DNA from: Thiotrichaceae bacterium
GTDB taxonomy: Bacteria; Pseudomonadota; Gammaproteobacteria; Beggiatoales; Beggiatoaceae
Direction of reading: 5' to 3'
DNA: 32,396 nt
NCBI GenBank assembly: GCA_029939505.1
Contig: JAOZSV010000027.1
Span: forward strand, 1 to 32,396
Positions 1 to 32,396 of the stretch are shown here, piece by piece (position 1 is the first letter of the stretch; every line of letters begins with the position of its first letter). The notes under the pieces are model-generated. The model had not been told where the DNA came from and ran no database searches. It was given only the letters and a program-made list of their open reading frames with translations. The translations under genes and the position numbers were made by a program.

Positions 1-54
1 AACTGGTTGATTCCATGCAACGGGTACTCGCCGCGTTTTTCTTCAAAAAACTCA

Positions 55-94
55 ATTCGAGGTTCAAGTTTTTTCGGTAACTTGAACCTCGAAT
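55..94. repeat. Short palindrome, GAGGTTCAAG type
   Basis: Perfect 16-bp inverted arms starting ATTCGAGGTTCAAG around the loop TTTTCGGT. It belongs to the dispersed 39-45 bp palindrome family of this window. The sequence just before it (about 36-53) looks like the broken inner half of another copy, TTTTTCTTCAAAAAACTCA. Confidence 0.9.
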
Positions 95-104
95 CGAAAC
101 CATT

Positions 105-252
105 CATGAACCTATCCCGCCCTATTCAAAAATGCGGAACCATGAATAAAAATCGTTTTGTTTTTAACCAAAAAACGAGGGTTAAGAAATCCGATTTTAA
201 AAAAAAATCGGATTTCTAAGCTCAAAAATGAATAGGGCGGGATAGGTTCATG
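105..252. mobile_element. MITE-like element A, copy 1 (148 bp)
   Basis: A 24-bp perfect terminal inverted repeat (105-128 and 229-252) beginning CATGAACCTATCCCGCCC encloses about 100 bp with an inner hairpin, GAAATCCGATTTT with AAAATCGGATTTC (186-216). It has no coding capacity. A second full copy lies at 25697-25840 and a half copy at 27857-27932. In this copy the arms carry CCCGCCCTATTCA, where copy 2 carries CCCACTATTCA; in each copy both arms agree with each other. Confidence 0.9.
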
Positions 253-470
253 GTAATTTTTGATAAGTTTGTTCTATTAAGTAATAAACATAAGAGTAAT
301 CATATTTTCTGCCTAATTTGGTTTTCCAATAACAACCATGAGCAAGCTCAATGCCTATATTTTAACGCCCCAAGTAACTCAGATACGAGTAATTTATTTT
401 CCGGATAGTGTTGTATTCCAAGTTTCAAGAATATCTTCTTCCAAAGAGGCACGATGAGATTTTTGTTTAT
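253..470. other. Non-coding stretch, no recognisable gene
   Basis: AT-rich DNA between two inverted-repeat elements. Short open stretches exist on the minus strand but are cut by stops. I see no gene, RNA or regulatory site that I can support. Confidence 0.5.
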
Positions 471-643
471 ATTGGGGGCGTGAAAGGCAAAAGGGGGGGG
501 TAAGGTGAATCAATTTATTTGATTAGAAAAAATCATTTCCCCCAAACCACCGTTTTTTTCTCTAGACTTTAGGGGGAATTAAATTTTTTTCTATCCACAA
601 AAAACATTCACCTTAAGCTACCTTTTGCCTTTCACGCCCCAAT
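471..643. mobile_element. MITE-like element B (about 173 bp)
   Basis: Terminal inverted repeats begin ATTGGGG(G)CGTGAAAGGC on the left and end GCCTTTCACGCCCCAAT on the right, about 23 bp with one extra G on the left. Pairing continues inward more loosely (GGTAAGGTGAAT with ATTCACCTTAAGCTACC). The interior is AT-rich with G and C runs and no gene. It lies just downstream of the hepT stop. Confidence 0.8.
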
Positions 644-669
644 TGTTAAATAATTTTTAATGTTCAATT

Positions 670-1116
670 TTATATCAACCCTTTTGTTTCAATATATATT
701 TTTATCTTCTCTAAAACTATACCCATTTCTACAAAATAAACCATCGCCAATTTTATCCCATTAATTGTGTCTTCTTCATTATTTGGATATTCGTGGGTTA
801 GCTTATTCCTAATTGTTCTAAAATTAAGCCATTTATCAGCACAATCAGTAATTTCTAGCTTCTCTAATTTATCCAAAACATCAATTAATGACATGTTATT
901 TTTATATTCACCAATACGTTTGATTAATTCCTTAAACAGTTTATCACCCATAAAATCCTGCAATTTAATAAATCTAAAGATAAAGGCATCAATTGTTTTA
1001 ATATGTTCTTTATTCTTATAGATACTTAAATCTATTGGCAATTGCACCATTTCATCATAGTTATCTTTTGCTCGGTTAAAATGTAAATAAGCTGTATCAA
1101 TTGCTTCTTTTAACAT
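670..1116 (-). CDS. hepT: HepT-type HEPN ribonuclease toxin
   Basis: A 148-residue all-helical protein of the HEPN superfamily, the toxin half of the MntA-HepT system. The catalytic signature RX4HXY is intact as RNKLTHEY (Arg103, His108, Tyr110). In characterised homologues the Arg and His cleave RNA, and the Tyr is the residue that the partner nucleotidyltransferase AMPylates to silence the toxin. The start overlaps the end of the upstream mntA by 7 nt, so the two are translationally coupled with antitoxin first. No lesion is visible, so the pair is probably functional. The family assignment rests on the motif and the partner; the exact substrate (mRNA or tRNA) cannot be read from the sequence. 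Confidence 0.88.
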   Translation of the reverse strand: MLKEAIDTAYLHFNRAKDNYDEMVQLPIDLSIYKNKEHIKTIDAFIFRFIKLQDFMGDKLFKELIKRIGEYKNNMSLIDVLDKLEKLEITDCADKWLNFRTIRNKLTHEYPNNEEDTINGIKLAMVYFVEMGIVLEKIKIYIETKGLI

Positions 1117-1406
1117 AATAATATGCCTTCTTTTTTTGCAGTATGTAAAATAGGTTGATCTTGTGTAAATGGCGTTTTAATAAGCAAATCTACTTTCCTT
1201 TCTGTGACATTTTTATAAATATCTCGTAAAAAATGCACTTGTATTTCCATATCTATATCGTGCGTACATTCTAAAAATAAGTCTATATCTCCACCTTTTT
1301 TATCATCATGGATACGACTTCCAAATAAATAAAGTTGACTATTATCTCCAAAATGTTGCTTGGCATATTTGATAATTAGTTTTTTTACTTTTGGTTTTAA
1401 CCTCAA
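1110..1406 (-). CDS. mntA: MntA-type minimal nucleotidyltransferase antitoxin
   Basis: A 98-residue minimal nucleotidyltransferase. The motif GSRIHDDKKGGDID (Gly29-Ser30, Asp40, Asp42) is the GSX9DXD active site, and the third carboxylate is probably Asp73 in RKVDLLI. In the family, MntA transfers AMP to a Tyr of HepT and so neutralises it. The likely start is TTG at 1404-1406, preceded by an AGAGG ribosome-binding site; no ATG is better placed. It is the first gene of a two-gene operon with hepT. It is intact and has no palindrome inside, unlike most accessory genes in this window. Confidence 0.88.
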   Translation of the reverse strand: MRLKPKVKKLIIKYAKQHFGDNSQLYLFGSRIHDDKKGGDIDLFLECTHDIDMEIQVHFLRDIYKNVTERKVDLLIKTPFTQDQPILHTAKKEGILLC

Positions 1407-1985
1407 AATTTAACCTCTGCCCTTATTAACGAAGAATTTCTTGTTTAACAAATTGCAAGTTTTTATACCCATTAGACATCTTTCCTAAATAGCGTATGAA
1501 ATCCAATTGTGTTAAAATACTCAATCCCTCAACAATGAAATACCATGAAAAAATACAAAGCAATTGAAACAGAAACACCTGAAAAATTCAAACGAATAAC
1601 AGAAATATCAAAAGAAGACTTCCAAAGTTGATGTGATAAAACAGAAACTTATATTGAAGAAGAGAAGAAACATAACCCACTGAGACAACGTGGTGTTAAA
1701 AAATCCAAACTTTCTTTAACAGATTGTGTATTGTTAACAATTTATTATCTTCGTCATTATCCAACTTTTGCCAATTTAGCTGACGTTTTTGATATAAGTG
1801 AGTCTTATTGTCATAAAATTTATTCTCGTTACTCCAGAATTCTTGTTAAAGTTGAAACTCTTCCTAATCGTAAAAATTTACTAGAAATTCCTCCTGATAC
1901 GTTGATTATAGATGTAACAGAACAACCAATAGAACGTCCGGTAAAAGGTCAAAAACCGTCTTATTCTGGCCAGAAAAAAAAACAT

Positions 1986-2027
1986 TCGAGGTTCAAGTTT
2001 TTTTTTCAAAAAACTTGAACCTCGAAT
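1986..2027. repeat. Short palindrome inside the transposase, GAGGTTCAAG type
   Basis: This 42-bp insert begins TCGAGGTTCAAG and ends CTTGAACCTCGAAT. It separates the codons of KKKH (CAT ends at 1985) from TVKVQ (ACC starts at 2028). Its length is a multiple of three, so the frame is kept, but it carries an in-frame TGA. Taking it out rejoins the KKKHTVKVQ typical of IS5 transposases, which is direct evidence that this repeat inserted into an existing gene. Confidence 0.93.
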
Positions 2028-2165
2028 ACCGTTAAGGTTCAAATACTTGTTTCTGCCATTGGAGAAATTTTATCTGTTGACTGCGCTAAAGGTAAACAGC
2101 ATGATTTTTCAATATTCAAAGTGATGTTTTGATACATCCAGACTCTGAACTCCTTGCCGATTCAG

Positions 2166-2209
2166 TTTCAGGCAAAAGTTTCGCTGAGGAGCGAAACTTT
2201 TGCCTGAAA
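2166..2209. repeat. Palindrome of a second sequence type in the transposase
   Basis: Two perfect 20-bp arms (TTTCAGGCAAAAGTTTCGCT and its complement) surround the 4-nt loop GAGG. It differs from the TTCGAGG family but has a similar size. It sits between GATTCAG and ATCAAGG, where the transposase should read GATTCAGGTTATCAAGG. Confidence 0.9.
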
Positions 2210-2550
2210 ATCAAGGTTTAAATAAATTTCATAAAAATTCTGTTATACATAAAAAAAAGAAAAAGGGAATACCTCATACAACTGAAGCTAAAGCTCATAA
2301 TAAAGCACTTTCAAAAAGACGTATTTTGATTGAAAATATTAACCGATTATGTCAAATTTTTCGTTGCGTCAAAGAGGTTTTCCGTGGTAAACATAAAAAC
2401 GATGGTTTAACTTGGAGATTAGTTGCTGCCCTTGTCAACCTTAGATGTAGCTCTATTTAGGAAAGAGGTATATTTATAAAAAACAGAAATGAATTTTTAA
2501 TCCATTTCGACAGGCTAGGAAGTTCCCGTTTTTCCCAATCCATTCAAATT

Positions 2551-2685
2551 CTACGGCAAAGCCCGATACCTTTGCACCTCAATGCACAACCCGTCGTTAA
2601 TGAAACGATACGCGGCGGGATCACCAGGCGCAGAAAACAAGAACGTCTCATTCCACGCCCACCATTTCAGCCTTGATACTATCAT
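2551..2685 (-). CDS. Small ORF or gene fragment, 44 aa, unknown
   Basis: ATG (2683-2685) to TAG. The product contains WWAWNETFLFSAPGDP and ends IEVQRYRALP. Base composition is clearly richer in G and C than the surrounding DNA, and the codon use looks like real coding sequence. It may be the C-terminal remnant of a larger gene whose 5' part has been lost. I do not recognise the family. Confidence 0.35.
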   Translation of the reverse strand: MIVSRLKWWAWNETFLFSAPGDPAAYRFINDGLCIEVQRYRALP

Positions 2686-2944
2686 AAAAAGTTCTTAAAA
2701 AAACTTGTTTTCCAATTAAAAGTCAATTTAAGTATTTATATAGTTGGGTAATATTACAACATCAATTACCTAAACTATACACCTGCCCCTCATAATTTAC
2801 GATGGAAAACAGGGGATATAGCTTATATATAGAGGCCAATTATTTTATTTCAAGTCTTTTTTGAAAAAAATTTCAAGGTGGTCGATAATGTGACCTGAGC
2901 AATGATGATTGACGTGCTGAGTAGGCAAATCCGCTGCAAATTTA
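2686..2944. other. Non-coding stretch
   Basis: AT-rich, with stops in all frames. It contains a loose T-run/A-run hairpin near 2848-2876 (CAAGTCTTTTTTGAAAAAAATTTC), probably a decayed short palindrome. Nothing else is supportable. Confidence 0.4.
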
Positions 2945-3240
2945 TAACTCAAGTTTCGGAGTTCATGTTTTTTAATAACAACTTGATTTACAAGCTATTA
3001 TTTATTTTTGGCTAAAATTCGTTTTATTGACAACCTCTTTTTCTTTCAAAATGCCTTTATTTTCGGTAATCAGATTGATGAATCTCGTCAAGATTGGCTA
3101 ATCTAAATCTTTGGTTTTTCCAACGATCTTTATTTGTCAAGTCATCGACTTTTAAGAACGAAATATTTCGTTTTCTTTCCTTTAATAATCAAACAATTAC
3201 TGATAATAACTGACCATTTTGAACTCCGAAACTTGAGTTA
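2945..3240. mobile_element. MITE-like element C (296 bp)
   Basis: A 21-bp perfect terminal inverted repeat starts TAACTCAAGTTTCGGAGTTC (2945-2965) and is complemented at 3220-3240. The interior is AT-rich and non-coding. It lies 49 bp past the stop of leuC, in the place where leuD would be expected. No internal transposase piece is visible, so a MITE or a solo-end relic is the best reading. Confidence 0.75.
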
Positions 3241-3289
3241 CACTTATTTTTAATTAATTTTTTAAATTCAGTTATAAAAAACGTGAGAA

Positions 3290-4702
3290 TCAAGATGAAC
3301 GAACATCAACAAAATGCCCTGCAATAGCGGCTGCCGCTGCCATCGTTGGACTGACTAAATGTGTACGCCCCCCCTGTCCTTGACGGCCCTCAAAATTACG
3401 ATTAGAAGTTGAAGCACACCGTTCACCAGGCGATAAACGATCAGCATTCATAGCCAAACACATAGAACAACCAGGGAGTCGCCATTCAAATCCAGCTTCT
3501 ATAAAAATTTTATCCAACCCCTCCTGCTCTGCCTGTGCTTTAATCAAACCAGAACCAGGGACAACTAACGCCAGTTTAATAGAAGGCGCGACATGATGAC
3601 CTTTAACCACCTGCGCTGCAACACGTAAATCCTCAATACGCGAATTTGTACAAGAACCGATAAAAATCTTATCAAGGCAAATATCAGTAATAGACATACC
3701 CGCCTTTAAATCCATATACGCAATAGCGCGGCGCATACCTTCAGCCTTAGTCGCATCTATTATCTCATCTGGATTAGGGACAATCGCATCAACAGGGCAT
3801 ACCATTTCTGGCGAAGTTCCCCACGTCACCTGTGGTTTAATCAGACTGGCCTCAATATGGATAACACTATCAAATTTAGCATCAGCATCACTCTGTAAAT
3901 CGCGCCACGCAGCCACTGCTTGTCCCCATTGATCATTCCTCGGAGCAAAAGGGCGTTCACGCACATACTCCAAAGTTTTATCATCCACAGCAATCAACCC
4001 CGCCCGCGCTCCAGCTTCAATAGCCATATTACAGACAGTCATCCGTCCCTCCATAGACAAAGCCTGTATTGCAGAACCCCCAAATTCAATCGCATAGCCA
4101 GTACCACCTGCCGTACCAATTTGACCAATAATATAAAGGATAATATCCTTAGCCGTGATACCAGCTTCGACCTCACCATCGACACTAATCAGCATATTTT
4201 TAGATTTATTCTGCATCAAACATTGTGTCGCTAAAACATGTTCCACTTCAGAAGTACCAATGCCGAAAGCTAAGGCGCCAAAGGCACCATGTGTTGAAGT
4301 ATGCGAATCCCCACACACAATAGTTATACCAGGCAAAGTGATACCTTGCTCAGAACCAACTATATGTACAACACCCTGGTGTGGATCATTCATAGTAAAT
4401 TCTTTCAAACCATAATCACGGCAATTATTATCTAAAGTTTCAACCTGCAAACGCGATATAGGATCAGCAATAGCCGCGACACCACCATCACGGGCAGTTG
4501 TAGGCACATTATGATCAGGCACCGCAAAATTGGCTTGAACGCGCCATGGCGGTCGATTGGAAAGACGTAACCCTTCAAATGCTTGGGGTGAAGTCACTTC
4601 ATGAATAAGATGGCGATCAATATAAAGTAAGCTGCCCCCGTTTTCATCAACCAACACAACATGGGCATCCCATAATTTATCGTAGAGAGTTTTTGCAGAC
4701 AT
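3290..4702 (-). CDS. leuC: 3-isopropylmalate dehydratase large subunit
   Basis: The 470-residue large subunit of isopropylmalate isomerase, which with LeuD converts 2- to 3-isopropylmalate in leucine synthesis in the cytoplasm. The three [4Fe-4S] ligands are present: Cys351 in FIGSCTNSR, and Cys412 and Cys415 in [19 protein letters not shown] and LATQC are also typical. Length is normal and the frame is intact. The start ATG is preceded by AAGGAA and a TAACTGA heptamer ending 3 nt before it. leuD and leuB are not adjacent: downstream is an inverted-repeat element, upstream are repeats and tRNAs. Its partner must be encoded elsewhere. Confidence 0.97.
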
Positions 4703-4705
4703 TGT

Positions 4706-4712
4706 TCAGTTA
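4706..4712 (-). promoter_or_regulatory. Single TAACTGA heptamer before leuC
   Basis: TAACTGA on the minus strand ends 3 nt before the leuC ATG, with a Shine-Dalgarno-like AAGGAA just upstream. It is a single copy, unlike the tandem copies before fusA. Confidence 0.5.
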
Positions 4713-4741
4713 TTCCTTTATATTGGTACTTTCGAGAATCG

Positions 4742-4784
4742 ATTCGAGGTTAAAGTTTTTTGAAAAAAAACTCAAACCTCGAAT
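4742..4784. repeat. Short palindrome with mismatched (chimeric) arms
   Basis: The left arm is ATTCGAGGTTAAAG and the right arm is CTCAAACCTCGAAT. The constant ends pair, but the variable block belongs to two different types (GTTAAAG against GTTTGAG). It lies upstream of leuC. Confidence 0.8.
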
Positions 4785-5091
4785 AGTTTTGCAAGAGCCT
4801 CTTTAGAAAATCATTAATTTCAATTCCAGCCAAAAGCGCATTTAATTTAATCAAACAAATGTTTTAACTCGACTATCAAGTTTTTGATGTTGTTTAGCTT
4901 TATAACGATCTCTCTTTTAATACTTAAATATATAAATTATTGATTTTTAATCAAATTTATTTTTCAGCGGCTAAAATTATATCTTTTTATCAAAGATATA
5001 ACTTATAAAAAACTTGAGAGTCGATTTTAAATATAAAAAACAGTCCAAATCATTGTATTTTATGAGGTCATTTTTTAAAACGCAAATGCTT
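4785..5091. other. Non-coding AT-rich stretch upstream of leuC
   Basis: No gene is visible. It begins with TTTTGCAAGAGCCTC, nearly repeated at 13578-13593, so part of it is another dispersed repeat. A leuC promoter must lie in this region or closer to the gene, but I cannot point to one. Confidence 0.4.
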
Positions 5092-5166
5092 TTCGAGTCG
5101 AGGCTAACGTTTTTTCTTTAAAAAAACGTTAGCCTCGACTTGAGTTTTCCTTCAAAAAACTCAAAC
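5092..5166. repeat. Nested short palindromes
   Basis: A perfect palindrome of the GAGGCTAACG type (5098-5138) is flanked by TTCGAG on the left and TTGAGTTTTCCTTCAAAAAACTCAAAC on the right (written as one arm-loop-arm remnant). The flanks are pieces of a GTTTGAG-type palindrome, so one copy has landed in the left arm of another. Confidence 0.8.
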
Positions 5167-5398
5167 AAAGTTAAACAAATTTACTAATTAAAAAACAATA
5201 ACAATTTAGTTTTAGTTGAAAATTAATTATTTTTCTGGTTAATGATGATTTTATCATCAATTTTATTATTATATATTATATATATTAAAAAATCAACCAC
5301 TTTATAACCATAATTTTATTAAATTATTGAATTTACTTAAATTAATATTTAAAAGTTTAAACACCATATCAAGAAAAAGCGTGTCCAGAGCAATAAAT

Positions 5399-5427
5399 TT
5401 GTATTTTTTTTTCATTAGGTATATAAT
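5399..5427 (+). promoter_or_regulatory. Sigma-70-type promoter for the tRNA pair
   Basis: A -35 box TTGTAT (5399-5404), a 17-nt spacer and a perfect -10 box TATAAT (5422-5427) lie about 45 nt before the first tRNA base. Spacing and position fit a sigma-70 promoter for both tRNAs. Confidence 0.65.
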
Positions 5428-5472
5428 GCAAACCCAAGTGATAATCAAACATATCACCTGAGTAAAATTTTT

Positions 5473-5563
5473 GGAGAGATGGCCGAGTGGCTGAAGGCGC
5501 TCCCCTGCTAAGGGAGTATGGGTTAAAAGCCCATCGAGGGTTCGAATCCCTCTCTCTCCGCCA
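5473..5563 (+). tRNA. tRNA-Ser (GCU)
   Basis: A 91-nt class II tRNA with a long variable arm. The acceptor stem GGAGAGA pairs with TCTCTCC, followed by G and an encoded CCA. The anticodon loop CTGCTAA gives anticodon GCU (codons AGC/AGU). The T-arm GGTTCGAATCC is canonical. Confidence 0.97.
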
Positions 5564-5571
5564 CAGAACAT

Positions 5572-5648
5572 GCGCCCGTAGCTCAGTTGGATAGAGTACC
5601 TGGCTACGAACTAGGGGGTCGGGAGTTCGAATCTCTCCGGGCGCGCCA
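5572..5648 (+). tRNA. tRNA-Arg (ACG)
   Basis: A 77-nt tRNA with acceptor GCGCCCG pairing CGGGCGC, then G and an encoded CCA. The anticodon loop CTACGAA gives ACG, expected to be deaminated to ICG by TadA for reading CGN codons. It starts 8 nt after tRNA-Ser and is probably processed from the same transcript. Confidence 0.97.
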
Positions 5649-5667
5649 TTTTTATTTAATGAAAAAA

Positions 5668-5706
5668 ACTTGATGTGAAATTTTTTCTTCAAAAAACATT
5701 AACATC
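5668..5706. repeat. Decayed short palindrome after tRNA-Arg
   Basis: GATGTGAAATTTTTTCTTC with AAAAAACATTAACATC keeps the T6-loop-A6 core of the palindrome family, but the outer arms have drifted. Confidence 0.5.
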
Positions 5707-5742
5707 GAAGCGAATTTCGATAATAGGACTTCGCATTTTTAG

Positions 5743-5767
5743 AAGCTGGCTGTGGCCAGCTTTTTTT
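5743..5767 (+). terminator. Rho-independent terminator after the tRNAs
   Basis: The hairpin AAGCTGGC-TGTG-GCCAGCTT runs directly into seven T. It separates the tRNA unit from rpsL, about 90 nt downstream, so the str genes need a promoter of their own between about 5768 and 5850. Confidence 0.85.
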
Positions 5768-5859
5768 ATTAATAGGGACGTTGTGTTGTGACGAACTTTT
5801 ATCTCCTCATTTAGCCTTGAGCACATCGAAAGTCCCCCGATTAACCTGCAAGAGCAATT

Positions 5860-6234
5860 ATGGCAACGATTAACCAGTTGGTGCGAAAACCGCGTAAACG
5901 ACAAAAGAGTAAAAGTACAACACCAGCATTAGAAAGCTGTCCACAAAAACGTGGCGTATGTACCCGTGTCTATACGACGACTCCCAAAAAGCCAAATTCT
6001 GCTATGCGTAAAGTTGCGCGTGTGCGTCTCACTAATGGCATGGAAGTGACCACTTATATTGGTGGCGAAGGGCATAACTTGCAAGAACACTCTGTCGTGT
6101 TGCTCAGAGGGGGGCGTGTAAAAGATTTGCCTGGTGTCCGTTATCATACAGTACGTGGTTCACTAGACACATCTGGGGTTAATGAAAGACATCAAGGTCG
6201 TTCCAAATACGGTGCGAAAAGACCTAAGACTTAA
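5860..6234 (+). CDS. rpsL: 30S ribosomal protein S12
   Basis: 124 residues, the full length of S12, a decoding-centre protein of the small subunit. The conserved segments [13 protein letters not shown] (about 40-52) and [15 protein letters not shown] (about 86-100) hold the sites where streptomycin-resistance substitutions occur in other bacteria; here Lys43 and Lys88 are the sensitive-type residues. It is the first gene of the str series. Unlike in most gammaproteobacteria it does not follow rpoC but a tRNA pair and terminator. No strong Shine-Dalgarno is seen before the ATG (only AAGAGCA). Confidence 0.98.
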
Positions 6235-6271
6235 TATTAAGTAAAAAATTCAATTTAATTGGAAACTTAAA

Positions 6272-6742
6272 ATGCCAAGAAGAAGAATTATTGCAAAGCG
6301 AACCATTTTGCCCGATCCAAAGTATGGAGATGAAACCGTCGCAAAATTCATCAATATGCTCATGAAAAATGGCAAAAAGTCTGTGGCGGAACGTATCGTC
6401 TATGGTGCCTTGGATCGTGTTGCACAAAAAACAAAGGTTGAAGCTTTGGATGTTTTTGGCAAAGCCTTAGATCATGTTCGCCCAGTAGTAGAAGTCAAAT
6501 CTCGGCGAGTGGGCGGTTCAACTTATCAAGTACCCATAGAAGTCCGCCCTGCTCGTCGAACAACATTAGCCATGCGCTGGCTTGTCGATTCGGCTCGAAA
6601 ACGGGGTGAAAAAACGATGGGACTGCGTTTGGCTGGTGAAATTCTTGATGCGAACGAAAAAAAGGGAACAGCGATTAAAAAACGTGAAGATGTGCATCGT
6701 ATGGCCGAAGCCAACAAAGCATTTTCACATTTCCGCTGGTGA
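6272..6742 (+). CDS. rpsG: 30S ribosomal protein S7
   Basis: 156 residues, the normal length. S7 nucleates assembly of the 3' domain of 16S rRNA and contacts E-site tRNA. The N-terminal MPRRR and the segment [20 protein letters not shown] are diagnostic. It follows rpsL by 37 nt. In E. coli S7 represses the str operon post-transcriptionally by binding the rpsL-rpsG intercistronic RNA; this short spacer contains no obvious copy of that structure. A heptamer array starts 10 nt after its stop. Confidence 0.98.
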
Positions 6743-6752
6743 TCTTCAGTGA

Positions 6753-6808
6753 TCAGTTATCAATGATCAGTTATCAATGATCAATGATCATTGCTCACTG
6801 GTCACTAA
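6753..6808. repeat. Tandem heptamer array after rpsG, eight units
   Basis: Eight contiguous 7-nt units: TCAGTTA, TCAATGA, TCAGTTA, TCAATGA, TCAATGA, TCATTGC, TCACTGG, TCACTAA. The consensus is TCAnTnA. TCAGTTA is the exact reverse complement of TAACTGA, the heptamer found before fusA about 100 nt further on, so the two arrays face each other across the palindrome at 6831-6871 and could pair in the mRNA. Confidence 0.88.
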
Positions 6809-6830
6809 TAAAGGGTTTTTGACAACTAAT

Positions 6831-6871
6831 TTAGAGGCTTACCGTTTTTCTTCAAAACGGTAAGCCTCTAA
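6831..6871. repeat. Short palindrome, GAGGCTTACCG type
   Basis: The perfect arms TTAGAGGCTTACCG and CGGTAAGCCTCTAA enclose the T-run, CTTC, A-run core. It lies in the rpsG-fusA spacer. The outer base pairs read TTAGAGG instead of TTCGAGG, with the matching change on the other side. Confidence 0.9.
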
Positions 6872-6883
6872 CATATTGTGTAG

Positions 6884-6911
6884 AACTGATAACTTGATAA
6901 CTGATAACTGA
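6884..6911 (+). promoter_or_regulatory. TAACTGA direct repeats in front of fusA
   Basis: The array reads AACTGA, TAACTTGA, TAACTGA, TAACTGA. The last two are perfect tandem heptamers (6898-6911) ending 2 nt before the ATG. There is no Shine-Dalgarno sequence in the normal window; the heptamers occupy it. TAACTGA direct repeats upstream of starts are known from marine Beggiatoaceae, where binding by a post-transcriptional regulator has been proposed. Confidence 0.85.
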
Positions 6912-6913
6912 AT

Positions 6914-9016
6914 ATGGCACGTAAGACACCCATTGAGCGCTACCGTAATATTGGAATTATGGCGCATATTGATGCTGGCAAAACAACAACGACTGAACGC
7001 ATTCTCTATTACACCGGCGTTTCGCATAAAATGGGCGAAGTGCATGACGGTGCAGCCACTATGGATTGGATGGCACAAGAACAAGAACGGGGTATTACCA
7101 TTACCTCAGCAGCAACGACTTGTTTTTGGAATGGCATGGGACAACAATATCCAGAGCATCGTATCAATATTATTGATACACCAGGTCACGTTGATTTCAC
7201 CATTGAAGTTGAACGTTCATTGCGTGTACTTGATGGCGCGTGTGCCGTATTTTGTGCGGTGGGTGGAGTCGAGCCTCAATCGGAAACGGTTTGGCGACAA
7301 GCCAATAAATATGGTGTGCCTCGTCTCGCCTTCGTTAATAAAATGGATCGGGCTGGTGCAGATTTTTTGCGGGTCGTTTCCCAAATTAATAAACGTCTTG
7401 CCGTTCAGACTGCCGTTTTGCAGCTTCCTATTGGGGCAGAGGACAAATTTGAAGGCATTGTTGATCTGGTTAAGATGAAGGCCATTTATTGGGATGAGGC
7501 GACCTCTGGTGTACGTTTCTCTATAGAGGAAATTCCAGAAGCCATGCAATCTGAATGCGATAAATGGCGGGAAAATCTGGTAGAAATGGCGGCTGAAGCT
7601 AATGACACCTTAATGGAGAAATATCTTGAAGAAGGTGAATTAACTGAAGAAGAAATACGCCAGGGTATTCGTTCACGTACCTTAGCCAATGAAGTGATAC
7701 CAACTATTTGTGGTTCGGCCTTTAAAAATAAAGGTGTGCAAGCCATGTTGGATGCCGTTATTGAGTATTTACCGGCACCGACAGATGTACCGCCTGTTCG
7801 TGGTACTCTTGATGACCCACAGCAAACAGAAGCAACTCGTGCGCCAAGTGATGAGGAGCCTTTTGCCGCTTTAGCTTTTAAAGTGGCAACCGATCCCTTT
7901 GTGGGTTCTTTGACATTTTTCCGTGTTTATTCAGGGGTATTAAATTCAGGCGATTCTGTTTTTAATCCGATAAAACGGAAACGAGAACGGTTGGGCCGCA
8001 TTTTACTAATGCATGCCAATTCCCGTGAAGAAATAAGGGAAGTTCGGGCGGGTGATATTGCAGCCGTTGTTGGGTTAAAATCTGTCACCACAGGGGAAAC
8101 GCTTTGTGATAAAAACCACTTGATTACATTGGAAAAAATGGAATTTCCAACCCCTGTCATTTCTGTGGCCGTTGAGCCAAAAACGCAGGCAGATCAGGAA
8201 AAAATGGGCGTTTCACTGTCCAAACTCGCCGCTGAAGATCCGTCATTTCAGGTACGCACAGATGAAGAAACAGGGCAGACCATTATTTCTGGCATGGGTG
8301 AATTGCATTTGGATGTTCTTGTGGATCGTATGCGCCGAGAGTTTAATGTGGATGCCAATGTCGGTGCACCACAGGTGGCTTATCGAGAAACCATCCGTAA
8401 ACCTGTTGAAATCGAAGGAAAGTTCATACGTCAATCAGGTGGGCGTGGTCAATATGGGCATGTTTGGTTAAAGCTTGAACCATTAGAACCGGGTTCAGAC
8501 TATCAGTTTGTCAATAAGATCACGGGAGGAGATGTACCAAAAGAGTATATTCCAGCCGTTAACAAGGGTGTGGTCGATGCGATGCAAAATGGCGTTTTGG
8601 CCGGATATCCCGTTGTTGATGTCTCTGTCACCTTATATGATGGCTCATTCCATGAAGTTGACTCCAGTGAAATGGCATTTAAGATCGCAGGTTCTCAAGC
8701 GTTTAAAGAAGGGGCTAAAAAAGCATCGCCTGTATTGCTTGAACCTGTTATGGCAGTGGAAATCGTGACACCAGAGGATTACATGGGAGATGTCATGGGC
8801 GATTTGAATCGCCGTCGGGGTATTTTACAAGGGATGGATGAATTGCCAACAGGTAAAGTGATTCAGGCCGAAGTACCACTTGGGGAAATGTTTGGTTATG
8901 CGACGGACTTACGCTCACTAACGCAAGGACGTGCGAGTTATACCATGCAATTTGCCAAATACCATGAAGCCCCCAGTAGTATTGCTGAGGCTGTGATTAA
9001 AAAAAATCTGTCATAA
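6914..9016 (+). CDS. fusA: Elongation factor G
   Basis: 700 residues, the full length of EF-G, the GTPase that drives tRNA-mRNA translocation. G-domain motifs are present: [10 protein letters not shown] (about 17-26), the switch [10 protein letters not shown] and NKMDRAGAD. Domains II-V follow, with [11 protein letters not shown] in domain IV. The frame is intact. The start is fixed by [15 protein letters not shown], typical of the family, and comes right after the TAACTGA repeats. It is separated from rpsG by 171 nt of repeats and from tuf by 144 nt with two palindromes, unusually long spacers for a str operon. Confidence 0.98.
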
Positions 9017-9026
9017 TTGTTAATTT

Positions 9027-9069
9027 TTTCGAGGTTTAAGTTTTTTTTCAAAAAACTTAAACCTCGAAA
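9027..9069. repeat. Short palindrome, GAGGTTTAAG type
   Basis: The perfect arms TTTCGAGGTTTAAG and CTTAAACCTCGAAA surround the T-run/A-run core. It starts 10 nt after the fusA stop and may act as an mRNA 3' hairpin. Confidence 0.9.
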
Positions 9070-9078
9070 TGGTTAATT

Positions 9079-9103
9079 ATTGATAACTGGACACTGATAA
9101 CTT
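9079..9103 (+). promoter_or_regulatory. TAACTGG and TAACTTT heptamer variants in the fusA-tuf spacer
   Basis: TGATAACTGG and CTGATAACTTT are spaced 14 nt apart, between two palindromes. The near copy CTGATAATTGATAAC lies directly before the tuf ATG at 9147-9160. Confidence 0.55.
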
Positions 9104-9143
9104 TCAAGGTTCAAATTTTTCCTCAAAAAACTTGAGCCTCGAA
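9103..9143. repeat. Short palindrome, imperfect arms
   Basis: TTCAAGGTTCAAATTTTTCC against CAAAAAACTTGAGCCTCGAA: the family core is clear, with several mismatches between arms. It ends about 17 nt before the tuf start. Confidence 0.8.
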
Positions 9144-9160
9144 CACTGATAATTGATAAC

Positions 9161-10351
9161 ATGTCTAAAGAAAAATTTGAACGCAGCAAACCGCATGTCA
9201 ATGTCGGTACAATAGGTCATGTCGATCACGGTAAGACGACCTTAACAGCCGCTATGACTAAATGTATGGCGGAAAAACACGGTGGCGAATTTAAGGCCTA
9301 TGACCAAATTGATAACGCCCCTGAAGAAAAAGCGCGTGGTATCACCATTGCAACGGCTCACGTTGAGTATGAATCTGATAATCGTCATTATGCCCATGTT
9401 GATTGTCCTGGACATGCTGACTATATTAAAAATATGATTACTGGGGCAGCCCAAATGGACGGCGCGATTTTAGTCGTCTCTGCAGCTGATGGCCCAATGC
9501 CCCAAACTCGTGAACATATTTTATTGGCACGTCAGGTGGGAGTGCCTTATATCATCGTGTATATGAATAAAGCCGATCAAGTTGACGATGAAGAGTTGCT
9601 CGAACTGGTGGAATTGGAAATCCGTGAATTATTAGATAGCTATGATTTTCCAGGTGATGATACTCCTATTATTGTCGGCTCTGCCCTCAAAGCCCTTGAA
9701 GGTGACACAAGTGATATCGGATTGTCCTCTATCTATAAATTGATAGAAGAAATGGATGCCTATATTCCAGAACCGAAGCGCGATATTGATCAACCGTTTT
9801 TGATGCCCATTGAAGATGTCTTTTCTATATCGGGACGGGGAACTGTCGTTACAGGTCGTGTTGACCGTGGCATCGTGAAGGTAAGCGAAGAAATCGAAAT
9901 TGTTGGAATTCGTGACACCTTTAAGACGACATGTACTGGGGTAGAAATGTTCCGTAAATTGCTTGACTCTGGGCAAGCAGGCGATAATATTGGCGTTCTA
10001 CTACGGGGCGTTAAACGTACCGATGTTGAACGTGGACAAGTCCTTGCGAAACCAGGAACAATTACGCCACATACACATTTTGAATGTGAGGTCTATGTGC
10101 TAAGTAAAGATGAGGGCGGACGGCATACCCCATTTTTCAAAGGCTACCGCCCTCAATTCTATTTTCGCACCACAGATGTCACAGGTTCTTGTGAATTACC
10201 AGAAGGTGTAGAAATGGTCATGCCTGGGGATAATGTCAAAATGACAGTAGTACTGGGTTCGCCCATTGCGATGGAAGAAGGCTTGCGTTTTGCCATTCGT
10301 GAAGGGGGCAGGACTGTAGGTGCCGGTGTCGTTTCAAAGGTCATTGAGTAG
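9161..10351 (+). CDS. tuf: Elongation factor Tu
   Basis: 396 residues. Carries aminoacyl-tRNA to the ribosome as the GTP complex. GTPase motifs: GHVDHGKT (19-26), switch [15 protein letters not shown] (81-88) and NKAD (136-139). Domains II and III are complete and end [16 protein letters not shown] with the preceding IIVYMNK is a mild variation on the common FLNK(C/A)D. Start [24 protein letters not shown] is the family N-terminus (shown here in two halves: [24 protein letters not shown]). The leader has the heptamer variant TAATTGA followed by TAAC and the ATG, with no Shine-Dalgarno. Confidence 0.98.
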
Positions 10352-10406
10352 TCTTAAAACTCAGTTACTCTCAATGCTTAATATTTGACAATGGGAAAGT
10401 TTTACA

Positions 10407-10718
10407 GTGGCTAATCAAAGAATCCGCATTCGCTTAAAAGCCTTTGACCATAGATTGTTAGATCAATCAGCGCGTGAAATTGTAGAGACGGCAAGACGAA
10501 CAGGGGCGCATTTACGAGGTCCTATTCCTCTGCCGACTCGAAAAGAAAAGTTTACCGTGTTGATTTCACCGCATGTAAATAAAGATGCGCGAGATCAATA
10601 TGAGATTCGTACTCATAAACGTTTGTTAGACATTATTGATCCGACAGATAAAACAGTTGATTCATTAATGAAATTGGATTTAGCAGCAGGTGTTGACGTA
10701 CAAATTAAATTGAACTGA
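10407..10718 (+). CDS. rpsJ: 30S ribosomal protein S10
   Basis: 103 residues, the same length as E. coli S10, which also binds NusB in transcription antitermination. [20 protein letters not shown] is the conserved loop. The start is GTG at 10407, chosen because [19 protein letters not shown] is the family N-terminus and no ATG fits. First gene of the S10 series; it follows tuf by 55 nt, and I see no clear terminator or promoter between them, so str and S10 may be co-transcribed. Confidence 0.98.
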
Positions 10719-10720
10719 GA

Positions 10721-10755
10721 GTTAATGGTTAATAGTTAATGGTTAATGATTAATG
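10721..10755. repeat. Tandem heptamer array after rpsJ, five units
   Basis: Five contiguous 7-nt units: GTTAATG, GTTAATA, GTTAATG, GTTAATG, ATTAATG, beginning 2 nt after the rpsJ stop. Like the array after rpsG it lies at a gene end, but the unit differs. The rest of the spacer to 10885 contains ordinary AT-rich sequence and loose ACTGATGACTG-like words. Confidence 0.85.
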
Positions 10756-10885
10756 ACGGAAAGAATCAAGCCAAGCGGTGAAATTTTTACCGTATAATCA
10801 CTTGGGCTGCGAAATTCTGAACAGTAAACTGATGACTGTTAACTCGTTTTGAGGCTGACATATTTTTAACTCGCCTTAAACTGAA

Positions 10886-10892
10886 TAACTGA
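10886..10892 (+). promoter_or_regulatory. TAACTGA heptamer upstream of rplC
   Basis: AAACTGAATAACTGATAAG holds one perfect TAACTGA. Here a purine-rich Shine-Dalgarno region (AAAAAGGA) follows before the ATG, so the heptamer is 21 nt from the start and does not replace it. Confidence 0.5.
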
Positions 10893-10913
10893 TAAGAAGA
10901 AAAAGGAAAAAAA

Positions 10914-11561
10914 ATGGCTGTTGGAATAGTTGGTCAAAAAAGAGGAATGACTCGAATATTCACAGAAAATGGGCAATCTATCCCCGTGAGCGTCATTGAA
11001 GCACCTCCCAATCGGGTGACTCAGTTAAAGCAAATAGAAAAAGAGGGATATCGTGCCATTCAAGTAACCTGTGGCAACCGTCGTGCTAATCGTGTTAATA
11101 AGCCTGAAAGTGGGCATTTAGCTAAAGCGAGTGTAGAAGCCGGGCGGGGTTTTTGGGAATTTCGTTTAGAAGATGATCAACCTTTTCAAGTTGGCCATGA
11201 ACTCAAAGTTGATCGATTTAAAGAAGGTCAAAAAGTTGATGTAACAGGCGTGACAAAAGGAAAAGGTTTTACTGGAACAGTCAAGCGTCATCACTTTAAA
11301 ACACAAGATGCGACTCATGGAAATTCACTGTCACATCGCGCCGCAGGTTCGATAGGTCAAAATCAAACGCCAGGGCGAGTTTTTAAGGGTAAAAAAATGG
11401 CCGGACAGAAAGGTCATGTTCGTTGCACGATACAAAATCTTGACGTTATCCGAGTGGATACACAAAAACATTTATTGCTAATCAAAGGTGCCATACCTGG
11501 TGCGCCAGGTTGTGATGTGATTGTACAACCTGCAAAAAAGATTAACAACATTCGAGGCTAA
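10914..11561 (+). CDS. rplC: 50S ribosomal protein L3
   Basis: 215 residues. L3 is an assembly-initiating protein near the peptidyl transferase centre. [15 protein letters not shown] is diagnostic, and the glutamine in GQNQTPGRV is the site methylated by PrmB in E. coli. The start is fixed by [14 protein letters not shown] and a good AAGGA. Oddity: the last codons, CGA GGC TAA (Arg-Gly-stop), are the first bases of the palindrome at 11551-11593. The repeat has entered the extreme 3' end, replaced the native stop and supplied a new one. Confidence 0.98.
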
Positions 11562-11593
11562 AGTTTTTTCTTTAAAAAAACTTTAGCCTCGAA
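11551..11593. repeat. Short palindrome overlapping the rplC stop, GAGGCTAAAG type
   Basis: The perfect arms TTCGAGGCTAAAG and CTTTAGCCTCGAA. The left arm encodes the last two residues and the stop codon of rplC. Variants with GCTA or GTTTAA after GAGG bring a stop near their edge, which may make such insertions tolerable. Confidence 0.93.
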
Positions 11594-11639
11594 ACCATTA
11601 AAAATGAGTTATTGCTAAAGATTGAATTAGGATTAAATA

Positions 11640-12257
11640 ATGGAACTAAGCCTACAAACAAAGACCGCCGAATCTGTAGGGGTTATAAGCATATCAGAGA
11701 GGGTATTTGCTGCACCTTTTAATGAGTCTTTGATTCATCAGGCGGTTACCGCTTATTTAGCTGGAGGACGGACAGGTACACGAGCGCAAAAAAACCGTGC
11801 ACAAGTCAAAGGTAGTGGGAGTAAACCTTGGCGGCAAAAAGGTACGGGTCGCGCACGAGCAGGGACAATAAAAAGTCCCTTATGGCGAGGCGGTGGTGTT
11901 ACTTTTGCGGCCAAGCCATCTGATCATTCGCAAAAAATAAATAAGAAAATGTATCAGACCGCCTTGCGCTCAATATTATCAGAATTAGTAAAGCAAGCGC
12001 GTCTTTTAGTCATTGAAGAGTTCACCCTTGAAAATCCAAAAACCCGAGACTTAGTTGCGCAATTAAAGGCATTTCATCTTGATGATGTGCTCATTGTCAC
12101 GGAAAATAGTGATGACAACTTAAAATTAGCCGCACGTAATCTGCATAAAGTAGAAGTGAAAGAGATAAAAAACCTAAATCCTGTCAGTTTAATTGGCTTT
12201 GAAAAAGTCTTGATAACACTCAAGGCCTTTAAGAAGTTAGAGGAGAGTTTGGCATGA
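11640..12257 (+). CDS. rplD: 50S ribosomal protein L4
   Basis: 205 residues. L4 reaches the exit tunnel through the loop [25 protein letters not shown] (about 63-87, shown here as [14 protein letters not shown] then [11 protein letters not shown]). In E. coli it is the autogenous repressor of the S10 operon, acting on the leader before rpsJ. The start follows 78 nt after rplC, a gap filled by the palindrome. The gene overlaps rplW by 4 nt (ATGA). Confidence 0.98.
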
Positions 12258-12547
12258 AACCAGCCAGTTTAATGCAAGTGTTAGTTGCGCCTCATGTTTC
12301 TGAAAAAGCCTTGAGGGTGGCTGATTATCATAGGCAAATTGTATTTGAAGTGCGACCAAAGGCAACAAAGCTCGAAATTAAACAAGCGGTTGAATTTTTA
12401 TTTAATGTCAAAGTTGAAAAAGTACGGACAACAAACATAAAGGGCAAGCGCAAAAATTTTGGACGTATTCACGGAAAACGAGCCCATTGGAAAAAAGCTT
12501 ATGTCGGCCTACAACCTGGCTATGATATTAACTTCCGCTCAGATTAA
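12254..12547 (+). CDS. rplW: 50S ribosomal protein L23
   Basis: 97 residues; at the exit of the peptide tunnel, docking site for trigger factor and [13 protein letters not shown] and [16 protein letters not shown] are characteristic. Its ATG overlaps the rplD stop, implying coupled translation. rplB follows after 26 nt with an AAGGA site. Confidence 0.97.
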
Positions 12548-12573
12548 GCCTTTCCAAGATAAAGGATATAAAC

Positions 12574-13395
12574 ATGGCACTTATTAAAGCAAAACCAACA
12601 TCGGCGGGAAGACGCTTTGTGGTAAAAGTGAGTACCTCCCAACTGCATAAAGGTTCCCCTTATAAACCATTATTGGAGAAAAAGACTAAAAAGGGCGGAC
12701 GTAATAATCGGGGACGAATCACTGTACGTCACCAAGGTGGAGGTCATAAGCAACATTATCGAATGGTTGACTTTAAACGCAAGAAGGATGGAATAACTGC
12801 TAAAGTCGAACGCATTGAATATGATCCTAATCGTAGTGCCCAGATTGCTTTAATTTTATATGCTGATGGAGAACGTCGTTATATTCTTATGCCTAAAGGT
12901 CTGAAAGTCGGGGACTCTATTATTTCTGGCCTTCATGTCCCTATAAAGCATGGCAACAGTATGCCGTTGCGATATGTCCCGATGGGAAGCCTGGTGCATT
13001 GTGTTGAATTAAAACCAGGAAAGGGAGGGCAATTGGCACGGAGCGCAGGGGCATCGGCACAATTAATTGGCCGTGAAGGCTCATACGCGACTTTACGATT
13101 ACGATCTGGAGAAATCCGGAAAGTATTAACGGAATGTCGTGCGACTCTGGGTGAAGTGGGTAATGTTGAACATAGTATTAGTTCTTTGGGAAAAGCGGGT
13201 GCTGCGCGATGGCGTGGACGACGACCCACCGTTCGCGGGGTAGCAATGAATCCAGTCGATCATCCGCATGGTGGTGGTGAAGGACGTAGTTCTGGAGGCA
13301 GACATCCCGTAACGCCATGGGGATTTCCGACAAAGGGCGCTAAGACTCGTCATAATAAACGCACAAGCAATATGATTGTACGTCGGCGGCGTTAG
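12574..13395 (+). CDS. rplB: 50S ribosomal protein L2
   Basis: 273 residues, the standard length. L2 is needed for subunit association and peptidyl transfer. The C-terminal [14 protein letters not shown] contains the conserved histidine (HPHGGG) linked to activity. [19 protein letters not shown] near residue 40-58 is typical. The reading frame is intact. After it the operon is interrupted by a 278-nt repeat-filled gap before rpsS. Confidence 0.98.
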
Positions 13396-13404
13396 CATGA
13401 TAAT

Positions 13405-13485
13405 ATTCGAGTCTCGGCTAAAGTTTTTTTTAAAGAAAAAACTTTAGCCGAGAAAGTTTTTCTTCAAAAAACTTGAACCTCGAAT
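13405..13485. repeat. Nested palindromes, one inserted in another
   Basis: The outer copy is ATTCGAG (13405-13411) plus AAGTTTTTCTTC...AACCTCGAAT (13454-13485). Between these lies a complete second palindrome, TCTCGGCTAAAG...CTTTAGCCGAGA (13412-13453). The inner copy has CTCGG where the family usually has TCGAGG, changed on both arms. Confidence 0.85.
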
Positions 13486-13524
13486 AGATTTTTATAAATG
13501 CAAGTTGAGGGTAGCAAAACTTTA

Positions 13525-13624
13525 ATACGAATTAAGATTTTTTTGAAAGTGAAATTTTTTTGAAATCTGAGCACAGAGTTTTGCAAGAGGCTCACGATGC
13601 AAAATTTTAACTCTTAATTCGCAT
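13525..13624. repeat. Inverted-repeat element D, degenerate copy
   Basis: TACGAATTAAGA (about 13526-13537) faces TTTTAACTCTTAATTCGCAT (13605-13624). The same end sequence bounds the 175-bp element at 30482-30656. It lies in the rplB-rpsS gap and leaves only about 50 nt for an rpsS leader. Confidence 0.6.
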
Positions 13625-13673
13625 CAATAAAATTGCTATTTCTAAGCGATTTGACAATAAAGACAAACGAATT

Positions 13674-13949
13674 ATGCCACGTTCCATTAAAAAAGGGCCT
13701 TTTATTGACCTTCATTTATTAAAAAAAGTTGAAAACGCAGTGGCGACCAAAAGCAAACGTCCTATAAAGACATGGTCACGCCGTTCAATGATTATTCCTG
13801 AAATGGTAGGGCTAACCATAGCAATTCATAATGGGCGACAATTTATGCCCGTCTTTATGACAGAAAATATGGTTGGACATAAGTTAGGTGAGTTTGCCAT
13901 AACACGAACTTTCCGAGGCCATCAAACAGGAGGAAAGAAAACAAAATGA
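13674..13949 (+). CDS. rpsS: 30S ribosomal protein S19
   Basis: 91 residues; forms the head of the small subunit with S13. [20 protein letters not shown] and [16 protein letters not shown] are conserved. The frame is intact. It starts after the repeat-filled gap with no visible Shine-Dalgarno (AACGAATT before ATG). Confidence 0.97.
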
Positions 13950-13968
13950 AAACTGAAAACTGAAAAAT

Positions 13969-14301
13969 ATGGAAGTCTCTAGCACACATAAATATGCGCG
14001 TATTTCTCCACAAAAGTGCAGGTTAGTGGCTGATCAGATTCGTGGATTGCCCGTTGAACAGGCACTTAATCTATTGAAATTTAGTAAACAACGTGCCGCC
14101 CTTTTTCTTAAAAAGACATTGGATTCTGCTATTGCTAATGCAGAAAATAATGAAGGGGCAGATGTTGACGAGTTGCACGTTTCAGATATCTACGTGAATG
14201 AGGGACCAACCCTAAAACGTATGCGTGCCCGCGCAAAAGGTCGGGGTAATCGAATTTTGAAACGCACCAGTCATATTGCTGTGACGGTTTCTGACGCTTA
14301 A
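13969..14301 (+). CDS. rplV: 50S ribosomal protein L22
   Basis: 110 residues; its long beta-hairpin ([21 protein letters not shown]) lines the exit tunnel and is a macrolide-response site in other bacteria. The 19-nt spacer after rpsS holds AAAACTGAAAACTGAAAAAT: two 7-nt units, AAACTGA, then the ATG, a variant of the start-linked heptamers. rpsC follows after 10 nt. Confidence 0.97.
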
Positions 14302-14311
14302 GGGAAAAGTT

Positions 14312-14950
14312 ATGGGTCAAAAAGTACATCCGACGGGTATTCGCTTAGGTATTATCAAAGATTGGTCATCTAAATGGTATGCCAGTAACAAAGACTATGC
14401 AAATTATCTCAACACCGATTTGAAGGTACGAGACTTCATAAAAAAGAAGCTGGCACAAGCCTCTGTTAGCGAAGTGCGTATTGAAAGACCAGCACGCAAT
14501 GCGCGGATTATTATTCATACCGCTCGTCCTGGTATTGTTATTGGTAAAAAAGGTGAAGATATTGATAAGTTGCGAACTCAAGTTGCTGAAATGATGGGCA
14601 TTCCTGTACATATCAATGTCGAGGAAATTCGCAAGCCAGAAGTAGATGCCTATTTGGTCGCAGCGAATGTCGCACAGCAATTAGAACGTCGAATAATGTT
14701 TAGGCGGGCTATGAAGCGTGCGGTGGCTAATGCGATGCGTTTAGGAGCACAGGGAATTCGTATCAATGTCAGTGGGCGATTAAGCGGTGCAGAGATTGCA
14801 CGGACGGAATGGTATCGGGAGGGTCGTGTACCCTTACATACTTTACGTGCCGATATTGACTATGGGCTTGCTGAAGCCCACACCACTTATGGGGTGATTG
14901 GTGTGAAAGTCTGGATTTTTAAAGGTGAGATTATTGGTAAACAAAATTAA
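14312..14950 (+). CDS. rpsC: 30S ribosomal protein S3
   Basis: 212 residues, somewhat shorter at the C-terminus than the E. coli protein (233). KH domain motif VIGKKGEDI (about 72-80). S3 helps form the mRNA entry channel. The start [14 protein letters not shown] is the family N-terminus, and GGGAAAAG precedes it. A 135-nt AT-rich gap follows before rplP, longer than usual, without a palindrome. Confidence 0.97.
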
Positions 14951-15085
14951 TTGTATAATTTTTATTATAGGTGATTAATAAGCTAAGTGATTGATTGATA
15001 TAATTTTTATATTTAGTACTTTCAAGTACGCTTATTAAGGGACAAGTCTATTAATTTTGATGCCGTTTTTTAAGGACAGTAAGTG

Positions 15086-15499
15086 ATGTTACAACCTAAA
15101 CGTACCAAATTCAGGAAGCAACAGAAAGGCCGTAACCGAGGTTCGGCCATGCGCGGAAATAAGGTCAGTTTTGGTGAGTTTGGTTTAAAAGCGACTGGAC
15201 ATGGGCGTATTACTGCGCGTCAAATTGAGGCAGCACGACGTACCATTTCTCGTCACGTTAAACGAGGGGGGAAATTGTGGATTCGGATATTCCCCGACAA
15301 ACCAATTAGTAAAAAACCGCTGGAAGTCCGTATGGGAAAAGGTAAAGGAAACGTTGAGTATTGGGTGGCTTTAATTCAACCGGGTCGGATGCTTTATGAG
15401 ATTGAAGGCGTTTCTGAGGAAATTGCTCGTGACGCTTTTCGTTTGGCTTCAGCAAAGTTATCTGTCCCCACGACTTTTGTCAATCGGACGGTCATATGA
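15086..15499 (+). CDS. rplP: 50S ribosomal protein L16
   Basis: 137 residues. Contacts A-site t[22 protein letters not shown] is the family start, so the ATG at 15086 is preferred over the GTG one codon earlier; TAAGGA lies 7-12 nt upstream. [19 protein letters not shown] is diagnostic. Its TGA stop overlaps the rpmC start. Confidence 0.97.
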
Positions 15500-15699
15500 T
15501 GAAAGCAAGTGAACTTCGAGTGAAAAGCACTGAAGAATTATATAAAGAGCTACTTGATTTATTACGTGAGCATTTTAATTTGCGTATGCAAAAGGTGAAT
15601 GAGCAATTAAGTAGGCATACCCAATTGAAAAGTGTTCGACGTGATATTGCACGAATTAAAACAATTCTTAAAGAGAAAAAGGTAGCATTGCATGGTTGA
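15496..15699 (+). CDS. rpmC: 50S ribosomal protein L29
   Basis: 67 residues (66 if the second ATG at 15499 is used; MKASELR is the family start). A coiled-coil protein at the tunnel exit. [28 protein letters not shown] is typical (shown as [28 protein letters not shown]). Overlaps rplP by 4 nt and rpsQ by 8 nt. Confidence 0.95.
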
Positions 15700-15970
15700 G
15701 GAGCAGTCTTTAGGCCAAGGGAGTAAAACACGAACCCTGACAGGACGTGTGGTCAGCGATAAGATGCACAAAACAATGACTGTATTAATTGAACGCAAGG
15801 TTAAACATCCTAAATATGGAAAATATATCAGGCGTTCAACAAAGCTGCATGTTCATGATGAAGATAATCTTTGTCGGATAGGTGATATTGTAGAGATTTC
15901 ACAGTGTCGCCCTTTGTCTAAAACGAAATCTTGGCGTTTACAGAGTGTGGTGACACGAACAGTCACTTAG
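15692..15970 (+). CDS. rpsQ: 30S ribosomal protein S17
   Basis: 92 residues with an N-terminal extension of about 8 ([12 protein letters not shown]) compared with E. coli. [20 protein letters not shown] and the OB-fold region [20 protein letters not shown]-like segment (here [20 protein letters not shown]) identify it. It binds the 5' domain of 16S rRNA. The start lies inside the rpmC end. Confidence 0.97.
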
Positions 15971-15987
15971 TACAGGGAGTAAATTAG

Positions 15988-16356
15988 ATGATTCAAATGC
16001 AGTCAAGGTTAGTCGCGGCTGATAATAGTGGCGCTAAACAGTTGAAATGTATCAAGGTGTTGGGAGGATCGCATCGCCGCTATGCGGGTATTGGTGACAT
16101 TATCAAAGTGAGCATTAAGGAAGCGATTCCACATAGTAAGGTAAAGAAGGGTGAAGTTTATCAAGCTGTGGTAGTGAGAACACGTAAGGGTGTTAGGCGT
16201 GCTGATGGTTCTGTGATTCGCTTTGATGGAAATGCTGTTGTATTGCTGAACAATCAATTTCAACCTATTGGTACTCGTATTTTTGGGCCAGTCACCCGTG
16301 AGTTAAGAACAGAACGTTTTATGAGAATAATATCATTGGCACCTGAAGTTATTTAA
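15988..16356 (+). CDS. rplN: 50S ribosomal protein L14
   Basis: 122 residues; located at the subunit interface. [18 protein letters not shown] and [13 protein letters not shown] are conserved. CAGGGAG precedes the start. The next gene, rplX, is 91 nt away with a decayed palindrome between them. Confidence 0.97.
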
Positions 16357-16386
16357 AGATTAAAAGTAATTTAGAAAACATTTCAT

Positions 16387-16424
16387 ATTCGAGGTTGACG
16401 TTTTTTGAAGCGGAAAGCTCGAAT
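16387..16424. repeat. Decayed short palindrome
   Basis: ATTCGAGGTTGACGTTTTTTGAAG (arm and loop, in two parts: ATTCGAGGTTGACG, TTTTTTGAAG) is followed by CGGAAAGCTCGAAT. The outer CGA/TCG ends pair; the inner right arm has been lost. It lies in the rplN-rplX spacer. Confidence 0.65.
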
Positions 16425-16447
16425 TGATTATAGTTTATAGTTAAGTT

Positions 16448-16768
16448 ATGCGTAGAATTAAAATAGGCGATGAGATCGTCGTGATAGCCGGAAAGGATAA
16501 AGCAGCGCGTGGTCGTGTCATTCGCTATCGTGGAAAGGATCGCGTTGTCGTAGAAAATGTCAATTTGGTAAAGCGTCATACGCGAGGCAATCCTGTCCAA
16601 AATACACCCGGCGGTATTGTTGATAAGGAAATGCCGATTTCTATATCTAATATAGCACTTTTAAATCCAAGCACAGCAGCGCCTGATAGGGTAGGTTTTA
16701 AGTTTTTAGAGGATGGAACAAAGGTGCGCTATTTTAAATCGAATGGCGAAGTTATTACGGATTATTAG
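16448..16768 (+). CDS. rplX: 50S ribosomal protein L24
   Basis: 106 residues. KOW domain at the N-terminus ([19 protein letters not shown]). Early assembly protein. The start ATG follows TAGTTAAGTT without a Shine-Dalgarno. rplE begins 6 nt after the stop. Confidence 0.97.
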
Positions 16769-16773
16769 TTATA

Positions 16774-17322
16774 ATGGCGAGATTACAAGCATTTTATCAG
16801 GAGAAAGTGGTACCAGAGTTGAGGCAGCAATTTGGCTATAAAAGCATTATGCAAGTGCCTAAAGTGACGCAAATCACATTGAATATGGGATTAGGTGAAG
16901 CAGTTGGCGATAAGAAGGTGATAGAACGTGCTGTGGCAGATATGACGGCAATTGCGGGTCAAAAACCTGTGGTGACTAAGGCGCGTAAGTCGATTTCTAA
17001 TTTTAAGATTCGTGAAGGCTGGCCTATTGGTTGTAAAGTGAATTTGCGGCGAGAGCGTATGTATGAGTTTCTTGATCGTTTAATCAATATTGCGATACCA
17101 CGCATTCGAGATTTTCGTGGTTTTAGTGTGAAGGCTTTCGATGGGCGAGGTAATTATAGTTTAGGTATCCGCGAACAGATTATTTTCCCTGAGATTGATT
17201 ATGATAAGATTGATGCGTTGCGTGGGATGGATATAACGATTAGTACCACAGCACGGTCTGATGAGGAAGGTGGTGCGTTGTTGTCTGCATTTAATTTTCC
17301 TTTAAGGAGGAAAGATGGCTAA
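16774..17322 (+). CDS. rplE: 50S ribosomal protein L5
   Basis: 182 residues; binds 5S rRNA and contacts P-site t[17 protein letters not shown] and [10 protein letters not shown]-like (here [16 protein letters not shown]) are diagnostic. It overlaps rpsN by 8 nt. Confidence 0.97.
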
Positions 17323-17620
17323 ATTGTCGGTCATTAATCGGGAAGCTAAGCGTTTACGGATGGTTAAAAAGTATGCCGCTAAAAGGGCAGCTTTGAAGCA
17401 GATTTTGTGTGATGTGAGTACGAGTGAGGGGGAACGCGATACTGCGAGACATCAGTTGCAGTCTTTGCCCCGTAATGCGAGTCCATGTCGATTGCGTAAT
17501 CGTTGTCAGTTGACAGGTCGTCCTCATGGGTATTATAGGCGGTTTGGTTTAGGCCGTAATAAATTGCGTGAGGCGGCGATGCAGGGTTTTATTCCTGGTT
17601 TAGTTAAGTCGAGTTGGTAG
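17315..17620 (+). CDS. rpsN: 30S ribosomal protein S14 (long form)
   Basis: 101 residues, the long proteobacterial type without the paired CXXC zinc motifs. [20 protein letters not shown] is the conserved core. The start, [13 protein letters not shown], overlaps the end of rplE and has AAGGAGGAAAG, one of the best Shine-Dalgarno sequences in the window. Confidence 0.97.
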
Positions 17621-17636
17621 TGTTGAGGTTTTGCTT

Positions 17637-18029
17637 ATGAGTATGTCTGATCCAATTGCTGATCTGTTAACACGCATTCGTAATGGTCAAGCTGTTCGCA
17701 AGCAACAGGTGTCTATGCCTGTTTCTAAGTTGAAAACAGCTGTTGTCAAGGTTTTAAAGGATGAGGGTTATATTGCGGATTATAGCATAGATGGAGATGT
17801 TAAGGCTTTGCTGACGATCACTTTGAAATATTATCAGGATAAGCCTGTTATTTCAAAATTGGAACGGGTTAGTCGGCCTGGTTTGCGAGTTTATAAGGCT
17901 AAGGATGAGTTGCCTCGTGTGCTAGGTGGTTTGGGTGTGGCTATTGTTTCCACTTCTAGGGGATTGATGAGTGATCGGATGGCTCGTATTGAGGGTCATG
18001 GTGGCGAGGTATTGTGTTTTGTTTCATAG
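17637..18029 (+). CDS. rpsH: 30S ribosomal protein S8
   Basis: 130 residues, starting [18 protein letters not shown] like E. coli MSMQDPIADM. In E. coli S8 is the autogenous repressor of the spc operon, binding near the rplE start. C-terminal [13 protein letters not shown] is diagnostic. A TTG two codons upstream of the ATG is not needed. Confidence 0.97.
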
Positions 18030-18074
18030 AATTGACGTTGATGGCCAGATTTATGGTTGTGCGTGGGTGTAGAT

Positions 18075-18608
18075 ATGTCAAGAATTGCTAAAAGTCCAGT
18101 TTTGATTCCTAAAGGACTTGATGTTGAAGTGGGCGGTCAAACGATTAAAGTTAAGGGCAGTCAGGGAGTAGCGACTTGTCCTTTTCCTGAATTGGTTGAT
18201 GTTAAGTTGATGGATAATGTGTTGAGCTTTGCACCGCGTATTCCTTCTAAGAAGGCTTCTGCTTTGGCAGGTACGATACGCGCTTTGGTAAGTAATATGG
18301 TGCAAGGCGTTATGCAGAGATTTGAAAAGAAGTTGAGTTTGGTGGGGGTTGGATATCGTGTCCAGATGGAGGATAAGTGGCTTATTCTTACTTTGGGTTA
18401 TTCTCATCCTGTGCGTTTTAAGATTCCCGATGATATTACGATTGAGATACCGAGTCAGACGAGTATTGTTATTAAGGGTATAGATAAACAGCGAGTGGGA
18501 CAAGTTGCTGCTGATATTCGTGCGTATCGGAAACCGGAACCTTATAAGGGAAAGGGAGTGAGGTATGCAGACGAGGTGGTTGTTATAAAAGAAGCTAAGA
18601 AGAAGTGA
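18075..18608 (+). CDS. rplF: 50S ribosomal protein L6
   Basis: 177 residues, identical in length to E. coli L6. The start is the ATG of MSRIAKSPV; an in-frame TTG 18 nt upstream would add six atypical residues. Two repeated alpha/beta domains, with the C-terminal RKPEPYKGKGVRYADE characteristic of the sarcin-ricin-loop-binding region. Confidence 0.97.
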   Translation: MSRIAKSPVLIPKGLDVEVGGQTIKVKGSQGVATCPFPELVDVKLMDNVLSFAPRIPSKKASALAGTIRALVSNMVQGVMQRFEKKLSLVGVGYRVQMEDKWLILTLGYSHPVRFKIPDDITIEIPSQTSIVIKGIDKQRVGQVAADIRAYRKPEPYKGKGVRYADEVVVIKEAKKK

Positions 18609-18652
18609 ACATTATTAACTGTTTTTTTCAAAGAACACCATTCACAATTTAA

Positions 18653-19009
18653 ATGGATAAAAAATCGGCTCGTTTGCGCCGGGCTAGTCGCGCTCGCGCA
18701 ATTATTAAGAGATTAGGTGTGTATCGGTTATGTGTGCATAAAACGCCTCGGCATATTTATGCACAGCTTATTGCGCCAAGTGGTTCAGGTGTGCTTGCTA
18801 GTGCGTCCAGTTTGGACAAGGCGTTAAAGCCCGACTTAGGCGGTTCTGGTGGTAATAAGAGTGCCGCAACCGATGTGGGTAAGGCGATTGCAGAGCGTGC
18901 TAAGTCAGTTGGTGTGACAAAGGTGGCCTTTGATCGTTCTGGTTTTAAGTTTCATGGGCGTGTTAAGGCTCTGGCTGAGGCCGCCCGCGAAAATGGATTA
19001 CAGTTTTGA
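18653..19009 (+). CDS. rplR: 50S ribosomal protein L18
   Basis: 118 residues, binding 5S rRNA with L5. [16 protein letters not shown] and [20 protein letters not shown] are conserved. No ribosome-binding site is evident before the ATG (CAATTTAA). Confidence 0.97.
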
Positions 19010-19021
19010 ATCAATTATTTT

Positions 19022-19531
19022 ATGGCAAATCACGATAACCAACGTTCTAAAAGTAGTGATGATTTAATAGAGAAGCTAGTGACTGTTAACCGGGTAGCTA
19101 AGGTGGTAAAGGGAGGGCGTATTTTTAGTTTTACGGCCTTAACAGTGGTTGGCGATGGAAAGGGCCGTGCTGGCTTTGGTTATGGAAAGGCCCGGGAAGT
19201 GCCTTTGGCCATTCAAAAAGGTATGGAAGCGGCCCGTAAAAGTTTGCAGCACTTTCCGCTGAAGGGAGCGACTTTGCAATATTCTATTGTAGCAGAACAT
19301 GGTGCTGCTAAAGTTTATATGCAGCCCGCTTCTGAGGGAACGGGCATTATTGCAGGCGGAGCCATGCGTGCCGTTTTTGAGGTTTTAGGTGTACATGATG
19401 TGCTGGCCAAAACGATTGGGAGTAGTAATCGTAAAAATGTTGTGCATGCTATGTTTAAAGGATTAAGCTTGATGGCTGATCCTGCTATGATAGCGGCTAA
19501 ACGTGGCAAGTCTGTGGAAGAAATTTTGTAG
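19022..19531 (+). CDS. rpsE: 30S ribosomal protein S5
   Basis: 169 residues; takes part in decoding fidelity and mRNA unwinding. [20 protein letters not shown] and [18 protein letters not shown] are the S5 domain signatures, the first containing the loop altered in spectinomycin-resistant mutants of other bacteria; it appears wild type. Starts 12 nt after rplR. Confidence 0.97.
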
Positions 19532-19551
19532 TCTTTTTAGGTTAATTTATC

Positions 19552-19734
19552 GTGAAAAAGAGGCTTAAGGTGACACAGATAGGTAGCCGTTTTGGTCGTC
19601 AGCCGGGACATAAGGCTTGTCTGACTGGATTGGGTTTACGGCGGCGACATCATTCCGTTGAGCTTGAGGATACGCCAGCGATTCGTGGAATGATTAGGAA
19701 GGTGACCTATCTTTTAAAAGTGGAAGAAGTTTAG
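19552..19734 (+). CDS. rpmD: 50S ribosomal protein L30
   Basis: 60 residues, GTG start at 19552 ([16 protein letters not shown]). Short prokaryotic form. [20 protein letters not shown] is diagnostic. rplO begins 1 nt after its stop. Confidence 0.95.
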
Positions 19735-19735
19735 C

Positions 19736-20182
19736 ATGTATTTAAATACTTTAAAACCTGCTAAAGGTGCAAAGAAGTCTTTGAAACGTGTAGGACGTGG
19801 CATTGGCTCTGGTTCTGGAAAAACCTGTGGGCGAGGACATAAGGGTCAACGTTCTCGTTCTGGTGGTTTTCATAAGGTCGGTTTTGAAGGCGGACAGATG
19901 CCTTTGCAAAGACGTTTGCCTAAAGTGGGCTTTGCTTCACGCAAGGCTAAGTTGACGGCGCAAATCTGTCTTCATGAACTGGCACTCGTGGGACAAGAGA
20001 CAGTCGATTTAGTTGCCTTAAAGGCGGCCAATATTGTGTCGCAACAAGTCAAGCGTGCTAAAGTCATTGCTTCGGGTAAATTGACGAAGCCCATTAAAGT
20101 TGAAGGTTTAGTCGTGACAAAGGGCGCACGTTTAGCGATAGAGGCTGTCGGTGGTACTGTTTTAGAGGCTAAAATTTTTTGA
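19736..20182 (+). CDS. rplO: 50S ribosomal protein L15
   Basis: 148 residues, about four longer than usual. The N-terminal Gly/Arg-rich region ([20 protein letters not shown]) is typical. The end differs from the family: after [14 protein letters not shown] it reads LEAKIF. The DNA for this tail, TTTTAGAGGCTAAAATTTTTTGA, is written here as TTTTAGAGGCT plus AAAATTTTTTGA, and looks like the left half of a palindrome whose outer arm is matched by AGCCTCTAA at 20231-20239. The tail and stop thus seem to come from the repeat. Confidence 0.96.
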
Positions 20183-20239
20183 AGAAAAACATTCGAGGTT
20201 TGAGTTTTTTCGATAACTCAAACCTCGAATAGCCTCTAA
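20162..20239. repeat. Nested palindromes at the rplO end
   Basis: A perfect GAGGTTTGAG-type palindrome (20191-20230, ATTCGAGG...CCTCGAAT) lies within an outer pair, TTAGAGGCT (20162-20170) with AGCCTCTAA (20231-20239). The outer left arm is inside rplO and supplies its last codons. Confidence 0.82.
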
Positions 20240-20243
20240 TTGA

Positions 20244-20289
20244 TAACTGAATTTGAGGCGAAAGCCTTAAATTGATAACTGGTAACTGA
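20244..20289 (+). promoter_or_regulatory. TAACTGA repeats in front of secY
   Basis: TAACTGA at 20244-20250, then tandem TAACTGG-TAACTGA at 20276-20289, ending 2 nt before the GTG start of secY. A small hairpin, GAGGCGAAAGCCTT, lies between. No Shine-Dalgarno. Spacing is the same as at fusA. Confidence 0.8.
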
Positions 20290-20291
20290 AA

Positions 20292-21629
20292 GTGGCGATT
20301 AATACAGCAGCGGGTATAGGACAACTTGGAAAATTAGGACGTTTGACAGAATTAAAGCAACGGTTGTTGTTTGTGCTGGGAGCGATTATTGTTTTTCGCA
20401 TTGGTACTTTTATTCCTGTACCTGGAATTGATCCGGTCCAATTGGCGGCTTTGTTTGAACAGCAGCGTGGTACTATCTTGGATATGTTTAATATGTTTTC
20501 AGGTGGTGCATTGGAACGCTTTTCTGTGTTTGCTATAGGAATTATGCCTTATATTTCCGCCGCGATTATTATGCAGTTGATGACGGCTGTTTCTCCAACG
20601 CTTGAACAGTTGAAAAAGGAAGGGGAGACAGGGCGACGAAAAATTACGCAATATACTCGTTATGGTACTTTAGGTTTGGCGACCTTCCAGGCGACAGGGG
20701 TGGCAATTGCTTTAGAAAGTCAACAAGTGGTCATTGAACCAGGCATTGCTTTTCGTGTGACTGCTATTTTGACTCTGGTTACAGGGGCTATGTTTCTAAT
20801 GTGGTTAGGTGAGCAGGTGACTGAGCGTGGGATTGGTAATGGTATTTCGATTATCATCTTTGCAGGTATTGTTGCTGGTTTGCCTTCTGCAATGGGCGGT
20901 ACTTTGGAGTTGGCGCGTACTGGTCAGTTACATGTGTTGACGGTTTTGTTATTGTTTTCTGTTGTGTTGTTGGTGACGGCTTTTGTGGTATTTGTTGAGC
21001 GTGGTCAGCGGCGATTGACAGTTAATTATGCGAAACGTCAGGTTGGAAATAAGTTATACGCTGGTCAAACGAGTCATTTGCCGCTCAAGTTAAATATGGC
21101 AGGTGTGATTCCGCCTATTTTTGCTTCGAGTATTATTTTATTTCCAGCGACGTTGGGTGGCTGGTTTGGTAGTGCTGAGGGGATGACATGGTTAAAGGAT
21201 TTGTCCCAGACATTGTCGCCTGGACAGCCTTTATATGTTATGTTCTATGCGGTGGCTATTATTTTCTTCTGTTTTTTCTATACCGCTTTAATTTTTAATC
21301 CCAGGGAAATTGCAGATAATTTGAAGAAGTCGGGGGCTTTCATTCCTGGTGTCAGGCCCGGAAGACAGACAGCGGAGTATATTGATACGGTGATGTCGCG
21401 TTTAACTTTAGCTAGTGCGATTTATATGACAGCTGTTTGTTTATTGCCCGAATTTTTAATTCTCAAGTGGAATGTCCCTTTTTATTTTGGGGGAACTTCT
21501 TTGTTAATTATTGTGGTTGTGACGATGGATTTTATGTCCCAAGTGCAGGCGCATTTGATGTCACATCAGTATGAAGGGCTTATGAAGAAGGCTAATTTAA
21601 GAGCGCAACGAGGTACTTTATTGCATTAA
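20292..21629 (+). CDS. secY: Protein translocase subunit SecY
   Basis: 445 residues, ten hydrophobic segments; channel of the Sec translocon in the inner membrane. [21 protein letters not shown] opens TM1 ([21 protein letters not shown]), and [15 protein letters not shown] is the conserved TM10 start. Start GTG at 20292, [16 protein letters not shown], set by homology to the family. It ends the spc series; translation seems to be initiated at a heptamer leader, independent of rplO, which ends 109 nt upstream. Confidence 0.98.
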
Positions 21630-21658
21630 GGAACGTGCATGTAATAAAATCGACCCCT

Positions 21659-21698
21659 TTTGAGGCGAAAGTTTTTTTCAAAAAACTTTCGCCTCAAA
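21659..21698. repeat. Short palindrome, GAGGCGAAAG type
   Basis: The perfect arms TTTGAGGCGAAAG and CTTTCGCCTCAAA lie 30 nt after the secY stop. The outer pair is TTTGAGG instead of TTCGAGG on both arms. Confidence 0.9.
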
Positions 21699-21786
21699 TT
21701 CAATATTTTGGACTCGAATGCCAGTTTTCGGATTTTTTCAAATGAGTTTAGTATAGAAATCCGATTTTATTCAAAAATAAATCGCT

Positions 21787-21823
21787 TTGAGGCTAAAGTT
21801 TAAAAAAAAACGGGTGCCTCGAA
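21787..21823. repeat. Chimeric short palindrome
   Basis: The left arm TTGAGGCTAAAG faces the right arm CGGGTGCCTCGAA: the GAGGC/GCCTC ends pair, the inner blocks do not. Just before it (21731-21782) are pieces similar to the interior of MITE A (GAAATCCGATTTTATTC). Confidence 0.7.
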
Positions 21824-21918
21824 TTCTTTATTCGCCATAGATTTAATCCGATAACTTGAACGTTTGGTTCTCCCTTCTTTCTTCAAAAAACGAATACGAA
21901 AATGTCGATTTGTGAACA

Positions 21919-22032
21919 ATGAAAGTAAGAGCATCTGTTAAAAAAATTTGTCGGAATTGTAAAATTATTCGCCGTAATAGGCAAGTTCGAGTGATATGTA
22001 GCGATAAACGACATAAACAACGACAAGGATAA
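21919..22032 (+). CDS. rpmJ: 50S ribosomal protein L36
   Basis: 37 residues from ATG at 21919 to TAA at 22030-22032. [20 protein letters not shown] is diagnostic. The zinc ligands Cys11, Cys14, Cys27 and His32 are present, so it is the zinc-binding type. It stands between secY and rpsM as in other gammaproteobacteria. Its stop codon is also the first base triplet of a TAATTGA heptamer. The start lacks a clear ribosome-binding site (TTTGTGAACA). Confidence 0.93.
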
Positions 22033-22043
22033 TTGATAATTGA
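22030..22043 (+). promoter_or_regulatory. Tandem TAATTGA heptamers before rpsM
   Basis: Two perfect tandem copies of TAATTGA; the first overlaps the rpmJ stop. They are followed by TCGATAACTCA and a Shine-Dalgarno-like GAAGG before the rpsM ATG (22071). Confidence 0.6.
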
Positions 22044-22070
22044 TCGATAACTCAAGAAGAAGGTATAGTT

Positions 22071-22430
22071 ATGGCCCGTATTGCTGGCATTAACATTCCC
22101 CCTCAAAAACACATCGTCATTGCATTGACGGCGATTGAAGGGATTGGTGTCACTTCGGCGCGACGTATTTGTGAGGCAACGGGTATTGCTCCACATATTA
22201 AAGTTAGGAATTTGAAGGAAAAGGATTTAGAAGTTTTACGTGCTGAGGTTGCTAAGTACAATATTGAAGGTGATTTGCGTCGTGAAGTGGCTATGAATAT
22301 CAAACGCCTGAGAGATTTAGGGTGTTATCGTGGTATACGACATCGGCGTGGGTTGCCCATACATGGTCAACGCACTCGCACAAATGCTCGTACTCGAAAG
22401 GGCCCAAGGCGACCCATCAAGAGGAAATAA
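22071..22430 (+). CDS. rpsM: 30S ribosomal protein S13
   Basis: 119 residues; forms inter-subunit bridges at the head. [39 protein letters not shown] and [12 protein letters not shown] at the C-terminus are conserved. First gene of the alpha series. Confidence 0.97.
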
Positions 22431-22432
22431 TC

Positions 22433-22472
22433 TTCAAGGCTAAAGTTTTTCTTCAAAAAACTTTAGCCTCAA
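22433..22472. repeat. Short palindrome, GGCTAAAG type
   Basis: TTCAAGGCTAAAG faces CTTTAGCCTCAA, with one mismatch near the end. It begins 3 nt after the rpsM stop. Confidence 0.85.
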
Positions 22473-22477
22473 TTGTT

Positions 22478-22531
22478 TTCGAGTCGAGGCTAACGTTTTT
22501 TCTTTAAAAAAACTTGAACCTCGAATCGAAA
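22478..22531. repeat. Chimeric palindrome, two types joined
   Basis: The left half TTCGAGTCGAGGCTAACG with its T-run and CTTTA loop is identical to 5092-5119. The right half AAAAAACTTGAACCTCGAAT belongs to the GTTCAAG type. The arms therefore pair only at their ends and in the T/A core: a recombinant between two copies. Confidence 0.85.
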
Positions 22532-22646
22532 CCTAAGCTGAAGGGATAATGGGTTGATCGCTCCCGTGTTCGGATTTATTAATTTATATATACATTGTTG
22601 ATACTTAATAACAGAATTGTGATCTGAAAAACTTCTAATTGATAAC

Positions 22647-23054
22647 ATGGCAAAAACAGCAAAAACAGCAAAAACAGCTTCTCGTACACGTAAAAAGGTT
22701 AAAAAGAATGTTACGGATGGCATTGCCCATGTACATGCTTCTTTTAATAACACGATAATTACGATTACTGACCGTCAAGGCAATGTTTTAGCTTGGGCAA
22801 CGGCTGGGGGTAGTGGTTTTCGTGGTTCACGTAAAAGCACCCCTTTTGCGGCTCAAATAGCGGCTGAAAAGGTGGGTAACTTGGTCAAGGAATTTGGTGT
22901 TAAAAATCTGGACGTGCGAGTTAAAGGTCCAGGGCCTGGACGAGAATCAGCAGTGCGCTCTCTGAATGCGAGGGGGTTCAAAATTACATCTATTACAGAT
23001 GTGACACCAATTCCGCATAATGGTTGTCGTCCACCTAAGAGACGCAGAGTCTAA
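22647..23054 (+). CDS. rpsK: 30S ribosomal protein S11
   Basis: 135 residues, about six more than E. coli. [20 protein letters not shown] and [15 protein letters not shown] are diagnostic. The extra residues come from an N-terminal [17 protein letters not shown], encoded by three perfect 9-nt tandem copies of GCAAAAACA. The leader TAATTGATAAC ends just before the ATG, again a heptamer variant without a Shine-Dalgarno. Confidence 0.97.
22650..22676. repeat. In-frame 9-nt tandem repeat in rpsK
   Basis: Three copies of GCAAAAACA encode Ala-Lys-Thr three times directly after the start Met. A change in copy number would keep the frame. Confidence 0.9.
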
Positions 23055-23072
23055 TTGAGGCTCAATTTCTGA

Positions 23073-23101
23073 TAACTTGATAATTGATAATTGATAATTG
23101 A
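23073..23101 (+). promoter_or_regulatory. Heptamer array in front of rpsD
   Basis: TAACTTGA followed by three perfect tandem TAATTGA units (23081-23101), ending 2 nt before the ATG at 23104. No Shine-Dalgarno. It is the TAATTGA counterpart of the fusA and secY leaders. Confidence 0.8.
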
Positions 23102-23103
23102 CA

Positions 23104-23724
23104 ATGGCGAGATATCTTGGCCCTAAATGTAAGTTGAGCCGTCGTGAAGGGATCGACCTTTTTTTAAAGAGTCGTACACGGGGGCTTGAATCAAAATGTA
23201 ATTTAGAAAAAAAGCCAGGGCAACATGGCGATAAGCGTCAACGTCTTTCTGACTATGCCCTGCAATTGCGTGAAAAACAAAAATTACGCCGATTTTATGG
23301 TGTTTTGGAAAAACAATTTCGTGGCTATTACCTAAAAGGCAGTCGTCAATCCGGTTCTACAGGTGAAAATTTGCTGAAATTGCTTGAATGTCGCCTGGAT
23401 AATGTGGTTTATCGCATGGGATTTGGAGTCACACGCGCTGAAGCGAGACAATTGGTAAGCCATAAAACGATTTTACTCAATGATAAGGTTGTTAATATCT
23501 CTTCGATTCAAGTTAAAGCGAATGATGTGATTAGTATCCGTGAGAAAAGCCGTAATCAATTGCGTATTAAAATGGCATTAGATACAGCAACTGAATATGG
23601 TTTTCCATCATGGGTTGATGTGGATGTGAATAAAATGCAGGGCATTTTTAAAATGGTTCCTGATCGTCAAGATTTGCCGAGTGATATTAATGAACAACTG
23701 GTTGTTGAGTTGTATTCCAAGTAA
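23104..23724 (+). CDS. rpsD: 30S ribosomal protein S4
   Basis: 206 residues, the usual length, from the ATG of [16 protein letters not shown]; a TTG two codons upstream lies inside the heptamer array and is not a likely start. S4 nucleates 30S assembly; in E. coli it represses the alpha operon. S4 RNA-binding domain around [20 protein letters not shown] and [12 protein letters not shown]. Confidence 0.97.
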
Positions 23725-23768
23725 TTCAGAACTTGCAATTCAAGCTTCTAACTTAAAAATTCTCAAGT

Positions 23769-24752
23769 ATGGAATTATTAAAGCCGCGTATAGTTGATAT
23801 TAAACATATCAATGGAACAACCGCTCAAATCACATTAGAGCCATTAGATCGTGGTTTTGGCTATACCTTGGGTAATGCGCTGAGACGTATCTTGTTGTCT
23901 TCTCTTTTGGGAACAGCAGTGGTTGAAGTCATGATTGAAGGCGTGTTACATGAGTATTCCGCTATTGAAGGTGTGCAGGAAGATGTCATTGACATTTTAC
24001 TGAATTTAAAAGGTTTAGCTATTCGTATGAGCGGGCGCACGGAAGCGAGTTTGCAATTGACTAAAAAAGGTCCAGGTCCCGTCTGTGCAAGGGACATCGC
24101 TTTGGATCACAATATTGAAATTGTGAATCCAGATCATGTTATTGCACATTTAAACAAGGCGCGTGAACTGAACATGACCTTAAAAGTGATGAAGGGACGG
24201 GGTTATCAACCTGTCAATCAACGTATTCAAGATGAAGATAACAATTCTATTGGTGTATTAAAATTAGATGCTTCCTTCAGTCCCGTTTCTCGGATCGCTT
24301 ATCATGTTGAAAGAGCGCGTGTTGAGCAACGTACCGATTTGGATAAACTTATTATTGAATTGGAAACAAATGGTACAGTTGAACCAAAGGCAGCCGTTAA
24401 AATGGCTGCGTCTATATTGATCAATCAACTTTCCGTCATTGTGGATTTGGAAAGTTCTGTCGAAATTGAAACTCAAATAGAAAAACGTGGGATTGATCCC
24501 ATTTTATTGCAATCTGTTGATGAACTGGAATTAACAGTGCGTTCAGCTAACTGTTTGAAAACGGAGAATATTCTTTATATTGGCGATTTGATTCAAAAAA
24601 CGGAAAATGAATTATTAAAAACGCCTAATTTGGGTAAGAAGTCTCTGACAGAAATTAAGGAAATGTTAGCACTGCGGGGACTGTCTTTAGGAATACGTTT
24701 GGAAGATTGGCCTCCCCCTAAACTTCATCAGGCACCGAAAAGTGCTTGTTAG
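23769..24752 (+). CDS. rpoA: DNA-directed RNA polymerase subunit alpha
   Basis: 327 residues. N-terminal dimerisation domain ([20 protein letters not shown], about 32-51) and C-terminal domain binding UP elements and activators, with [12 protein letters not shown] holding the Arg that equals E. coli Arg265 and [16 protein letters not shown]. Normal order between rpsD and rplQ. There is no Shine-Dalgarno before the ATG. Confidence 0.98.
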
Positions 24753-24856
24753 CAGTCGGAAAATACCGCTTAAGTCAAGATTTTGTAAAATATTGAGGTT
24801 TTTTTGTCAAAAAAGCGATAAGAATCAATGAATTAGTTGGTTAATCCGACAGGCGG

Positions 24857-24895
24857 CTTAGGTTAAAGTTTTTCTTCAAAAAACTTTAGCCTAAG
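24857..24895. repeat. Short palindrome, CTTAGG-ended
   Basis: CTTAGGTTAAAG faces CTTTAGCCTAAG, with one G-T position. It lies in the 235-nt rpoA-rplQ spacer, which is long for an alpha operon. Confidence 0.85.
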
Positions 24896-24987
24896 AATGA
24901 TTTTTAGTGTTTGCGATCAGATCGACATTTAGCGTAGGCATTGTTGATTTCATCAAGACGAGCAATCAAAAAAAAGGATAATTTATT

Positions 24988-25368
24988 ATGCGTCATAGGA
25001 ATAAAGGTAGGCAGCTTAATCGTACATCAAGTCATAGAAAAGCAATGTTCAAGAATTTGGCTGTATCGATCATACGCCATGAACTTATTAAAACAACTTT
25101 ACCTAAAGCAAAAGAAGTGCGGGGTAAACTTGAACCTTTGATTACTTTAGCTAAAAAAGATAGTGTTGCAAACCGCCGCCTAGCATACGCTCGGTTACGT
25201 GATCGGGAAATGGTAACAAAATTGTTTAATGAATTAGGCCCTCGTTATAAGGAACGTCCAGGTGGTTACTTGCGTGTTCTTAAATGTGGCTTTAAAACGG
25301 GAGATAAAGCACCAATGGCGATTGTGGAATTAGTCGATAGACCAGAAGAAGAAATGGCTGACGATTAA
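24988..25368 (+). CDS. rplQ: 50S ribosomal protein L17
   Basis: 126 residues, at the tunnel exit. [20 protein letters not shown] is the family N-terminus, and AAAAAAAAGGATAATTT provides a Shine-Dalgarno. Ends in the acidic tail PEEEMADD. Last gene of the superoperon. Confidence 0.97.
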
Positions 25369-25501
25369 AATTTAAACGGTGACGGTTGCACTTAAAAATT
25401 ATATTGTAAATCAATTAGTTACGTTTTAAAAAACGAGTAAAATTTAAAAATCATAAAAATTTTTTGGATGCGGATTAGCGGTACTTATATTTTTTTTGCA
25501 G
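25369..25501. other. Non-coding DNA after rplQ
   Basis: AT-rich, no gene; contains ACGTTTTAAAAAACG, a small palindrome, but no T-run terminator until 25502-25569. Confidence 0.4.
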
Positions 25502-25569
25502 GGGAATCCTTTTGGTAATTGGAATTGAGATAATTCTTATGTAACCATATCAGGATTCCCTTTTTTTTT
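25502..25569 (+). terminator. Probable terminator hairpin after rplQ
   Basis: GGGAATCCT (25502-25510) pairs with AGGATTCCC (25552-25560), which runs into nine T. The 41-nt loop has further partial pairing (GGTAATTGGAATT with ATAATTCTTATGTAACC). It could end the alpha operon 130 nt after rplQ, or be an unrecognised structured RNA. The long loop keeps confidence moderate. Confidence 0.55.
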
Positions 25570-25622
25570 CAGCGATTTATGAACCTATTCAGATATATTC
25601 GTTAGGGTTAAGTATAATTAGA

Positions 25623-25637
25623 CCTCTTTCCTAAATA
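25623..25637. repeat. Solitary end of the 1479-2466 insertion sequence
   Basis: CCTCTTTCCTAAATA matches the terminal repeat of the IS at the other side of the window. No transposase piece is nearby, so it is probably a remnant. Confidence 0.6.
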
Positions 25638-25696
25638 ACTTTTTCTCTTTAATTTCAGTCTATTACAAAATGTCATTTAATTATAACCTATTGATA

Positions 25697-25840
25697 TATG
25701 AACCTATCCCACTATTCAAAAATGCAGAACCATGAATAAAAATCGTTTGGTTTTTAACCAAAAAACGAGGGTTAAGAAATCCGATTTTTTCAAAAAATCG
25801 GATTTCTAAGCTCAAAAATGAATAGTGGGATAGGTTCATA
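25697..25840. mobile_element. MITE-like element A, copy 2 (144 bp)
   Basis: A 22-bp perfect inverted repeat (25697-25718, 25819-25840) starts TATGAACCTATCCCACTATT. The interior is nearly identical to 105-252, including the hairpin GAAATCCGATTTT...AAAATCGGATTTC. It differs from copy 1 by a shorter CCCAC in place of CCCGCCC, with the same change in both arms. Confidence 0.9.
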
Positions 25841-25844
25841 GATG

Positions 25845-25923
25845 TCCAGATAAGTTCCAACCGAGACCTGACAGGTTTCCAAAACCTGTCCCGACTAATA
25901 GTCGTGGACAAAACTTTTCTGGA
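25845..25923. repeat. Imperfect inverted repeat enclosing a CCTGACAGG hairpin
   Basis: TCCAGATAAGTT and AACTTTTCTGGA form the outer arms. Inside is GACAGGTTT...AAACCTGTC (25870-25890), related to the longer hairpin at 30676-30710. Confidence 0.55.
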
Positions 25924-26119
25924 TAACTATACGATAATTACAGAAACGCCAACTTTTTAAGTGACTGAATTGATTATATATTTATATAACATGTTGAATT
26001 GAAATGTAAAAAATATAACTGATTGAATTTTATACCATTTAATTCACGAGGCACTAAAAAATAAGCGAAAGGACAGTAATTAAACTAATGCATAAATATT
26101 GCTTGAATAAAGAAACAAT

Positions 26120-26572
26120 ATGACTATTTATCTGGACAGTAGCGCTTTGAACAGGATTTTTGATGATCAAACGCAAGCGAGAATCTATCTTGAATCATCA
26201 TCAATGTTGCTCCTCTTCATGTTGATAGAAAATCGTTTCATAGAGATAGCCTCTTCCGATGTTTTGATTTTTGAAAAATCTCAAAATCCGCATGATGACA
26301 GAAGAATGTTTGTTTCTTTGGTTCTCCAAAAAGCCACCACATTCAAATCAAGTGACGAAAATACCTTGAAACGAGCCGAATAAATAGAACAAGAATATGG
26401 CATAAAAGGCATGGATGCCTTACATTTAGCGTGTGCAGAACAATTAGAAGTGGATGCTCTTATTACTTGTGATGATCGGATGACTAAAAGATATAAGGGA
26501 AATCTCACTGTCATAAATCCAGTTACTTTTACGATGGAATTTTTACAGGCGCAGAAAAATGATCCCAGTTAA
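26120..26572 (+). pseudogene. PIN-domain (VapC-like) toxin with an internal stop
   Basis: ATG to TAA spans 151 codons, with one in-frame TAA at 26381-26383 (after LKRAE). The two halves together form a PIN domain: YLDSSALNRIFDD at the N-terminus with the first catalytic Asp, then GMDALHLACAEQL and TCDDRM with the later acidic residues. PIN toxins are Mg-dependent ribonucleases. A single base change would restore the frame, so this is a recent mutation or a sequencing error. It overlaps the following small gene by 14 nt. Confidence 0.8.
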
Positions 26573-26783
26573 ACAATTAAAATTAGTTATTCCCTGTAGT
26601 GAGTCTGTGAAATACGAGGCGGTACAAATACTTATAAATGATTTGGGTTTGACTAAAACGGCATTCTTTATCAGAGAAAATCTGTCTCATCAAGACGATT
26701 ATTTAGAAATGAAAGAAAAACGGTTTGGAGAACAAACCGCTGCTAACATATACAATGAGATGAAAAATCTTGCCAAGGATTGA
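26559..26783 (+). CDS. Small partner protein, probable antitoxin of the PIN gene
   Basis: 74 residues, overlapping the PIN gene end in another frame. N-terminal VIPCSESVKYEAVQILINDL and a charged C-terminal half (DDYLEMKEKRFGEQTAANIY). Position and size suit an antitoxin, with toxin first in the operon. I do not recognise a DNA-binding family, so the role is inferred from context. Intact. Confidence 0.6.
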   Translation: MIPVKQLKLVIPCSESVKYEAVQILINDLGLTKTAFFIRENLSHQDDYLEMKEKRFGEQTAANIYNEMKNLAKD

Positions 26784-26970
26784 CAGTGGAATAACTTAAA
26801 CCAACTCGTTTTACGAAATTTGATGAATATAGCTATGTTAAAACAACTTGGGTTCATCTTGATAACCTTTAAAACTCAATTAGCTTAGCGAGCATAGGTG
26901 GGTAGAAAACCCACCTAATCTCAATGTTAATGAGAATCATTTTTGATTGAATGGTTGCGGTGGGTTTAGC

Positions 26971-27013
26971 TTTCGAGGTTTTAGTTTTTCTTCAAAAAAC
27001 TAAAACCTCGAAA
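26971..27013. repeat. Short palindrome, GAGGTTTTAG type
   Basis: The perfect arms TTTCGAGGTTTTAG and CTAAAACCTCGAAA around the T/A core and CTTC loop. It sits inside the larger GGTGGG...CCACCC repeat. Confidence 0.9.
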
Positions 27014-27026
27014 CCACCCGACGCTC

Positions 27027-27129
27027 CAATGCCATTAAGTTAAGGGCAACCATAAAGGATTGCCCCTACCTGAACCGTGATTTTTTGTAGGGGCAATCCC
27101 TTGTGGTTGCCCTTAACTTAATGGCATTG
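27027..27129. mobile_element. MITE-like element E (103 bp) with target duplication
   Basis: 43-bp arms beginning CAATGCCATTAAGTTAAGGG (27027-27069, 27087-27129) with about two mismatches and a 17-nt centre. It is flanked by an exact 11-bp direct repeat, ACCCGACGCTC (27016-27026 and 27130-27140), the expected footprint of insertion. It carries no gene, so it must have been moved by an enzyme encoded elsewhere. Confidence 0.88.
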
Positions 27130-27215
27130 ACCCGACGCTCGCTAAATTTGTGCAATCCAAATTATTTTCAAAATTTAACCGTGCAGAGTATAACTTGACC
27201 AATTTGGATTCAACA

Positions 27216-27806
27216 ATGGCTTATAGTGATTTTAAAACTTTAGATCAAATAAATGAAAAATTAGGGATAGTAATAAATGAAGCTAATAAAATATATAGCA
27301 ATATTGAACCTGTTGAAGTATCTCAATGGTTTATAGAAACCATGAAAAGAGCCTATACCAAAGCGGTTACCATAGGTACGGAAGTGGCCAGGCAAGCATT
27401 AATCGTGGATCAGGTATTAATTGAGTTAGAAGGGCATGTACCTATAAGCTTTTTCTTAGGAACTACTTTTAACGTAGATAGCAGTAAAGGGTTAACAGGT
27501 GCACTAGATGGTTTAATAACTAAAAGTAACAACCAATTATATATAATTTCCCCTGTTATTGTATTAGTAGAAGCTAAGAAAGGTGATTTAGGAGAAGCGT
27601 TACCTCAATGTATAGCAGAAATGGAGGCCGCTAGGATATTTAATGATCGTAAAAACAATAGTATTCCTACTATATATGGCGTAGTGACTAATGGGGAATT
27701 ATGGCAATTTATCAGTTTAATGGATAACACAGCGACTATAGATGTTTGTTCCTATACTTTTGGCGATGGTGGAAAAATAATAGGTATATTGAAATCGTTT
27801 ATTTGA
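27216..27806 (+). CDS. PD-(D/E)XK-type nuclease-like protein, unknown role
   Basis: 196 residues from MAYSDFKTLDQINEKLG. An upstream in-frame ATG at 27150 would add 22 residues encoded by DNA just outside element E and is less likely. The segment ALDGLI (Asp98), then VLVEAKKGD (Glu119, Lys121), then LPQCIAEMEAAR (Gln131) follows the order of PD-(D/E)XK nuclease motifs, as in HsdR N-terminal domains. IYGVVTNGELWQF is typical of this group. No partner methylase is nearby. Intact. The biochemical activity is inferred from motifs only. Confidence 0.65.
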   Translation: MAYSDFKTLDQINEKLGIVINEANKIYSNIEPVEVSQWFIETMKRAYTKAVTIGTEVARQALIVDQVLIELEGHVPISFFLGTTFNVDSSKGLTGALDGLITKSNNQLYIISPVIVLVEAKKGDLGEALPQCIAEMEAARIFNDRKNNSIPTIYGVVTNGELWQFISLMDNTATIDVCSYTFGDGGKIIGILKSFI

Positions 27807-27856
27807 TTGATGGTTAAAGAGACGATGCCTGCTACATTGCCTAAAACCACTTTCCC

Positions 27857-27932
27857 TGAACCTATCCCACTATTCAATCAATGGTAAAAAATGAATAAAA
27901 ATCTCCTGATTTTTCAAAAAATCGGATTTCTC
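27857..27932. mobile_element. MITE-like element A, copy 3, left part only
   Basis: TGAACCTATCCCACTATTCA, then ATGAATAAAAATC and ATTTTTCAAAAAATCGGATTTCT match copies 1 and 2 with an internal deletion (long matches shown in parts: ATTTTTCAAAAAATCGG, ATTTCT). The right terminal repeat is missing; the element ends directly in the radical-SAM fragment. Confidence 0.75.
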
Positions 27933-27933
27933 A

Positions 27934-28184
27934 ATGCTCTGAAGATTTTCGCCCTCCAGCACTAGTTTATCGAAATTTTCCAATTTGATATGACGACGAT
28001 ACAAGGCAATGCTGTTAATAAACTGATTCCAAATGCCAATATTATCTGGATGACGCATATTCTCGGTTTCCAATTCTTGCCAATTCACCCAGAGATGATG
28101 TCCCTTGACACGATTGACTTTATGCTTAATGGCAAATTCAATAACTTCACGGATTCCCTCCAAATTATTTTTCATGAAAGTCAC
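27934..28184 (-). pseudogene. Radical-SAM-type protein fragment
   Basis: About 80 residues containing GIREVIEFAIKHKVNRVKGH, HLWVNWQELETENMR and IKLENFDKLVLEGENLQS resemble the part of radical SAM proteins after the iron-sulfur domain. The CX3CX2C motif is absent because the N-terminal part is missing, and the C-terminal part is replaced by MITE A copy 3, which would encode IEKSDFLKNQ before a stop. Identification is by pattern and is tentative. Confidence 0.5.
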
Positions 28185-28317
28185 TTATTGCCCACTTCAA
28201 ACAGATATTATTATTTTCTTAATAATCAATGAATTGCATATGTTAACACTCAAAAATTGATTGCAGCCAAATAACATCAAAAACTTGATCATCAAGTATT
28301 AACTTGCAGACTGAAAA

Positions 28318-28884
28318 TTATTCTATACTTTTACGATAAAGTTTTGCAAACAAGCGACACAAAAAACCTAATCGGCGTGGTATAACCCACCAAAATAACC
28401 AAACGATCAACAGCAAAAAAGCCAAGTTAATACCAATAATTTGTTCCAAATGACCATTTTCGACAATACTGTGGAATACCTTGCCAATGCCGAAATACTG
28501 AAATGGGTAAAAAGCCAAAATCAAAAACGCGATTAGGACTTGTCTACCCGCTTGCATTTTACGATCTATAAAGTCGCTGATGTCTTTAATTTCTTTATCA
28601 ATGACTTGGTATTTTGTGTCAACTTCCAATCCTGTTTCATTTTCGGTGACTATTTTGATGCCTTGAAAATCCACAGTGACTTCATTAAACCAATATTGAT
28701 TGTGGAAAGTGTGGAAATTTTCCAACATTTTACGGGCTTTGACACAATCACCCAACTCGTAGTCAATCACTTGTTGAGAAAAACAATCTAAACGGAAACG
28801 TTGATGGTAGATAGACACATAAAGCGGATAATAAAAGCTTTCCACTTGTTTTTTACCCAATAACGGCATACTGTTTAACAGCAC
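28318..28884 (-). CDS. Membrane protein with two C-terminal helices, unknown
   Basis: 188 residues if the GTG at 28884 is used; the frame is open a few codons further to a TAG, so the N-terminus may be truncated. A soluble part of about 115 residues is followed by two hydrophobic segments, VLIAFLILAFYPFQYFGIG and GINLAFLLLIVWLFWWV, separated by a short polar loop. A basic tail ends it (RRLGFLCRLFAKLYRKSIE). The layout recalls small two-helix inner-membrane proteins, but I recognise no family. No palindrome inside. Confidence 0.55.
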   Translation of the reverse strand: MLLNSMPLLGKKQVESFYYPLYVSIYHQRFRLDCFSQQVIDYELGDCVKARKMLENFHTFHNQYWFNEVTVDFQGIKIVTENETGLEVDTKYQVIDKEIKDISDFIDRKMQAGRQVLIAFLILAFYPFQYFGIGKVFHSIVENGHLEQIIGINLAFLLLIVWLFWWVIPRRLGFLCRLFAKLYRKSIE

Positions 28885-28949
28885 AGATCGATATTTTTTC
28901 CTATTAAACTACAAGGATTTGATATAAGCAAGGGAAAACCTCTTAGGAT

Positions 28950-29906
28950 TTAGGGTAGTAACTTTGTTAATTCTTGGTAATTTAAAGATATCTGCTCTTG
29001 TTCATACCAATTTTCCACATTCTCTTTAATTTTTTTCTCTATGGATAGGGTAATTTGAAATGGGCGATTATATCGTGCTTGCCTAAAAGAAAAAAACCAA
29101 TATATGTCGTCTTTGTAAATGATGCGATCAAAAGTATAAAAATCCGCATAAGAACCATTTGAATTCATGCAGAGAACAGAATCACCTTCATTAAAAGGGG
29201 AATTGCCATCAGTGAAAAAATCACGCAAATTGGGAGTGTTATCGTTTGCTTCTTCTTCCATCAAATCTTGAAATATATGCCTTCCCTGTTTTCTCTCAAT
29301 TTCGGTGTGATCACTATCCCATATAAACAATAAAATTTGGTGATTCAGTTCACTACCCAACCATTCCTCCAAGGTATTTCGTACCGTTATGTTGGAAGAC
29401 AAATAAGCTTGAAATCGCCTATGTTGAGACTTATATGTCTCTAATTCATTTTCAAACGCTTGGTTATCAACAGATATTACTTTAGACAACTGAGTTAATT
29501 CTTTAATTTTATTTTCATATTCTGAAAATAGTTCACGATTTCTTATTGATACACAAGTATCTCGTTTTAAATTAACACCTATATTGGTTAAATTTGCACT
29601 ACCAATAATGACTTTATTTGGAGTTATCAAATAAAGTTTCCAGTGAATGCTCTGGGCAATGCGGAAGTCTACATGGAATTTCAAATTTTTATTTTTCTTA
29701 GCCAAATGAACACAATGTTCAATAAATGCCGGATCAGAAAAATTGTTGATAGTCCCAATAACCAGATGAACTTTATTACCGTTATCCAACAACGTATTAA
29801 TAATCCACTCGGTTTTGCTTGCGAAGGCGGAAACTATAGTAACTTCTTTATTCTTTACCTCAGTTAATACGTTACCCAGATTGTTTGTTTGATCTAGTAT
29901 TTTCAT
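28950..29906 (-). CDS. Phospholipase-D-family (HKD) nuclease-like protein
   Basis: 318 residues. The first 115 form one PLD domain: VTIVSAFASK, NKVHLVIG, then HWKLYLITPNKVIIGSANLT with His88, Lys90 and GSxN at 102-105. The Asp of the classic HxKx4D is missing, as in many restriction-type PLD nucleases, and there is only one motif, so a dimer would be needed. The C-terminal 200 residues are of no known family to me. It starts 80 nt after the end of a nucleotidyltransferase remnant on the same strand, suggesting a former two-gene unit, possibly defensive. Intact. Confidence 0.75.
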   Translation of the reverse strand: MKILDQTNNLGNVLTEVKNKEVTIVSAFASKTEWIINTLLDNGNKVHLVIGTINNFSDPAFIEHCVHLAKKNKNLKFHVDFRIAQSIHWKLYLITPNKVIIGSANLTNIGVNLKRDTCVSIRNRELFSEYENKIKELTQLSKVISVDNQAFENELETYKSQHRRFQAYLSSNITVRNTLEEWLGSELNHQILLFIWDSDHTEIERKQGRHIFQDLMEEEANDNTPNLRDFFTDGNSPFNEGDSVLCMNSNGSYADFYTFDRIIYKDDIYWFFSFRQARYNRPFQITLSIEKKIKENVENWYEQEQISLNYQELTKLLP

Positions 29907-29985
29907 TTCATGTCAACTCAATGGTATTTTCAAAAATAGCACTAAAAATGGCAACGGCGTATGTATCAATGAAAACACAGTTCAT

Positions 29986-30352
29986 TTACCAAACAATAGA
30001 TTCCCAATCATCTATTTTTAACGCCTCGAAAGAATCATTAGCTACTTCTGCTATTTGTTCACGTTGTTGACGTGAAATTTTGATAGGGTTATTGGAATTG
30101 GCAGGATCGAACAAGCTAAGCCCATTAAGAATAGCACTTTTGATATACAATAGTACAATTTCTATATCTTCTCCTAGATCACCAGTACTCTCACCTTCCA
30201 AAGCACGTACTATCGTCTGTTCCATAGCAAATGTTTTCCATTGCAATGAATGCCTTATTTTCCAGAGTTTCATCAACTTAATAATGTCTCTAACATCACG
30301 GACATTATCAATGTGCATTTTAAGATTGGTTCGTCTACGGATGTTATACTCT
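29986..30352 (-). pseudogene. C-terminal half of an OAS/CD-NTase-like nucleotidyltransferase
   Basis: The real protein part begins near NIRRRTNLKMHIDNVRDV and continues RDIIKLMKLWKIRHSLQWKT, then FAMEQTIVRAL and LFDPANSNNPIK to the end DDWESIVW. The LMKLWK, DPANSNN and DWE patterns recall the helical C-terminal half of OAS-type and CD-NTase nucleotidyltransferases. The N-terminal catalytic half, with its GS and DxD motifs, is absent; in its place are hairpin repeats (30353-30420) that keep the frame open up to 30483 and would encode FPNRVWERE. It is therefore a remnant. The family call is tentative. Confidence 0.55.
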
Positions 30353-30420
30353 CGTTCCCAAACTCTGTTTGGGAACGCCTTCCTCGACGCTCTGCGTCGA
30401 GTGCCGGGACGCAGAGCGTC
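30353..30420. repeat. Cluster of three hairpin repeats
   Basis: CGTTCCCAAAC-TCT-GTTTGGGAACG (30353-30377), CTCGACGC-TCT-GCGTCGAG (30383-30401) and GACGC-AGA-GCGTC (30408-30420). TGGGTTCCCAAAC follows at 30427-30439. The two longer hairpins have the same TCT loop. They fuse onto the nucleotidyltransferase remnant. Confidence 0.85.
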
Positions 30421-30481
30421 CATGAATGGGTTCCCAAACAAAGTTGGTGAACCAGAAAAATAAGAAGAGACACATATCAGC

Positions 30482-30656
30482 AATGCGAATTAAGAGTTAA
30501 AATAGGAGTTCGAGGTTTAAGTTTTTTGAAGAAAAACTTAAACCTCGAAAACGCTTCAGCTTTGTGCGTCTTGGAGTCCAAACCTTCAGATTTGGACGTT
30601 TTTTGGACTGACAAAGCTAAAGCGTTGGACTCCATTTTTAACTCTTAATTCGCATT
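30482..30656. mobile_element. MITE-like element D (175 bp)
   Basis: A 21-bp perfect inverted repeat, AATGCGAATTAAGAGTTAAA(A), at 30482-30502 and 30636-30656. Its interior holds a short palindrome (30509-30548) and an arm pair ACGCTTCAGCTTTGT / ACAAAGCTAAAGCGT. A degenerate relative lies at 13525-13624. Confidence 0.82.
30509..30548. repeat. Short palindrome, GAGGTTTAAG type
   Basis: The perfect arms TTCGAGGTTTAAG and CTTAAACCTCGAA with a GAAG loop, inside element D. Confidence 0.9.
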
Positions 30657-30675
30657 TGAGGTTAAAAAATATTAT

Positions 30676-30710
30676 TATACCTGACAGGTTTCAAAAACCT
30701 GTCAGGTATA
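30676..30710. repeat. CCTGACAGG hairpin
   Basis: TATACCTGACAGGTTT pairs with AAACCTGTCAGGTATA around a 3-nt loop. Shorter relative at 25870-25890. Its type is distinct from the TTCGAGG family. Confidence 0.88.
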
Positions 30711-31075
30711 GGAACAAATAAGTTGGAGTTCAGGACGAACTCCAACCAACGCGCTAAAAAGGTTCTGGCGTGAGAATCTCTGATTGAGATAACGTCATAC
30801 AAAATATCTTCGGTTTTGCTTCCCCTCCGACTGAACTGATTAACGGAGAAAATTGAGTCAAAGTAGAAGGTTCAGTACCGAAATAGACGGTCTCATTATT
30901 CCTGCCTATAGCTAATGGATAATCACGGCATCCCACCATCAACCACTTCCCATCCCCAATCAATGCCATGATGGCAAAACGCCCCTTCAATTTTTTCATC
31001 ATCACCTGCATCGCTTTAACAGGTGACAGATGAGAGATTTCCAAATAATTGTAAAGCAAATAAGAGAGCGTTTCC

Positions 31076-31118
31076 GTTCGAGGTTTAAGTTTTTCTTCAA
31101 AAAACTTAAACCTCGAAC
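31076..31118. repeat. Short palindrome in the amidotransferase-like gene, GAGGTTTAAG type
   Basis: The perfect arms GTTCGAGGTTTAAG and CTTAAACCTCGAAC with the T/A core. It falls exactly between the codons of SESNV and ETLSYLL and shifts the frame. Confidence 0.93.
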
Positions 31119-31325
31119 ACATTGCTTTCGGAATTAAACTGATATCCATAAGATATTAAGTTCTCCTGTATTTCAAAGAAGTTGTCGATCACGCCGAGGC
31201 ACGTCACTGCGATGTCTCCGAATGAATATATCGGTCTCGTACCGTTTAGGAGAGAATCAATTGGGGTTGTGCGAAAAAAAGCGATACCCAAACCGCCGAT
31301 GGACTGCCAGTTATTTAATAACTCC

Positions 31326-31368
31326 GATCGAGGCTAAAGTTTTTTGAAGAAAAACTTTAGCCTCGATC
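31326..31368. repeat. Second palindrome in the same gene, GAGGCTAAAG type
   Basis: The perfect arms GATCGAGGCTAAAG and CTTTAGCCTCGATC. It lies between SLDV and SELLNNW and shifts the frame by one. The outer pair is GATCGAGG, changed on both arms. Confidence 0.93.
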
Positions 31369-31610
31369 ACATCCAATGAGCGGTGATATTCAATAGGCTC
31401 GTTCTGGAGTGTACATATTTCTAGTTCGAGTCGAACATTCTCTTTTGCTAATGTATCATGTAGCACTTGAAAACGTTTCAAAGTGTTTTCTGTTGGGTTC
31501 CGAAAGCCAAAAAGACTCTCATTCATATTCATATTCGTTACCTCGTTTTCAATGAATTAATAAATTCATTCCTAAGTAGTATCCATACGGAAACACTTCC
31601 AAAGCTAAAG

Positions 31611-31655
31611 CATTCGAGGTTTGAGTTTTTTTTCAAAAAACTCAAACCTCGAATG
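31611..31655. repeat. Short palindrome, GAGGTTTGAG type
   Basis: The perfect arms CATTCGAGGTTTGAG and CTCAAACCTCGAATG. It splits another repeat: CCAAAGCTAAAG lies directly before it and GGACTCCAA directly after it, which elsewhere (30612-30633) are joined as CAAAGCTAAAGCGTTGGACTCC (in parts: CAAAGCTAAAGC, GTTGGACTCC). Confidence 0.9.
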
Positions 31656-32080
31656 GACTCCAAGCAAGCATTTTTTGGAGTCCAACGCTTCAGCTTTGGG
31701 ATTTTTAAAGCCGTTTCCAGATGGACACTAAGTATATATATTCATTGGTACGAGGTCAATTATTTAAAACGGCTTTAGCATTTTAACGTTTCAAAACCGA
31801 TTTTTTTGTTCTTTTAAGACAGGTCAATTCTTTTGAAAATGTGGGGGGTCGGGTGATTTCAGGGGGGGCGATCGATAATTTAGAACTCGCCTGTCGTTGT
31901 GCAGTTTGTTATGTACGTCAGCCAGTGTCGCATCAACAAAGCGTTAAAATATCCCTGGAGTCCAACGCTTCAGCTTTGGCTGACTTAATAGCACGGCTCC
32001 AAACGCACAAAGTTAATGTTGTACTCCAAACGCACAAAGCTAAAGCGTTGTACTCCAAACGCACAAAGTTAATGACGTGT
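31656..32080. repeat. Repeat-filled gap with GGAGTCCAACGCTTCAGC and CTCCAAACGCACAAAG units
   Basis: GGAGTCCAACGCTTCAGCTT occurs near 31676 and again near 31960. Three copies of CTCCAAACGCACAAAG start at 31997, 32024 and 32053 (spacings 27 and 29), alternately followed by TTAATG and CTAAAGCG. Reading frames across it are only translations of repeats. No gene seen between the two divergent amidotransferase-like genes. Confidence 0.75.
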
Positions 32081-32202
32081 TTTAAGAAACCAAAAAAACT
32101 CTGTTTTAAGACGTTAAAATGCAAATAACCGTTTTTAATTTTTGACCTGGTTCCAATAAAAAGATATACTCATTTCTTTTTCTTATTCTTAGGAAACCGG
32201 TT

Positions 32203-32396
32203 ATGAAAAATACAGAAAGCATTTTTGGGTTTTGGAACCCAACAGAGAAAACGGTGAAACGTTTTCATAAGTTTTCGAGGTTTCCGTTTTTTGAAAAAAA
32301 AACGGAAACCTCGAAACGATGTCTTGGCAAAAGATCATGCTCGGCTCGAATTAGTGATATGCAGACTCCAGAACGAGTCGATTCAATCTTGGTGCT
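32203..32396 (+). pseudogene. Paralogue of the 31532 gene, palindrome-interrupted, runs off the window
   Basis: Start ATG at 32203 with TAGGAAACC upstream. MKNTESIFGFWNPTEKTVKR matches MNMNESLFGFRNPTENTLKR of the minus-strand gene; after the palindrome at 32273-32316, and in another frame, DVLAKDHARLELVICRLQNE matches DTLAKENVRLELEICTLQNE. Removing 40 nt, from the TTCGAGG to the CCTCG, leaves KRFHKLNDVLAKD in one frame. The gene continues beyond the window, so whether it has the amidotransferase part is unknown. Confidence 0.75.
32273..32316. repeat. Short palindrome in the 32203 gene, GAGGTTTCCG type
   Basis: The perfect arms TTTCGAGGTTTCCG and CGGAAACCTCGAAA with the T/A core. It interrupts codons 24-25 of the gene. 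Confidence 0.93.

Follow-up and report, generated by a model that had tools for sequence, protein, structure and literature searches.

The gap between rpsG and fusA in a draft genome of a Thiotrichaceae bacterium carries a heptamer array just past the rpsG stop codon and a second one just before the fusA start. This arrangement raises the question of what such arrays do at the edges of essential genes and, more specifically, of whether the two form a switch between the expression of S7 and EF-G, as a sequence-only reading of the locus had suggested.

The window analyzed here, a stretch of 32,396 nt, is contig C203 of a 5.58 Mb draft genome (hereafter G000). Its genes, named from their protein sequences, follow the order rpsL-rpsG-fusA-tuf and then the S10-spc-alpha cluster. 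Comparisons were made within one family of 42 genomes, the same 42 being returned by an order-wide search, and rpsG orthologues in this family share 75-99% identity. The features under discussion are the following:

6272..6742, + strand: rpsG (ribosomal protein S7), stop codon at 6740-6742; a 156-aa ORF in the rpsL-rpsG-fusA-tuf order.
6746..6808, + strand: stop-side heptamer array of nine degenerate units in reverse sense, an imperfect palindrome (TRF, inverted repeat, lag-7 test, local fold).
6814..6887, + strand: extended quasi-palindrome flanking the central hairpin (fold; alignment of G000 with its neighbor G033).
6831..6871, + strand: perfect 18-bp hairpin with its loop at 6849-6853, belonging to an interspersed palindrome family of the type TTCGAGGCTAAAGTTTTTT-loop-complement (inverted-repeat search).
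6884..6911, + strand: start-side heptamer array, AACTGAT AACTTGAT AACTGAT AACTGA, in forward sense (TRF; pattern search).
6914..9016, + strand: fusA (EF-G), with its ATG start 2 nt downstream of the array (700-aa ORF; fusA relatives).
10721..10755, + strand: second stop-side array of the window, built of GTTAATG units and lying 2 nt past the rpsJ stop (TRF; fold).
23070..23105, + strand: start-side array of TGATAAT units, directly adjoining the rpsD start (TRF).

The 171-nt rpsG-fusA gap is made up of the nine-unit array, the quasi-palindrome with its hairpin core and the forward array, and as a whole region it folds far more stably than its shuffles (z = -9.2). The stop-side array had been described as eight TCAGTTA units at 6753-6808. 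The array is real, but it extends over 6746-6808, begins three bases past the rpsG stop and holds nine units, which read in order TCAGTGA, TCAGTTA, TCAATGA, TCAGTTA, TCAATGA, TCAATGA, TCATTGC, TCACTGG and TCACTAA. Its lag-7 identity of 43/56 lies above the maximum of 29 reached by 5000 shuffles (mean 14.8, sd 3.7), and an equal or higher score was found in 0.1% of the 63-nt windows across 424 kb of G000. Two of the nine units are exact copies of TCAGTTA (6753-6759 and 6767-6773, with TCAATGA between them) and the remaining seven differ; the proposed unit TCAnTnA captures this degeneracy but leaves TCATTGC and TCACTGG outside the pattern. Two tandem exact TAACTGA units, the mark of the repeat class described by MacGregor, are absent from the rpsG side. 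The 'split' class of that scheme permits a related 7-mer in between and makes the array at best a split doublet within a longer degenerate array (PMC4679880).

Along its length the array shifts into its own complement, from TCAGTGA to TCACTAA, and two 29-nt arms at 6748-6776 and 6778-6806 are 83% complementary. The rpsG-side array is therefore not only opposite in sense but equally an imperfect palindrome, and a stem-loop is possible directly after rpsG, where the local fold of the array region gives z = -4.6. The opposite sense relative to the fusA array holds in that the two arrays are complementary, but the stop-side array is also palindromic internally and is not a mere mirror of its partner.

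Judged by its sequence, the fusA-side array is the known Beggiatoaceae TAACTGA repeat: it runs in the forward sense, contains the tandem exact TAACTGA units TAACTGATAACTGA at 6898-6911 (at least two such units characterize the class), ends 2 nt from the ATG and has no Shine-Dalgarno sequence in the last 22 nt. Pairs of TAACTGA units are present in 27 of the 42 family genomes, a reversed control giving almost no matches. Across the fusA starts of 38 genomes (window equivalent 6892-6916), 17 have a TAACTGA-type leader with an ATG start and no Shine-Dalgarno sequence, and 16 have a Shine-Dalgarno sequence without an array, 14 of these starting with GTG. The two were found together in none (Fisher 1e-6, with genomes that are not independent), and the Shine-Dalgarno state changed at least four times on the tree, which offers too few well-supported pairs for a phylogenetic test. 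A search of the draft for 16S, intended for an anti-Shine-Dalgarno check, returned no match. Long exact TAACTGA arrays (at least 13 tandem units) were seen on contigs C88, C93 and C243 of G001, a genome whose fusA leader is an ordinary Shine-Dalgarno one.

The orientation of 7-nt arrays at gene edges was assessed on 424 kb of G000 and 355 kb of G028, using contigs partly picked for array hits and simple ORF calls. Arrays in these samples sit near gene edges. Near starts, the TAACTGA-type arrays of G028 number 27 forward to 1 reverse, and near stops 2 to 13; in G000, arrays of the CATTCAC/GTGAATG type are 14 forward to 2 reverse near starts and 2 to 13 near stops in co-directional gaps, and 8 to 0 in divergent gaps. 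A motif-free test, the C-minus-G skew of all 7-nt arrays compared between starts and stops, gives p = 3e-9 for G028 and 2e-4 for G000, and the masked background outside arrays has little skew. Start codons follow the same polarity: per 100 nt, G000 arrays before starts contain 0.7 in sense and 10.2 in antisense, those after stops contain 9.5 in sense and 1.7 in antisense, and G028 arrays after stops have an excess in sense (sign p = 3.5e-6), with 38 of the 45 skewed arrays there G-rich in sense. Several unit types obey this two-sided rule, by which arrays after stops are G-rich with ATG or GTG in sense and arrays before starts are C-rich and start-codon-poor; the rule is new here and is established in two genomes only. 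The TAACTGA class of G000 is mixed near stops (4 forward, 3 reverse), G039 has too few arrays for orientation to be assessed, and no reverse array after a stop was found among the 30 loci examined in G032. The GTTAATG array after the rpsJ stop (10721-10755) belongs to a second unit family but is likewise reverse, as arrays past other stops are; its beginning has a predicted pairing partner further along the rpsJ-rplC gap.

Since arrays before starts rarely contain ATG or GTG, avoidance of false starts could explain the start side of the rule, but not the stop side; it also fails for pure TAACTGA/TCAGTTA arrays, because these have neither codon in either direction. With reverse arrays after stops and forward arrays before starts, the region between two genes can turn into an inverted repeat. 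When arrays are called strictly, the majority of gaps have one at a single edge, and the gaps with both (one in G000, three in G028) have complementary units in every case. An inherited inverted-repeat element was rejected as the sole cause of the pattern, because stop-side and start-side arrays, strictly called, shared a gap no more often than expected at random (Fisher p 0.18 and 0.71).

A stem-loop after rpsG recurs in 16 of 38 genomes, with sequences that differ and include TCAGTGA/TCACTGA types; in G039 and G040 (loci L048 and L051) it is of the TTGAGAAT type and the TAACTGA leader is missing. When the test is made strict and limited to the 75 nt past rpsG, 14 of 37 genomes reach z < -3, and the same test at other str/S10 junctions yields 0-5 genomes, except for tuf, the operon end, with 7; folding after rpsG was also run on the first 90 nt. 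The two sets overlap in part: G035 belongs to the strict 14 but not to the 16, having a 309-nt gap without arrays, and G010, G016 and G024 are among the 16 but below the strict cut. Other gaps in the genus of G010, G012 and G013 do not exceed 36 nt, yet its rpsG-fusA gap spans 97-126 nt and holds a stem-loop. The exact palindrome CAGTGATCA..TGATCACTG was discarded as a mark of the stem-loop for being too strict, with matches in G024 and G028 only. On a quick rpsL+rpsG+fusA tree with several weak forks, the stem-loop state changes at least six times and the array state at least seven. Within-genus comparisons of the stop-side stem yielded no double-sided compensatory change.

We tentatively favor an explanation that, taken as a whole, we rate at somewhat under an even chance. 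The rpsG array would be the stop-side member of a set of polarized 7-nt arrays abutting genes in some Beggiatoaceae-like genomes. In the str-operon mRNA, a stem-loop directly past the rpsG stop would separate the S7 and EF-G cistrons, may shield or process the upstream message and would keep the reverse units self-folded, while the forward array would serve EF-G as a Shine-Dalgarno-free leader. Because the local partner and the leader are alternatives for the stop-side strand, the stem-loop could modulate fusA initiation, and such modulation would be a tuning by-product of fast turnover, not a conserved dedicated S7/EF-G switch. Counting against this explanation are the gaps with strict arrays at one edge only, the mixed TAACTGA orientation in G000, the lack of reverse arrays after stops at the G032 loci examined, the repeated changes of the stem-loop state and the lack of double-sided compensation.

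Neutral or selfish repeats constitute a serious, if less likely, alternative. Arrays and palindromes would spread by slippage, inverted duplication and insertion with no regulatory role, and their orientation would result from the purging of start codons upstream of genes and from the geometry of inverted repeats. The intergenic DNA of G000 is indeed saturated with dispersed repeats, 208 of 240 intergenic regions resembling another and 139 being self-inverted. The central 18-bp hairpin between the two arrays, which the sequence-only reading had missed, is itself such a repeat: copies of the palindrome lie in the window at 6831-6871, 9027-9069, 31611-31655 and in further gaps, related copies occur elsewhere in the genome, and perfect hairpins of this GAGGY type number 92 in 424 kb. 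In other gaps, unrelated palindromic elements are also bracketed by a reverse and a forward array. G033, with an rpsG 98.5% identical to that of G000, lacks one whole 7-nt unit of the stop-side array, which likewise fits repeat turnover. In the hairpin region the same two genomes differ by five compensatory pairs and no broken one, four in the hairpin and one in the extended stem (6828-6874, A-T in G000 and G-C in G033); these changes could have arisen through exchange for another copy, through templated repair or through selection. What neutral spread alone leaves unexplained is the reverse preference after stops (38/45 in G028), the post-rpsG stem-loop of the G010/G012/G013 genus among otherwise short gaps, and the mutual exclusion of array and Shine-Dalgarno sequence.

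Two MITE-like sequences were recorded alongside these palindromes: an element at 25697-25840 of the window with inverted ends ATGAACCTATCCCACTATTC ... GAATAGTGGGATAGGTTCAT, and a copy related to it on contig C93, at about 46826-47030, that lies between reverse and forward heptamer arrays.

A dedicated switch, in which the rpsG-side array would hide the EF-G start until it is opened by a factor or by ribosomes reaching the end of rpsG, so coupling S7 to EF-G, is distinctly unlikely, given that the key partner is missing in a genome of the same genus. The predicted array-leader pairing on which it would depend is strong: 22-nt arms at 6742-6763 and 6894-6915 are 91% complementary, and in the minimum-energy fold the fusA leader pairs with the rpsG-side array (predicted P = 0.62). 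The rpsG-side strand has two alternative predicted partners, the local strand and the fusA leader, and these pairings are mutually exclusive in prediction, as a switch would have them. The competing local fold would nevertheless be transcribed first, and the predicted cost of opening the leader is 11 kcal/mol in G000 against 4.5 in its close neighbor G033. Nor is the fusA AUG itself hidden in the predicted fold, which leaves it in an unpaired loop and pairs the leader array. With the initial 12 nt past the stop blocked, to mimic a terminating ribosome, the computed openness of the leader in G000 rises from 0.22 to 0.46, as a switch would predict, but that of the AUG falls from 0.40 to 0.15.

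Specificity of the pairing was evaluated in nine genera, one genome each, over fixed windows of which several were tried. For windows of 30-50 nt from the rpsG stop onward, pairing with the genome's own fusA leader is better than with the leaders of other genera (p about 0.001-0.04, uncorrected). The effect is weaker at other windows (25 nt, p 0.035-0.24; 65 nt, p 0.004-0.054; uncorrected), and the 65-nt window combined with a 30-nt leader gives p = 0.055, so that own pairs outperform foreign ones in most windows, to the credit of a switch, but not in all. Local pairing behaves similarly: the 5' strand of the stop-side region pairs better with its own following 3' strand than with foreign strands, at p 0.001-0.06 depending on the window and at 0.001-0.025 for 30-50 nt, which speaks for the local stem-loop. 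A test exchanging the arms of self-selected hairpins (p < 1e-4) was discounted for bias, its arms having been picked by their own folding. Own-leader specificity could arise from a unit family common to both arrays, without function. The suggestion that the two arrays could pair in the mRNA thus survives as a prediction with some locus specificity, qualified by the local folding of the same strand.

Comparison with relatives also weighs against a dedicated switch. G032, of the same genus as G000, and G028 carry only the forward array in the rpsG-fusA gap; the TAACTGA leader of both is perfect although an array on the rpsG side is absent, and the switch is therefore not conserved. Conservation of both arrays was the check that the sequence-only reading had itself proposed, and this outcome comes close to the absence of one array in close relatives that it had named as evidence against its own proposal.

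Two further alternatives are highly improbable. A transcription terminator or attenuator would fit the strong stem-loop just past the stop codon, but a U run directly after the stem is absent in G000, where AATAAAGGGTTTTTG follows, and in the relatives inspected, so that an intrinsic terminator was rejected; moreover, the position lies inside the rpsL-rpsG-fusA-tuf order, and an Rfam search gave weak hits only, far below gathering scores. The S7 protein of E. coli binds in the rpsL-rpsG gap. A relocated site, at which S7 or another r-protein would bind the stem-loop and feed back on fusA, would agree with its position-specific recurrence after rpsG and with an rpsL-rpsG gap shorter than 45 nt in 23 of 36 genomes, but no conserved sequence core was established and the stems differ between genera.

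Since 2015 the TAACTGA repeats that precede genes in giant sulfur bacteria have lacked an explanation. With the reverse class after stops, the polarity shared across unit sequences and the leader exclusion at fusA, the hypothesis that such repeats are a translation signal can be tested at one essential operon. The broader idea that 7-nt arrays form a gene-boundary punctuation system, with changing units, constant polarity, post-stop stem-loops and replacement of the Shine-Dalgarno sequence, which a dedicated RNA-binding factor or the ribosome would read, seems to us fairly unlikely.

The closest known system is that of the BOGUAY genome, in which MacGregor (2015) reported 169 sets of TAACTGA direct repeats, mostly forward and just upstream of starts (PMC4679880). 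These sets usually come without a Shine-Dalgarno sequence, precede fusA, rplC and rpsD among other genes, and include some 'toward stop codon', counted as 12 of 170; the paper proposes a translational role, names the S1, Csp and CsrA families as candidate binding factors and reports no experimental test (PMC4679880). The window resembles BOGUAY in having such or related arrays at fusA, rplC and rpsD, and the rpsG-side array departs from the MacGregor repeats in being degenerate, post-stop, reverse and palindromic (PMC4679880). A two-sided orientation rule, other polarized unit families in Beggiatoaceae and stop-side stem-loops do not appear in the sections of the 2015 account consulted (PMC4679880). 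The cyanobacterial STRR to which the array had also been likened share with it a 7-nt tandem period and a mostly intergenic location, the likeness being one of period alone. In Microcystis aeruginosa, 6 of 22 sampled intergenic sets faced a start codon, without the strong start-codon bias found here, and the Beggiatoaceae TAACTGA class is the better match (PMC4679880).

The central hairpin at 6831-6871 is, like REP-type palindromes and MITEs, a high-copy intergenic palindrome; the heptamer arrays themselves are not REP or MITE elements. Intercistronic stem-loops are known to stabilize upstream mRNA, as does the malE-malF REP of E. coli. The predicted rpsG stem-loop is similar to it in lying just after a stop codon within an operon, but it is made of heptamer units and is complementary to the leader of the next gene.
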